Shown here: piece by piece, positions 1 to 64,000 of the stretch
Layout of the letters: every line of letters starts with the position of its first letter
Position numbering within the stretch: the first letter of the stretch is position 1
NCBI RefSeq assembly: GCF_027484945.1
Contig: NZ_JAIXRZ010000051.1
Location: forward strand, 16,906-80,905
Length of the DNA: 64,000 nucleotides
From: Flavobacterium sp.
GTDB taxonomy: Bacteria > Bacteroidota > Bacteroidia > Flavobacteriales > Flavobacteriaceae
Direction of reading: 5' to 3'
Translations under genes and position numbers: made by a program
Notes under the pieces: generated by a model
The model's database searches: none
Told to the model about the DNA's origin: nothing
Seen by the model: the letters and a program-made list of their open reading frames with translations, nothing else

Positions 1-2
1 CA

Positions 3-716
3 TCAAATGTGACGATGGAGACCGAAATCCCTGCGATTTTTAGAGCAAGAGAATCCTTGTTGTCCGAACGTTTTTCATTTCATAGCAGTCGAATGCGAAT
101 GAAAAAAGTCACTCAAGAAGAATTAGCCGCAATGGATGCGATGAGCTTGAAGTGCGCTACGGAATTGTCAGACGCTCATGTGGATGTAATGGGCTATGCT
201 TGTCTAGTAGCCATTATGAGCATGGGGCGTGGTTATCATTGTGTATCTGAAGTAAACTTGCACCAAGAAACTATAGCAAATGGCTTCCCTACACCTATTG
301 TGACTTCAGCAGGTGCATTAATTAATGGTTTACGTGTATTGGGCGCACAACAAATCTCGATTATCACACCTTATATGCGTCCTTTAACCGACAAAGTAGT
401 CGACTATATAGAGCATCAAGGTATAAAAGTTAAGCAAAGTATTGCGTTAGAAATTCCAGACAACTTAGAAGTAGCTGCTCAAAATCCTTTGAATTTGCTC
501 GAAATCTACAAACAATTGGATTTAACCGATGTGGATGTTTTGGTAGTTTCGGCATGTGTTCAAATGCCTTCACTAGAAGCTATTGATTTAATTCAAGCGG
601 AGTGTGGAATTCCTGTAACTTCTGCAGCGGTATGTACCACTTACGAAATGATGAAAAAACTAGGAATCGAAGCGCGATCTTCAATTGGTGGTGAATTGTT
701 AAGCGGGAAGTACTAA
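3..716 (+). CDS. Maleate cis-trans isomerase / Asp-Glu racemase family protein, 5'-truncated by window edge
   Basis: Frame is open to the window edge, reading SNVTMETEIPAIFRARE, which resembles the family N-terminal (P)SSNxTMExE motif; two catalytic-type Cys regions (GYACLVAIMS, VVSACVQMPSLEAID). The annotated GTG start at 9 is probably internal. Confidence 0.8.
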   Translation, partial: SNVTMETEIPAIFRARESLLSERFSFHSSRMRMKKVTQEELAAMDAMSLKCATELSDAHVDVMGYACLVAIMSMGRGYHCVSEVNLHQETIANGFPTPIVTSAGALINGLRVLGAQQISIITPYMRPLTDKVVDYIEHQGIKVKQSIALEIPDNLEVAAQNPLNLLEIYKQLDLTDVDVLVVSACVQMPSLEAIDLIQAECGIPVTSAAVCTTYEMMKKLGIEARSSIGGELLSGKY

Positions 717-726
717 TAATAAAAAC

Positions 727-755
727 AAAAAAGCCTGAATTACTTCAGGCTTTTT
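727..755. terminator. Bidirectional intrinsic terminator
   Basis: AAAAAAGCCTGAA-TTAC-TTCAGGCTTTTT inverted repeat between convergent genes. Confidence 0.85.
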
Positions 756-758
756 CCG

Positions 759-2768
759 TTACCATATTGTTATACGTTCACTTTCAGGAAGGTACATTTT
801 TTGTCCAGGTTGCACATTAAATGCTTTATAAAATTCAGTACAGTTCATTAATGGTCCATTAATTCTGAATTTTGCAGGTGAATGTACATCCTGTATCACT
901 TGTTGCATTAAATATTCTTTGCGGGCATTGACCATCCATGCATAAGCATAGGATAAGAAATAGCGTTTTATCGGACTAAGTCCACTAATTTTTTCATTGT
1001 TTTGGTATTGTTTTGTTTTCTTAAACGCTTCTAATCCCATAACAACACCGCCCAAATCAGCAATATTTTCACCTTGTGTGGCTTCGCCATTTACATGTTT
1101 TCCATTTACAACTTCAAAACGATTAAAAAGTGCCACTATGGCTTTCGTTTTTTGGGTAAATTTTTCATAATCCGACGGAGTCCACCAATTGTTTAAATTA
1201 CCATTTTCATCATACTGACTCCCTTGATCATCAAATCCGTGGGTAATTTCATGACCAAATGTAGAACCGCCAATGATTCCATATAAAACGGCATCATCGG
1301 GCATTCTTCCCTCAAATCCAGGGACAATTATATTACAAGCCGGAACACAAATTTCATTATTACTTGGATTATAATAGGCATTATAGGTTTGTGGATACAT
1401 TCCCCACTCCTTGCGATCTACCGGTTTACCATACTTTTTAACCATGTAGTCATATTCCCAAACTTTAATTGCCATCGTATTTTGACAATAGGCATTAGGA
1501 ACAATTGTAATTGAAGATAAATCTTTCCATTGATCAGGATAACCCACTTTCATCACTATTTTTTGGAGTTTACTAAGCGCCTTAACCTTAGTTTCCGCAC
1601 TCATCCAATCCAATTTTTTTATACGTTCAGCATAGACGTCACGTATCGAATTACCAATCTCAAGTAATTTTTCTTTAGTCCCTTTGGGCAAATATTCAGC
1701 TACATAAACTTGACCGATTAATTCACCCAGCGATTCATCGGTTTGTTGAACCACTCGTTTCCATCTTGGCTTCTGAACTTTCACACCATTCATTACTGTT
1801 CCATAAAAGGAAAAATTTTGTTTTTCAATTGAAGAACCTAAAAATTCAGCATACGTGTTAACTAAACTCCATTTCAAATACAATTTCCAATCAGCTACTG
1901 AAAATGTAGTTAACGTTTGATCTAACCCTCTAAAAAACTCGGGTTGCCCAACAATAACAGAATCCACCTTTTGAATTTTTAATTTCGGAAAAACCAAATT
2001 CCAATTGATATGTGGTGTTAACGTATTCAATTGGGAGATAGACATTTTATTATAATTTTTTTGTGGATCACGAAGCGCTTCTAGTTTGCGTGAATGTTTG
2101 GCCAATGCCGTTTCTAATTTCATTAGTGCAGATGCTGAACCTGAAATTGAGCTCAATTGTAGTATTTTAGATAGATGTGCAACGTATGCTGAGCGAATTT
2201 TCATTGAGGCCGGATCTGAATTTAAATAATACTCTTGTTGCCGTAATCCTAATCCTCCTTGCTGAAGAAATAACGCATTTTTTGAACTTATTTTATCATC
2301 TTGTCCAACATAAAAAGCAAATCCAGGAGCTGCACCAAGGGTATGTAGTCGGGCCATATTTTCGTATACCGCTTGCGTATCTTGAATAGCATCAATTGTA
2401 TTCAATTCGTGTTGCAATGCTTTTATTCCCACTTGATCAATGGCCACACTATCCATCCCAGATCTGTAAAAATCGCCTATTTTTTGCTTGTTCGAGCCTA
2501 CTTTATGTTCTTCATCAGCAGCTTTTTCACATATAGACTTGATTTGGTTGTTGATTGTATCTTGAATAATTTGAAAAATACCATTACTCTTTTCTGATGC
2601 TGGAATTGGATTGGATTTAATCCAACCTCCATTTGCATACGAAAAGAAATCATCACCGGCAACTATTGTTGTATCTCGATGGGAAACTATTGGATCAAGT
2701 ATATCTTTAGGTGTACAACTCACCAAATGAATGAAAACGAAAAGAAGTCCAAAAAATAATTTTTTCAT
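759..2768 (-). CDS. M13 family (neprilysin/PepO-like) metallopeptidase, lipoprotein
   Basis: HEITHGFDDQG zinc motif, downstream ENIADLGG, lipobox-like LVSC after an N-terminal signal. Confidence 0.93.
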   Translation of the reverse strand: MKKLFFGLLFVFIHLVSCTPKDILDPIVSHRDTTIVAGDDFFSYANGGWIKSNPIPASEKSNGIFQIIQDTINNQIKSICEKAADEEHKVGSNKQKIGDFYRSGMDSVAIDQVGIKALQHELNTIDAIQDTQAVYENMARLHTLGAAPGFAFYVGQDDKISSKNALFLQQGGLGLRQQEYYLNSDPASMKIRSAYVAHLSKILQLSSISGSASALMKLETALAKHSRKLEALRDPQKNYNKMSISQLNTLTPHINWNLVFPKLKIQKVDSVIVGQPEFFRGLDQTLTTFSVADWKLYLKWSLVNTYAEFLGSSIEKQNFSFYGTVMNGVKVQKPRWKRVVQQTDESLGELIGQVYVAEYLPKGTKEKLLEIGNSIRDVYAERIKKLDWMSAETKVKALSKLQKIVMKVGYPDQWKDLSSITIVPNAYCQNTMAIKVWEYDYMVKKYGKPVDRKEWGMYPQTYNAYYNPSNNEICVPACNIIVPGFEGRMPDDAVLYGIIGGSTFGHEITHGFDDQGSQYDENGNLNNWWTPSDYEKFTQKTKAIVALFNRFEVVNGKHVNGEATQGENIADLGGVVMGLEAFKKTKQYQNNEKISGLSPIKRYFLSYAYAWMVNARKEYLMQQVIQDVHSPAKFRINGPLMNCTEFYKAFNVQPGQKMYLPESERITIW

Positions 2769-2779
2769 AATAATGTTTT

Positions 2780-3793
2780 TTATAAAACTTGACTATCGGC
2801 TGCCATTTCGCGATAAACCATAGCTGAAATCTGTTTTATCACTTCTGGAAGCGAATTAAAACTTGTACCTTTAGTCATTACTGTAATCAAATACGTACGG
2901 TTATTTAGATACACAAGCGCGGTTTCATGCAATTGTTTTTCTAGTGCATCTCCAGCTTCTCCAAATTTATGTGAAAATTGAATTGAATTGGGCAAACTTG
3001 CTGCAATTCCCAATTTAAAATCCGATTGCGTTAACAAAAAAGTAGCATATTCAGAGTCATCCGCTGTTAGATAAGAACCATTATAAAGCGCTCTCATAAA
3101 AATAGAGATGTCTTTTACATTTACTGGATAATCTGATGCATTCCAATCGGGAGCAGTTAAACCTAAGTCCGTAAACACTTTTTTAAATAACGCAACATCA
3201 ATGATCGAATTTAAAATATACGTGGCATTGTTGTCTGAATGAACAATCATGTATTTTAATAACTCACGTACCGAATACGACTGCCCTAATTGAATCGATT
3301 TTGTAGTATAAATTGGCTTTTTATCCGTTTCTAATTTTTGGTTAAAAAGATATTTTTTATCCAATAAGCCCGGATTCAATTCGTTCATCTTTAAAAAGGT
3401 GATTAATTCCGGTATTTTTAATAAGGAACCCGGCTTATACTGTTCGTTTGGATTCAGCGCACACCAACCGTTATTTTCATATTCTCGAATGTAAACCGAA
3501 GCTGAAGTTAGTACCCCTTTATTTTTAAATTCTTGAATAACTTGCTCTAAGGATTGTTTTATTGAGGAGAGTTCAGACGCTTCATTTTCTGAATCAACCA
3601 ACAAAAGTGGCTTAATAAATTTGTATCCATTTAACCGTTTTACTTGAAATTCCTTATGCGCTGTTACATTGTTTTCACTGGATTGAGTAGGTTCAAAAAA
3701 ATATGTAGCTACAATATAAGTCCCTAAGATAGAAACAAATACAACAATAGGTATATATTTAACTTTCAGCTTATAATTTAAAATTCGGGTCAT
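2780..3793 (-). CDS. Membrane-anchored serine hydrolase, class A beta-lactamase/PBP-like fold
   Basis: SxxK (PGSLLKIPE), SDN (VHSDNNATY) and KxG-like (SHKFGEAG) motifs in the right order; N-terminal TM segment. Start placed at the internal Met (MTRILNYK); the ORF track extends to 3889. Confidence 0.8.
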   Translation of the reverse strand: MTRILNYKLKVKYIPIVVFVSILGTYIVATYFFEPTQSSENNVTAHKEFQVKRLNGYKFIKPLLLVDSENEASELSSIKQSLEQVIQEFKNKGVLTSASVYIREYENNGWCALNPNEQYKPGSLLKIPELITFLKMNELNPGLLDKKYLFNQKLETDKKPIYTTKSIQLGQSYSVRELLKYMIVHSDNNATYILNSIIDVALFKKVFTDLGLTAPDWNASDYPVNVKDISIFMRALYNGSYLTADDSEYATFLLTQSDFKLGIAASLPNSIQFSHKFGEAGDALEKQLHETALVYLNNRTYLITVMTKGTSFNSLPEVIKQISAMVYREMAADSQVL

Positions 3794-4005
3794 TTTTGAG
3801 AAATTATATAAAAACGCCAAATGTATAGGTATTAAATTGAAAAAACAAAGCGAAAATGAAATTAAATTTGTTAATTTATCAATTGACAAAAAATAGGATT
3901 ATTTACTTTTTTATAAAGAAAATAGAAAAAAATAATACTGTAAGAAATACTAAAAGGATTCACAAATTCGTTAAACAAATAGTAACTTGCAGCAAATTTG
4001 CATCT

Positions 4006-5583
4006 ATGAATAGCATAAAAATACTTTGGGTTGATGATGAAATCGATTTACTAAAACCCCACATTCTTTTTCTTGAGAAAAAAAATTACCAGGTCACAAC
4101 ATGTAACAACGGTCGTGATGCATTGGATATATTTAACGATCAGAATTTTGATATTGTGTTTTTGGATGAAAATATGCCGGGAATATCGGGCTTGGAAGTC
4201 CTATCCGAGATGAAAGAAAAAAAATCCACTCCAGTAATTATGATTACCAAAAGTGAGGAAGAATACATTATGGAGGAAGCGATTGGCTCTAAAATTGCCG
4301 ATTATTTAATCAAGCCCGTCAATCCAAATCAAATTTTATTGAGTTTAAAAAAGAATTTAGATCATTCCCGATTGGTTTCAGAAAAAACAACCTTAGATTA
4401 TCAAAAGGAATTTCGCAAAATCGCCATGGATATGGGTAGTGCCAATTCGCATGAAGATTGGATAGAGGTTTATAAAAAATTGTTGTTCTGGGAAATTGAA
4501 CTTGAAAACACGGAAGATTCCAACTTAACGGGTATTTTGGAATCTCAAAAACAAGAAGCCAACTCCCAATTCGGAAAATTCATTGAACGAAATTATGAAG
4601 ATTGGTTTGCTAGCCCTGTTCGCCAAGGTTCAGGCAGCCCCGATAATGAAAAACCAATACTATCGCACACGCTTTTTCGAGAATTGGTTGTTCCCGAATT
4701 GGTTAAAAAGGAAAAACCGGTACTCTTTATCGTAATTGATAATTTGCGCTATGACCAATGGAAGGCAATAGAAGCATCAGTAAATAGTTATTATAAAGTT
4801 GAAAAAGAAGTGCCCTATTATGCAATACTTCCAACGGCTACACAATATGCTCGTAATGCTATTTTTTCAGGGTTATTACCACTAGAAATGGAAAAGCAAT
4901 TTCCTCAATATTGGAAAAATGATACAGACGAAGGTGGAAAAAATAATTTTGAAGCCGAATTTCTTACAGCACATTTAAAACGTTTAGGACTGAATATAAA
5001 ACAGGATTATTTTAAAATTACCAACTTTCAATCAGGAAAAAAGTTAGCTGAAAACTTTCGCGGATTAAAAGACAATCAACTCGTAACGGTTGTATATAAT
5101 TTTGTAGATATGCTATCACATGCCAAAACCGAAATGGATGTGGTTAAAGAACTAGCAGCCGATGATAAAGCCTACCGTTCCTTAACCGTGAGTTGGTTTA
5201 AAAACTCCCCACTTTTAGAAATTATTCAACAAGCACAAAAATTAGGGTTCAAACTTATAATAACTACAGATCACGGCACGATAAACGTTAAAAATCCAAG
5301 TAAAGTAATTGGAGACAAAAACACGAGTTTAAATTTGCGGTACAAAACCGGTCGAAGTTTGACCTATGAAGACCGTGATGTTTATGCAGTGAAAGATCCA
5401 AAAAAAATAGGACTTCCCGCAATTAACATGAGTAGCTCCTTTATTTTTGCAAAAAACGATTTATTTTTGGCCTACGTAAACAATTATAATCATTACGTTA
5501 GTTTCTACCGCAACTCCTACCAACACGGTGGAATTTCATTAGAAGAAATGATTGTTCCGTTTATTGTGTTAAATCCGAGATAA
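4006..5583 (+). CDS. porX: PorX-type response regulator: REC receiver domain plus PglZ/alkaline-phosphatase-like domain (type IX secretion two-component system)
   Basis: N-terminal receiver (ILWVDDEIDLLKPHILFLEKKNYQV, FLDENMPGISGLE, KPVNP) fused to a PglZ-like domain (LFIVIDNLRYDQWKAIE, TATQYARNAIFSG, TTDHGTINV, YQHGGISLEEMIVPF). Start moved from 3856 to the ATG at 4006. Confidence 0.92.
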   Translation: MNSIKILWVDDEIDLLKPHILFLEKKNYQVTTCNNGRDALDIFNDQNFDIVFLDENMPGISGLEVLSEMKEKKSTPVIMITKSEEEYIMEEAIGSKIADYLIKPVNPNQILLSLKKNLDHSRLVSEKTTLDYQKEFRKIAMDMGSANSHEDWIEVYKKLLFWEIELENTEDSNLTGILESQKQEANSQFGKFIERNYEDWFASPVRQGSGSPDNEKPILSHTLFRELVVPELVKKEKPVLFIVIDNLRYDQWKAIEASVNSYYKVEKEVPYYAILPTATQYARNAIFSGLLPLEMEKQFPQYWKNDTDEGGKNNFEAEFLTAHLKRLGLNIKQDYFKITNFQSGKKLAENFRGLKDNQLVTVVYNFVDMLSHAKTEMDVVKELAADDKAYRSLTVSWFKNSPLLEIIQQAQKLGFKLIITTDHGTINVKNPSKVIGDKNTSLNLRYKTGRSLTYEDRDVYAVKDPKKIGLPAINMSSSFIFAKNDLFLAYVNNYNHYVSFYRNSYQHGGISLEEMIVPFIVLNPR

Positions 5584-5589
5584 TCGAAT

Positions 5590-6000
5590 ATGGAAGTTAT
5601 TTTTTCTCTCGAAGAAATCGAACGTATAGCAAATGAAGTTGTAGCTCAAAATCCACATAAAGTCATTATTTTCAAGGGACAAATGGGCGTCGGGAAAACA
5701 ACTTTAATCAAAGTATTGGCGGCTATTTTGGGCGTAAAAGACACGATAAGCAGTCCAACCTTTTCTTTAGTTAACGAATACAAAGTTTCTGAAAATCAAA
5801 ACGTTTATCATTTTGATGTTTATCGTTTACAATCAGAATCCGAAGCATTAGATATGGGAATCGACGAGTATTTATATTCGGGACATTGGTGCTTTATTGA
5901 ATGGGCCGAAAAGATACCCAATCTCTTACCTGATTTGTACACAACAATTAATTTGGAACTACTCCCCGACGGAAAAAGGAAATTGACATTGCACCATTAA
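5590..6000 (+). CDS. tsaE: tRNA (adenosine(37)-N6)-threonylcarbamoyltransferase complex ATPase subunit TsaE
   Basis: FKGQMGVGKTTLIK P-loop, SSPTFSLVNEY, YHFDVYRL, EWAEKIP. Confidence 0.95.
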   Translation: MEVIFSLEEIERIANEVVAQNPHKVIIFKGQMGVGKTTLIKVLAAILGVKDTISSPTFSLVNEYKVSENQNVYHFDVYRLQSESEALDMGIDEYLYSGHWCFIEWAEKIPNLLPDLYTTINLELLPDGKRKLTLHH

Positions 6001-6037
6001 GTGAAATTTTATACTTTTAGGAGAAAATAACAACGGT

Positions 6038-7231
6038 ATGCCCTTAACCCCTTTCAGTCCAGAACAATTGATTCCTCAAGAGGAAAAACTTGAGATATCC
6101 CGACATAAAAGTGAATTATACATTGGGATTCCAAAAGAAACCAGCTACCAAGAGCGACGAATTTGTTTAACACCTGATGCGGTGAATTCATTAACTGCTC
6201 ATGGTCATCGCGTTCTAATTGAAGCTGGCGCTGGGTTGAGTTCGAGTTATCCCGACAATGAATATCTCGATGCTGGAGCCGAAATTACCAATGATCCAAA
6301 AAAAGTGTTTGGCTGCCCAATGTTACTCAAAGTAGAGCCACCTACCCTAGCAGAAATCGAATTGATTCAGCCCGGTACTATACTTCTTTCTGCACTCCAA
6401 ATTAAAACACGTAAGAAAGAATATTTTGAAGCATTAGCAAAGAAAAAGGTTACAGCACTAGCTTTTGAATATATTAAAGATGAAGACGGGTCTTATCCTG
6501 CCGTAAAATCATTAAGTGAGATTGCAGGTACCGCATCAATATTAATCGCGGCAGAATTGATGATTAACAATGTTTTCGGAAAAGGATTGTTATTTGGAAA
6601 TATTAATGGCGTACCCCCTACCGATGTCGTGATTATTGGTGCAGGAACTGTAGGTGAGTTTGCCGCACGAACGGCTATTGGCTTGGGTGCTAATGTTAAA
6701 GTGTTTGACAATTCAATTACTAAACTACGTCGTTTGCAAAACAATTTAAGTCAGCGCGTTTTTACATCAACTATCGAACCTAAAGCGCTGCAAAAAGCGT
6801 TACGCCGTTGTGATGTTGCTATTGGGGCTATGCGTGGTAAAGACCGATGTCCTGTTGTTGTTACAGAGCCTATGGTTGAATTAATGAAAAAAGGTGCAGT
6901 CATTGTAGATGTGAGCATTGATACTGGAGGATGTTTTGAAACTTCTGAAATTACAACCCACGAAAAGCCAACGTTCATCAAAAATGACGTCATTCATTAT
7001 TGCGTCCCCAATATTCCTTCGCGGTATTCAAAAACGGCTTCGCTTTCAATAAGTAATATTATTCTACCTTATCTTTTGCAAGTTGCCGATGATGGTGGGA
7101 TGGAAAATGCATTACGCATTAGTAAAGGTTTAAAAAATGGAGTTTATTTCTACCATGGAATATTAACCAACAAATCCATAGGTGATTGGTATGATTTACC
7201 CGACAGCGATATAAATTTAATAGTCTTTTAA
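6038..7231 (+). CDS. ald: Alanine dehydrogenase
   Basis: GIPKETSYQERRICLTPDAV, NAD-binding VVIIGAGTVGEFAARTAIGLGANVKVFD, HYCVPNIPSRYSKTAS. Confidence 0.9.
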   Translation: MPLTPFSPEQLIPQEEKLEISRHKSELYIGIPKETSYQERRICLTPDAVNSLTAHGHRVLIEAGAGLSSSYPDNEYLDAGAEITNDPKKVFGCPMLLKVEPPTLAEIELIQPGTILLSALQIKTRKKEYFEALAKKKVTALAFEYIKDEDGSYPAVKSLSEIAGTASILIAAELMINNVFGKGLLFGNINGVPPTDVVIIGAGTVGEFAARTAIGLGANVKVFDNSITKLRRLQNNLSQRVFTSTIEPKALQKALRRCDVAIGAMRGKDRCPVVVTEPMVELMKKGAVIVDVSIDTGGCFETSEITTHEKPTFIKNDVIHYCVPNIPSRYSKTASLSISNIILPYLLQVADDGGMENALRISKGLKNGVYFYHGILTNKSIGDWYDLPDSDINLIVF

Positions 7232-7271
7232 ATACGACCTCTTTTTCAATACTTTTTTTTAATCATCAATT

Positions 7272-7667
7272 ATGAAGTTTTATCAACGCCTTGCTTATTA
7301 TAGTTTCGGAGTCCTTTTAGGTGCTATTTTTGTTGGATTTGTTCTCAATGGAAAAGGAGCACGTTGTAGTTATTTTCCAAATGAACGAGTACTTAACAAC
7401 ATCCGTACCAAGCCGCTTAAATACAGCTTGGAAGCCTCACGAAAACTAGAAGAAGATTGGATTGATAGTTTGGATATCAAAAACACCTTGCGCTATGGCG
7501 ATGTTGACTTTGACAAAAGCAATATCAAAATGCAAGGAGGAAAATTGTACGTTATTGATGGCTTTACCTCAAAAAAAGATACAATTCAATTGCGTATCAT
7601 CAATTATGAAACCCGAGCCGTTCTGGAAGATATTATACGTATTAAATCTAAAAAAAATCGATCATAA
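7272..7667 (+). CDS. Hypothetical membrane-anchored protein (possibly the DUF4258-type family seen in flavobacteria)
   Basis: Single N-terminal TM; own ORF immediately upstream of a strong terminator. Confidence 0.65.
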   Translation: MKFYQRLAYYSFGVLLGAIFVGFVLNGKGARCSYFPNERVLNNIRTKPLKYSLEASRKLEEDWIDSLDIKNTLRYGDVDFDKSNIKMQGGKLYVIDGFTSKKDTIQLRIINYETRAVLEDIIRIKSKKNRS

Positions 7668-7669
7668 AA

Positions 7670-7693
7670 AAACGCCTTCAAATGAGGGCGTTT
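7670..7693. terminator. Intrinsic terminator between convergent genes
   Basis: AAACGCCTTC-AAAT-GAGGGCGTTT stem-loop preceded by A-tract and followed by T-rich sequence. Confidence 0.75.
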
Positions 7694-7697
7694 CTTA

Positions 7698-8738
7698 TTA
7701 TTTTATGAATTCAACTTTATGTGTTTCCTTACTGTTGACACTATCGAAAAAGCCTTGCTCATTCATCCAATCGTCACTAAACACTTTACTCATATAACGG
7801 GATCCGTGATCGGGAAAAATAACAACCACATTACTTTCAGCCGTAAACTCTCCTTCTTCTGCAAATTGTTTTACTGCTTGAATTGCAGCACCTGAAGTAT
7901 AACCTACGAACATTCCTTCTGTTTTTGCAATCTCTCGAGCCATATGGGCACTATCTTCATCACTTACTTTGATAAATTTATCAATTACATCAAAATCGGT
8001 TGCGGTAGGAATTAAATTTTTACCCAAACCTTCAATTCGATAGGGATAAATTTCAGAAGCATCAAATTCTTTTGTCTCGTGGTATTTTTTCAAAACAGAA
8101 CCAAATGCATCCACACCTAAGATTCGTATTGCAGGATTTTTCTCTTTTAAAAAACGTGCAGTCCCCGATATTGTTCCTCCTGTACCACTACAAGCAATTA
8201 AATGGGTAATCTTACCCCCCGTTTGTTCCCAAATTTCAGGACCGGTACTTTTATAGTGCGCGTCTATATTTAAATCATTAAAATATTGATTAATATAAAC
8301 CGAACCTTTGGTTTCTTCATGTAAACGCTTAGCTACAGAATAATAGGAACGATCATCATCGGCAGCTACATGTGCAGGGCAAACATAAACCTTAGCTCCC
8401 ATGGAACGCAACATGTCAATTTTATCTTTTGAAGATTTAGAACTAACCGCCAAAATGCATTCGTATCCTTTGATGATACTGACCATTGCTAAACTAAAAC
8501 CTGTGTTTCCAGAAGTAGTTTCAATGATGATATCTCCCGGTTTTAAAATACCTTTTCGTTCGGCTTCTTCAAGAATATATAAGGCAATTCGATCTTTGGT
8601 GGAGTGACCCGGGTTAAAAGCTTCTACTTTTGCGAAGAAGTTACCTAAAAAGTCTTCGGTAATTCGGTTTAGTCGAACTAACGGCGTGTTTCCAATCAAC
8701 TCAAGGACATTATTATAGGCTTTTATTTCTTCTTTCAT
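7698..8738 (-). CDS. PLP-dependent cysteine synthase / cystathionine beta-synthase family protein
   Basis: [39 protein letters not shown]. Start taken at the internal Met ([11 protein letters not shown]) rather than 8831; a minus-strand -7 element lies upstream. Confidence 0.92.
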
Positions 8739-8797
8739 AAAAAATAAATTTGCATTTGAAGGTCCATCATCTGAAGTATACACCCCCACAAACCTTG

Positions 8798-8805
8798 CAA
8801 ATTTA
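8798..8805 (-). promoter_or_regulatory. Bacteroidota-type -7 element (TAAATTTG on minus strand)
   Basis: CAAATTTA on plus strand, about 60 bp upstream of the chosen cysteine synthase start. Confidence 0.5.
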
Positions 8806-8820
8806 ATAAATAATTTTAAA

Positions 8821-10878
8821 CTAGCTTTCAATTTTTTCCAAATCCAACAAAAAAGCGAACTCTTTTGCTACCTCTTTTAAGGCCTCAAAACGGCCCGATG
8901 CACCACCATGACCGGTATCCATATTGGTATCAAGAAACAGGTAATTGGAGTCAGTTTTTAATTCCCGTAACTTGGCGACCCATTTGGCCGGTTCCCAATA
9001 CTGCACTTGCGAATCATGGAGCCCCGTTGAAATATACAAATGCGGATACTCTTGTGCTTTAACATTATCATAGGGTGAATAGGATAACATATAATCATAG
9101 TATATTTTTTCATTTGGATTGCCCCATTCATCATATTCTCCAGTAGTTAACGGTATCGTATCGTCCAACATCGTTGTGACCACATCGACAAATGGAACCT
9201 GAGCAATTACTCCTTTATACAATTCTGGATTGTGATTAATAATTACCCCCATTAGTAATCCACCAGCCGATCCACCTTCGGCATATAAATGTGCAGCAGT
9301 AGTATATTTTTCATCAATTAAAAATCGGGAACAGTCGATAAAATCCGTAAACGTATTCATCTTGTGCAACATTTTACCGTTTTCATACCATGTGCGACCA
9401 AGATCTTCACCCCCACGGATATGTGCAATTGCATAAATAAAGCCTCGATCGAGCAAACTCAAACGAGTCGACGAAAAATAAGGCTCAATGGTTACTCCAT
9501 AGGATCCATAAGCATACTGCAAAAGCGGATGGGTACCATTTTTTTTAGTTGTTTTATGATAAACCATCGAAATAGGAATTTTCACTCCATCACGCGCTGT
9601 GGCCCAAACCCGTTCTTCTATATAATTTGACTTATCAAACTTACCCCCTAAAACCGCTTGTTCTTTTAAAACTTTTTGCTCTTGGGTAACCATATTAAAG
9701 TCAATTACAGAAGCTGGAGTAGCCAATGATTGATAGGCATACCGTAAAATTTCCGTATCAAAATCCAAATTGGTTGTTGTATACGCAGTATAGGTTTCAG
9801 ACTGAAAGGGTAAATAATAATCTTGACTGCCATCCCACCGCATAATTCGAATCTTATTTAAACCCTCCGAGCGTTCAGAAACAACTAAAAAATCGCTAAA
9901 CAGATCAATACCTTCCAACAACACCTCTTCGCGGTGCGGTAAAACATCGACCCAATTTTCTTTGGTAGTTTTTGTTTCTGGAGTTTTCATCAATTTGAAA
10001 TTAGTAGCGCCCTCAAGATTAGTGACTATATAAAAATGAGAACCATAATGCGATACTGAGTATTCCAAACCGCGGGTTCGTTTTTGAAATAGCGAAAATG
10101 CGGCTGTTGGAGTATTTGCTGGTAACAATTGGTACTCTGAAGTTAGGGTGCTTTCTGAAGCAATTATAATGTATTTACGCGATTTGGATTTGTATAAGGA
10201 CACATCAAATGTATCGTCATCTTCAAAATAGACCCTAATATCCGAACTTGGATCAGTGCCTAATTCATGGCGGTAAATTGAAGCAGCGCGCAACGTTTTT
10301 GGGTCTTTTCTACAATAAAACAAATACTTTCCACACGACGACCATGTGCCACCCGCGGTGGTATTTTCGATTTTATACGGTAAAATTTCTCCGGTAATTA
10401 AATTTTTAATTTGAATAGTATATTGACGGCGTGAAACCGAATCAATACCAAATGAAACCCACTGATTATCTTCACTTATACTCATACCCGAAAGCTGAAA
10501 ATAGCTATGCCCTTCTGCTAAAACATTACAATCAAAAAGCAGTTCTTCTTTTGCATCTACAGATTCTTTTTTTCGTGTATAAATAGGGTAATCTTTTCCA
10601 CTTTCAAAACGAGTACTGTATATATAACCATTATAAAGATAGGGTACCGATGCATCGTCTTCTTTTATGCGACTTTTCATCTCGGTATACAAATCATCTT
10701 GCAAAACTTTCGTAGGTGCGGTCATCGCTTGATAATACTCATTTTCAGCATTCAAATAAGCAATGACTTCTGGATTTTCGCGATCATTCAACCAAAAATA
10801 ATCATCAATACGAACGTGATTGTGTATTTCGAGAGTTTGGGGATTTTTTTTTGCTTTTGGCGGTTGCGGCTTATTCAT
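8821..10878 (-). CDS. S9 family prolyl oligopeptidase / oligopeptidase B-like serine peptidase
   Basis: Catalytic [46 protein letters not shown]-terminal Asp/His regions ([27 protein letters not shown]). Confidence 0.94.
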
Positions 10879-10898
10879 AAAATAATTTTTAATCCATG

Positions 10899-10906
10899 CA
10901 AAGATA
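10899..10906 (-). promoter_or_regulatory. -7 element (TATCTTTG on minus strand)
   Basis: CAAAGATA on plus strand, about 20 bp upstream of the S9 peptidase start; matches TAnnTTTG. Confidence 0.6.
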
Positions 10907-10976
10907 GAGTCTGTGACTACCCTATTGACTTGCTACCATCCTTTTTTTTCAACTAAAGATTGAACACAATATTTTT

Positions 10977-10984
10977 TATTTTTG
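10977..10984 (+). promoter_or_regulatory. -7 element TATTTTTG upstream of the YbaB-family gene
   Basis: Perfect TAnnTTTG match 24 bp before the ATG. Confidence 0.55.
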
Positions 10985-11007
10985 TAAAGAACGATTAATA
11001 AACTAGT

Positions 11008-11331
11008 ATGTTTGGAGATATTACCGGAATGATGGGTAAAATTAAAGCTACTCAAGAAAAAATGGAAGCCACCAAAAAACGACTTGATACTGTTCTTATC
11101 AACGAAAAAAGCACCGATGGCTTATTGGAAATAACGATAACGGCCAATCGGCTAATTCGAACTATTCAAATCGATAATGAATTATTGAACAACAAAGATC
11201 AACTCGAGATTGAGTTAGTTACCCTCATAAATAAAGCAATAGCAAAGGCGACTGCAATCAATGAAGTAGAATTAAGTGCTTTAGCAAAAGAAGGGATGCC
11301 TACTATTCCTGGGATGGACTTTTTTAAATAA
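11008..11331 (+). CDS. YbaB/EbfC family nucleoid-associated protein
   Basis: Short protein [27 protein letters not shown]... [11 protein letters not shown], characteristic of the family. Confidence 0.9.
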
Positions 11332-11343
11332 GCCAAAAAAAAA

Positions 11344-12369
11344 TTAGAATACCAATTTTGTCAGCTGTTCCATCACATAGCTGTGCATAACTTGCTTATA
11401 ATCCAAATGGGTAACTATGCGGAGTTTACCTTGTCCCATCGAACTGATATGAATATTTTTTTGTTTAAGTTTTTCAATAACCCATTTTTCTTCCAATGTT
11501 TTTCGTACCGTGAAAATAATGATATTGGTTTCTATCGGTTCGACTTTTTCAACCCAAGATAAGGAAGCCAATAGCGCTCCCAACTCAAGTGCGCGCGCAT
11601 GATCCTCTTCTAACCGCAAGATATTGTTTTGAAGGGCATACATCCCCGCGGCAGCGAGATAACCGACTTGACGCATCCCGCCTCCAAGTATTTTTCGAAT
11701 ACGCAACGCCCGATGCATATCTGCTTTGGAACCTAATAATAAGGAACCAACAGGAGCACCTAATCCTTTAGATAAACACACCGAAATCGTATCAAACAAT
11801 GCGCCGAATTGTTTTGGATGTTGCTTTTTTGCGACCATAGCATTCCACAGCCGTGCGCCATCCAAATGATATTTTAATTGATGTTCCTCACATACTTGTT
11901 TAATACGGTTCATTTCAAGTAGCTCATAACAAGCTCCTCCTCCTTTGTTGGTGGTGTTTTCCAAACTTACCAATGCGGTTTTAGGTGCATGATAAAACTC
12001 TGGATCGTTTATAGATGATCGAACTTGTTCAGCGGTTATCATCCCGCGAACTCCATCGACTAAACAACACGAAACACCACTATTAAACGAAGCACCTCCG
12101 CCTTCATAATGATAGATATGTGCATATTTATCACATATCACTTGTTCACCGGGCTGGGTATGCAATTTAATAGCGGTTTGGTTAGCCATTGTCCCACTCG
12201 GAAAAAACAAAGCCGCTTCCATTCCAAATAATGTAGCTACAGCTTCTTCTAATTCATTTACCGTTGGATCTTGCTTGTAAACATCATCCCCTACTTTGGC
12301 ACGAAACATATACTGTAACATTTCATTGCTGGGTTTGGTTACCGTATCGCTAATTAAATTAATTTCCAT
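11344..12369 (-). CDS. ltaE: Low-specificity L-threonine aldolase
   Basis: NLISDTVTKPSNEML, FFPSGTMANQ, HLDGARLWNA, SVCLSKGLGAPVGSLL (PLP Lys). Confidence 0.92.
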   Translation of the reverse strand: MEINLISDTVTKPSNEMLQYMFRAKVGDDVYKQDPTVNELEEAVATLFGMEAALFFPSGTMANQTAIKLHTQPGEQVICDKYAHIYHYEGGGASFNSGVSCCLVDGVRGMITAEQVRSSINDPEFYHAPKTALVSLENTTNKGGGACYELLEMNRIKQVCEEHQLKYHLDGARLWNAMVAKKQHPKQFGALFDTISVCLSKGLGAPVGSLLLGSKADMHRALRIRKILGGGMRQVGYLAAAGMYALQNNILRLEEDHARALELGALLASLSWVEKVEPIETNIIIFTVRKTLEEKWVIEKLKQKNIHISSMGQGKLRIVTHLDYKQVMHSYVMEQLTKLVF

Positions 12370-12386
12370 ATCTGTAATAGAAGCTT

Positions 12387-12394
12387 TACTTTTG
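12387..12394 (+). promoter_or_regulatory. -7 element TACTTTTG for prfB
   Basis: Perfect TAnnTTTG, 23 bp upstream of the prfB ATG at 12418. Confidence 0.6.
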
Positions 12395-12400
12395 CAAATA

Positions 12401-12408
12401 CAAAACTA
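12401..12408 (-). promoter_or_regulatory. -7 element (TAGTTTTG on minus strand) for ltaE
   Basis: CAAAACTA on plus strand, about 31 bp upstream of the ltaE start. Confidence 0.5.
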
Positions 12409-12417
12409 CATTAAATT

Positions 12418-13516
12418 ATGACAAATACCGAACAAATCAAAGGTATTGTAGAACGCCTGGGTGCGTTGAGGAGGTATCTTTGACATCGATGCCAAATTAA
12501 TTGAAATCACCAATGAAGAAGAAAAAACTTTTGCGCCCGACTTTTGGAATAATGCTAAACAAGCCGAAGTAATTGTAAAAAACCTTCGTTCAAAAAAGAA
12601 ATGGGTTGATGATTTTAATAAAGCGAATAATCTTGTAGAAGAATTGCAAATCACCCATGAATTTTTTCGGGATGGTGATGCATCTGAAGCAGAATTAGAT
12701 GAGGCCTATTTACTTGCTTTTCAACAAATTGAAGACCTAGAATTTCGCAACATGCTTTCCGATGAAGGCGATAGCATGAGTGCCGTATTGCAAATAACTG
12801 CTGGCGCTGGAGGTACAGAAAGTTGTGACTGGGCATCGTTATTAATGCGTATGTATTTGATGTGGGCTGAAAAACAGGGCTACAAAATCAAAGAATTAAA
12901 TTTTCAAGAAGGAGATGTTGCCGGTATAAAAACGGTAACCCTCGAATTTGAAGGTGATTTTGCATTTGGCTACTTAAAAGGCGAAAATGGTGTTCACCGA
13001 TTGGTGCGTATTTCCCCCTTTGATAGTAACGCCAAACGGCATACTTCGTTTGCTTCTGTTTATGTATATCCCTTAGTTGACGATACCATTGATATTGAAA
13101 TCAGTCCCGCAGATATTGAAATCACAACAGCTCGTTCCAGTGGTGCTGGCGGTCAAAATGTAAATAAAGTAGAAACCAAAGTACAGTTATTGCATAAACC
13201 CACGGGAATTCAAATTCAGTGCTCAGAGACGCGTTCACAACATGACAATAGGAATCGTGCGATGCAAATGCTTCGTTCGCAATTGTATGAAATTGAATTG
13301 AAAAAACGAATGGAACAACGTGCCGATATTGAAGCAGGAAAAATGAAAATTGAATGGGGCTCGCAAATTCGCAATTACGTGATGCATCCGTATAAATTAG
13401 TAAAAGATGTTCGTACCGGACATGAAACGAGTGATGTAGATGCTGTAATGAATGGTGAAATCGACTCTTTTCTTAAAGCGTATCTAATGATGATGGGACA
13501 AAAAGAATCGGAATAA
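12418..13516 (+). CDS. prfB: Peptide chain release factor 2, with programmed +1 frameshift
   Basis: ATG at 12418, 21 codons, then in-frame TGA at 12481 within AGGAGGTATCTTTGAC. The +1 frame continues [24 protein letters not shown]... into the downstream ORF, which carries GGQ ([16 protein letters not shown]). Confidence 0.97.
12469..12484 (+). promoter_or_regulatory. prfB programmed +1 frameshift signal (AGGAGG TAT CTT TGA C)
   Basis: SD-like AGGAGG, slippery CTT, in-frame UGA followed by C; near-identical to the classical prfB site. Confidence 0.95.
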
Positions 13517-13564
13517 TTATAGAGCTGTTTGTAATGCGTCGCTTAAGCAATTAGACGCAATCTA

Positions 13565-14794
13565 CTAAATACCCATTTCGATTTGAAAACGAAAATACCA
13601 ATTGTTTTTTTCATTGCCATTTGCGTAATTCAAAACATCATAAGTAAATTCGGTTTGGAGTTTAAAGGCATGTTCCCATATATATTTGGTTAGTCCAATT
13701 GTGTATTCTTTTGTATTGGGTACAATATCATGAATATCCATTCCAACTTTTTGAAGGGAATAACGTGCTATAATTTCATAATTGGATTGTGTAATATAAC
13801 TTAATTGATAGTCAAAACCATTTCCAACAAACACATAATTCGATTGTGTTAAATCTAATGGATTGTAAGTTATTGCAGATTTATTAGTGGTTCTAGACAT
13901 ATAGCTAGCCATTGCTGCAAATCCATTATACTTTAACATACCGTCTATTAAAACAGATTTTAAAGTACGTTGCTCAAACAAATCTACACCTAGCTGTCCT
14001 TGGGAACGCTGCGCATGGTTATTTTGTTGAAAAGCTCCAGACAATAATAGTTTTGGCTTTTTTTCTCGAAACAAATCACCTTCAAAATTGGTTCCGTCTT
14101 TGATAAATGATCCAAAAGGCATCACTTCTACTTTTCCCGTATAAGCTAAGCCCGTATCGTGACCATTGGTAGTATTTCTTCCTTCTCCCGTGGATACAGC
14201 TGCTTTAAAATTGTACGAAAAACGATCCTTAAATTCATTTATATTGTGAATTTGAAAGCCAAAATCCCGATCAATATTAAACCGAGCATTATTGATGGAA
14301 CGATCCGTGAGCTGTAAAGCACCTGATGAATTTATACGTTGTCGGTTTCCGGGTAATTTAGTCTGTCCAAAACTATAATTCCAATGAGCATTGGGTCGAT
14401 ACATAACTACTGCATCGCGAATAATATTATAATTATCCCCCTCGGAAATCGGACCCGTATCACCCGGAGCAAAAGATAATTGCATAACATATAAAAACTT
14501 GGGATTCCCTACAAAACCATCAAAACGCAAGCGGAGCCGTCGGATTTGCCAATCGTTCCCCCCTGTTTCATCCTCGTTTTTAATAAAGGAAACTCGGTTT
14601 TGTATTCGGAATCGTATGTTTAATTGAAATAAACTATCGGGAGCTGTTAACCCTAATCCCTTGCCAAAATTATAGTACGGCAACATCGATAAATGCAAAT
14701 CATTATCGTTTTTGTTTTTTTCAAGTGAAATTTGGGCTTGTGATAAAAAACTGAAAATCAACAAGAATCCAAGAATCAAAAATTTAATTTTCAT
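13565..14794 (-). CDS. Phosphate-selective porin O/P-like outer membrane protein
   Basis: Signal peptide, beta-barrel pattern, IRRLRLRFDGFVGNPKFLYVMQLSF, and location downstream of a PiT transporter. Confidence 0.82.
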   Translation of the reverse strand: MKIKFLILGFLLIFSFLSQAQISLEKNKNDNDLHLSMLPYYNFGKGLGLTAPDSLFQLNIRFRIQNRVSFIKNEDETGGNDWQIRRLRLRFDGFVGNPKFLYVMQLSFAPGDTGPISEGDNYNIIRDAVVMYRPNAHWNYSFGQTKLPGNRQRINSSGALQLTDRSINNARFNIDRDFGFQIHNINEFKDRFSYNFKAAVSTGEGRNTTNGHDTGLAYTGKVEVMPFGSFIKDGTNFEGDLFREKKPKLLLSGAFQQNNHAQRSQGQLGVDLFEQRTLKSVLIDGMLKYNGFAAMASYMSRTTNKSAITYNPLDLTQSNYVFVGNGFDYQLSYITQSNYEIIARYSLQKVGMDIHDIVPNTKEYTIGLTKYIWEHAFKLQTEFTYDVLNYANGNEKNNWYFRFQIEMGI

Positions 14795-14892
14795 AAGACT
14801 ATAAACAAAAGGATTCTAGTTTATTTTATAAACTTAAACTGCAACTCAATTTAACATGATAACCAAAAAATACTGTTGGCTAAAGAATTTAT

Positions 14893-16218
14893 TTATAATA
14901 ATAAATTGATAATCGCGTAGATTGCTGCAGCCATTAACGCAGAAACGGGTATCGTAAGAATCCAAGCCCAAAGCAAGTTGATTGTAACACCCCAACGAAC
15001 GGCAGAAATACGTTTAGTCACACCGACACCAATAATCGACCCTGTAATAGTGTGCGTCGTAGAAACGGGAATTTTAAAATGTTCGGTCGAGAATAAGGTC
15101 AATGCTCCAGCAGATTCGGCAACAACGCCTTCAAATGCATTGACTTTAGTGATTTTGGAACCCATAGTTTTCACAATTTTCCAACCCCCACTCAACGTTC
15201 CTAATGCAATTACGGTGTAACAGGTTAAGGGGATCCATTCGGGCATCTGACTCTTAATTCCTTTGTCTTCATTGGGTAAAACGACCTGTAACCAATCGGG
15301 CATAGCAATTACCTCTTGGTGGGTCGTATTCAAATAAACGGCAACCGCGGCAGCTATAATACCCATTACCTTTTGTGAGTCATTTCCTCCATGCCCTAAA
15401 CTAAATGAGGCCGAAGACAATAACTGCATTCGTTTAAGAATTGCTTCCGATTTTGAGGCTGAAAAACGACTGAAGAGTAAATTAAAAATAGCCAAACTAT
15501 AAAATATGACCGCAACTAAAAGCCATTTGATGTTATGCGGCTCTGTTACCACTGACCAAAACGGACTTTCAAATCGAGGTTTTTCAATTTTATCATACCC
15601 TTTCATTACAGAATTAAGGGACCAAAAAACCAATGCCATTAAAGTTACTGTTAAAACTTTAGGACCAATTGCTTTTCTGGAAGAATACATCATCCATAAT
15701 GAAATAAAATAGGAAATAATCATTCCTACTAAAGGAGCTAATACAATGAAGGATATCACCACAAAAACGCCACTTGGCAATAAATCCCCTTCTTTAGGCG
15801 CTTTATACCATGTTACAATCCCCCAACCAATATGCTCGATATCGGTAACTTTTCCAGAAAAACCATGAGCAATCGCCGCACCGGCAAAACCACCAATTAA
15901 AGTATGGGAGGAAGATGAAGGAATACCCTTCCACCAGGTTATTAAATTCCAAATAATTGCTGCTATAATACCGGCTAAAATTACCGTTAAATCGATACTA
16001 CTTGTTTTGGCTGTTTTAGCAACGGTATCGGCAACACCAAATCCAAAAACCCAATAAGCCAAAAAATTAAAAAAAGCAGCCCAAAGCACCGCTTGAAAAG
16101 GAGTCAAAACTTTGGTTGCCACAATTGTTGCAATAGAGTTGGCTGCATCATGAAAACCATTGATGTAATCAAAACCAAGTGCTAAAACAATTATAAGAAT
16201 TAAAAGTGTAAATTCCAT
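14893..16218 (-). CDS. Inorganic phosphate transporter, PiT family
   Basis: GFDYINGFHDAANSIATIVATKVLTPFQAV and second PiT repeat (SLGHGGNDSQKVMGII, VSTTHTITGSIIGVG). Start at internal Met (MEFTLLI); the ORF track extends to 16281. Confidence 0.95.
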   Translation of the reverse strand: MEFTLLILIIVLALGFDYINGFHDAANSIATIVATKVLTPFQAVLWAAFFNFLAYWVFGFGVADTVAKTAKTSSIDLTVILAGIIAAIIWNLITWWKGIPSSSSHTLIGGFAGAAIAHGFSGKVTDIEHIGWGIVTWYKAPKEGDLLPSGVFVVISFIVLAPLVGMIISYFISLWMMYSSRKAIGPKVLTVTLMALVFWSLNSVMKGYDKIEKPRFESPFWSVVTEPHNIKWLLVAVIFYSLAIFNLLFSRFSASKSEAILKRMQLLSSASFSLGHGGNDSQKVMGIIAAAVAVYLNTTHQEVIAMPDWLQVVLPNEDKGIKSQMPEWIPLTCYTVIALGTLSGGWKIVKTMGSKITKVNAFEGVVAESAGALTLFSTEHFKIPVSTTHTITGSIIGVGVTKRISAVRWGVTINLLWAWILTIPVSALMAAAIYAIINLLL

Positions 16219-16229
16219 CGAAACGCGGA

Positions 16230-16874
16230 TTATGAATGTTTCACCGAAATTTGCTCCATCACATTGGAAACACTCTTGCATTTATCTGATGCCATCTCTA
16301 AGGAAGACAAAACTTCTTTGTACTTGATGATATTTTTAGCATCGGTTTCATTCTCAAAAATATCGGCTACCGCACGATCAAAAACTGCATCAGCCTTACT
16401 TTCCAATTTATTGATTTTTATACAAGTTTCTTTAATTGCACTAGGATTCTTTAAATCTTTCAATTCTCGAATCCCAACTTGAATCAATTGACAGGCCTCT
16501 AAATTAATTTCGGTTAATTTTCGTATCGACTTGGTGATTTTATCGACTTGATACAATCGAATACGACTTGCTGCACCGTGCATGTTATCAGCTACGTTAT
16601 CAATGGCTTTGATCAAGGAATGGATATCTTCGCGATCAAAAGGGGTGATAAAATTACGACTCAACTCCAAATGGGTTTTATGAGCGATATCTTCAATTAT
16701 TGCTTCAAGTTCTTCTACTTTTTTAAACAACTCTTCTCGTTCATTTTTTGGTGCATTCACTGCATCATGCAACGTATTTGCCATTATAGTTAACAACTCA
16801 GAGGCTTTTTCAAAAAGCGGAAAGAATTTTTTATCCTTTGGAACAAAAAACTGAAATAAACTATTTAAGGTCAT
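16230..16874 (-). CDS. DUF47/PhoU-like phosphate transport regulator
   Basis: FVPKDKKFFPLFEKASELL ... DREDIHSLIKAIDNVADNMHGAASRI; adjacent to PiT. Confidence 0.92.
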   Translation of the reverse strand: MTLNSLFQFFVPKDKKFFPLFEKASELLTIMANTLHDAVNAPKNEREELFKKVEELEAIIEDIAHKTHLELSRNFITPFDREDIHSLIKAIDNVADNMHGAASRIRLYQVDKITKSIRKLTEINLEACQLIQVGIRELKDLKNPSAIKETCIKINKLESKADAVFDRAVADIFENETDAKNIIKYKEVLSSLEMASDKCKSVSNVMEQISVKHS

Positions 16875-16893
16875 TTTAATTATTTTAACATGG

Positions 16894-16901
16894 CAAAAAT
16901 A
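16894..16901 (-). promoter_or_regulatory. -7 element (TATTTTTG on minus strand) for the phosphate cluster
   Basis: CAAAAATA on plus strand, about 20 bp upstream of the DUF47 gene. Confidence 0.6.
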
Positions 16902-17042
16902 AACCTAAAAAATTAATTTAGCATTAATAAATAAACAAATCCCGGTTATTTTTTACATTAATTTAACATGGTGCTTCACGCTTATTTTGTTCCTGTGGAT
17001 TCGTTTTCGTACTTTAGCAACTCAAAAAATAGTGAACACCCT

Positions 17043-18671
17043 ATGGACTTAAACTTCAATAAAAACGAAGACCACAATAAACTTTTACTCGCAGATCTCA
17101 GGCAAAAATTTGCCAAAGTTAAACTTGGTGGCGGCGAAAAACGTATTGAAAAATTGCATGCCGAAGGCAAAATGACCGCTCGAGAACGAATTGATTATTT
17201 GTTGGACCAATCTTCATCATCTATTGAAATCGGTGCGTTTGCCGGTGAGGGAATGTATAGTGAACACGGCGGATGTCCTTCAGGTGGAGTTGTGGTTAAA
17301 ATCGGTTATATAGCAGGAAAACAATGTATTGTGGTAGCCAATGATGCTACTGTAAAAGCAGGAGCTTGGTTTCCAATTACGGGCAAGAAAAACTTGCGCG
17401 CACAAGAAATCGCTATTGAAAACCGACTACCTATAATTTATTTGGTAGATTCTGCAGGGGTATATTTACCAATGCAGGATGAAATTTTCCCTGACAAGGA
17501 ACATTTTGGACGTATTTTCCGCAATAACGCAATCATGAGCAGTATGGGAATTACCCAAATTGCTGCCGTTATGGGAAGTTGTGTTGCGGGTGGCGCTTAT
17601 TTACCCATCATGAGTGACGAAGCCCTTATTGTCGACAAAACAGGAAGTATTTTCTTAGCTGGAAGTTATTTAGTTAAAGCTGCTATTGGTGAAAATATTG
17701 ACAACGAAACCTTAGGAGGTGCAACAACCCACTGTGAAATCTCAGGAGTGACCGACTATAAAGCCAAAGACGATAAAGATGCATTAGACCGCATTCGAAG
17801 TGTAGTTGGCAAAATTGGAGACTATGAAAAAGCGGGGTTTAACCGAATTAAATCGGAAAAACCAGCATTAGAACCGAATGACATTTACGGTATATTGCCT
17901 AAATCGCGTTCTGATCAATACGACATGATGGAGATCATTAAACGTTTGGTTGATGAATCGAAAGTGGATGAATACAAAGCAGGATATGGCCAATCGATCA
18001 TTACTTGCTATGCGCGTATAGACGGATGGGCTGTTGGAATTGTAGCCAATCAACGTACAGTTTCTAAAACTAAAAAAGGAGAGTTGCAATTTGGTGGTGT
18101 CATTTATTCGGATAGTGCTGATAAAGCAACCCGATTTATTGCCAATTGTAACCAAAAGAAAATTCCTTTGGTTTTCCTTCAAGACGTTACCGGATTTATG
18201 GTAGGTTCCAAAAGTGAACATGGAGGAATTATTAAAGACGGTGCAAAAATGGTGAATGCGGTTTCCAATTCGGTAGTTCCGAAGTTTACCATTGTGGTTG
18301 GAAATTCCTACGGTGCAGGCAACTATGCCATGTGTGGAAAAGCCTATGACCCGCGATTAATTGCTGCTTGGCCTAGCGCTGAATTGGCTGTAATGGGTGG
18401 CGCACAAGCCGCTAAAGTATTGATGCAAATCGAAGCGGCATCGCTAAAATCTAAAGGCGAGGTTGTTGATGCGCAAAAAGAACAAGAATTGTTTGATAAA
18501 ATTAAAGCCCGATATGATGCCCAAGTTTCACCATATTATGCAGCAGCTCGTTTATGGACTGATGGCATTATTGATCCATTAGACACCCGAACCTGGATTT
18601 CTATGGGAATTGAAGCGTCTGACCATGCTCCTATTGAAAAGAAATTCAATTTGGGGGTGATTCAAGTTTAA
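17043..18671 (+). CDS. Acyl-CoA carboxylase carboxyltransferase (beta) subunit, propionyl/methylcrotonyl-CoA carboxylase type
   Basis: KMTARERIDYLLD, GGVVVKIGYIAGKQCIVVANDATVKAGAW, GSCVAGGAYLPIMSDEA, GNSYGAGNYAMCGKAYDPR. Start moved to the ATG at 17043 (MDLNFNKNED). Confidence 0.93.
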   Translation: MDLNFNKNEDHNKLLLADLRQKFAKVKLGGGEKRIEKLHAEGKMTARERIDYLLDQSSSSIEIGAFAGEGMYSEHGGCPSGGVVVKIGYIAGKQCIVVANDATVKAGAWFPITGKKNLRAQEIAIENRLPIIYLVDSAGVYLPMQDEIFPDKEHFGRIFRNNAIMSSMGITQIAAVMGSCVAGGAYLPIMSDEALIVDKTGSIFLAGSYLVKAAIGENIDNETLGGATTHCEISGVTDYKAKDDKDALDRIRSVVGKIGDYEKAGFNRIKSEKPALEPNDIYGILPKSRSDQYDMMEIIKRLVDESKVDEYKAGYGQSIITCYARIDGWAVGIVANQRTVSKTKKGELQFGGVIYSDSADKATRFIANCNQKKIPLVFLQDVTGFMVGSKSEHGGIIKDGAKMVNAVSNSVVPKFTIVVGNSYGAGNYAMCGKAYDPRLIAAWPSAELAVMGGAQAAKVLMQIEAASLKSKGEVVDAQKEQELFDKIKARYDAQVSPYYAAARLWTDGIIDPLDTRTWISMGIEASDHAPIEKKFNLGVIQV

Positions 18672-18801
18672 CTCTAAAATAAAAATAGAAGGTTGTGCGA
18701 ACATTCCATTTAAAATAAGACTGAACTCCTCCCCTTTTTTAGTTCTGTTTTTCTTATTATCAATTGTAAATTTCGTTTGCAAATCGCTAGTTTTTTCTAT
18801 T

Positions 18802-20466
18802 TTGAAGCACATAAAACCTGATTTATTTCAAAAATTCACTGCTCCTTTTTCTGAATATCCAATTCCGAAAGAATTTACGTTTCCTTTTTTTTACGAACCT
18901 CACGCGTTAAGTATTGAAGCAGCGCGTTTGCTCCAACAGTATTTGAAAGTTCAAAAGGATTTTGAACACAATTTTGGACTGCAAAAAGAACAGTCAGGAA
19001 TGGTGATTGGAAAAATGTTTGGCGTTTTGGTGGTGCAAAATGAGGTCGGTGAATTAGGCTTTTTGTGGGCTTTTTCAGGAAAACTAGCCGAACAAAACCA
19101 CTGGCCAAAATTTGTACCTACGGTTTATGATATGCTGCAGGATAATGGATTTTTTAAATCCGAAGAAATTATTTTAAACGAACTCAATTCTAAAATAGAA
19201 ATTCTCGAGAAATCTATTGATTACAATACCTTACGTGAAGTGTTAACTAAAACCATTCATGAAACTCAAGAAGCGGTTGAGTCCTTCAAGCAAACCATCA
19301 AAAACAATAAAAAAGTACGATCCATTTTTAGAGAAAACCATCCCAATTTAACTGATGAGCAAACCCTAAAGTTGATTCAAGAAAGTCAACTCGAAAGCAT
19401 ACGCCTACGGCAATTGCAATTGGATTGGAAAACAAAAATAGATTTGATTTCAACAGAACTAGCTCAATTTGAGCAGCAAATCAATGCATTAAAAGACGAA
19501 CGTCGCAACCGTTCCGCTGCCTTACAACAACAATTGTTTTCTGAATATGCCTTTTTAAATCAATACGGTGAAACCAAAAGTTTGCAAACTATTTTTAATG
19601 GAAATCCTCCCGCAGGTGCAGGTGAATGTGCAGCACCAAAATTGCTCCATTATGCATTTCAAAACAAATTAAAACCATTGGCAATGGCTGAATTTTGGTG
19701 GGGACAATCGCCAAAGTCAGAAGTCCGAAAACACGGTCAGTTTTACCCCGCATGTACCGGAAAGTGCGAACCTATTCTTAGACACATGTTGGATGGAATA
19801 CCATTAGAAAAGAATCCGTTTCTTATAAATTTAGGAGCCAATAAACCAATGGAAATCCTGTATGAAGACCATTGGATTATAGCCGTTAGTAAACCAACCG
19901 ATCTTCTTTCCACTCCTGGGAAAGCAATTGCTGATTCGGTCTACACGCGAATAAAATCAATGCGACCCAACATCAGCGGACCAATAATTGTGCATCGATT
20001 AGATATGGCAACTTCAGGCATATTGCTGTGCGCAAAAGATGTAGACACCTATAAAATCCTGCAATACCAATTTATTAAAAGAAAAATTCAAAAGAAATAC
20101 ATAGCGCTACTAGAGGGTGTCATTATCCAAAATCAAGGCACAATTAATCTACCTCTTGTTCTAGACATTGATAATCGTCCCTTTCAAAAGGTTTGTTTTG
20201 ATCTGGGAAAACTAGCAGTTACAGAATGGAGAAAAATAAGCGAACGTAAAGGGCAAACTTTAGTTGAATTTAAGCCCATTACCGGTCGCACTCATCAACT
20301 TCGAGTTCATGCAGCACATCATTTAGGACTAAATTGCCCCATTGTTGGTGATGACTTATACGGTACGCAATCTGACCGACTCTATTTGCACGCACAATCA
20401 CTCACCTTTTGGCATCCGCATGAGAAAAAAGAAATTACCCTAAACTTACCTGCACCGTTTGCCTAA
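18802..20466 (+). CDS. RluA family 23S/tRNA pseudouridine synthase with long N-terminal extension
   Basis: ILYEDHWIIAVSKPTDLLSTPG, catalytic HRLDMATSGILL, KKYIALLEG, PITGRTHQLRVHAAH. Start codon would be TTG, so the exact start is uncertain. Confidence 0.9.
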   Translation: MKHIKPDLFQKFTAPFSEYPIPKEFTFPFFYEPHALSIEAARLLQQYLKVQKDFEHNFGLQKEQSGMVIGKMFGVLVVQNEVGELGFLWAFSGKLAEQNHWPKFVPTVYDMLQDNGFFKSEEIILNELNSKIEILEKSIDYNTLREVLTKTIHETQEAVESFKQTIKNNKKVRSIFRENHPNLTDEQTLKLIQESQLESIRLRQLQLDWKTKIDLISTELAQFEQQINALKDERRNRSAALQQQLFSEYAFLNQYGETKSLQTIFNGNPPAGAGECAAPKLLHYAFQNKLKPLAMAEFWWGQSPKSEVRKHGQFYPACTGKCEPILRHMLDGIPLEKNPFLINLGANKPMEILYEDHWIIAVSKPTDLLSTPGKAIADSVYTRIKSMRPNISGPIIVHRLDMATSGILLCAKDVDTYKILQYQFIKRKIQKKYIALLEGVIIQNQGTINLPLVLDIDNRPFQKVCFDLGKLAVTEWRKISERKGQTLVEFKPITGRTHQLRVHAAHHLGLNCPIVGDDLYGTQSDRLYLHAQSLTFWHPHEKKEITLNLPAPFA

Positions 20467-20472
20467 TTTTAG

Positions 20473-20480
20473 TATGTTTG
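20473..20480 (+). promoter_or_regulatory. -7 element TATGTTTG
   Basis: Perfect TAnnTTTG, 19 bp upstream of the M1 peptidase ATG. Confidence 0.55.
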
Positions 20481-20499
20481 ACAAAACAACTCCAACAGC

Positions 20500-22119
20500 A
20501 TGAAGAAAATTCTCTTGGTTTCATTCATAGCGCTTTGTTTTTCTACATTGGCGCAAAATAAACCTTCACGCAAAGATTCCTTAATGGGCGGATTTAGTAA
20601 AGAACGAACCTGTTTTGATGTGAAGCATTATGCGCTTGATATTTCGATTGACCCTGATAAAAAACAGATTATTGGTAGCAATACCATTCTTTTTGAAATC
20701 GTGCAAAATACCCAACGTATTCAATTGGACTTATTTGTCAATATGGTGGTTGATTCCATTTTATGGAACCACCAAAAACTAAACTATCGTAGAGAATTTA
20801 ATGCTGTTTTTATTGATTTTCCAAAAAAACTGGGCGCAAAAACGAAACATCAATTGAAGTTTTATTACCAAGGCAGCCCGCTAATTGCCAAAAGAGCGCC
20901 CTGGGATGGTGGTTTTGTATTTACAAAAGACAAGAATAACAGACCATGGATTGCAGTCGCCGTGCAAGGTACTGGTGCAAGTTTATGGTATCCTGTTAAG
21001 GACGGGCAAAGTGATGAGCCCGATTCGGGAGCGACGATTCGAGTAGCTGTACCCAATGGATTAATGAATATTTCTAATGGAAAATTTATGGGCTCTACTC
21101 CGCTATCCAACGGCTATACCCGCTGGGATTGGGAGGTTGTAAATCCGATTAATAATTATGACATCACAGTAAATATTGGTTATTATGTCCCTATTATTGA
21201 TCGTCTAGGTGACTTGGATCTTACCTATTATGTATTGGATTACAATCAGTCGCGTGCTGTGAAACACTTTGAAGAAGTAAAACCCATGCTCAATTGTTTC
21301 CAATATAAATTTGGACCCTACCCCTTCCAAGCAGATGGTTATAAATTGGTTGAAACTCCATATTTAGGCATGGAGCACCAAAGTGCAATTGCCTATGGAA
21401 ATCGGTTTTTAAAAGGGTACTTAGGATCTGATCTTTCGGGAACCGGAGTAGGATTATTATTTGATTTTATTACCATACACGAAAGTGGCCACGAATGGTT
21501 TGGCAATAGCATCACTTCACGCGATATTGCCGATATGTGGATTCATGAAGGATTTACGCAGTATAGCGAATTGGTTTTTATTGAATGTCAGTTTGGTTAT
21601 GAAAAAGCAATGCAATATGGCAAGGGCTTGCAAGGAAATGTCCTAAATGATCGTCCAATTATTGGACCAAAAGGCGTAAATACTGAAGGCTCGGGTGATA
21701 TGTACCCCAAAGGAGCATTACTCTTAAACACAATGCGCCATGCATTAAATGATGACTCCAAATGGTGGGCAATACTCTTAAACTATTGCAATACGTTTAA
21801 ACACAAGATTATTGATACAGCAACGGTTTTGGATTTTTTTAATCAGCAAACCGGCATTGATTGGACCCGTGTTTTTGAGCAATATTTACAGAAAACCAAA
21901 ATCCCCGAACTACAAATTCGTGTATCGGAGCAGCAATTGGAAGTGCGATGGAAGTGTGAAACATCGGATTTTACAATGCCTGTCATCCTAGATGTAAAAG
22001 GAAAAAAAATAACGATAGTACCCAAAAATTCGTGGACGAAAACAGCTATTCCATCAGAAAACGCAAAAGAGGCTATTGTTGATTCAAGTCGGTTTTATAT
22101 AACTGTTGCCTATTTTTAA
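20500..22119 (+). CDS. M1 family metallopeptidase, secreted
   Basis: Signal peptide; HESGHEWFGNSIT zinc motif followed by WIHEGFTQYSE; upstream GMEHQSAIAYG. Confidence 0.93.
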   Translation: MKKILLVSFIALCFSTLAQNKPSRKDSLMGGFSKERTCFDVKHYALDISIDPDKKQIIGSNTILFEIVQNTQRIQLDLFVNMVVDSILWNHQKLNYRREFNAVFIDFPKKLGAKTKHQLKFYYQGSPLIAKRAPWDGGFVFTKDKNNRPWIAVAVQGTGASLWYPVKDGQSDEPDSGATIRVAVPNGLMNISNGKFMGSTPLSNGYTRWDWEVVNPINNYDITVNIGYYVPIIDRLGDLDLTYYVLDYNQSRAVKHFEEVKPMLNCFQYKFGPYPFQADGYKLVETPYLGMEHQSAIAYGNRFLKGYLGSDLSGTGVGLLFDFITIHESGHEWFGNSITSRDIADMWIHEGFTQYSELVFIECQFGYEKAMQYGKGLQGNVLNDRPIIGPKGVNTEGSGDMYPKGALLLNTMRHALNDDSKWWAILLNYCNTFKHKIIDTATVLDFFNQQTGIDWTRVFEQYLQKTKIPELQIRVSEQQLEVRWKCETSDFTMPVILDVKGKKITIVPKNSWTKTAIPSENAKEAIVDSSRFYITVAYF

Positions 22120-22147
22120 GTTAGCAACTGTATACGACACGAAGGAA

Positions 22148-23197
22148 TTAATGGATTAAATCAGCAGTAGCTTTGCGTATAATTTTACCATTGGCAGTTT
22201 CTTTAAAATGCGCAACAAAGTAGATCGATTTTGGACGTTCGTACTTATCTAAATGGTCAAAAATTCGATTGTCAATTGGATATTCTTCGCCTTCTACAAC
22301 CAATACTACTTTTTCGCCAAGCGAAGCATCTTCCATTGAAGCAATAAAAAAGCGTTGCGCAATTTTACCTTCTAATTTTTGCTCTACTAATTCGGGCATT
22401 ATTTTTACACCACCGCTATTAATGACATTATCAATTCGGCCAAGGAATCGGAATTGATTTTCATTAATTAATTCAACAATATCATTGGTAACAACCGTTT
22501 CTTCAGCGATAATATGTGGAGCATGAATAACCAAACAATTACGTTCATCATAAGTTAATGTAACATGAGGCAAAACCGTAAATTCTTTTGCGCCTATTCG
22601 TTTGGCTGCTATATGGGTAATCGTTTCAGTCATACCATAGGTTTCATAGGCCTCAATTGGCAATTGCATTAATTGCTGTTCTAATGTTGCATTGATACGT
22701 GCGCCACCAATGATAAGTTTTTTTACCAAAGGTAATTTTTGCAACGAATTTTGGGCTTGTAAAGGAACCATCGCTACAAAATCATAGGTTTCCTCCAATT
22801 GATCCATCGGGTGTGACGTTGGGGCAACATAATCTAAATCCAAACCAAGTACGATAGAACGAATCAACATCATTTTACCGGCAACATAGTGTACCGGAAG
22901 ACAAAGTAATGCGCGATCACCAGGCTTTAGATCAAAAAAAGTACCCGTTGCCAATGCCGAATTAACCATGGCTTGTTTCGCTACCGAAATTAGTTTGGGA
23001 ACTCCAGTCGAACCTGACGTTTGCATTTCAATGTAGGGTTTCTCATCAAACCAATCCAATAAAAAATCACCTACCGGTTTTTCAAATTCTTCGCCTTCTT
23101 TAATAAAACTGTACGCAACCCGACAAAGATCATCCTTATCCAGATGGAATCCATTCAATTTAAATTGATTGTGAACATTTTGGTAAGTTGGATTCAT
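22148..23197 (-). CDS. menE: AMP-binding enzyme, likely o-succinylbenzoate-CoA ligase
   Basis: QTSGSTGVPKLISV, ETYGMTETITHIAAKRIG, FLGRIDNVINSGGVKIMPE; short ANL-family protein of about 350 aa. Confidence 0.83.
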   Translation of the reverse strand: MNPTYQNVHNQFKLNGFHLDKDDLCRVAYSFIKEGEEFEKPVGDFLLDWFDEKPYIEMQTSGSTGVPKLISVAKQAMVNSALATGTFFDLKPGDRALLCLPVHYVAGKMMLIRSIVLGLDLDYVAPTSHPMDQLEETYDFVAMVPLQAQNSLQKLPLVKKLIIGGARINATLEQQLMQLPIEAYETYGMTETITHIAAKRIGAKEFTVLPHVTLTYDERNCLVIHAPHIIAEETVVTNDIVELINENQFRFLGRIDNVINSGGVKIMPELVEQKLEGKIAQRFFIASMEDASLGEKVVLVVEGEEYPIDNRIFDHLDKYERPKSIYFVAHFKETANGKIIRKATADLIH

Positions 23198-23204
23198 AGT
23201 TAAG

Positions 23205-24146
23205 TTATTTTTTAATTTGGGGAATATCTGGAACTGAAATAGGCCCTGTTAAACGTAATTTCCAATCGGACCATCGGTAAATTTTAGCAAACAATAGTAC
23301 CAACAAAGGATAAAATATAAATAACGGCAAAAACAGCTCCATACTCAATGATGGCTTAGCTGTATCGCGAAAAAGCGCATAAGTTTGTAATGCCGAACTA
23401 TCGGTTGTAACCAACAATGCTGTCATTAAGTTATTCGCCGCATGAAATCCTAACGCTAATTCCATTCCATTATCCATCAGTGTGATAATTCCCAAAAACA
23501 AACCGGTTCCAATGTAATATAACAACACAATATAGCCCATTTCTTGCACCTCTGGATTGGCAATATGAAGCACTCCAAACAAAAAAGAAGTCCAAAACAA
23601 AGGAAACCATCGATGGGGATGCAACTGAGCAAACCCCTGCATTAAATACCCACGAAACAAGTACTCTTCTAAAGAAGTTTGTATAGGAATCATAACAATT
23701 GCGATTAAAACCAATACCGCAAATCGACTGGGTTGAAAATTCCACGTTAATGTAGAAGCTGCATCATAAAATGAAATGAGAGTAATACTTACGGTGACGA
23801 TACTCCATATTCCAAAGGCTACAAAAAAGCGTTTCCAATCAAATTGAAGTCGTGCTGTGGTAATTTCAATTAATTTTTGTTTATGCAAAAACCGGATAAC
23901 CCCCAAAAAGGCTACAAAGGCAAAGACAAAGGTTAGCAACATTAAAAACAAAGACCAATTCAAATCCAACAGTCCCACCATTTCCTGCATCGAATTAGGA
24001 AAAGGTTTGTCTTGTTGTAATGCAGCACCGAGAACTGCCAACGAAAACGGAATTTGCCCAATAAATGAGGCTGAAATGACAATAAATGAACCTAAAACAT
24101 ACCAACCAAAACGGGTGGATTTTGTAACACCAAAGAGTTGCTGCAT
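23205..24146 (-). CDS. CPBP family intramembrane metalloprotease
   Basis: Multi-TM with TSLEEYLFRGYLMQG (EExxxR) and FGVLH and FHAANN motifs. Confidence 0.92.
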   Translation of the reverse strand: MQQLFGVTKSTRFGWYVLGSFIVISASFIGQIPFSLAVLGAALQQDKPFPNSMQEMVGLLDLNWSLFLMLLTFVFAFVAFLGVIRFLHKQKLIEITTARLQFDWKRFFVAFGIWSIVTVSITLISFYDAASTLTWNFQPSRFAVLVLIAIVMIPIQTSLEEYLFRGYLMQGFAQLHPHRWFPLFWTSFLFGVLHIANPEVQEMGYIVLLYYIGTGLFLGIITLMDNGMELALGFHAANNLMTALLVTTDSSALQTYALFRDTAKPSLSMELFLPLFIFYPLLVLLFAKIYRWSDWKLRLTGPISVPDIPQIKK

Positions 24147-24198
24147 AACCTATAATTATTGAAGCAATTTACTTAATTTCGCTCAATAAATAAACAAC

Positions 24199-24540
24199 AT
24201 GATTACAATTTATCACAATCCCCGTTGTGGAAAATCGAGAACCTGTGTTATGCATTTCGACACGTTGAACGTTCCCTATACAGTGGTGCGGTATTTGGAG
24301 CATCCGCTCACCGAAGCCGAACTTAAAAAGTTGTTGAACTTATTAGCCATTCGACCGATTGATTTAGTTCGAACCAAAGAGAAAATCTGGATCGAACAGT
24401 TTCAAAACAAAATTATGTCGGACGACGCAATTATTCAGGCAATGGTACTTTACCCTATTCTTATCGAACGACCAATTGTGATTAACAATGATAAAGCCGT
24501 AATCGCTCGACCATTAGAACGCATTCAAGAAATCCTTTAA
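24199..24540 (+). CDS. ArsC/Spx-like arsenate reductase (glutaredoxin-type)
   Basis: MITIYHNPRCGKSRTC, LTEAELKKLLNLL, ERPIVINNDKAVIARP. Confidence 0.92.
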   Translation: MITIYHNPRCGKSRTCVMHFDTLNVPYTVVRYLEHPLTEAELKKLLNLLAIRPIDLVRTKEKIWIEQFQNKIMSDDAIIQAMVLYPILIERPIVINNDKAVIARPLERIQEIL

Positions 24541-24582
24541 TTTTATTAACAAAACTTTATGAAACTACGTTAACCCTTAGCG

Positions 24583-24590
24583 TAATTTTG
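24583..24590 (+). promoter_or_regulatory. -7 element TAATTTTG
   Basis: Perfect TAnnTTTG, 29 bp upstream of the outer-membrane receptor gene. Confidence 0.55.
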
Positions 24591-24619
24591 CAATTCAACA
24601 GGAAAGACATAATTGATAC

Positions 24620-27067
24620 ATGAAAATTTTAAAAATTGTATTCGCGATTACCTTACTATTCAAAGGTTTATCGGGTTATACACAAAACCCCAATCTACGC
24701 ACCAACGGTGGAAATCGCTTAAAAGTCACAGGCAGGGTAATTGCAAAATCCAACAATCAACCTTTAGAATATACTGAAATTCGCTTCATCAACGAATCGA
24801 ATAAGACGGTTAACGGGGGTTTAACTGATGCTAAAGGAAATTTTTCAATAGACGTCCCGGAGGGAACCTACACTATTAATGTAGAGTTCCTTTCATTTAA
24901 ACCTCTTGTCATTACCTCTAAAGTTATTAAAACGAATACCGATTTAGGTGAAATTAGCTTAGAAGATGAAGCGACTCAATTGAAAGAAGTTGTAATTCGC
25001 TCAGAAAAAACAACCGTTGAGATTAAATTAGACAAAAAAGTCTACAACGTCGGACAAGATTTAATGGTTAAAGGTGGAACGGTGAGCGATGTTTTAGACA
25101 ATATCCCTTCTGTAGCTGTTGATACAGATGGTACAATTAGCTTGAGGGGAAATGAAAATGTAAAAATTTTAATTGACGGTCGTCCGACAAATGCAATTAG
25201 CATTAATGATGCCCTTCGGATGATACCCGCTGATGCCATCGATAAAGTTGAAGTAGTTACCAACCCTTCTGCACGGTATGATGCCGAAGGTGGTGGTGGT
25301 ATTTTGAACATCCTTCTTAAAAAAGGTAAAACCAATGGCATTAATGGTACCCTTATTGCCACAACAGGCGCACCCGATAATCACGGCTTAACGGGTACGT
25401 TAAACTACAAAACCAATCAGTTTAATATGTTTACCAATCAAGGATACAACGATCGAAATAATCCTGGAACGGTCAATGTAGATAACACGTATAATGCTAC
25501 TGGAAATAAACTTATTGACGCTAGGGAAACCGACCGATTTAGCAAAGGGTATAATGGGAATTTTGGTTTTGATTGGTTTTTAGACAAAAGCACTACATGG
25601 ACCAATTCGATAAATTACCGACGTAATACAGGGAGAAATATTGACGATGTTGATTTTACGTATTTTGACAATTCCTCAAATTTTCTGGGAGCTGATTACC
25701 GAAATAATAATGAAGATTCAAAAAGCGAGAATATCGAATACAACTCAAATTTTGTAAAAAAATTTAAACGGGATGGTCACAAATTAACGGCCGATTTTTC
25801 GGTTTCCAAAAACAATGATGACAACTTTGCAGCTATTGACTATTTTCGCTACAGTACCAACACCAATGGTTTGGATAACTCGAGTATTATACAGCGACAA
25901 AATCGTTTACTCCTTCAGACGGACTATGTTTTACCCTTTGGAAAAGAAAGTCAGTTTGAAGCTGGATATCGAGGAAATTTCACCGATTTGAATAGCGACT
26001 ATGCGGTATTTAATAACGGAATTTTAAATACATCATTTACAAACAATATCGATTATATTGAAAACGTAAATGCGTTGTACCTGCAATTGGGGAGTAAAAT
26101 AAATCATTTTTCGTTTTTAGCGGGTCTTCGTTATGAAGCATCGGATATCGAAATCAACCAATTCACGCAAAACATTTTTAAAAATAAAAAATACGGTAAT
26201 TTCTTCCCTTCTGCTACCATTGGCTATGAAATGAATTCAAATTCTTCGATTTCAATCAACTATAGCAAACGAATCAATAGACCACGTGGAAGAGAAATTA
26301 ATCCTTTTTCCAGTTATTCTAGTAACATTAATATTTTTCAGGGGAATCCTGATTTAGATCCTTCGTTGACGGATGCAATTGATATCGGTTATTTAAAAAA
26401 ATGGGACAAATTAACCTTCAGTACTTCGGCTTATTTTAACAAGACTTCCAATACGGTACAAATGATTCGAAAACCAAATGGCGATGTAGTCGATGGTGTT
26501 CCTGTTATTATTACCACTCCAACAAATATTGCGGATGAATTTCGTAGTGGTTTTGAATTTACATTCAATTATACACCATACAAATGGTGGAAAATCAACA
26601 CTAACTTCAATTTCTTTCGCCAACAAACCAAAGGACAGTATTCGTATACGCTAGGTGCGCAAGACTTTGTAATTAACTTTGATCGAGCAACCAATACCTG
26701 GTCTTCACGTATTACCTCAAAAATCACTTTACCCGGCAAAATTGATTGGCAAACAAACGCCAATTACAATGGCGAACAAACCACAGCTCAAGGGAAAGTT
26801 TTAGGAATTTTTGGAATGAACCTAGCTTTCAGCAAAGATATTTTAAAAGACAAAGGAACCTTGGCTCTCAATGTAAATGATGTTTTTAATTCGCGTAAAC
26901 GCAGAATGTATACCTATACTGAAACGGTCGATTCATATGCTGTTATGCAATGGAGGGTTCGACAAATAACGGCATCCTTTACCTACCGATTCAACAAATC
27001 GAAAAACGATAAAGATGAAAAACGATCTAAACGTAATGGTGAAGAATCTGAAGGTGGCGATTTCTAA
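24620..27067 (+). CDS. TonB-dependent receptor-like outer membrane beta-barrel protein
   Basis: Carboxypeptidase-like regulatory N-domain (VTGRVIAKSNNQPLEYTEIRF), plug (SVAVDTDGTISLRGNENVKILIDGRPT, VEVVTNPSARYDAEGGGGILNI), barrel repeats. Confidence 0.93.
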   Translation: MKILKIVFAITLLFKGLSGYTQNPNLRTNGGNRLKVTGRVIAKSNNQPLEYTEIRFINESNKTVNGGLTDAKGNFSIDVPEGTYTINVEFLSFKPLVITSKVIKTNTDLGEISLEDEATQLKEVVIRSEKTTVEIKLDKKVYNVGQDLMVKGGTVSDVLDNIPSVAVDTDGTISLRGNENVKILIDGRPTNAISINDALRMIPADAIDKVEVVTNPSARYDAEGGGGILNILLKKGKTNGINGTLIATTGAPDNHGLTGTLNYKTNQFNMFTNQGYNDRNNPGTVNVDNTYNATGNKLIDARETDRFSKGYNGNFGFDWFLDKSTTWTNSINYRRNTGRNIDDVDFTYFDNSSNFLGADYRNNNEDSKSENIEYNSNFVKKFKRDGHKLTADFSVSKNNDDNFAAIDYFRYSTNTNGLDNSSIIQRQNRLLLQTDYVLPFGKESQFEAGYRGNFTDLNSDYAVFNNGILNTSFTNNIDYIENVNALYLQLGSKINHFSFLAGLRYEASDIEINQFTQNIFKNKKYGNFFPSATIGYEMNSNSSISINYSKRINRPRGREINPFSSYSSNINIFQGNPDLDPSLTDAIDIGYLKKWDKLTFSTSAYFNKTSNTVQMIRKPNGDVVDGVPVIITTPTNIADEFRSGFEFTFNYTPYKWWKINTNFNFFRQQTKGQYSYTLGAQDFVINFDRATNTWSSRITSKITLPGKIDWQTNANYNGEQTTAQGKVLGIFGMNLAFSKDILKDKGTLALNVNDVFNSRKRRMYTYTETVDSYAVMQWRVRQITASFTYRFNKSKNDKDEKRSKRNGEESEGGDF

Positions 27068-27091
27068 ACTACAAATCAGTATTGCATAAAA

Positions 27092-27115
27092 AAAAGTCCC
27101 GAATTCGGGACTTTT
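27092..27115. terminator. Bidirectional intrinsic terminator
   Basis: AAAAGTCCCGAATTCGGGACTTTT perfect palindrome between convergent genes. Confidence 0.85.
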
Positions 27116-27133
27116 CTATTAAAACAGCGATTA

Positions 27134-27301
27134 TTACGCTTGCTCTAATGCTTTTTTCTCTTTTCGTTCTTGCAACAACTCACGAGTTGTTCCATACACC
27201 CAGTAAAATGCAAAGTGTATCAGAAAAATCATCAACCAAAAACCGATTGTGAAAATCGTTAAGAAAAGTAGAAAACCTAGGTACTGTTGAAATTCAAACA
27301 T
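27134..27301 (-). CDS. Small membrane protein (55 aa), not in supplied ORF track
   Basis: Translated by eye: MFEFQQYLGFLLFLTIFTIGFWLMIFLIHFAFYWVYGTTRELLQERKEKKALEQA*; hydrophobic helix plus charged tail; its end abuts a terminator. Confidence 0.65.
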   Translation of the reverse strand: MFEFQQYLGFLLFLTIFTIGFWLMIFLIHFAFYWVYGTTRELLQERKEKKALEQA

Positions 27302-27397
27302 TGTTTTCGCGAATAATTTGTGAATTCAGTCCAAAAATACAGCAATAAATTGATATGACCAATAGTTCTGAAAGAATTATTAACTGTGTTATAAACA

Positions 27398-28468
27398 CTA
27401 ATACCACTTTTTTTTCTTAAAATAATAAATCATACCCATCAAGAGCAGGGCCATCACACCCAATATGATAAAATATCCATAGTGCCAATGCAACTCAGGC
27501 ATGTTATCAAAGTTCATTCCATAAATCCCCACAATAAAGGTTAGCGGCATAAAAAAGATAGAAACCACAGTAAGCGTTTTCATAACTTGATTCATTTTCT
27601 GACTTTGGGAAGCAAAATAAAAATTGGAGGCACTTTCTAATGTTGCCATATCATAATCAATCTGCTCCAAGAGCTCTAATGACTTTTGATGTAATCGTTC
27701 AAAGAAGGTGTAATTTTGAGGCTCAATCGAATTAAAAACATTGTCATCTTTAATGGATTTTATCGCATATAACGAATCCCGTAATGGAATAATTGATCGT
27801 TTTATAAAGTTATAATTATCCCGGTGTTTTTCAATCTTCTCAAGTATTTCAGGCGTACCACCCAACTTCGATTGATTAATTAAGTTTTCAACCTTATCTT
27901 CTTCATTTTCAATTGTTATGTAAAAGTTTTCCATAACCGCATCCAACATCAAATAAAGCAAATAATCTGCACCTTTTTCACGCACTATTCCTGAGTGGGT
28001 GCGTAAGCGTTCCCGTAAATGGGAAAAGAAATCCGATCGTTTCTCCTGAAAAGAAACCAAGATATTTTTCTTTAATAAAAAGCTAATCTGCTCAACGGTA
28101 ATGTTGTCAGAATGTTCAACTGGCAAGAGTGATTTAATACTAAAAAACAACACTTCATGGTATTCCTCCAATTTGGTTCGTTTGGTCGTATTCATAATAT
28201 CGGCCATCATAAAATTGTCAACTTTTAAAAAGTCGCCGATCTCTTGTATGACAGCAATATCATTTAAACCATGAACATTCAACCAATTAATTCGCTCAAG
28301 CACTACAGTACTTTGTAAAGCTTGAACTTTAAATTTTTCAAATTCAGTAAGGTCTTTATTGTCATAAACAAACAATTGGATTTCAGTGATCGTATTTTTA
28401 TGACTTCCGGTATACTCCATATTTGTTGGCTGTACCTTTCGCCCTTTTTTATATTTTATCTTTCGCAC
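27398..28468 (-). CDS. corA: Magnesium/cobalt transporter CorA
   Basis: C-terminal FIVGIYGMNFDNMPELHWHYGYF (GMN motif) with two TMs. Start may be the internal Met MEYTGSHKN (about 28420). Confidence 0.95.
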   Translation of the reverse strand: MRKIKYKKGRKVQPTNMEYTGSHKNTITEIQLFVYDNKDLTEFEKFKVQALQSTVVLERINWLNVHGLNDIAVIQEIGDFLKVDNFMMADIMNTTKRTKLEEYHEVLFFSIKSLLPVEHSDNITVEQISFLLKKNILVSFQEKRSDFFSHLRERLRTHSGIVREKGADYLLYLMLDAVMENFYITIENEEDKVENLINQSKLGGTPEILEKIEKHRDNYNFIKRSIIPLRDSLYAIKSIKDDNVFNSIEPQNYTFFERLHQKSLELLEQIDYDMATLESASNFYFASQSQKMNQVMKTLTVVSIFFMPLTFIVGIYGMNFDNMPELHWHYGYFIILGVMALLLMGMIYYFKKKKWY

Positions 28469-28537
28469 GGGATTTGAATTTGGAATAAAGTTAGAAATTA
28501 TTCCTATTAAACTGTATTTTTACGAAAAATATCCCTG

Positions 28538-29776
28538 ATGCGCACACTAATTACCAACATTAAGGAACTCCTTCAAGTGAGAGAACCCGGCATCCTCAAA
28601 GTTTCTGGTGAAGAAATGGCCATACTCCCCTCGATCAACAATGCATTTCTACTCATTGAAGACGGAATTATCATTGATTTTGGTACGATGGACCAATGCA
28701 CAATCACAAATTCCGATCGAACTATTGACGCTACAGATCGAACGGTTTTACCTTCATGGATTGATAGCCACACGCACTTAGTATATGCTGGAAATAGAGT
28801 GCAAGAATTTGTGGACCGTATTAACGGACTTTCCTATGAGGCTATTGCAAATCGTGGAGGTGGCATCCTTAACTCTGCCAAGCGTTTAAACGAAACATCT
28901 GAAGAGCAATTGTATGAAGAATCCAAATTGCGTTTAGAAGAAATAATTCGTCAAGGTACTGGAGCCGTTGAAATAAAGTCGGGATATGGCTTGACCGTAG
29001 AAGGCGAATTGAAAATGCTTCGCGTAATTCAACGTTTGCGAAACAATTATCCCATTACAATTAAAGCCACTTTTTTAGGTGCTCACGCATTTCCGCTTGC
29101 CTACAAAAATGACCACAACGGTTATTTGAATATAATAATAAATGAAATGCTGCCCAAAATTGCTGCAGAAAAGCTAGCCGATTTTATCGATGTTTTTTGT
29201 GAAAGTGGTTACTTTTCTGTTGAGGAAACCATTCGCTTAATGGAGGCAGGTAAAGGTTTCGGACTACAACCCAAAATCCATGTAAATCAATTTACAGCAA
29301 TAAATGGAATTGCAGCAGCAGTTCAACTTAATGCATTATCTGTAGATCACCTTGAAATTGTGACCGCAGAAGATATAGCGGTTTTAAAAGATTCGGCTAC
29401 CATGCCAGTTGCTTTACCTTCCTGTTCTTTTTTTATCAGTATACCCTACACACCCGCACGGCAGTTACTGGATGCCGGACTTCCACTAGCTATTGCATCT
29501 GATTTTAATCCCGGCACGACACCATCTGGAAATATGAATTTTGTGGTAGCTACTGCATGTATTAAAATGAAAATGACTCCAGAAGAAGCAATTAATGCAG
29601 CTACTTTAAATGCCGCTTATGCTATGGGAATAGCAACAACGCATGGAAGTATCACCCGAGGTAAAAAAGCCAATATTCTAATCACCGAACCAATTGCTAG
29701 TTTTTATGAACTTCCGTATGCTTTTGGATCCAATCGAATTGAAAAAATACTCCTAAATGGAACGATTGTAAAATAG
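28538..29776 (+). CDS. hutI: Imidazolonepropionase
   Basis: SWIDSHTHLVYAGNRVQEFVDRINGLSYEAIANRGGGI, KSGYGLTVEGELKMLRV, ASDFNPGTTPSGNM. Confidence 0.95.
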   Translation: MRTLITNIKELLQVREPGILKVSGEEMAILPSINNAFLLIEDGIIIDFGTMDQCTITNSDRTIDATDRTVLPSWIDSHTHLVYAGNRVQEFVDRINGLSYEAIANRGGGILNSAKRLNETSEEQLYEESKLRLEEIIRQGTGAVEIKSGYGLTVEGELKMLRVIQRLRNNYPITIKATFLGAHAFPLAYKNDHNGYLNIIINEMLPKIAAEKLADFIDVFCESGYFSVEETIRLMEAGKGFGLQPKIHVNQFTAINGIAAAVQLNALSVDHLEIVTAEDIAVLKDSATMPVALPSCSFFISIPYTPARQLLDAGLPLAIASDFNPGTTPSGNMNFVVATACIKMKMTPEEAINAATLNAAYAMGIATTHGSITRGKKANILITEPIASFYELPYAFGSNRIEKILLNGTIVK

Positions 29777-29777
29777 A

Positions 29778-29803
29778 AAAAGCTTGGTGATGACCAAGCT
29801 TTT
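29778..29803. terminator. Intrinsic terminator between convergent genes
   Basis: AAAAGCTTGGT-GATG-ACCAAGCTTTT. Confidence 0.85.
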
Positions 29804-29824
29804 ATCTGTAAAATCAAAGAACAA

Positions 29825-30706
29825 CTATCGAAGCGTGAAACTTGTTTTTGAAACCAATTCACCTTTGTCGAATATATTGACGTAATACGATCCTTTTTCA
29901 AATTTTTTGCCTGGCAAATCTTGTGACACATTTACCGTTTTATTCTCATATTTAACTTTAGCTTGGAAGCTGTAGGTTAAAGATTGAGAGCCAAAAGTAA
30001 GCGTTTCTTTGTCTCCTAGAACATTGTTTTTTGCATCAATAACTTGAACATAATAGGTTTTGTCACCTGATTTTGCAACAGCATTTTCAGCAATAGTAAA
30101 GCTAATTTTTAAAACATCAGCACGGCTCGCCTTATCGGTTTCAATCTGCTTACCTGAACTGCGTTGCTTAAATGCAATCGTTTTTAAATTAAGTATTGAA
30201 AGTTTAGAAGCTTTTTCAATAGTTTTAGACAACTCCTCATTTTGACCTACCAAAACTTGGTTGTAATTTTTTGAGTCTTGTAAGACAACATTGGTACTGT
30301 CTAAGTCTTTATTCAATTTTTTATTTTCACCTTTAAGCACTTCTACTTCAAGCATTAATGATTTCATTTTAGCCTCCATAGCTTTCAATTGCTCTTTGTA
30401 TTTTCGAATCGCACTTGCATCACCTTTCGCTTTTTCAATTTGCACCATCAATTTCATTACTTTTTCACGTTCGGCGATTAACTCATCGGATAAAGAGGTG
30501 TTTTCGGCAATAGCCGTATCATACGTTGACTTCAATTCCTGAAGTTCCTTTAAAATGTTTTCTTTTTCAGTTGAAACGGAAGCCACTTTAGTTTCAAGAT
30601 TTTGAGCGGCAGTGGTAAGTTTAAAAATATAAAACAAACTACCAAGCAATAACAAGACAAGTACTAAAATAATTGCCTTTAACGAATTGTTCTTTTGATT
30701 TTCCAT
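29825..30706 (-). CDS. Membrane-anchored coiled-coil protein of unknown function
   Basis: N-terminal TM, long heptad-rich segment, C-terminal beta-rich domain (ISFTIAENAVAKSGDKTYYVQVIDAKNNVLGDKETLTFG). Confidence 0.75.
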   Translation of the reverse strand: MENQKNNSLKAIILVLVLLLLGSLFYIFKLTTAAQNLETKVASVSTEKENILKELQELKSTYDTAIAENTSLSDELIAEREKVMKLMVQIEKAKGDASAIRKYKEQLKAMEAKMKSLMLEVEVLKGENKKLNKDLDSTNVVLQDSKNYNQVLVGQNEELSKTIEKASKLSILNLKTIAFKQRSSGKQIETDKASRADVLKISFTIAENAVAKSGDKTYYVQVIDAKNNVLGDKETLTFGSQSLTYSFQAKVKYENKTVNVSQDLPGKKFEKGSYYVNIFDKGELVSKTSFTLR

Positions 30707-30729
30707 AACAAAAAGGATTTGTATTTCAA

Positions 30730-30737
30730 CAAATTTA
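30730..30737 (-). promoter_or_regulatory. -7 element (TAAATTTG on minus strand)
   Basis: CAAATTTA on plus strand, 24 bp upstream of the coiled-coil gene. Confidence 0.5.
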
Positions 30738-30777
30738 ATAATTATAAATTCTATAACGATGGTTTTGGGAATTATAT

Positions 30778-30785
30778 TATTTTTG
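30778..30785 (+). promoter_or_regulatory. -7 element TATTTTTG
   Basis: Perfect TAnnTTTG, 16 bp upstream of the ureohydrolase ATG. Confidence 0.5.
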
Positions 30786-30801
30786 GGTATTAACTTTTTT
30801 T

Positions 30802-31839
30802 ATGGAACATCTACTCCGCTTCACGCAAAAGGACCTTTCTAAAATCACCAATCACCGAAGTGGTGAGGTAAAATTTGGCGAAAAAATGCAACTCATTCCA
30901 GAAGGAGAAGATATTACCCAATTTTTAAAAAATTCAAAAGCACAATTTGTTCTTCTCGGAATTCCAGAGGATATTGGAGTGCGCGCTAATAATGGTAGAT
31001 CGGGTGCAGCTACTGCTTGGGAAAGCGCCATAAAAAGTATTGCTAATATTCAGCATAACCGGTTTTGCAAAGGTTCACAAATCATAGTATTGGGAACGTT
31101 GGATACGACTACATTTAATCAAGAAGCCGAGGGTTTGTGTTTTGATAGTACTCCCGACCGAAAAAAATTCAGCGAGATTGTTTCCAAAATCGATCGAGAA
31201 GTTGCCCATATCATCACTACAGTTGTTCAATGCGGAAAAATACCAATAATTATAGGCGGTGGCCACAATAATGCATACGGAAATATCAAAGGATCCGCTT
31301 TGGCATTTGGAAAACCAATTAATGCGATTAACCTAGATGCCCATTCTGATTTTCGAATTATGGAGGGACGGCACAGCGGCAATGGGTTTTCGTATGCATT
31401 TGAAGAAGGCTTTCTTAAGAAATATTTTATTTTTGGTTTACACGAAAGTTACACCTCTAAAAATGTCTTGGACCAACTTAAATCACTCAAGGAAAAAATC
31501 CAATACAACACCTATGATGCCATCAAAGTGAGGGGTGAAAAAGAATTTCGTTTAGAAATGCAAATAGCCTATGATTTTATTAAATCTGATGCCTACGGAA
31601 TTGAAATTGACCTAGATGCACTTCCGCTAGTACCCAGTAGTGCTATGACTCCAAGCGGCTTTTCCGTTGAAGAAGTCCGCCAATTTATTTATTTTTTCGG
31701 GAAACATCAGAATGCTTGTTATTTACATATTTGTGAAGGTGCTCCTGCTCTAGATACCGAAACAAACAACCACATGGTTGGCAAACTTATTGGGTATTTG
31801 ATGACCGATTTTATTAAAGCAAAAAATGGTTTGGATTAA
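30802..31839 (+). CDS. hutG: Ureohydrolase family protein, likely formimidoylglutamase
   Basis: IGGGHNNAYG, INLDAHSDFRIMEGRHSGNGFSYA, GIEIDLDALPLVPSSAMTPSG metal-binding motifs; near hutI. Confidence 0.85.
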   Translation: MEHLLRFTQKDLSKITNHRSGEVKFGEKMQLIPEGEDITQFLKNSKAQFVLLGIPEDIGVRANNGRSGAATAWESAIKSIANIQHNRFCKGSQIIVLGTLDTTTFNQEAEGLCFDSTPDRKKFSEIVSKIDREVAHIITTVVQCGKIPIIIGGGHNNAYGNIKGSALAFGKPINAINLDAHSDFRIMEGRHSGNGFSYAFEEGFLKKYFIFGLHESYTSKNVLDQLKSLKEKIQYNTYDAIKVRGEKEFRLEMQIAYDFIKSDAYGIEIDLDALPLVPSSAMTPSGFSVEEVRQFIYFFGKHQNACYLHICEGAPALDTETNNHMVGKLIGYLMTDFIKAKNGLD

Positions 31840-31847
31840 AAAGCAAT

Positions 31848-31855
31848 TATCTTTG
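31848..31855 (+). promoter_or_regulatory. -7 element TATCTTTG
   Basis: Perfect TAnnTTTG, 34 bp upstream of the DEAD-box ATG. Confidence 0.6.
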
Positions 31856-31889
31856 CATTTCCTTTCAATAGATTGAGGGAAGTTTTCAC

Positions 31890-33149
31890 ATGACATTTAA
31901 CGACTTACAATTACTTCGAAATATTCAACAAGCATTAGCTGAAGAAGGATATGAAGTACCAACACCTATACAACAACAAGCGATCCCGATAATTAAAGAG
32001 GGGATTGATTTGGTTGGATGTGCGCAAACAGGAACCGGAAAGACTGCAGCCTTTGCCATACCAATTATTCATCAAATACATCCTATTGTAGGTTCAGCAA
32101 AAAAACGCAAAAACATTCGTGCCTTAGTCATTACACCCACGCGTGAATTAGCGATTCAAATCCAAGAAAGTTTTGAAACCTATGGACGCTATACCAATAT
32201 TGTATCTACGGTTATTTACGGAGGTGTTAGTCAGGTTCCACAAGTAGACCAACTCAAACGCGGAGTAGATGTACTCATTGCAACGCCAGGTCGTTTGTTG
32301 GATTTACATAAACAAGGACACGTTAATCTGGATCATTTGCATCATTTGGTATTAGATGAAGCCGATTTAATGTTGGATATGGGCTTTATAAACGATGTAA
32401 AAAAAATCATCAAACTTACGCCCACAAACCGTCAAACGTTACTTTTTTCTGCAACCATGCCTCTACCAATTCGCGAATTGGCAGAAACATTTTTAACCCA
32501 ACCCAAATATGTTACCGTAACACCCGTAGCTTCAACTGCCGAAAAAATAAAGCAGTATGTCTACAAAGTCGAAAAAGAAGACAAACGCAAATTATTACTT
32601 CAGATTTTAAATGAATATTCGGGCGCACAAATTTTAATTTTTACGCGCACTAAGCACGGTGCGGATAATGTGGTGAAATTTTTAAAAAAGCAAAACTTTA
32701 CCGCTGAAGCCATACATGGTGATAAATCGCAAGGAGCCCGCCAACGAGCTTTGGATCATTTTAAAAGTAAAGAAATCCAGTTACTAGCCGCGACCGATAT
32801 CGCTGCACGCGGTATTGATATTGAAAGCTTACCCTTTGTGATCAATTTTGACATTCCCAATATTCCCGATACTTATGTGCACCGCATCGGTCGAACCGGA
32901 CGTGCTGGCAATGAGGGATTGGCCATTTCTTTATGCGGCAAGGATGAATGGACCTACTGGCTGGCAATCGAAAAATTAATTCGTTTAAAAATTAAAGTTG
33001 TTGAAAACCATGAATGGGTTTGGAACGAAACAAAAGTAAATACATTACCAATTACGGAAAAAGGTGTACCCCAAAAAAAAGATTTTCGAAACAAGAAAAA
33101 AGGAAATGGAGGAAAGCATTTTTTTGGTAATCGATCGAAGAAAAAGTAA
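31890..33149 (+). CDS. DEAD/DEAH-box RNA helicase, RhlE-like
   Basis: AQTGTGKTAAFAIP, PTRELAIQI, VLDEADLMLDMGF, SATMP, HRIGRTGRAG; basic C-terminal tail. Confidence 0.95.
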   Translation: MTFNDLQLLRNIQQALAEEGYEVPTPIQQQAIPIIKEGIDLVGCAQTGTGKTAAFAIPIIHQIHPIVGSAKKRKNIRALVITPTRELAIQIQESFETYGRYTNIVSTVIYGGVSQVPQVDQLKRGVDVLIATPGRLLDLHKQGHVNLDHLHHLVLDEADLMLDMGFINDVKKIIKLTPTNRQTLLFSATMPLPIRELAETFLTQPKYVTVTPVASTAEKIKQYVYKVEKEDKRKLLLQILNEYSGAQILIFTRTKHGADNVVKFLKKQNFTAEAIHGDKSQGARQRALDHFKSKEIQLLAATDIAARGIDIESLPFVINFDIPNIPDTYVHRIGRTGRAGNEGLAISLCGKDEWTYWLAIEKLIRLKIKVVENHEWVWNETKVNTLPITEKGVPQKKDFRNKKKGNGGKHFFGNRSKKK

Positions 33150-33151
33150 GC

Positions 33152-35329
33152 TTATTGCTCAATTAAATTGCCGATAACTTGAAAAAGCTTAGTAGATTCG
33201 AAAGGTTTAATTATAATATCATTAATCCCTACAGCGAGTGCTTGTTCGGTAATTTCTTGTTTATCAAAAGCCGTTAATGCAATTACCGGAGTTTGTATTC
33301 CTTTTTTTCGAATGAGTTTAGTGGTTTCAAAACCGTTGATAATGGGCATATTGATATCCATTAATACAATATCGTAATGCTCATTTTCAAGCGCATCAAT
33401 TGCAGCATAACCATTATCTAAAACGGTACATTTAAAATGATTGCTTTCCAAGATTTTTTTGGTTACTACTTGATTGATTTTGTTGTCTTCAACTACTAGT
33501 ATTCGATACATTTGATTGGTCGATAAATCAACCTCTATATTATTAATAATTGCGTTCTTTTGACTTTCATCGGCCTCAAAAGAAATGGTAAACGAAAATG
33601 TCGTCCCCTTACCTACTTCACTCTCTAATGTTATCGAACTTCCAAATAATTCAACCAACCGCTGAACAATAGACAAACCCAATCCAGTACCTTGATAATC
33701 CCCTTCTTTACGTTCGATTTGAACAAACTTTTCAAATATTTTTTGTTGGTCCTCTGGAGCAATCCCTACCCCGGTATCGGATACTGAAAAATGAATATAG
33801 TGTTGGGTATCCTCGACATGGTCAAGTGTTGCAGCAACATGTACAACACCATCTTTGGTAAACTTCAAGGCGTTGCTAACCAAATTCATAAAAACTTGAG
33901 ATAATCGCAATTTATCCCCAATTAAAAACTCTGGAATATTCGGATCGATAACCGTAACTAGTTGGTTATTGTTTTTCAGTGCAATAAATTCAAGCGAATC
34001 GGCAATAGTATTGAGCTCATCCGATACATTAAATATCATGCGTTCAAGGGCAATTTTATTTTCTTCAATTTTATTGATTTGCAATAAATCGTTCACTAAT
34101 GAGAGTAAATAACGTGCTGAAAATTTCAATGAATTCAAATGGGGACTATTCGCCAATTCTTTATGTTCGTCCAAAATAATTGTCGCAATCCCAACAACGC
34201 CATATAAGGGTGTTCGCAATTCATGACTGATGGTTGATACAAATTGGCTTTTTAGTCGAGAAGCTTCTTCTGCACGATCTTTAGCAATTTGCAATTCGGC
34301 ATAGGCTTTTTGTAATTCGGCATAGGTTTTTTCTCGAAATAAATTATTTCGGTACAGCGAGAATAATAGCAATAATAGTATAATAAGAATAATTACAAAC
34401 AAAAGCACGATCAATTTGGACTCTTTGAGGTACTTATCTTGTTGGTTTTTTTCTCCTTCTATTTTATCAATTTGACGCTGGTATTCATCGATTTCGATTT
34501 GACTACTGGCTAATTTTACTTTTTTACGCCGTTCTTCGTTATAAATTTTTTCTTTTAAATTTTTATAAAGATTCTCGAAGTATAATGCCTGTTCGGTAGC
34601 GCCATTTTTTTTATAATGATTCGATAAGTCGTTGTAAACATCAATGATATAAACATCAAACAAGTTTCCTTTTTGACTTTTCCCCAAAAGCAATGCTTTT
34701 TTTAAATGCGCTTCAGCTCGGTCATTTTGACCTAATGCGCCGTAATATGTTCCTAGTAACGAATGAAAATGTAACGCGGCTTCTACATCTTTTGAACGCG
34801 TAATATAAGATTGAATGGATTGCACATACGCATAGCCTTCTTTGAATTTTTTCGCTTCAAAAAAAGCGCCAGAAATACTCAATTTTGCATACATTATCTC
34901 TATTGAGTCTTTGATTTTTTCTGCAAATCGAAGTCCTTCTTCGTAGTAAATTATACTCGAATTAAAATCATTTTTACGATACGAATAATAATTACCAAGA
35001 TTATTATTAACCCAAATCAATACCGAATCATTTTGCCCTTTTTGGGCATACACCAAAGCTTTTTTGTAATACTTTAATCCCTTATCGGCACTATAAAACT
35101 CCTCTAAATTTAGCCCAATCAGATTATAGGCTTTTGCCATTAATACATCGCTATTTATTTTGTGAGCTTGGTCTAATGCCTTTTGCGAAAGACGTAACGA
35201 TTTTTCTCCATTCAAATCATAAAATGCCTTTCCAGCTTGATCCAATGTTTTCTCAATAGACCGAACAGAATACTGTGCCAGAGTAAATACAGGCAATAAA
35301 TAAATGACTAAAATAAAATACGTTCGCAA
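33152..35329 (-). CDS. Hybrid sensor histidine kinase: TPR sensor, TM, HisKA, HATPase, REC
   Basis: TPR-like N-terminal repeats, TM (LIVLLFVIILIILLLLLFSLY), SQFVSTISHELRTPLYGVVG, GTGLGLSIVQRLVELFG, RILVVEDNKINQVV...VLMDINMPIINGFE. Confidence 0.93.
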   Translation of the reverse strand: MRTYFILVIYLLPVFTLAQYSVRSIEKTLDQAGKAFYDLNGEKSLRLSQKALDQAHKINSDVLMAKAYNLIGLNLEEFYSADKGLKYYKKALVYAQKGQNDSVLIWVNNNLGNYYSYRKNDFNSSIIYYEEGLRFAEKIKDSIEIMYAKLSISGAFFEAKKFKEGYAYVQSIQSYITRSKDVEAALHFHSLLGTYYGALGQNDRAEAHLKKALLLGKSQKGNLFDVYIIDVYNDLSNHYKKNGATEQALYFENLYKNLKEKIYNEERRKKVKLASSQIEIDEYQRQIDKIEGEKNQQDKYLKESKLIVLLFVIILIILLLLLFSLYRNNLFREKTYAELQKAYAELQIAKDRAEEASRLKSQFVSTISHELRTPLYGVVGIATIILDEHKELANSPHLNSLKFSARYLLSLVNDLLQINKIEENKIALERMIFNVSDELNTIADSLEFIALKNNNQLVTVIDPNIPEFLIGDKLRLSQVFMNLVSNALKFTKDGVVHVAATLDHVEDTQHYIHFSVSDTGVGIAPEDQQKIFEKFVQIERKEGDYQGTGLGLSIVQRLVELFGSSITLESEVGKGTTFSFTISFEADESQKNAIINNIEVDLSTNQMYRILVVEDNKINQVVTKKILESNHFKCTVLDNGYAAIDALENEHYDIVLMDINMPIINGFETTKLIRKKGIQTPVIALTAFDKQEITEQALAVGINDIIIKPFESTKLFQVIGNLIEQ

Positions 35330-35348
35330 AAGAAATAAGTACTAAAAA

Positions 35349-35376
35349 AAGAGTCCCAATTTACATCAGGACTCTT
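35349..35376 (-). terminator. Intrinsic terminator downstream of ettA
   Basis: AAGAGTCC...GGACTCTT stem; minus-strand reading ends in a T-tract. Confidence 0.7.
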
Positions 35377-35385
35377 CAAAGGTAT

Positions 35386-37080
35386 TTAATTTCTAATTAA
35401 CTTTTTATATTTAATTCGGGTAGGCGTAATTTCGTTACCTAATCGTTTTCTACGGTTTTCCTCGTATTCTGAGAAACCACCTTCAAAGAAATAAACCTGA
35501 GAATCGCCTTCAAAAGCTAATATATGTGTACATACACGGTCTAAAAACCATCGGTCGTGGGAAATGATTACTGCACAACCCGCAAAATTTTCCAAACCTT
35601 CTTCTAAGGCGCGTAGTGTATTGATATCCAAGTCATTTGTAGGCTCATCCAACAACAAAACGTTACCCTCTTCTTTTAAGGTCATTGCTAAATGCAAACG
35701 GTTACGTTCACCTCCTGATAATGTATTGACTTTTTTATTTTGATCACTACCTCCAAAATTAAATCGCGACAAATAAGCTCTTGAATTGACTTGACGTCCG
35801 CCCATCATAATTAATTCTTGGCCGTCACAAAAGTTTTCCCAAATCGATTTATTGGGATCGATATTGGAATGCGTTTGATCAACATAAGCAATTTTAACGG
35901 TTTCACCAATCGAAAATTCGCCACCATCGGGCAGTTGCTCGTTCATTATCATTTTGAAAATTGTCGATTTCCCAGCACCATTAGGACCGATAATCCCCAC
36001 AATTCCTGCTTGAGGTAGGGTGAAATTCAAATCTTCATACAATATTTTATCCCCAAAGGCTTTAGCCACATGATTGGCATTGATTACATTGGTTCCCAAA
36101 CGCGGACCATTGGGAATATAGATTTCCAATTTTTCTTCCAAAGCCTTTTGGTCTTCATTCAATAACTTATCGTAGTTCTGCAAACGTGCTTTCTGTTTGG
36201 TTTGTCGTCCTTTTGCACCTTGTCGTACCCAATCCAACTCACGTTCGAGTGTTTTGCGACGCTTCGATGCTACTTTTTCCTCTTGATCTAATCGTTTTCC
36301 TTTTTGGTCCAACCAAGAAGAATAATTCCCTTTCCACGGAATACCTTCGCCCCGATCTAATTCAAGAATCCAACCCGCTACGTTATCTAAGAAATATCGG
36401 TCGTGTGTTACCGCAATTACGGTGCCCGCATAGTTTTGTAAATGTTGCTCCAACCATAATACCGACTCGGCATCTAAGTGGTTGGTGGGCTCATCCAATA
36501 ACAAAACATCGGGTTGTTGCAACAACAAGCGGCAAAGTGCTACACGACGTTTTTCTCCACCAGACAAAACACTAATTGGGGTATCTGCCTCAGGTGTACG
36601 CAGGGCATCCATCGCAATTTCTAGTTTGGTATCCAATTCCCAAGCCCCTACTGCATCGATTTTGTCTTGTAATTCGGCTTGACGGTCCATGAGTTTTTGC
36701 ATTTTATCAGCATCCTCATAAACTTCAGGCAACCCAAACATATCGTTAATTTTATTGAATTCATCCAATACCGCTACAATTTCTGCAACACCTTCACGAA
36801 CAACTTCTATTACCGTTTTGGTTTCATCCAATTGGGGCTCTTGCTCTAAATATCCTACGGTATACCCTGGTGCAAAAACCACATCTCCTTGGTAATTTTT
36901 TTCAACTCCAGCAATGATTTTCAATAAGGTCGACTTACCCGAACCGTTAAGACCAAGAATACCAATTTTAGCTCCATAAAAAAAGCTTAGGTAGATATCT
37001 TTTAAAACTTGTTTATTAGTACTCGAATAAACTTTATTTACACGAGACATCGAAAAGATGACTTTCTTATCGTCTGACAT
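35386..37080 (-). CDS. ettA: ABC-F protein, energy-dependent translational throttle EttA
   Basis: Two Walker A (LGLNGSGKSTLLK, IGPNGAGKSTIFK), two signature motifs (LSGGEKRR, LSGGERNR), no TM; about 560 aa. Confidence 0.94.
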   Translation of the reverse strand: MSDDKKVIFSMSRVNKVYSSTNKQVLKDIYLSFFYGAKIGILGLNGSGKSTLLKIIAGVEKNYQGDVVFAPGYTVGYLEQEPQLDETKTVIEVVREGVAEIVAVLDEFNKINDMFGLPEVYEDADKMQKLMDRQAELQDKIDAVGAWELDTKLEIAMDALRTPEADTPISVLSGGEKRRVALCRLLLQQPDVLLLDEPTNHLDAESVLWLEQHLQNYAGTVIAVTHDRYFLDNVAGWILELDRGEGIPWKGNYSSWLDQKGKRLDQEEKVASKRRKTLERELDWVRQGAKGRQTKQKARLQNYDKLLNEDQKALEEKLEIYIPNGPRLGTNVINANHVAKAFGDKILYEDLNFTLPQAGIVGIIGPNGAGKSTIFKMIMNEQLPDGGEFSIGETVKIAYVDQTHSNIDPNKSIWENFCDGQELIMMGGRQVNSRAYLSRFNFGGSDQNKKVNTLSGGERNRLHLAMTLKEEGNVLLLDEPTNDLDINTLRALEEGLENFAGCAVIISHDRWFLDRVCTHILAFEGDSQVYFFEGGFSEYEENRRKRLGNEITPTRIKYKKLIRN

Positions 37081-37153
37081 AGGGTTGATGATTTAATATT
37101 AATAAGAAACGGAATACATATAACTGAATAGTTAAAAGAATACCCTCTAACTT

Positions 37154-37181
37154 AAAATTTATAATTTAAAATTCAAAATTT
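37154..37181. repeat. AT-rich heptamer tandem repeat (AWAATTY, 4 units)
   Basis: AAAATTT ATAATTT AAAATTC AAAATTT followed by an A-tract. Confidence 0.7.
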
Positions 37182-37194
37182 AAAAAAAAGCACA

Positions 37195-37371
37195 CTACAC
37201 TCTTCCCTTAAGCGAGCTAAACACCCAGGCGTTGGCTAAAAAACCAACACCAACAGCTGCAAATCCCCAACCGGCAACTTCGTTGTAGCGGAAGGCTCCC
37301 AACCCAATTAACAATAATCCCATTACAATCATTATTGTGGTGGCCCAAGCCAATACTGTATTTTTATTCAT
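37195..37371 (-). CDS. Small membrane protein (58 aa), CAL67264-family-like, not in supplied ORF track
   Basis: Translated by eye: MNKNTVLAWATTIMIVMGLLLIGLGAFRYNEVAGWGFAAVGVGFLANAWVFSSLKGRV*; two TM helices; immediately upstream of ettA. Confidence 0.8.
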   Translation of the reverse strand: MNKNTVLAWATTIMIVMGLLLIGLGAFRYNEVAGWGFAAVGVGFLANAWVFSSLKGRV

Positions 37372-37418
37372 TGCTATTGTTTAGAGTTGTTTGATTTCGA
37401 ATGCAAATATCGATAAAA

Positions 37419-38423
37419 TCAATTAAAAATAGTCACCAAAAGTTCTTTCAGTAAATCACCATGTGTCAAATTACTTGCGCCAACACCTTTACTTTTAGAA
37501 TCTATATCCCTTATTTTGGCCACTACAGCCGCAACTTTTTTCATAGGGAAATTACGTGCCGCCAATTCGTAATCTTTCACATAAAAAGGACTTACGCGTA
37601 ATACTTTAGATACATTCCCTTGGCTTTTGTCCTTTAAACCATGGTACTGCAACAATTGGGTGAAAAATGCAAACACCATCGAGGTCGTTACTACAAGTGG
37701 GTTTTCTTTCGGATTTTGTGTAAAATAATGTGCAATTCGATAAGCCTTTAACTGATTGCGTTCGCCAATAGCCGCGCGTAATTCGAAATTATTATAATCT
37801 TTACTAAATCCAATATTGACTTCAATATCTTTTGGGGTAACTGTATGTCCTTTCGGAAAAATAATTTTCAGTTTCTCCAATTCATTACTAATGCGACTTA
37901 AATCGTTGCCTAAAAACTCGACTAAAATGGCTGCAGCCTTAGGTTCTATTGCCAATCCTTTTCCTTGAATAACTCGGGTAATCCATGTTGCCACCTGATT
38001 CTCATAGAGTTTTTTACTTTCAAAAACTAATCCGTTTTTTTCGAGCAACTTGGTTACTTTTTTACGCTTATCCAGGGTTTTGTATTTATAGGCCAACACC
38101 AAAACCGTAGAGGCTTGAGGATTATCTGCATAGGTCTCCAACTTATCAATAGTGCGCGACAATTCTTGTGCTTCACGAACAATGACAACTTGCCGTTCGG
38201 CCATCATCGGATAGCGCTTTGCATGTGCAATCACTTCTTCAACAGTAGTGTCGCGGCCATAAATGACCATTTGGTTAAACCCTTTTTCATCATCAGACAA
38301 CAAATTCTCTTCAATATATGCCGTAATAATATCAATATAATACGTCTCCTCCCCCATTAAAAAATAAATGGGTTGAATAATTCCCGACTTGATATCGTTG
38401 ATGATTTTGACTGCTTGATCCAT
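37419..38423 (-). CDS. holA: DNA polymerase III subunit delta
   Basis: MDQAVKIINDIKSGIIQPIYFLMGEETYYIDIITAYIEENLL and AVVAKIRDIDSKSKGVG; start at the internal Met (ORF track 38435). Confidence 0.92.
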   Translation of the reverse strand: MDQAVKIINDIKSGIIQPIYFLMGEETYYIDIITAYIEENLLSDDEKGFNQMVIYGRDTTVEEVIAHAKRYPMMAERQVVIVREAQELSRTIDKLETYADNPQASTVLVLAYKYKTLDKRKKVTKLLEKNGLVFESKKLYENQVATWITRVIQGKGLAIEPKAAAILVEFLGNDLSRISNELEKLKIIFPKGHTVTPKDIEVNIGFSKDYNNFELRAAIGERNQLKAYRIAHYFTQNPKENPLVVTTSMVFAFFTQLLQYHGLKDKSQGNVSKVLRVSPFYVKDYELAARNFPMKKVAAVVAKIRDIDSKSKGVGASNLTHGDLLKELLVTIFN

Positions 38424-38458
38424 ATTGTATTCCAAATTGGAAGCTGTTAAAAAATAAC

Positions 38459-38466
38459 TATTTTTG
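38459..38466 (+). promoter_or_regulatory. -7 element TATTTTTG directly abutting a start codon
   Basis: Perfect TAnnTTTG only 4 bp before the ATG at 38471. Confidence 0.45.
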
Positions 38467-38470
38467 CATC

Positions 38471-38920
38471 ATGCAAGAACTTAATTTTCCACGGTTTTCC
38501 TTCCGCTTCAAAAATAGTGAAAATAAAACGGCTATTTTCGATGAAATACGGAAAAAATTTGTGGTCCTAACTCCCGAAGAGTGGGTTCGACAACATACGG
38601 TTAAATTCTTGACTGAAACCAAAAAAGCCTCCAAATCATTTTTAAATATTGAAAAAGCAATTCAACAAAACGGATTAACTAAACGCTATGATATTGTGGT
38701 GTTTCAAAGGGACGGTGGCATCAAACTTTTAGTAGAATGCAAAGCCCCTGAAGTCAAAATCACTCAAGCCGTTTTTGATCAAATTGCACGCTACAATCTC
38801 GAACTCAAGGCCGATTATTTAATGGTTACCAATGGATTGCAACATTATTTTTGTCAGATGGATTTTAATCAAAAAACCTATCGATTTCTAACCGATTTAC
38901 CCGAACTAAAAACGCTATAA
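38471..38920 (+). CDS. Stand-alone HsdR N-terminal-like nuclease-fold domain protein
   Basis: RKKFVVLTPEEWVRQHTVKFL, KRYDIVVFQRDGGIKLLVECKAPEVKIT (D...ExK nuclease-like core). Confidence 0.88.
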   Translation: MQELNFPRFSFRFKNSENKTAIFDEIRKKFVVLTPEEWVRQHTVKFLTETKKASKSFLNIEKAIQQNGLTKRYDIVVFQRDGGIKLLVECKAPEVKITQAVFDQIARYNLELKADYLMVTNGLQHYFCQMDFNQKTYRFLTDLPELKTL

Positions 38921-38924
38921 ACCT

Positions 38925-39914
38925 TTGAAAAAAATTGCCGTCGTAATACTCAATTGGAATGGAAAGAAGTTGTTGGAGCAATTTTTACCCTCAATAGTTG
39001 CCCATTCTGATGCAGCACAAATTTATCTAGCCGATAATGCGTCAACCGATGATTCGATAGTCTTTGTTCAAACGCAATATCCCCAAATAAAATTAATACA
39101 AAACAAAGGGAATTATGGATTTGCAAAAGGGTATAACGAAGCTTTAAAACAGGTTGAAGAGCCAATTTATGCATTGGTTAATTCAGATATTGAGGTTACA
39201 GAAAATTGGTTACAACCGTTTATGTCCCATTTTGAAAATCATCCTAACACAGCCATTGCTCAACCCAAATTAATGGATTTCAAAAACAAATCCTATTTTG
39301 AATATGCAGGAGCCGCCGGTGGATTTATAGATCAGTACGGATTTCCGTATTGCCGTGGACGCGTATTTGAAACGCTTGAGCGGGATTATGGACAATACAA
39401 TACGCCTGAAAAAATATTTTGGGCTACTGGCGCTTGTTTTTTTATTCGAAAGGAAGTGTTTTGGGAAGTGGGGGGACTCGATCCTGATTTTTTTGCACAT
39501 CAGGAAGAAATCGATCTGTGCTGGCGGGTTTTTAATAAAAATTACGATTGCTATTATTTACCCGATGCTACGGTTTTTCATGTAGGTGGTGCAACCCTTA
39601 AAACGGGCACTCCTCAAAAAACATTCCTTAATTTTCGGAATTCGCTTTTCATGTTATTAAAAAATTTACCCAAGCACCAATTAATTCCGTTACTTTTGAT
39701 TCGCTTATGTATTGACGGAATAGCAGGTATCCATTTTTTTGTCAAGGGAGATTTCAAGCATACCTTAGCCATTCTAAAGGCTCACTTTTCGTTTTATGCG
39801 CAAATAGGGCCTACCCTTCGTAAACGAAATACCGCACAGCGAAACGATTATTATCAAGTAAAAAGTATTGTGTGGAACTATTTTGTTCGTAAAAAAATAT
39901 ATTTTAAGCACTAA
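38925..39914 (+). CDS. Glycosyltransferase family 2
   Basis: AVVILNWNGKKLLEQFLPS, YLADNASTDDSI, LVNSDIEVTENWLQP, HQEEIDLCWR. Confidence 0.94.
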   Translation: MKKIAVVILNWNGKKLLEQFLPSIVAHSDAAQIYLADNASTDDSIVFVQTQYPQIKLIQNKGNYGFAKGYNEALKQVEEPIYALVNSDIEVTENWLQPFMSHFENHPNTAIAQPKLMDFKNKSYFEYAGAAGGFIDQYGFPYCRGRVFETLERDYGQYNTPEKIFWATGACFFIRKEVFWEVGGLDPDFFAHQEEIDLCWRVFNKNYDCYYLPDATVFHVGGATLKTGTPQKTFLNFRNSLFMLLKNLPKHQLIPLLLIRLCIDGIAGIHFFVKGDFKHTLAILKAHFSFYAQIGPTLRKRNTAQRNDYYQVKSIVWNYFVRKKIYFKH

Positions 39915-39961
39915 TTAACAATTCTTAACCTTTTTAAAGGTATTTACATTTTAACATATTG

Positions 39962-39969
39962 TATTTTTG
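39962..39969 (+). promoter_or_regulatory. -7 element TATTTTTG for the OmpA-family gene
   Basis: Perfect TAnnTTTG, 21 bp upstream of the ATG at 39991. Confidence 0.6.
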
Positions 39970-39990
39970 TAGCATTATTTAGTGAAAATC

Positions 39991-40824
39991 ATGAAAAGAG
40001 TACTATTAATTTCCTTCGTAGCCCTGGGCTTAGCTTCATGCGGAGCAAAGAAAAAAATTGCTGAACTTGAACAAAAAAACAAAGAATGCCAAGAATTATT
40101 AAATTCAACGACCGTAAAATTGAATTTGTGTTTAACTGAAAAAGAGGCGCTTACGCAACAAAATGATTATTTAAAGAAATCAAATACCGATTTAATCAAT
40201 AATTCAAAAGAACTCGCGGTTTTAACAACAAAAGGAGCCGAAAACTTAGAACGATCATTGGAAAGTTTAAAAGAAAAAGATCTTAAAATTAGTCGTCTTC
40301 AAGACGCCATCACAAAAAAAGATTCGATGACTCTAGCATTGGTAAGCAGTCTTAAGAAAAATGTTGGGTTAGACGACCAAGATATCAATATCAATGTTGA
40401 AAAAGGGGTTGTTTTTATTAATATTTCAGATAAAATGTTATTCAAAAGCGGAAGTTATGTCGTTACGGATAAAGCAAAAGTAGTTTTAGAAAAGGTAGCT
40501 AAAGTAATAAACGACAAACCCGATTTTGAATGTATGGTTGAAGGGCATACCGATAATGTTCCTTTTACTGGAAATGCTATTTTATTGGATAATTGGGACT
40601 TAAGTGTGAAACGTGCGACTGCAATTACACGGGTATTAACTAAAGAATTGGGGGTTAACCCAAAACAACTAATTGCTGCTGGTCGTAGCGAATATATTCC
40701 GTTGGTAGAAAACAAAACGGCAGAAAATAGAGCTACTAACCGTCGTACACGGATAGTGATTCTCCCTAAGATTGATCAGTTCTATGATATGATTGAAAAA
40801 GAAATGAAAACAATGTCCAAATAA
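39991..40824 (+). CDS. OmpA family lipoprotein with coiled-coil linker
   Basis: Lipobox LASC; FECMVEGHTDNVPFTGNAILLDNWDLSVKRATAITRVL...AAGRSEY...NRATNRRTRI OmpA C-terminal domain. Confidence 0.94.
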   Translation: MKRVLLISFVALGLASCGAKKKIAELEQKNKECQELLNSTTVKLNLCLTEKEALTQQNDYLKKSNTDLINNSKELAVLTTKGAENLERSLESLKEKDLKISRLQDAITKKDSMTLALVSSLKKNVGLDDQDININVEKGVVFINISDKMLFKSGSYVVTDKAKVVLEKVAKVINDKPDFECMVEGHTDNVPFTGNAILLDNWDLSVKRATAITRVLTKELGVNPKQLIAAGRSEYIPLVENKTAENRATNRRTRIVILPKIDQFYDMIEKEMKTMSK

Positions 40825-40841
40825 TTGAATTCGTTAATAGC

Positions 40842-40865
40842 AACGCCTCTTCCTAAAGAGGCGTT
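40842..40865. terminator. Intrinsic terminator
   Basis: AACGCCTCTT-CCTA-AAGAGGCGTT followed by a T-tract. Confidence 0.85.
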
Positions 40866-40871
40866 TTTTTA

Positions 40872-41492
40872 TTATAGTATATCGATACTTCCTTTACCTT
40901 CTCGAATGATTTCAGGAATATTGCCCGATAAATCAATTACCGTTGATGGTGTAACGGCACCATAACCGCCATCAATGACTATATCAACCTGACGCTGCCA
41001 CTTTTCAAAAATTAACTCCGGATCGGTAGAATATTCCAAAAGTGCATCGTCATCATGAATTGAGGTTGAAATAATTGGATTCCCTAATTGGTTTACGATA
41101 CTTCGAATGATGTTATTATCGGGAACACGAATCCCCACTGTTTTTTTGTTTTTAAAAACTTTAGGCAAATCATTATTTCCCGGTAAAATAAAGGTATAGG
41201 GACCGGGCAAAGCACGTTTTAATAACTTAAATGTAGGCGTATCAATTTGACGAACATAATCGGAGATATGACTTAGATCATAACAAATGAAAGAAAGATT
41301 GGCTTTTTCCAATTTGATCCCTTTCAATTGAGCAACGCGTTCCAGCGCTTTAGTATTGGTAATATCACAACCCATACCATAGACCGTATCGGTTGGATAA
41401 ATTACAATTCCACCATTGCGCAACACCTCAACTACTTTTTTGATGGCCGATTCATTGGGATTGTCGTTGAATATTTTGATGAATTGCGCCAT
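40872..41492 (-). CDS. L-threonylcarbamoyladenylate synthase (TsaC/Sua5/YciO family)
   Basis: GGIVIYPTDTVYGMGCDITN, RALPGPYTFILPG, KTVGIRVPDN, PSTVIDLSG. Confidence 0.92.
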   Translation of the reverse strand: MAQFIKIFNDNPNESAIKKVVEVLRNGGIVIYPTDTVYGMGCDITNTKALERVAQLKGIKLEKANLSFICYDLSHISDYVRQIDTPTFKLLKRALPGPYTFILPGNNDLPKVFKNKKTVGIRVPDNNIIRSIVNQLGNPIISTSIHDDDALLEYSTDPELIFEKWQRQVDIVIDGGYGAVTPSTVIDLSGNIPEIIREGKGSIDIL

Positions 41493-41516
41493 ACATTATT
41501 TTAATTGTTACTAAAA

Positions 41517-43859
41517 TTAATCAATAATATCAAGTTTAGCAAAGCGCAACAAGAGTTTTTTTATACCTCCAACTTCAAATTTGATCTCCGCTTTACGATC
41601 ACCTCCTACCCCTTCCAAATTCAAAACCTCTCCCTTGCCAAAACGCTCATGAATGACCTTAGCACCGATAACCAATTTGGAATCACCCGAACGCTGCGGT
41701 GCACTTGAGCTTGTCGGACTACTGACGGGTTTTAAACGCCGAATATTGGGAGATACCGATGGTGAATCCGAATCAAAACTACGTGGCGGAGTTCCAGAAA
41801 CGGGTTTACTGGTACGTAATTTAGACTTGTCTACATCCCCAAAAATATCCATATCTAGCATCGGTTTGTAACGGTAAGTACTCGTCTCTGCTGGATTGAC
41901 ATATTCTAAATACTGGGCATCAATTTCTTCAATAAAACGCGAGGGTTCAGCATCGGTTAATTTTCCCCAGCGGTAGCGCGATTGTGCATACGTTAAATAC
42001 GCTTGATGTTCGGCACGGGTAAGTGCAACATAAAACAATCGCCGTTCCTCTTCGAGCTCAGATCGGGTGTTCAAGCTTAGCGCACTAGGAAATAGGTCCT
42101 CTTCCATTCCAACAATAAAAACATAAGGAAACTCCAAACCTTTGGCCAAGTGAATGGTCATTAGGGCAACCCGATCCTCATCACCGGTATCTTTATCCAA
42201 GTCGGTTGCTAAAGCTACATCTTCCAAGAACTCGGTTAAAGCACCACGGGCACCGTCGATTTCCTTCTGCCCTTCGGTAAAGTCCTTGATCCCGTTCATC
42301 AACTCCTCAATGTTTTCTACGCGCGCCACTCCTTCGGGCGTACCGTCTTTTTTCAATTCCTGAATCAAGCCCGTCTTTTTAGTCACATGCTCGGTCACAT
42401 AAAACGCATCTTGATTTTCATTGATTATTTGAAAACTCTTAATCATGTTCACAAAATCATGAATCTTGTTTTTGGTCCCTGAATTGAGTTTTAAATCTAT
42501 TTTGTCAATATGCTCCATTACTTCAAAAATGGAACGCTTGTAATGATTGGCGGCAATAGTTAATTTTTCAACGGTCGTATCGCCAATCCCACGGTGGGGA
42601 TAATTAATCACCCGAACAAGGGCTTCTTCATCTTTGGGATTGATTATTAACCGCAAATAACACAATACATCTTTGATTTCTTTTCGTTGGTAGAACGACA
42701 ATCCTCCGTAAATGCGATACGGAATATCACGCTTACGCAATGCATCCTCCATTGCACGTGATTGCGCATTAGTTCGGTATAAAATTGCAAACTTCCCGTT
42801 GGTCAGTTGGTTGCGCATCTTGAGTTCAAAGATCTCTCCTGCTACATACCGTCCTTCTTCCCCATCGGTGAGACTGCGGTGGACTTTTACTTTGGGACCA
42901 AAATCATTGGCTGTCCAAACGACTTTATCCAACTTCGTTTTGTTTTTTTCAATAATGGTGTTGGCCGCTTCAACGATATTTTTTGTCGAACGGTAGTTTT
43001 GCTCCAAACGGAAGGTTGCAACCTGATCATAATCCTTTTGGAAGTTTAAAATATTGTTGATATTGGCTCCACGAAATGCATAAATACTTTGCGCATCATC
43101 GCCAACAACACAGATATTTTGATAGCGATCGGATAACGCACGAACAATTAAATATTGCGAATGATTGGTATCTTGGTACTCATCGACCATGATATAGCGA
43201 AAACGGTCTTGGTATTTTGCCAGAACATCGGGATACAAATTCAAAAGTTCGTTTGTTTTCAAGAGCAAATCGTCAAAGTCCATAGCCCCTGCCTTAAAAC
43301 AACGGTTCACATAGGCCTGGTAAATATCGCCCATGCGCGGGCGTTTACTCATGGCATCGGCTTCTTGAAGTTCGGGATTGTTGAAATAGGCTTTAACCGT
43401 AATTAATGAATTTTTATACGATGATATTCGACCAATAATTTGTTTGGGTTTGTAAATATCTTTATCCAATTGCATTTCTTTCACAATGGCCGAAACAAGG
43501 CGAACAGCATCTTGGGTGTCATAAATGGTGAAATTGGAAGGGTAGCCTAATTTATCGGCTTCAATTCGTAGAATTTTTGCAAATACGGAGTGAAAAGTTC
43601 CCATCCATAAGTTTTTTGCCTCGTTATTTCCAACAATTGCTGAAATACGCGACTTCATTTCGCGGGCGGCTTTATTGGTAAAGGTGAGCGAAAGTATATT
43701 GAACGCATCTACCCCTTGACTCATGAGGTATGCAATTCGCATGGTGAGTACCCGGGTTTTTCCCGAACCTGCGCCAGCAATAACCATCATCGGGCCGTCT
43801 TTTTGGAGTACCGGCTCTCGCTGGGCTTCATTCAATTGGTTGATATATTGTTCAATCAT
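41517..43859 (-). CDS. UvrD/PcrA-type ATP-dependent DNA helicase
   Basis: LNEAQREPVLQKDGPMMVIAGAGSGKTRVLT, VDEYQDTNHSQ, VVGDDAQSIYAFRGA, MTIHLAKGLEFPYVFIVG, VALTRAEHQAYL. Confidence 0.95.
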   Translation of the reverse strand: MIEQYINQLNEAQREPVLQKDGPMMVIAGAGSGKTRVLTMRIAYLMSQGVDAFNILSLTFTNKAAREMKSRISAIVGNNEAKNLWMGTFHSVFAKILRIEADKLGYPSNFTIYDTQDAVRLVSAIVKEMQLDKDIYKPKQIIGRISSYKNSLITVKAYFNNPELQEADAMSKRPRMGDIYQAYVNRCFKAGAMDFDDLLLKTNELLNLYPDVLAKYQDRFRYIMVDEYQDTNHSQYLIVRALSDRYQNICVVGDDAQSIYAFRGANINNILNFQKDYDQVATFRLEQNYRSTKNIVEAANTIIEKNKTKLDKVVWTANDFGPKVKVHRSLTDGEEGRYVAGEIFELKMRNQLTNGKFAILYRTNAQSRAMEDALRKRDIPYRIYGGLSFYQRKEIKDVLCYLRLIINPKDEEALVRVINYPHRGIGDTTVEKLTIAANHYKRSIFEVMEHIDKIDLKLNSGTKNKIHDFVNMIKSFQIINENQDAFYVTEHVTKKTGLIQELKKDGTPEGVARVENIEELMNGIKDFTEGQKEIDGARGALTEFLEDVALATDLDKDTGDEDRVALMTIHLAKGLEFPYVFIVGMEEDLFPSALSLNTRSELEEERRLFYVALTRAEHQAYLTYAQSRYRWGKLTDAEPSRFIEEIDAQYLEYVNPAETSTYRYKPMLDMDIFGDVDKSKLRTSKPVSGTPPRSFDSDSPSVSPNIRRLKPVSSPTSSSAPQRSGDSKLVIGAKVIHERFGKGEVLNLEGVGGDRKAEIKFEVGGIKKLLLRFAKLDIID

Positions 43860-44006
43860 AAAAACTAATGCAAATTATATGGGACTTACAAAAATAACTT
43901 TACGCGTCAAGTTATACAAATGCAGACGGATGTAAATATCAACTATTTTTTGGGATTGGTTAAGAATTTCTTTTCTTTGTTATCTTTAAATAAACAAAAA
44001 ACAGCT

Positions 44007-44528
44007 ATGGATACAGACAAATGGTTTGAATTGGCGATGTACACTTTACCCGCAGTAGTTACGGGTGGTGTAGCCTATATAATGATTCAAAAATTTGTGA
44101 ATTTAGATACCAATCGCCGGAAATTTCAACTCTTGCGCGAAAATCAAAAACAAGCACTTCCCATTCGACTTCAGGCTTACGAGCGAATGGCCTTATTTTT
44201 AGAACGAATCAATCCCGTAAAATTGATGATTCGCGTTGCCCCATTAAGTTCGGATAAAACCGATTATATGAATCTATTAATTCAGAATATCGAGCAAGAA
44301 TTCGAGCACAATATAACCCAGCAAATCTACCTGAGTGATGCGTGTTGGATGATGATTAGTAATGCTAAAAATGCGATTATACAAAATCTTCGAAATGTAG
44401 CTGCTGACACTGAATTAACCGATGCAGACCAATACCGAATGAAAGTGCTTAGTTCGTTGTTTGAAAGCGAATCGGCTACACAGTTGGCTTTGGAATTTTT
44501 GAAAAGCGAATTATCGGATTTTTTTTAA
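44007..44528 (+). CDS. Conserved hypothetical protein with N-terminal TM (possibly DUF7935-type)
   Basis: MDTDKWFELAMYTLPAVVTGGVAYIMIQKFV...ALPIRLQAYERMALFLERINP. Start moved to ATG 44007 (ORF track 43920). Confidence 0.7.
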   Translation: MDTDKWFELAMYTLPAVVTGGVAYIMIQKFVNLDTNRRKFQLLRENQKQALPIRLQAYERMALFLERINPVKLMIRVAPLSSDKTDYMNLLIQNIEQEFEHNITQQIYLSDACWMMISNAKNAIIQNLRNVAADTELTDADQYRMKVLSSLFESESATQLALEFLKSELSDFF

Positions 44529-44615
44529 GAGGCTTTTGACCGTGTAAATATCGTAACTAGACAACCAACTACAAGTTGCTTTGAAGTGAGTATTGTTGAA
44601 TAAAGTAACCAATCA

Positions 44616-46730
44616 CTACTTCTCGTCCAATAAACGTTGCAGTTCGATTTGCTCCTTTTGGTTAAGTTCAGGTATTAAGGCGGTAAAAATGGTACGGTAA
44701 TGCTCTTTTCTAATTAATTTTCGAATCATATCTCGACCGTATTTTACCATTTGCCATTTGGGATGATCTGTCGCATTAACCAAGTTTTTAAGCAATTGGG
44801 GGTCTTCTGGAAAAACATTCAATGCATTCTGAAACGCCGGGATACGTGTGACACTTTCAAAATCGGGTCCGGTATAATCAATCAATTCTTTTTTGTAACC
44901 TACGCCTCGTAAATCCGACTCGGGCATAAGATTTAAATAGGAACTCAAAAACAAAATCCGCAACTCCCTATCATTTGCGCCTTGCCAATCTTTTGCTATC
45001 TCAAAATACCGCTCTTTGTCGTCGGGAAACGAATTTAATAAATTTAAAAACGCATTGGAGCGAACCTCATAAGACGGTACGGTAAGCAATTGTTCGTAAG
45101 CGGTTTTAAGGGAAAGAGGAACTTTGGTAACAATCTCGCTTAAGGTCAACTGCACTTTAATCGCTTTTTGCTGTAACGCTAAACGCAACAAAGGTTCAGT
45201 TTGCTCAAAGGGCTGGCCTTTGAGCTGGTATATGACTTCCGATTTTAAAGGCCAAAAGGAATCCGATTGAAGAATTTGGTTAAATCGTGTAAGTTTAGCA
45301 CTCAGGGGTTGGGAACGTATTTTTTGCAATTGAATTAATTCCTGTATAAACAAACTCTTCGCTAAACATTCATTAATTGCAGTTTCGGGATAGTTATACC
45401 GCTCCAACCAGGTTTCTCGAAATGCTATTAAATCAAAACTACTGTATTTTGCTACATAGTTTAGAAAATCTTCTGTCACTACATTTTTATAAGCATAATG
45501 CTTGAGGTAGGATTTAACCGCTTTATCAAACGCTTTCTTACCTATTTGATCGCGAAGATAATGCAATGCCCAAGCACCCTTCTGATAAAACGATAATGCG
45601 CTTGCCTTTTCATGGAGTATCGGAATTGTGTCTGACTTTGCAGCCGTCTTGATTCGGTTGGCATAAGTATACAACTGATAATAGAAGTAATCGTCTCCAA
45701 AAACTTCTTTTTCAGCCAGTAAGGCATAATAAGTGGCAAATCCTTCTTGCAACCAATGGTGTTTACCCGATTGGGCCGTAACCAAATCACCAAACCAATG
45801 GTGAGCCAACTCATGCGCGTTAACATTCACATAATTCCGGTCGTTAAACGCAATCGAATCTACTACAAAATCTTGATCAAAAAGTGTAGCGGTAGTATTT
45901 TCCATTCCCGCATATAAAAAATCACGAACAGGGAGTTGACGGTAAATTTTCCAAGGATATTTGACTCCGATTTCCTTTTCCATAAAATCAAAAATGTGTT
46001 GCGAATGGAGGTACGTTGGTGTAAACTTATGGAGATCCTTGGGCTGAATATAAAGTTCTACTGGAATACCCGATGCACTTGTATGGGTTTTAAAAATAAA
46101 TTCACCAATTGCCAACATTACCAAATAGGACGCCATAGGTTTTTGCATTTGATAGTCCCATGTGTTATAAATTTTCCCCTCTTGAATTGCATGATGTGTA
46201 TTTTTTTTAAGTAACACCCCATTACTAACCGCTGTTTTTCGGGGAGCGGTATAAATAGCCTCTTCAACTGTAGTTACACTTATAGAAAAGGTCAACTTTT
46301 CATTAACATCATCAAAACTCGGAAGCCAATGACTGGTATACCGTCCTTGCCCTTGCGTCCACATTTGGTTATTGGGAGGAGTTCCTATGAAATACAAGGC
46401 TAGCTTAGGTTGCGCCTGATAATTCAGTTCCAATCTATTTTTACCTTTTCGGTATCCCGTATATAGCAGCAACTCTTTGCCATTATTTTTGTATTCAACC
46501 GCTTTACCATTGAGCATTACGCGACTAAATTGCATATTTTTTGCATCAATTCGAAAAGTATCTATGTTTTGATGTACGCGAAAATCGAAACGACAATTTC
46601 CTGAGATTTCCTTTTTTTCAAATTGTGGAAATACAATCGCCTTAAGTGATAAAAAATCTACATTGGGTTTTGTTTGCGCCCATGAAATCAAAATCGTAAA
46701 AAAACCAATAAAAAGAAATTGAAACCGCAT
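44616..46730 (-). CDS. M1 family aminopeptidase
   Basis: AGMENTTATLFD, VNAHELAHHWFGDLVT, WLQEGFATYYALLAE. Confidence 0.94.
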   Translation of the reverse strand: MRFQFLFIGFFTILISWAQTKPNVDFLSLKAIVFPQFEKKEISGNCRFDFRVHQNIDTFRIDAKNMQFSRVMLNGKAVEYKNNGKELLLYTGYRKGKNRLELNYQAQPKLALYFIGTPPNNQMWTQGQGRYTSHWLPSFDDVNEKLTFSISVTTVEEAIYTAPRKTAVSNGVLLKKNTHHAIQEGKIYNTWDYQMQKPMASYLVMLAIGEFIFKTHTSASGIPVELYIQPKDLHKFTPTYLHSQHIFDFMEKEIGVKYPWKIYRQLPVRDFLYAGMENTTATLFDQDFVVDSIAFNDRNYVNVNAHELAHHWFGDLVTAQSGKHHWLQEGFATYYALLAEKEVFGDDYFYYQLYTYANRIKTAAKSDTIPILHEKASALSFYQKGAWALHYLRDQIGKKAFDKAVKSYLKHYAYKNVVTEDFLNYVAKYSSFDLIAFRETWLERYNYPETAINECLAKSLFIQELIQLQKIRSQPLSAKLTRFNQILQSDSFWPLKSEVIYQLKGQPFEQTEPLLRLALQQKAIKVQLTLSEIVTKVPLSLKTAYEQLLTVPSYEVRSNAFLNLLNSFPDDKERYFEIAKDWQGANDRELRILFLSSYLNLMPESDLRGVGYKKELIDYTGPDFESVTRIPAFQNALNVFPEDPQLLKNLVNATDHPKWQMVKYGRDMIRKLIRKEHYRTIFTALIPELNQKEQIELQRLLDEK

Positions 46731-46745
46731 ACCAAAAGCTTTTCA

Positions 46746-46753
46746 CAAAGATA
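46746..46753 (-). promoter_or_regulatory. -7 element (TATCTTTG on minus strand)
   Basis: CAAAGATA on plus strand, about 16 bp upstream of the M1 aminopeptidase start. Confidence 0.55.
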
Positions 46754-46809
46754 ACGGAAGATTTCAAAATTCGGGTTTTTAAAGTATCTTAGCCTTTCAT
46801 TTTTAATCC

Positions 46810-48915
46810 ATGGTTAATCTTCTCGAAACTCCTATAGAATACCTAAAAGGCGTCGGTCCTCAGCGCGGTGGACTATTACGGAGTGAATTGAATATAAACC
46901 AATACGGCGATTTACTCCATTTATTCCCTAACCGTCATATTGATCGAACGCGGTATTATAAAATCAATGCGCTGGTAAATAGTAATGCCGAAGTTCAAGT
47001 TTTAGGAAAAATTACGCATATCAAAACCGTTCCAATGGGTAAAACCAAAAGTCGGTTAGTTGCCACTTTTATTGACGAAACCGGCGAAATGGAATTGGTC
47101 TGGTTTCAAGGTCATAAATGGATCCGTGAAAGTTTAAAACTTAACACTCCTTATGTCGCATTTGGCCGTATCAATCAATATGGAAGTCAATTCAGTATGG
47201 CACATCCGGAATTGGAAGTGTTGGAAGAACATAAAACCAATTTACGTTCGGCTATGCAACCGATTTATCCAAGCACAGAAAAATTGACCAATAAAGGAAT
47301 TTCCAATCGGGTACTTTCCAAAATTATGCAGCAGTTATTTATAGAAACGGGAGCTAATTTTGGTGAAACACTTCCCAATTATTTATTAGAAGAACTCAAA
47401 CTGCTGCCAAAAAATGACGCATTGTTTAACATCCATTTTCCGAAAAGCCAGGAATTATTGCAACGTGCACAATTTCGCTTAAAGTTTGAAGAATTATTTT
47501 TCATCCAACTCCAACTGATCACTAAAAATTTGGTGCGCAAACATAAAATAAAAGGAATGCCTTTTGCCCAAGTAGGTGAAATCTTCAATACTTTTTACAC
47601 CCAACACCTCCCCTTTCCACTTACGAATGCACAAAAGCGTGTAATCAAAGAAATTCGAAATGATTTAGGAAGCAATGCGCAAATGAACCGTTTATTGCAG
47701 GGCGACGTGGGATCGGGAAAAACCATTGTCGCTTTGATGACTATTTTGTTGGCCAAAGACAACGGCTATCAAAGTTGCTTAATGGCACCAACTGAAATAC
47801 TAGCCCTACAACATTACAACGGGATTACCGAATTGGCAGAACGATTAAATCTCAACATCCAATTACTTACGGGCTCAACCAAAGCAGCACAACGGGCTAT
47901 ACTTCATGAACAATTGGAAAACGGATCAATCGATCTATTAATAGGAACACACGCTTTATTGGAAGATAAAGTAAAATTTAAAAACCTGGGATTAGCTGTT
48001 ATTGATGAACAACACAAATTTGGGGTTGAACAACGAAGTAAATTGTGGAAAAAAAACAACCTCCCTCCCCATATATTAGTAATGACCGCGACCCCTATTC
48101 CACGCACCTTAGCGATGAGTTTGTATGGTGATTTAGATTTATCGGTTATTGACGAATTACCCGCGGGACGAAAAGCGATTCAAACCGTTCACCGCACAGA
48201 CAATAACCGATTAAGGGTATGGAAATTTTTAAAAGACGAAATTGCCAAAGGACGCCAAATTTATATTGTTTATCCGCTGATTCAAGAAAGCGAAAAAATG
48301 GATTACAAAGATTTAATGGATGGCTATGAAAGTATTTCACGCGATTTTCCTTTGCCACACTACTCAATTTCAATTGTACACGGACAAATGAAGCCGGCTG
48401 AAAAAGAAGCTGAAATGAAGCGCTTTACTGAAGGAAAAACCAATATAATGGTAGCAACTACCGTTATTGAAGTCGGTGTTAATGTACCCAACGCTTCGGT
48501 GATGGTAATTGAAAGTGCAGAACGATTTGGCTTATCGCAGTTGCACCAATTACGCGGTCGTGTAGGTCGAGGTGCCGAACAAAGTTATTGTATTTTAATG
48601 ACGGGACATAAATTGAGTGCCGAAAGTATTACCCGAATCGAAACTATGTGTGCTACAAATGACGGGTTTGAGATAGCAGAAGTCGACTTAAAATTACGGG
48701 GGCCAGGCGATATTTTGGGTACGCAGCAAAGCGGAATTCTAAACTTACAAATTGCAGACCTAGTAAAGGATAAAGATATCCTTCAACTCGCGCGTAATTA
48801 TGCTTTACGATTATTGAAAAACGATCCTGCAATGGATCTTCCACAACACCAAACTTTAAAAAAGGTGTTTTTTGAACTTAGTCGCAAGAAAAATATATGG
48901 AATTATATTAGTTAA
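46810..48915 (+). CDS. recG: ATP-dependent DNA helicase RecG
   Basis: LLQGDVGSGKTIVA, IDEQHKFGVEQR, MTATPIPRTLAMSLYGDLDLSVIDELPAGRK, QLRGRVGRGAEQSYCIL. Confidence 0.97.
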   Translation: MVNLLETPIEYLKGVGPQRGGLLRSELNINQYGDLLHLFPNRHIDRTRYYKINALVNSNAEVQVLGKITHIKTVPMGKTKSRLVATFIDETGEMELVWFQGHKWIRESLKLNTPYVAFGRINQYGSQFSMAHPELEVLEEHKTNLRSAMQPIYPSTEKLTNKGISNRVLSKIMQQLFIETGANFGETLPNYLLEELKLLPKNDALFNIHFPKSQELLQRAQFRLKFEELFFIQLQLITKNLVRKHKIKGMPFAQVGEIFNTFYTQHLPFPLTNAQKRVIKEIRNDLGSNAQMNRLLQGDVGSGKTIVALMTILLAKDNGYQSCLMAPTEILALQHYNGITELAERLNLNIQLLTGSTKAAQRAILHEQLENGSIDLLIGTHALLEDKVKFKNLGLAVIDEQHKFGVEQRSKLWKKNNLPPHILVMTATPIPRTLAMSLYGDLDLSVIDELPAGRKAIQTVHRTDNNRLRVWKFLKDEIAKGRQIYIVYPLIQESEKMDYKDLMDGYESISRDFPLPHYSISIVHGQMKPAEKEAEMKRFTEGKTNIMVATTVIEVGVNVPNASVMVIESAERFGLSQLHQLRGRVGRGAEQSYCILMTGHKLSAESITRIETMCATNDGFEIAEVDLKLRGPGDILGTQQSGILNLQIADLVKDKDILQLARNYALRLLKNDPAMDLPQHQTLKKVFFELSRKKNIWNYIS

Positions 48916-49221
48916 GCAATCGCAAATCTATATTCGTGTATTTCAACACCCTATCCAAACTTTACTTTTGATTTTGAAAAAATCGTTACACTAAACTGTA
49001 GCTCAACAAAAACATTCGTTTTATTTCATCCTATCAAATTTGACATAACTAAAACACTTCCATAACTTTTTTTGTAGGGTGTTCAATAGATAAAGACCTT
49101 TTTATTAAATAGACTGGTTTTAAAATTAGACTAATTCGAATTCAGAATACCAATAAAATATTTTTTAGTATACCGCCCGTTATCCTTATCTTTACCCGCA
49201 TTAAAATAAATAGAAACGATC

Positions 49222-51648
49222 ATGCGAATTTCCTATAATTGGCTTAAGCAATTTTTAAAAATCGATCTGCCATCTGAAGAAACAGCGGCCTTGTTAACCG
49301 ACTTAGGACTCGAAGTAGAAGTTGTCGAAAAATACCAATCGGTTAATGGTGGATTAGTAGGTGTTGTAGTGGGTGAAGTAATTTCTTGTGAAAAACATCC
49401 CGATGCTGATCGATTAAAAGTAACCACTGTTGATTTAGGCGATGGAAATCCTCCGGTACAAATTGTCTGCGGCGCACCCAATGTAGCTGCCGGCCAAAAG
49501 GTTCCTGTAGCCACTATAGGAACTAAATTATTTGATCACGAGGGTAAAGAATTTGAAATCAAAAAAGGAAAAATTCGCGGACAAGAAAGCAATGGGATGA
49601 TTTGTGCAGAGGATGAATTAGGTTTAGGATCCAATCATAATGGGATTATGATTTTGGATTCAAAAATAAAACCGGGCACACCCTTAGCAACCGTGTTGAA
49701 AATTGAAAATGATGAAGTCTTTGAAATTGGCTTAACGCCTAACCGGGCTGACGCGATGTCACACATGGGGGTTGCTCGAGATTTACGTGCTGGTCTCATT
49801 CAGCGCAATAAAAACTGTGAATTGATTACGCCCTCTGTTTCTGCTTTTAAAGTAGATAAACGCACTTTAAAAATCCCAGTAGACGTAGTCGACAGCAAAT
49901 TAGCACCGCGATATTGCGGGGTAACAATTTCTGGAATTAAAGTAAAACCCTCTCCCGAATGGCTCCAAAATCGATTAAAAGCAATCGGACTCACTCCTAA
50001 AAACAATATTGTTGATGTAACCAATTATATTTTACATGATTTAGGACAGCCATTACATGCTTTTGATGCGGCAAAAATCAACGGTAAGCTTATCATTCAA
50101 ACGGTGGCCTCAGGTACGAAATTTACAACTTTGGATGATGTAGAGCGTACCTTGCATGAAGATGATTTAATGATCTGTGATGAAACAGGACCTTTGTGTA
50201 TGGCTGGCGTATTTGGTGGAAAATCATCGGGTGTTACTGAAACTACAACGAGCATCTTTCTTGAAAGCGCCTATTTTAATCCGGTTACAATTCGTAAAAC
50301 AGCAAAACGCCATAGTTTAAGTACCGATGCATCGTTTCGTTTTGAGCGCGGTATCGATCCTAACATTACAGAATACGCATTAAAACGTGCGAGTATGTTA
50401 ATTGTTGAAGTAGCTGGCGGTGAAATAACTTCGGATGTAATTGATTTGTATCCAAAGACAGTAGAAGATTTTTCTGTTTTTTTAAATTTTGACAAAGCAT
50501 TTAAACTGATTGGACAAGAAATCCCTAAAGAAACCATTAAGAAAATCTTGGCTTCTCTAGATATTAAAGTGAACAGTATCACGGATGCGGGTTTAGGATT
50601 AACTATTCCAGCTTATCGTGTGGATGTTCAACGTGAAATTGATGTCATCGAGGACATTTTAAGAGTTTACGGCTATAACAATTTGAATTTTACCAAAAAA
50701 ATAAATGCAACGGTTGCCAATTCACCGCGTACCGAAGATTACAAACTTCAAAATATTGTAGCCACTCAGCTAAATGCTCTAGGATTTAACGAGATGATGG
50801 CCAATTCGCTAACTACAGGAGATTACGTTAAACTATCACCTCAATTAAAAGAGGAATACAATGTTCGCATGCTGAATCCGTTAAGTAATGATTTAGCAAC
50901 AATGCGTCAATCGATGCTTTTTTCGGGTCTAGAAGCCGTATCCTACAATTGTAATCGTAGGAATAGTGATTTAAAATTATTTGAGTTTGGAAAGACCTAC
51001 CATAAATTGTTATCAGGCTATAGTGAGAAAAAACACTTAACGGTTTTCGCTACTGGAAATAGACAAACCGAGTCGTGGACCAATGGGCAACCAAAAGCCT
51101 CCGATTTCTTTTTATTCAAGGGATATATACAAGCAATATTGGATCGGTTGGGCTATGTAAAAACACAGCATAAACCTATACAAAATGATGTGTTTTCTGA
51201 AGGAATTGCGCTGAGTTTAGGTAATGATGTTTTAGTTGAATTAGGAACGGTTAAAAAACACATTTTGAAGCACTTTGACATCAAACAAGATGTTTTTTAT
51301 GCCGATTTCAACTGGGATTTGATTATTAAATTAATTGCAAATAAAATTAAGTTTCAAGAGATTCCAAAATACCCAGAAGTTCGCCGTGATTTAGCGCTAT
51401 TAGTTAATCAATCGGTACCATTTGAAGCAATATACAATACCGCCCGACAAACCGAAAAGAATTTATTAAAACAAATCCAATTGTTTGATGTATACGAGGG
51501 GAAAAATCTTCCTGATGGGAAAAAATCGTATGCGGTTAGTTTTGTATTACAGGATAGTTTGAAAACTTTAACTGAAACGCAAATTGAGAAAATCATGCAT
51601 AAATTGGTGGCCCAATTTGAAACAGAATTAGGGGCTGAATTGCGTTAA
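49222..51648 (+). CDS. pheT: Phenylalanyl-tRNA synthetase beta subunit
   Basis: MRISYNWLKQFLKIDLP, tRNA-binding domain KHPDADRLKVTTVDLG, GLTPNRADAMSHMGVARDL, C-terminal FDX-ACB-like domain. Confidence 0.97.
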   Translation: MRISYNWLKQFLKIDLPSEETAALLTDLGLEVEVVEKYQSVNGGLVGVVVGEVISCEKHPDADRLKVTTVDLGDGNPPVQIVCGAPNVAAGQKVPVATIGTKLFDHEGKEFEIKKGKIRGQESNGMICAEDELGLGSNHNGIMILDSKIKPGTPLATVLKIENDEVFEIGLTPNRADAMSHMGVARDLRAGLIQRNKNCELITPSVSAFKVDKRTLKIPVDVVDSKLAPRYCGVTISGIKVKPSPEWLQNRLKAIGLTPKNNIVDVTNYILHDLGQPLHAFDAAKINGKLIIQTVASGTKFTTLDDVERTLHEDDLMICDETGPLCMAGVFGGKSSGVTETTTSIFLESAYFNPVTIRKTAKRHSLSTDASFRFERGIDPNITEYALKRASMLIVEVAGGEITSDVIDLYPKTVEDFSVFLNFDKAFKLIGQEIPKETIKKILASLDIKVNSITDAGLGLTIPAYRVDVQREIDVIEDILRVYGYNNLNFTKKINATVANSPRTEDYKLQNIVATQLNALGFNEMMANSLTTGDYVKLSPQLKEEYNVRMLNPLSNDLATMRQSMLFSGLEAVSYNCNRRNSDLKLFEFGKTYHKLLSGYSEKKHLTVFATGNRQTESWTNGQPKASDFFLFKGYIQAILDRLGYVKTQHKPIQNDVFSEGIALSLGNDVLVELGTVKKHILKHFDIKQDVFYADFNWDLIIKLIANKIKFQEIPKYPEVRRDLALLVNQSVPFEAIYNTARQTEKNLLKQIQLFDVYEGKNLPDGKKSYAVSFVLQDSLKTLTETQIEKIMHKLVAQFETELGAELR

Positions 51649-51700
51649 TTTAGAAATAGTAAATTAGAGCGATTAATCCAATAACACGTGTATAAAAATA

Positions 51701-51729
51701 AAAAATCCCGAGCGAGCTCGGGATTTTTT
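51701..51729. terminator. Bidirectional intrinsic terminator between pheT and rpsA
   Basis: AAAAATCCCGAGC-GA-GCTCGGGATTTTT. Confidence 0.88.
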
Positions 51730-51753
51730 GTATGGATAGAATCGAATTAACGA

Positions 51754-53517
51754 TTACTTTTCACCTTTTTCCATTTTAGCTTTCAATTCTGCTAAAATAT
51801 CATTGTTATCTCCTAAAGTTGAAGCGGGAGCATTAGTTGAAGTTGACTCAACGGCAGCTTTAACATTTTTGTCTTCTTCTTCTCTAAAGATAGCGGTGTG
51901 TGAAGCAACAACGCGTTTGAATTCTTTATTAAATTCAATCACTTTAAATTCAGCCGCATCGCCTTTTTTCAATTTTTTACCATCTTCTTTTTCTAAGTGA
52001 CGTGCAGGAATAAAGGCAACAACATCATCTCCGAAATCTACTGTAGCACCTTTGTCTACAATTTCAGCGATAGTACCGTTATGAACCGTACCCACTGCAT
52101 AAGCAGCCTCATGTTTATCCCATGGATTTTCAGTAGTTTGTTTATGACCTAACGAAAGTTTTCTTCCGTCAACGTCTAATTCTAAAACAACTACATCTAA
52201 TTTATCACCTACATTTACAAATTCAGATGGGTGCTTGATTTTTTTCGTCCAAGACAAATCAGAGATGTAAACCAAACCATCAATACCTTCTTCTAATTCA
52301 ACAAAAATACCGAAATTAGTGAAATTACGAACGATACCTGTGTGTTTCGAACCTACAGGATATTTTGAAGTGATATCTGTCCAAGGATCTTGAGATAATT
52401 GTTTAATACCTAATGACATTTTACGCTCATCGCGGTCTAATGTTAAGATAACTGCCTCTACTTCATCACCTACTTTTACAAAATCTTGAGCCGAACGCAA
52501 GTGTGTAGACCAAGACATCTCAGATACGTGAATTAATCCTTCAACACCTTCAGCTACTTCAATAAACGCACCGTAGTCAGCAATAACTACTACTTTACCT
52601 TTTACTTTATCGCCTACAGCCAATTCAGATCCTAGAGCATCCCATGGATGTGCATGTAATTGTTTTAAGCCTAATTGGATACGTGTTTTCTCATCATCGA
52701 AATCTAAGATTACTACGTTCAATTTTTGATCTAATTCCAATACTTCACTTGGGTGATTAATACGTGACCATGACAAGTCAGTGATGTGAATTAATCCGTC
52801 AACACCTCCTAAATCAATGAATACACCGTAAGAAGTGATGTTTTTAACCACACCTTCTAATACTTGACCTTTTTCTAATTGACCGATGATTTCTTTTTTC
52901 TGAACTTCGATATCTGCTTCGATCAAAGCTTTGTGTGAAACCACAACATTTTTGAACTCATGGTTAATTTTAACCACCTTGAATTCCATCATTTTGTTCA
53001 CATATACATCGTAATCGCGGATTGGTTTCACATCAATTTGTGAACCTGGCAAGAACGCTTCGATTCCGAAAACGTCAACAATCATACCTCCTTTAGTTCT
53101 ACACTTCACAAAACCGTTTACGATTTCTCCAGTATCGTGTGCTGCAATTACGCGATCCCATGATTTAATCGTTCTCGCTTTACGGTGAGAAAGCACCAAT
53201 TGTCCTGTTTTGTCTTCACGTACATCGATTAATACTTCTACTTTGTCCCCAACTTTCAAGTTAGGATTGTAACGGAATTCGTTTAAAGAGATAACACCTT
53301 CCGATTTTGCATTGATATCCACAATAGCGTCACGGTCAGTAATGCGAACAACTACACCTTCAACAACTTCTTCGTTGTCGGTTGAGATGAACGTCTTAGC
53401 AACTAAGTCTTCAAATTCTCTTAAGTTTTTTTCGTCTACTGCGTCGATTCCTTCGGCATAGTTATGCCAGTTAAATTCATTTAAAAACGCTACTTGATCT
53501 TTGTTTAATTCAGCCAT
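51754..53517 (-). CDS. rpsA: 30S ribosomal protein S1
   Basis: Multiple S1 RNA-binding repeats (VGDKVKGKVVVIADYGAFIEVAEGVEGLIHVSEMSW etc.). Start taken at MAELNKDQVAFLNEFNWHNY, not the upstream TTG at 53628. Confidence 0.96.
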   Translation of the reverse strand: MAELNKDQVAFLNEFNWHNYAEGIDAVDEKNLREFEDLVAKTFISTDNEEVVEGVVVRITDRDAIVDINAKSEGVISLNEFRYNPNLKVGDKVEVLIDVREDKTGQLVLSHRKARTIKSWDRVIAAHDTGEIVNGFVKCRTKGGMIVDVFGIEAFLPGSQIDVKPIRDYDVYVNKMMEFKVVKINHEFKNVVVSHKALIEADIEVQKKEIIGQLEKGQVLEGVVKNITSYGVFIDLGGVDGLIHITDLSWSRINHPSEVLELDQKLNVVILDFDDEKTRIQLGLKQLHAHPWDALGSELAVGDKVKGKVVVIADYGAFIEVAEGVEGLIHVSEMSWSTHLRSAQDFVKVGDEVEAVILTLDRDERKMSLGIKQLSQDPWTDITSKYPVGSKHTGIVRNFTNFGIFVELEEGIDGLVYISDLSWTKKIKHPSEFVNVGDKLDVVVLELDVDGRKLSLGHKQTTENPWDKHEAAYAVGTVHNGTIAEIVDKGATVDFGDDVVAFIPARHLEKEDGKKLKKGDAAEFKVIEFNKEFKRVVASHTAIFREEEDKNVKAAVESTSTNAPASTLGDNNDILAELKAKMEKGEK

Positions 53518-53636
53518 GCTGATTATTCTATTTGTATGTTGTGCTTTTCGAGTTTCTTGAGCGAGTAAAATACACAACAGTGTTTTACGTAAATAGTTCA
53601 GTACCCAATGGAAACTCTTCTTCGCCAAAAGGTGTG

Positions 53637-53644
53637 CAAAAGTA
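53637..53644 (-). promoter_or_regulatory. -7 element (TACTTTTG on minus strand) for rpsA
   Basis: CAAAAGTA on plus strand, about 120 bp upstream of the rpsA ATG. Confidence 0.5.
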
Positions 53645-53702
53645 CGTATTTATTCTCAACCTCAAAACATTTTACGCAGAAAATTAAGTAATTAGCCATA
53701 AA

Positions 53703-53728
53703 AAAACCCATTCCAAAGAACAGGTTTT
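53703..53728 (-). terminator. Probable minus-strand terminator between the FISUMP gene and rpsA
   Basis: Minus strand AAAACCTGTTC-TTTG-GAATGGGTTTTTTT, 11-bp stem with two G-U pairs and a T-tract. Confidence 0.6.
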
Positions 53729-53982
53729 ACAAATCGATTAATGAGCATAGTTTACTTTAATGCTTCCACACGAATACTTTTGCATAGATTTGAGATAAGA
53801 TGTATCAAAAATCTACATAATTGAATCTTTTAAAATATATTCTCTCAGGATTTAGAAATTTGTAGTTTACTGCTGCCCAAGGTATATTAATCTTTTTGAT
53901 TGAGGATGGTATTTTTAGTGTTTTTGACTACTTATAATTTTGATTTGCCTCTTTATTTAATTCACTTGAAGCAAAAAAGGGT

Positions 53983-55335
53983 CTAATCCCTAAGACAACG
54001 AACTGAATAACCTTCCTTCATATCGGTGAGGCCACTGACTGCGAGACTAGAGCCGTAATACAACCAGCGTTGCCAAGCACCTCCGGACTCCTCAGTTGAA
54101 CTCCACCATTCACCTTGGTAGCCAATACTGTCGAATGGTCCATAAAAGTAGCGATGTCCACCAGGATAACCTGTAAAACCTGATTCGTTGGTTGCTGCCG
54201 TGTTGGGAGATAGCCAAAGTGATATGCCTGTTGCTTTCATTTTACCTCCTGCAAACGGTGCACCTCCCAAACAATCAGTTAGTTGCGACCACTCAGCATT
54301 TGTCGGTATATGCCAACCTGTAGGTGCCAGTTTTTTTCTTAGCGAAGGATTAACTGCTGAGGCACCATCGTAAATGCCCGCTACAGCATACCAATTATAC
54401 AGTTTACCATAAGTTGTACCATTGGCTGTTGTATTGTTGTAATAGCACCAAGCTCCAGTTGTGAGGTTTGCCCATTCTGTTGGATCGGTTACTTGAGGAA
54501 TTGGTGTGCCATCACTATACTTAGATACATTTAAATTTTGTTTGGTAAAAGTAAGCCCACAATTGGTAACTGATTGGTAGATGTTACCATCAATATCGAT
54601 CACATTAGGACCAGGAATATTGATTGCCGAAGAATTTTGCAACGTAGTAAAGGTAATTTGGTTACCATATGCTGTTCCTAAACTGTTGGTGGCGTAAGCT
54701 CTTACATAATAAGTCGTATTAGCTATTAGCCCTGTTATATTACTTGTAAAAGTACCAATTCCTGTTCCTTCTGTTGTCCTTGTTGATAAGGAAATCGTAG
54801 GATTAAAACTGGTACTCCAACAAACTCCTCTTTCAGTAATAGCAGCACCACCATCATTTGATATAGTTCCGCTAGTTACAGCAGCAGTTTGTGTAATGGC
54901 TGAAGCTGCCGAAGTCGTTAGTGTTGGTAATGTCACTGTAGCAGTTGTAGTAAGCGTTACATCATTTGTATATGTGAGCGAATTTCCTACTGCATTGTAT
55001 GCACAAACTCGGTAAATATATGTTGTATTGGGTGTGAGTCCTGAATCAGAAAAAATTAATATATCTTGATTTACGGTACCAACAACAGCATAATTTGTAG
55101 AAGCTGTTCTTCTCTCTATTTTAAAACCTATTTCATTGCTTGAGTTATCAGACCACGACAAGTTTATTTGTGAAGAAGAAGCAACGTTTCCCATTAAACC
55201 AGTTGGAGATAATGGTATAATGTTAGTTACAGTGTTTTCGTTGCTATCGGTACTTGTGGAGCAACCAAAAAACATAACTACAAAAATCAATATATTAAAA
55301 TATAAAATTCTATTTTTCATGTGTTTGTTTATCAA
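53983..55335 (-). CDS. Lipoprotein with fibronectin type III-like repeats and a C-terminal FISUMP domain
   Basis: Lipobox FFGC; Fn3-like segments (INLSWSDNSSNEIGFKIERR, TYYVRAYATNSLGTAYGNQITFTT); FISUMP-like KQNLNVSKYSDGTPIPQV, GKLYNWYAV, APTGWHIPTNAEWSQLTD, WWSSTEE, GYSVRCLRD. Confidence 0.85.
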   Translation of the reverse strand: MINKHMKNRILYFNILIFVVMFFGCSTSTDSNENTVTNIIPLSPTGLMGNVASSSQINLSWSDNSSNEIGFKIERRTASTNYAVVGTVNQDILIFSDSGLTPNTTYIYRVCAYNAVGNSLTYTNDVTLTTTATVTLPTLTTSAASAITQTAAVTSGTISNDGGAAITERGVCWSTSFNPTISLSTRTTEGTGIGTFTSNITGLIANTTYYVRAYATNSLGTAYGNQITFTTLQNSSAINIPGPNVIDIDGNIYQSVTNCGLTFTKQNLNVSKYSDGTPIPQVTDPTEWANLTTGAWCYYNNTTANGTTYGKLYNWYAVAGIYDGASAVNPSLRKKLAPTGWHIPTNAEWSQLTDCLGGAPFAGGKMKATGISLWLSPNTAATNESGFTGYPGGHRYFYGPFDSIGYQGEWWSSTEESGGAWQRWLYYGSSLAVSGLTDMKEGYSVRCLRD

Positions 55336-55500
55336 ATAAAAAGTTCAAGTTTGTAAATATTTACAAAATTAAAATTGGTTTACTTTTAAATCAAATTTAT
55401 CACTTTAAGTCTTTCAATTCAACAAATCAGCCTCTCTATTAATACGTTAAAATCAAATATGATGTCGATGATACGGAAAAAAATCAGATATTGTTAAATA

Positions 55501-56742
55501 TTATTCAATAATCGTTTCATGTTTATGCTTAAAGAAAATAGCAAATAATATAGCAATCACGAGTGAATACACTGCAAAAGCCAACCAGATGTTATGCCAA
55601 TCGCTAACACCTTCTTTTACAAAATATTTCCCTATGAAATAGCCTGAAGCTTTACTACCTAAATAAGCACCAAGCCCATTACTCATCATCATAAACAATC
55701 CTTGAGCAGAAGAGCGAATTTTTGTATCCGTTGTTGTTTCCACGAATAAAGAGCCTGAGATATTAAAAAAATCAAAAGCCATTCCGTAAACAATATTAGA
55801 TAATAAAATAAGTATTAAGCCAAAACCATCTGGCATTCCGAAAGCAAGAAAACCAAAACGTAATACCCAGGCAAACATTGAGATTAGCATTACTTGTTTT
55901 ATCCCAAAGCGTTTTAAGAAAAAAGGAATTGTAAGTATAAATAATATCTCTGAAATCTGAGAAAGTGACATGATGAATGTAGAATTTTGCGTTGCAAAAG
56001 AATTCTTGTAAATAGGATTTTCAGAAAAACTATTCAAAAAAGCATCTCCATACATATTAGTCAACTGTAAAGCTGCTCCTAAAAACATTGAAAATAAAAA
56101 GAATAAAGCCATTTTATAATCAACAAACAATTTGAAAGCATCCAAACCTAATTTTTGAAAAATAGTTGCATTTTCATCAATAGAGCGTTGTGGAGGACAT
56201 TTAGGCAATGAAAAAGAGTAAACCCCAAGAATAAAGGCCGCAACTGCTGCAATATAAAACTGATTTGCATTTACATTACTATGTGTGAAATTGGTAATCC
56301 ACATTGCAATAACAAAGCCAATTGTTCCAAATACCCGAATGGGAGGAAAAATTTTTACTACATCAAAATTATTATTCTTTAAAACAGTATAACCAATTGA
56401 ATTTGATAATGAAATGGTTGGCATATAACAAATCATAGCAGCGAAAATGACATAAAAGAACATGTCTGGGCTGTCAATCTGAGGAACTATCAATAAAATA
56501 ATCCCATATAATATATGTAATAACCCATAGAGTTTTTCAGCATTCATCCATTTATCAGCAATTATACCTGTAATAGCAGGCATAAATAACGATGAAAGTG
56601 CTAGCGTTGAAAAAATGGCTCCAAATTCAGGAAATCCCCAACCTTTTGCATTCAAGCAATAGGTTCCAATAGTAATTAGCCATGCTCCCCAAACGAAAAA
56701 TTGGAGAAAACTCATTAAGGTTAATCGAACTTTTATGCTCAT
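55501..56742 (-). CDS. MFS transporter, nucleoside:H+ symporter (NupG-like) family
   Basis: 12-TM pattern; MSIKVRLTLMSFLQFFVWGAWLITIGTYCLN resembles the family N-terminus; FMMMSNGLGAYLGSKASGYFIG. Confidence 0.82.
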   Translation of the reverse strand: MSIKVRLTLMSFLQFFVWGAWLITIGTYCLNAKGWGFPEFGAIFSTLALSSLFMPAITGIIADKWMNAEKLYGLLHILYGIILLIVPQIDSPDMFFYVIFAAMICYMPTISLSNSIGYTVLKNNNFDVVKIFPPIRVFGTIGFVIAMWITNFTHSNVNANQFYIAAVAAFILGVYSFSLPKCPPQRSIDENATIFQKLGLDAFKLFVDYKMALFFLFSMFLGAALQLTNMYGDAFLNSFSENPIYKNSFATQNSTFIMSLSQISEILFILTIPFFLKRFGIKQVMLISMFAWVLRFGFLAFGMPDGFGLILILLSNIVYGMAFDFFNISGSLFVETTTDTKIRSSAQGLFMMMSNGLGAYLGSKASGYFIGKYFVKEGVSDWHNIWLAFAVYSLVIAILFAIFFKHKHETIIE

Positions 56743-56808
56743 AAATTGTAATTCGTTTAAGTGAATATAGTCCGTAAATCTACAAGAATAATTGAGATAA
56801 ACAAAGGA

Positions 56809-57501
56809 TTACAACGATTTCACGTATTCGTTAACCAACTCCAATACCACTTGCAATTGCTCTTCTCTTGTCAAATGCGAATTATCAATTTCAATCGCGT
56901 CTGCTGCTTTAACAAGTGGAGAATCAGAACGATGAGTATCGATATAATCGCGCTCGTTTACGTTTTTTAAAACTTCATCATAGGACACTATCACTCCTTT
57001 AGCTTGAATTTCGTCAAACCGCCGTTGCGCTCGAGTTTCGGCACTCGCATTCATGTAAATTTTCAATTCAGCCTCAGGAAAAACAACTGTACCAATATCG
57101 CGTCCATCCATTACAATCCCTTTTTCTTTTCCCATCGCTTGTTGTTGTTCGACGAGTTTTGAGCGAACGGCAGAAATTTCAGCAACTTTACTGACCAATG
57201 AAGAAACTTCTAAGGTTCGAATTTCCTTTTCTACATTTTGACCATTTAAAAACATTTCGCCAAAACCCAATGCTGGATTGAACACAAAATGCAAAGTGAT
57301 CTGATCTAAATTGGAAATTAAACCTTCAGCATCCAAATGACTAGTCGAAACAAAATGATGTTGCATTGCATACCATGTGACTGCTCGATACATGGCGCCT
57401 GTATCTACGTAAACGTAACCTAATTGTTGCGCCAACTGCTTGGCCAATGTACTTTTTCCTGTAGAAGAAAATCCGTCAATTGCAATGGTAATTTTTTTCA
57501 A
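56809..57501 (-). CDS. cmk: Cytidylate kinase
   Basis: ITIAIDGFSSTGKSTLAKQLAQQLGYVYVDTGAMYRAVTW, VMDGRDIGTVVFPEAELKIYMNAS. Confidence 0.96.
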   Translation of the reverse strand: MKKITIAIDGFSSTGKSTLAKQLAQQLGYVYVDTGAMYRAVTWYAMQHHFVSTSHLDAEGLISNLDQITLHFVFNPALGFGEMFLNGQNVEKEIRTLEVSSLVSKVAEISAVRSKLVEQQQAMGKEKGIVMDGRDIGTVVFPEAELKIYMNASAETRAQRRFDEIQAKGVIVSYDEVLKNVNERDYIDTHRSDSPLVKAADAIEIDNSHLTREEQLQVVLELVNEYVKSL

Positions 57502-57513
57502 TGGTATTTTTTT

Positions 57514-58542
57514 TTAATAATCATCTTGTAAATTGATGGTAAGTCCGAACAAACTCGTATTGGCTGCCAAGGTATACCGCGAATAGGAATAATCAAACTT
57601 TAATCGGCCCATTTTCAAACCAAATCCAGCACAGATTCCTGAAAAGTTGCGTTGATCTACAATCCGCAGTTCTTCGCCTCTTCTGAAATTATAACCTAAT
57701 CGTAAATTAATACTTTTCTTTGGGAATAATTCAATACCAAAAATCATGTGGCGCAATACATTGTTAAAAAAACCAGGGTTATCCTCTTTTGTACCTCCAT
57801 CTAAATTTCCAACCGAACGGTTAGGATTGGAAAAAGCTACATTCCATTGTTGCAAATTTTCTAAGGTGAGATGCCAACGGATAGGCACATTATCCAATTC
57901 CTGTGAAACTCCAACTAACACTTCGAGCGGCAACTTTTCGCGTAAACCCGAATAGGTTGTAATTTGTGTTCCGATATTTCGTACAGAAAGCGCCCAATTG
58001 ATATCATTATCGGAATCGACATACAACATTCCTATATCAGCTGCAGCACCAAATGAGCTATACGATTCTAAGGTTGAGGAGATCAATTTTGCATTTCCTC
58101 CCAAATAAAAAGAAGTAAATGGAATATTATACGAATACCCTAGTGATAAGGCCATTTCACTTCCCGTAAACGAAGTTGTAGGTTGTCCAAATTCATCATA
58201 CCCTTGAAAACTTCCGTAATTTACATAGTTAACACCCGCATGAAACGTGTGTACATGACGGTCATAGGTATAGGCATAAGCAGCAGAGCCATAGGTAACT
58301 TCACCGAATAAACTCCCGTAATTGACTGCTAAGTGATTGTCCATTTCGGCATTAATGGTTGCCGGATTAAATAAGGCTTGATTTACATCAGCATCATATA
58401 AAGTAATTACCTTACCACCCAATGCGGCCTGCCGAGGAGAAGTAACTAAATTTAAAAATTGAAAAACCGACTTACCTCCTACTTGTCCCCAACTCCAGAA
58501 AGTGATGAACAGTACTATAAATAAGTATTGATTTTTCTTCAT
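57514..58542 (-). CDS. porQ: Type IX secretion system protein PorQ
   Basis: Secreted PorV/PorQ-like barrel: GGKSVFQFLNLVTSPRQAALGGKVITLYDADVNQALFNPATI; C-terminal RLKFDYSYSRY; located between lon and cmk. Confidence 0.88.
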   Translation of the reverse strand: MKKNQYLFIVLFITFWSWGQVGGKSVFQFLNLVTSPRQAALGGKVITLYDADVNQALFNPATINAEMDNHLAVNYGSLFGEVTYGSAAYAYTYDRHVHTFHAGVNYVNYGSFQGYDEFGQPTTSFTGSEMALSLGYSYNIPFTSFYLGGNAKLISSTLESYSSFGAAADIGMLYVDSDNDINWALSVRNIGTQITTYSGLREKLPLEVLVGVSQELDNVPIRWHLTLENLQQWNVAFSNPNRSVGNLDGGTKEDNPGFFNNVLRHMIFGIELFPKKSINLRLGYNFRRGEELRIVDQRNFSGICAGFGLKMGRLKFDYSYSRYTLAANTSLFGLTINLQDDY

Positions 58543-58620
58543 AATTTTAAAATAATATCCACTACTAACGGAATTGCTAAGATATTATTTTTTGTCGGTT
58601 TGCTAAAGACTAAAAATAAT

Positions 58621-58647
58621 AAAGCGCAGTATTACCCACTGCGCTTT
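58621..58647 (-). terminator. Intrinsic terminator downstream of lon
   Basis: AAAGCGCAGT-ATTACCC-ACTGCGCTTT; T-rich on the minus strand side. Confidence 0.75.
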
Positions 58648-58666
58648 ACTGAAAATTCTATTTAAA

Positions 58667-61120
58667 TCAATGGATCACTTTTGCATTTTTAACTTTTTGT
58701 TCCGTTAAGGCAAGAGCGATAACTTCTTCCATTTCTTTTACATAGTGAAAAGTCAGCCCTTTTAAATAATCGGATTTGATTTCATTGATGTCGCTTTCAT
58801 TTTCATGACATAAAATTATTTCTTTTATGTTTGCGCGTTTAGCGGCTAAGATTTTTTCTTTAATTCCGCCTACAGGCAATACTTTTCCTCGAAGCGTAAT
58901 TTCACCAGTCATTGCTAGTCCTTTTTTAACTTTACGCTGGGTCAATAACGAAACAATAGAAGTCAACATGGCTATACCGGCGCTTGGGCCATCTTTTGGA
59001 GTAGCTCCTTCAGGTACATGCAAATGAATATTATATTTAGCAATAACATCTTGATCTAAGCCAAAGCGTTCAGCATTCGCCTTTATATATTCTAATGCAA
59101 TTGTAGCCGACTCTTTCATTACATTTCCTAAATTACCTGTTAGGGTTAAATTCCCTTTCCCTTTAGAAATAGACGACTCCAAGAACAATATATCGCCTCC
59201 AACAGAAGTCCAAGCTAATCCCGTCACAACACCAGCGACATCATTTCCTTCTGCTTTATCGCGTTCCAATTTTGGCGCTCCTAATACGGCAACCACATCT
59301 TCATCGGTTACTTTTTTATTGTAACCTTCCTCCAAAGCAATCGATTTAGCAGCATTGCGAATCACTTGCGCAATTTTTTGCTCTAACCCTCGCACTCCAG
59401 ATTCACGGGTATAGCCCTCAACGATTTTCTCTAATTGCTTTTTGCCGATAGCAACATCTTTTGTGGTTAAACCATGCTCTTTTATTTGCTTTGGAACTAA
59501 ATGTTGACGTGCAATTTCCACTTTTTCCTCTATCGTATAGCCCGACATTTGAATAATTTCCATACGGTCGCGCAAAGCAGGTTGAATTGTTGACAGCGTA
59601 TTGGAAGTAGCGATAAACATTACTTTGGACAGATCATAACCCATTTCCAAAAAGTTATCGTAGAATGCACTATTTTGTTCGGGATCCAATACTTCAAGTA
59701 AAGCTGATGATGGATCACCGTTGTGACTAATAGACAATTTATCTATTTCATCGAGAATAAAAACGGGATTGGAAGTTCCTGCCTTTTTGATATTTTGAAT
59801 AATTCGTCCAGGCATCGCACCAATATAGGTTTTACGATGACCTCGAATTTCAGCTTCATCGCGCAAACCTCCCAATGAAATTCGAACGTATTCCCGTCCT
59901 AAGGCTTCGGCTATAGAGCGGCCAATCGAAGTTTTTCCAACACCTGGGGGTCCAGTTAAACATAATATAGGCGACTTCATATCGTTTCGCAACTTTAAAA
60001 CCGCTAAATGTTCAACAATGCGTTTTTTTACATCATCCAAACCAAAATGGTCGCGATCTAAAATTTTTTGTGCGTTTTTTAAATCAAATTTATCTTGAGA
60101 ATACTGTTCCCAAGGCAGGTCCAAAATTAATTCCAAATAGTTACGTTGAATGCCAAAATCGGGTGACTGCGGATTCATTCGTTGGAATTTCGAAAACTCT
60201 TTATCAAAATTTTTAGCTGTTTTCTCGTCCCATTTTTTATTCTTAGCGCGTTGACGCATCTCTTCAAACTCTTGCTCATGCGAAACACCACCCAACTCCT
60301 CTTGAATCGTTTTCATTTGTTGGTGCAAGAAATACTCCCGTTGCTGTTGGTCTAGGTCGATTCGAACTTTTGTTTGAATGTCATTTTTAAGTTCCAACTT
60401 TTGCAACTCCATATTCATGTGTTTCAACGTTTCTAAAGCACGTTCTTTGAGTACACTCATGGCTAATAAATGTTGCTTCTCCAAAACGGTAAGATTCATG
60501 TTGGACGAAACAAAATTGATTAAGAAAGACTGGCTTTCAATATTTTTGATAGCAAATGTTGCTTCTGTTGGAATATTCGGACTCTCTTTGATGATTTCGA
60601 TAGCAATTTCCCGCATAGAATCTACAATGGCATTGAATTCAGAATCATAAACGCCAGGGCGAATTTCGGGAACCTCTTTAATATCGGCTTTGAAATAAGG
60701 CCGTTCAGAAGTCATTGCATCGATTTCAAATCGTTTTTTGCCTTGAAGAATGACGGTGATATTTCCATCGGGCATTTTTAGAACCCTTAAAATTCGGGCA
60801 ACAGTTCCCACATGATAGATATCATTTAGGGTTGGATCTTCAATATCTTCATTTTTCTGAGCGACAACACCGATGATTTTATCACCCGTATTGGCATCAT
60901 TGATTAATTTTATGGATTTATCGCGTCCGGCAGTAATAGGAATTACCACTCCGGGAAACAATACGGTATTTCGTAATGGCAAAATAGGAAGACTTTTCGG
61001 CAAATCCTCATTGGCCATCTCTTCTTCATCTTCGGGAGTCATGAGCGGAATCATTTCCGCATCAGCATTAAAATCTTGCAGTGACAAACTGTCAAATGAA
61101 ATCAATTTATGATTCGACAT
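58667..61120 (-). CDS. lon: Endopeptidase La (Lon protease)
   Basis: [52 protein letters not shown] catalytic Ser region, [22 protein letters not shown]. Confidence 0.97.
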
Positions 61121-61298
61121 AATACGTTTAGTGTCAAAATGACACGAATTGAGTTAATAATATTCAAACAAATCTAGGATTTGAAGTCCCAAAAAAAAAC
61201 TAAAATCGATATACAACCTATTTAACCCCACAAAACAAACAAGGTCTGTCTTTTATCGATATTATAAAACAATATAGACAACTTTTATGCCAAAAAAA

Positions 61299-61319
61299 AT
61301 CCCGAACAAACATCGGGAT
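61299..61319 (-). terminator. Intrinsic terminator
   Basis: ATCCCGA-ACAAACA-TCGGGAT with an A-tract on the plus strand (T-tract for minus transcripts). Confidence 0.75.
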
Positions 61320-61344
61320 AATATAAATAAAGTTATTATTACTT

Positions 61345-61926
61345 TTATTGTCCTCTAATTGCTTCAAATGAACCATCAGTTATAGTAGCTATATTTGAGC
61401 CGCCTAAAGCAGACTTTATAGTACCTGAAAAAGTTCCGATAACCTTGCCTGGATTTGTTGGATTTGAGTATAATGTAACATTCGATAACGAAGATATATT
61501 AACATTCATTGTACCACCAGATGTAGTAGAATATAAATTGTCAATACTAGAATTACTATTAATAAAAGTTATTTGGAATGCATTATTTGTTGAAGAATTT
61601 GAAGAATTAAAAACAAAATTACCAGTCGATGTGGATGGAAAAATCATACTTACAGTTAGAATTGGAAAATTGTTTGAATTCGTTTTCTGTAATGCAATTG
61701 AATTAATCGAATAGGTTGATTGACCTCCACTGTTAGGATTTATAATATGATTTCCTTCCCACTCATACAATACCCCATCTAGTTTAAATCTCCATTTATA
61801 AATAGCCGCATTAACATTGTTAGATGAGCCATTATTAACTTGCAATGCAGGATCGATAGGTTCATTTTCACAAGAAATAACTAAAAATGCAAAAAGGGAT
61901 AGTAAAACAACGCTAATTTTTTTCAT
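61345..61926 (-). CDS. Hypothetical lipoprotein
   Basis: MKKISVVLLSLFAFLVISCENEP lipoprotein signal; Ser/Asn/Thr-rich beta-type sequence; own promoter and terminator. Confidence 0.75.
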   Translation of the reverse strand: MKKISVVLLSLFAFLVISCENEPIDPALQVNNGSSNNVNAAIYKWRFKLDGVLYEWEGNHIINPNSGGQSTYSINSIALQKTNSNNFPILTVSMIFPSTSTGNFVFNSSNSSTNNAFQITFINSNSSIDNLYSTTSGGTMNVNISSLSNVTLYSNPTNPGKVIGTFSGTIKSALGGSNIATITDGSFEAIRGQ

Positions 61927-61945
61927 GATTTTTATAAATATTTTT

Positions 61946-61953
61946 CAAATATA
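61946..61953 (-). promoter_or_regulatory. -7 element (TATATTTG on minus strand)
   Basis: CAAATATA on plus strand, about 20 bp upstream of the lipoprotein start. Confidence 0.6.
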
Positions 61954-61958
61954 ACAAT

Positions 61959-63263
61959 TTACAAATTAGATCCCTTACTTTTTGGTACGCGCAATAATAA
62001 AATTACACCGGTAATAAAAAATATACCTAAAAAAACAATAGCGTTTCGCATCGAACCTGTCAATTGATCAATTACGCCATAAATTGTCATTCCGATAACA
62101 ATCCCTACCTTTTCTGTTACATCATAAAAACTGAAAAATGAGGCCGTATCATCTGTTTCTGGAAGTAATTTAGAATAGGTGGAACGCGATAAGGATTGTA
62201 TGCCCCCCATGACCAACCCAACAAATCCGGCTGTTGCATAAAAATGAATGGGCAAAGTAATAAAAAAGGCAAAACAACACAATACAGCCCAAAACCCACA
62301 AAGAAAAATTAATGTTTTGATATTACCGTATTTTTCTGAAGCTCGCGAAGTAAAATAAGCACCAACTACAGCTACGATTTGAATTAATAAAATACTAATA
62401 ATTAAACCGGTAGTTTTTTGACTGGCTGTTTCCCACTGTACTTCAGTTGCACCAAAATACGTAGCTACCAACATTACGGTCTGTACAGCCATACTGAATA
62501 CAAAATAGCTATTCAAATAGCGTTTCAAGGCTAAATTCTGTTGCATTTGGTTCCAAACAACTTTCAATTCGTGGAAACCTTTAAAAATAAAGTCGCGCGT
62601 TAAAGGAACATTGGCACGGTTTCCTTTGGGCAAATAGTAATAAGTAATATGACTAAATCCAATCCACCAAATCCCCACCAAAATAAAAGAATATTTCATC
62701 ATTTCTATTTTGCGCGCATCGGGAACTAACATTACCATAGCCAAATTGACAAGTAATAAAATCGTACTTCCAATATAGCCCATAGAAAATCCGCGTGCAC
62801 TAACGCGATCTTGTTGGTCGGGAAAAGCAATATCAGGCAAGTAGGAATTATAAAACACCAAACTAGACCAAAAACCAATCAATCCAAAAAAGTAAAACGT
62901 ATAACCTAATGCTAAATTCTGGATATCAAACCAATACAATCCAATACAGGATATCCCACCCAGGTAACAGAAAAACCGTAAAAAAGATTTTTTATTACCT
63001 AAATAATCGGCAATGCCGGATAAAATAGGTGCGCAAATAGCAACCCAAATAAATGCAAAAGCCGTTACAAAGGATATCATAGCTGTCGCTTTCACTTCGT
63101 ATCCAAAGAAAATTGCATGTTTACGGCCAGCCAATTCAAAGATTTGTTCGTAATAAATTGGGAATATTGCCGAGGCAATTACTAAACTATAAACCGAATT
63201 AGCCCAATCATAAAATGCCCAAGCATTTAGCAGTTTAGGGTGACCTTTGGGAAGTTGTGGCAT
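61959..63263 (-). CDS. MFS transporter, UMF1/Atg22-like family
   Basis: NAWAFYDWANSVYSLVIASAIFPIYYEQIF, GIADYLGNKKSFLRFFCYLG, GGIQSLSRSTYSKLLPE. Confidence 0.9.
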   Translation of the reverse strand: MPQLPKGHPKLLNAWAFYDWANSVYSLVIASAIFPIYYEQIFELAGRKHAIFFGYEVKATAMISFVTAFAFIWVAICAPILSGIADYLGNKKSFLRFFCYLGGISCIGLYWFDIQNLALGYTFYFFGLIGFWSSLVFYNSYLPDIAFPDQQDRVSARGFSMGYIGSTILLLVNLAMVMLVPDARKIEMMKYSFILVGIWWIGFSHITYYYLPKGNRANVPLTRDFIFKGFHELKVVWNQMQQNLALKRYLNSYFVFSMAVQTVMLVATYFGATEVQWETASQKTTGLIISILLIQIVAVVGAYFTSRASEKYGNIKTLIFLCGFWAVLCCFAFFITLPIHFYATAGFVGLVMGGIQSLSRSTYSKLLPETDDTASFFSFYDVTEKVGIVIGMTIYGVIDQLTGSMRNAIVFLGIFFITGVILLLRVPKSKGSNL

Positions 63264-63308
63264 TATTGTAGCTTCTAAATTTGATAAAAATCGTGCTTGC
63301 GATCACTT

Positions 63309-63316
63309 CAAATATA
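63309..63316 (-). promoter_or_regulatory. -7 element (TATATTTG on minus strand)
   Basis: CAAATATA on plus strand, about 46 bp upstream of the UMF1-like MFS start. Confidence 0.5.
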
Positions 63317-63470
63317 AATGAATATTTTCACATTATGGATGTTGCCTTATTTTTTTAATTTCCATTACTATTAAAGCAATAATTTATAATACAACCTTCC
63401 TATGTAACGCGCTGTGTTTCTCTCCGCTGTGGGCTTTCCACTTCGCCCCCTCACGCAAATGATGTGCTCC

Positions 63471-63505
63471 ATAATTTATAATTTATAATTTATAATTCAT
63501 AATTT
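63471..63505. repeat. AT-rich heptamer tandem repeat (ATAATTT, 5 units, one variant)
   Basis: ATAATTT ATAATTT ATAATTT ATAATTC ATAATTT. Confidence 0.85.
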
Positions 63506-63530
63506 TTCTCGCACCTTTAAAACAAAAAAA

Positions 63531-63557
63531 AGTCCTTTACAACACTTGTAAAGGACT
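63531..63557 (-). terminator. rRNA operon terminator
   Basis: AGTCCTTTACAA-CAC-TTGTAAAGGACT, with A8 on plus strand (U-tract on the minus transcript), just after 5S. Confidence 0.9.
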
Positions 63558-63567
63558 TTCTAAAAAG

Positions 63568-63675
<108 letters not shown>

Positions 63676-63796
63676 AATCTTTAAGCTTTCTCCAATACCC
63701 TTTTAGGTTCGCTTGGAGTTGCTTCTAATATTGTAACATACTGCGATAAGATAATCTAAAACAAAGCTGAACCATCCCGATTGCTCGGGACGGTTT

Positions 63797-64000
63797 CGAT
63801 ACATAAGCTAACGGGTTATTAGTACTACTCGGCTATGACATTACTGCCTTTACACCTATAGCCTATCAACGTGGTCATCTTCCACGACCCTTAAAAGAAA
63901 TCTCATCTTGTGGTGGGTTTCGCGCTTATATGCTTTCAGCGCTTATCCCTTCCCGACGTAGCTACTCTGCGGTGCCCCTGGCGAGACAACAGATACACTA
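63797..64000 (-). rRNA. rrl: 23S ribosomal RNA, 3' end, partial at window edge
   Basis: Minus strand ends with GTCATAGCCGAGTAGTACTAATAACCCGTTAGCTTATG, typical of a Bacteroidota 23S 3' terminus; exact end approximate. Confidence 0.92.

Follow-up and report, generated by a model that had tools for sequence, protein, structure and literature searches.

The closest described system is the prfB gene of Flavobacterium johnsoniae, for which an identical frameshift site (AGGAGGUAUCUUUGAC) and the puzzle of its use by ribosomes with an occluded anti-Shine-Dalgarno (anti-SD) sequence were published in 2021 (PMC8710568). The same study found the frameshift in 523 of 726 Bacteroidia, reported its absence from Weeksellaceae with an altered anti-SD, and proposed further cis or trans elements. 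Frameshifting efficiency at F. johnsoniae prfB is low, as cited in passages of PMC12421855. According to passages of PMC6321510, a hairpin engineered upstream of CUUUGA stimulates the shift about 60% as strongly as the SD does in an in vitro 70S system, and no natural RF2 example is named in those passages.

We analyzed a 64,000-nucleotide stretch of Flavobacterium sp. DNA (the window) and compared its prfB locus with those of relatives. The locus has the following features.

12418 to 12483, + strand: prfB ORF0, with its ATG at 12418, 21 codons, and an in-frame TGA at 12481-12483
12452 to 12467, + strand: candidate stem AACGC-ctgggt-GCGTT, from fold prediction, ending one base before the SD
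12469 to 12474, + strand: SD-like stimulator AGGAGG, 3 nt (TAT) 5' of the slippery codon
12478 to 12484, + strand: shifty stop CTT TGA C, with P-site Leu codon CTT and a +1 slip to TTT
12482 to 13516, + strand: prfB ORF1, RF2 of 344 amino acids in the +1 frame (TIGR00020), with a TAA stop

An earlier note on this DNA had described a programmed +1 site of prfB with a perfect AGGAGG, and the sequence at 12418-12500 (ATG ... GCG TTG AGG AGG TAT CTT TGA C) is exactly as claimed. ORF1 matched the NCBIfam model TIGR00020 prfB with 467 bits, where the cutoff is 370 bits. The locus combines an ORF0 that ends in UGA, RF2 in the +1 frame, CUU-UGA-C, and an SD-like sequence 3 nt upstream, and the length of ORF0 is common to nearly all relatives in the genus. 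The C at the fourth position weakens termination, a mechanism taken from PMC8710568 and passages of PMC12421855. As the note had also said, the mechanical ORF list splits the gene, with no start for the RF2 frame before TTG 12644. This split is the sole point in favor of an assembly or sequencing indel in an ordinary in-frame prfB, an explanation that we consider vanishingly improbable since almost all Flavobacterium loci examined carry the same CTT TGA C junction; a sequencing error at prfB is refuted by these relatives. The one locus examined in the genus without the junction (L101) belongs to Flavobacterium silvaticum, where the prfB frameshift is lost and RF2 is read in frame (RVSALRKYLD).

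The AGGAGG word alone occurs at chance level in the window (13 occurrences versus 11.3 expected). The composite 16-base element AGGAGGTATCTTTGAC has one exact match there, and the only other matches have 3 mismatches. Nearly every Flavobacterium locus examined has AGGAGG. Both Arg codons of the site are AGG in 87 of 87 Flavobacterium loci, a set that was itself chosen by the AGGAGG-CTTTGAC motif on the strand read, and AGG makes up 2% of the Arg codons in the remainder of prfB. The presence of AGGAGG-CTTTGAC in the genus is far beyond chance, and the window feature is almost certainly the ordinary prfB system of autoregulation by +1 programmed frameshifting, here in a Flavobacterium. The finding in the window is not new, because the identical F. 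johnsoniae site was published, with the same puzzle, in PMC8710568. The site adds one more species to that case, and the comparison with relatives matters more.

The earlier note's description of the genome as SD-poor held for the window, where a 4-nt SD core lies upstream of 3 of the 42 long ORFs and nearby control stretches predict 3.8. These 42 ORFs stop with TAA in 33 cases, TAG in 7, and TGA in 2. The note had also pointed to the 16S 3' tail; the genome's own 16S gene was looked for in this assembly and not found, and relatives in the genus stood in for it. All Flavobacterium relatives with a complete 16S 3' end read GGAACACCTCCTTTCT, with the canonical CACCUCCUUUCU. The duplex between AGGAGG and this tail has a predicted energy of −12.9 kcal/mol. 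From published work, we infer that AGGAGG at the window site would pair with the 16S 3' tail, that the peptidyl-tRNA-Leu would slip to UUU and allow RF2 synthesis, and that feedback would act on this step. As the literature suggests for the genus, this would be classical pairing, held back by the occlusion of the anti-SD.

The genome encodes bS21. Its rpsU gene, on contig C43, has an 11-nt extended SD upstream (AAAGGAGGTGT; L001, 1650-1690), and the predicted duplex of this extended SD (AAAGGAGGTGTCC) is −24.1 kcal/mol. An extended SD before rpsU is the signature of bS21 autoregulation in Flavobacteriales (PMC9976891). Possibly, although we hold it to be rather less than probable, frameshifting in the genus is served mainly by a small pool of bS21-less ribosomes with a free anti-SD. 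This genome has both bS21 and the extended SD before rpsU, which fits such a pool, as does the observation, reportedly made by Naeem et al. in 2024, that bS21 mutants show raised prfB frameshifting. Ribosomes of this kind act on strong-SD mRNAs in F. johnsoniae, but the study that describes them limits their control to rpsU and does not mention prfB (PMC9976891).

Codons 13 to 16 of ORF0 (CGC CTT GGT GCG) are nearly frozen synonymously in the genus, with GCG in 87 of 87 loci versus a 12% background. Either the candidate stem AACGC/GCGTT or a UGCG-capped CCUUGG/UUAAGG stem could explain this constraint. The rival CCUU/AAGG stem would cover half of the SD, and the outer pairs of AACGC/GCGTT fail in some family members. 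No compensatory change was found for either stem, and the mean fold z score was only −1.1 in 32 SD-bearing sites.

An SD-bearing prfB site is present in 102 of 237 Flavobacteriaceae genera. One genome has two such sites 3.4 kb apart (G578:C25:12126 and 15479), either a duplication or an assembly artifact. The earlier note had taken the intact SD to mean that elongating ribosomes can still use the anti-SD. This reading gains support from the frozen SD in the genus and from lineages of Flavobacteriales with an altered 16S tail: UCUCA in family f5, UCUCU in family f16, CCUCA in G047, AACUCC in G038, and AUCUCC in G398. prfB is in frame in all five of these lineages (L141, L142, L173 to L176, L232, L191, L190, and L197), as expected if pairing plays a role. 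The frameshift is also lost in many lineages with a normal 16S tail. The anti-SD core has changed several times independently within the order; G364 is also among the altered cores, and prfB could be read in the others and not in G364.

Against the same reading, the note had named relatives that lack the SD and keep the frameshift, and these exist. An SD-less pattern matched 111 of 400 sampled Flavobacteriaceae genomes, or about 108 (about 27%) after removals, three matches (G630, G855, and G569) being discarded by eye as off target. The observation reported in the note is confirmed and its interpretation partly supported: the SD is conserved in the genus, yet it is not obligatory in the family because about 108 of 400 genomes keep the frameshift without it. 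SD-less sites have AGGCAC, AGGCAA, AGACAA, or similar ahead of TAT CTT TGA C. Loss of the SD through a mutated anti-SD is ruled out by CCUCC in 28 of the 28 SD-less genomes whose 16S end was found. A tree built from sequence downstream in RF2 places most SD-less sites in one clade.

The SD-less codons CGC CTT ... CTA AGG CAC are complementary (GCCTT ... AAGGC), so that codons 13 to 15 supply the 5' arm and codons 17 to 19 the 3' arm of a predicted hairpin. Counted from the slippery codon, the 3' arm spans −10 to −6, the position that the SD:anti-SD helix would take. The first four pairs are possible in 64 of the 75 distinct SD-less sites, and the mean fold z score of the real sites was −2.8. 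With the arms slid by 1 to 4 bases, four pairs formed in 0 of 75 sites in any register; with the arms dealt anew, the mean was 54 and the maximum 59 in 2,000 trials, versus the 64 observed. The complementarity could instead be a by-product of the conserved peptide RL..LR(H/Q)YL; alternatively, the true stimulation could come from the nascent peptide or from the codon in the E site. Arg-Leu...Leu-Arg codons are indeed prone to palindromes, and the peptide keeps H/Q at codon 19 and Y at codon 20, but we regard this explanation as quite improbable because shuffling the codons with the peptide kept constant gave four pairs in only 10.9%, versus 64 of 75 for the real sites. The four pairs also form in just 1 of 23 in-frame prfB genes; these control loci differ somewhat in peptide, which makes the synonymous shuffle the stronger comparison.

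Both conserved pairing and compensatory changes are present in the SD slot of the SD-less relatives. At two synonymous Arg positions that face each other in the predicted hairpin, we counted C-G in 57 sites, U-A in 8, U-G in 3, and C-A in 0. The U-A state appears on about five tree branches (L132, L333, L311/L312, L367, and L379/L380), with both changes each time, and the sisters L366 (U-G) and L367 (U-A) show the intermediate step on the tree. The tree test alone is not significant, because only two of the five independent covariation pairs lie on strongly supported branches. In L356, AGG changed to AAG together with CTT to TTA, and a 7-bp stem was kept. Many species cannot form the fifth pair (14.3-17.3).

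These changes also bear on the possibility that SD-less sites, through their retained AGG, still have a short remnant of the SD (AAGG) able to pair with CCUU, in which case the hairpin would be unneeded. The rare Arg codon AGG persists in 76 of the 96 SD-less sites, and AAGG is predicted to pair weakly with the 16S tail (−2.7 kcal/mol). We consider a residual SD unlikely. The AGA and AAG variants (L132, L333, L379, L380, and L356) are almost without tail pairing (only −0.3 kcal/mol in L132, whose site has AGA) but keep the frameshift, and they change the opposite arm in step. Moreover, CGC at codon 13, which has no part in such an SD, is found in 76 of 96 sites versus about 17% of the gene's Arg codons.

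A small group of loci keeps the frameshift with neither an SD nor a predicted hairpin: L179, L347, L362, L363, L373, and L374, which have AAC or AAT at codon 18, and L348. These sites weigh against the hairpin reading and suggest that the shifty stop by itself may be enough for some degree of frameshifting. Elsewhere, in f19, another family of the class, L251 (the same genome as L437), L256, and L434 carry GCCC ... GGGC, which stops 3 nt short of CTT; stronger stems lie slightly further upstream in L264/L436 and L433, and L261 and L435 have weak stems only. G203 (family f22) carries the variant GGCGG, for which CCGCC is a possible folding partner.

In one large clade of the family, then, the SD appears to have been lost with the frameshift kept, and a predicted hairpin sits in the helix slot and probably does the work of the helix. 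We infer this function from conserved pairing. More broadly, the sequence comparisons moderately favor the view that in this clade, and separately in family f19, the SD:anti-SD stimulator has been swapped for an mRNA:mRNA hairpin in the same or a nearby slot. That mRNA:mRNA pairing would replace mRNA:rRNA pairing is suggested by the shuffling, slid-register, and covariation results together with the precedent of the engineered hairpin. In the SD-less clade, the hairpin would refold behind a ribosome waiting at the UGA and would then pull or space the mRNA as the SD:anti-SD helix does, a mechanism supported by the in vitro effect of the engineered hairpin as given in passages of PMC6321510.

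The relatives amount to a natural experiment. Their ribosomes hide the anti-SD; some genera retain a regulator that depends on it, and others seem to have put RNA structure in its place. If this is true, prfB autoregulation in the SD-less clade would no longer depend on the anti-SD hidden by bS21, and the clade would offer a natural case of a hairpin mimicry so far built by hand. The question of prfB frameshifting in Bacteroidia becomes testable by synonymous mutations. The hairpin variant, which lies outside the window, is itself testable and possibly new. The 2024 work of Naeem et al. is said to have put prfB frameshift efficiency in F. johnsoniae at about 7% and to have found the SD-less site of Winogradskyella psychrotolerans functional in F. 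johnsoniae; that paper may already have described the SD-less class and its hairpin.

Among known systems, the F. johnsoniae site is the closest to the window site, with an identical AGGAGGUAUCUU UGA C, the same codons 18 to 22 and ORF0 length, and the same context of an occluded anti-SD; apart from the species, nothing of substance differs. E. coli prfB (AGGGGGUAUCUU UGA C) shares the order, spacing, slippery codon, stop, and fourth-position C, but it has GGGGG where the window has GGAGG, and E. coli uses the SD freely at initiation. The extended SD of rpsU resembles the prfB element as a second strong SD in an otherwise SD-poor genome, and it is present here; unlike the prfB element, it works at initiation through bS21-less ribosomes (PMC9976891). 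The SD-less sites are best compared with the engineered hairpins described in passages of PMC6321510, where a refolding mRNA hairpin just 5' of the shift site stimulates the +1 shift. The engineered stem is artificial and 12 bp long, whereas the stems at natural sites have 4 to 7 bp and are weaker, with predicted energies of −3.8 to −9 kcal/mol.
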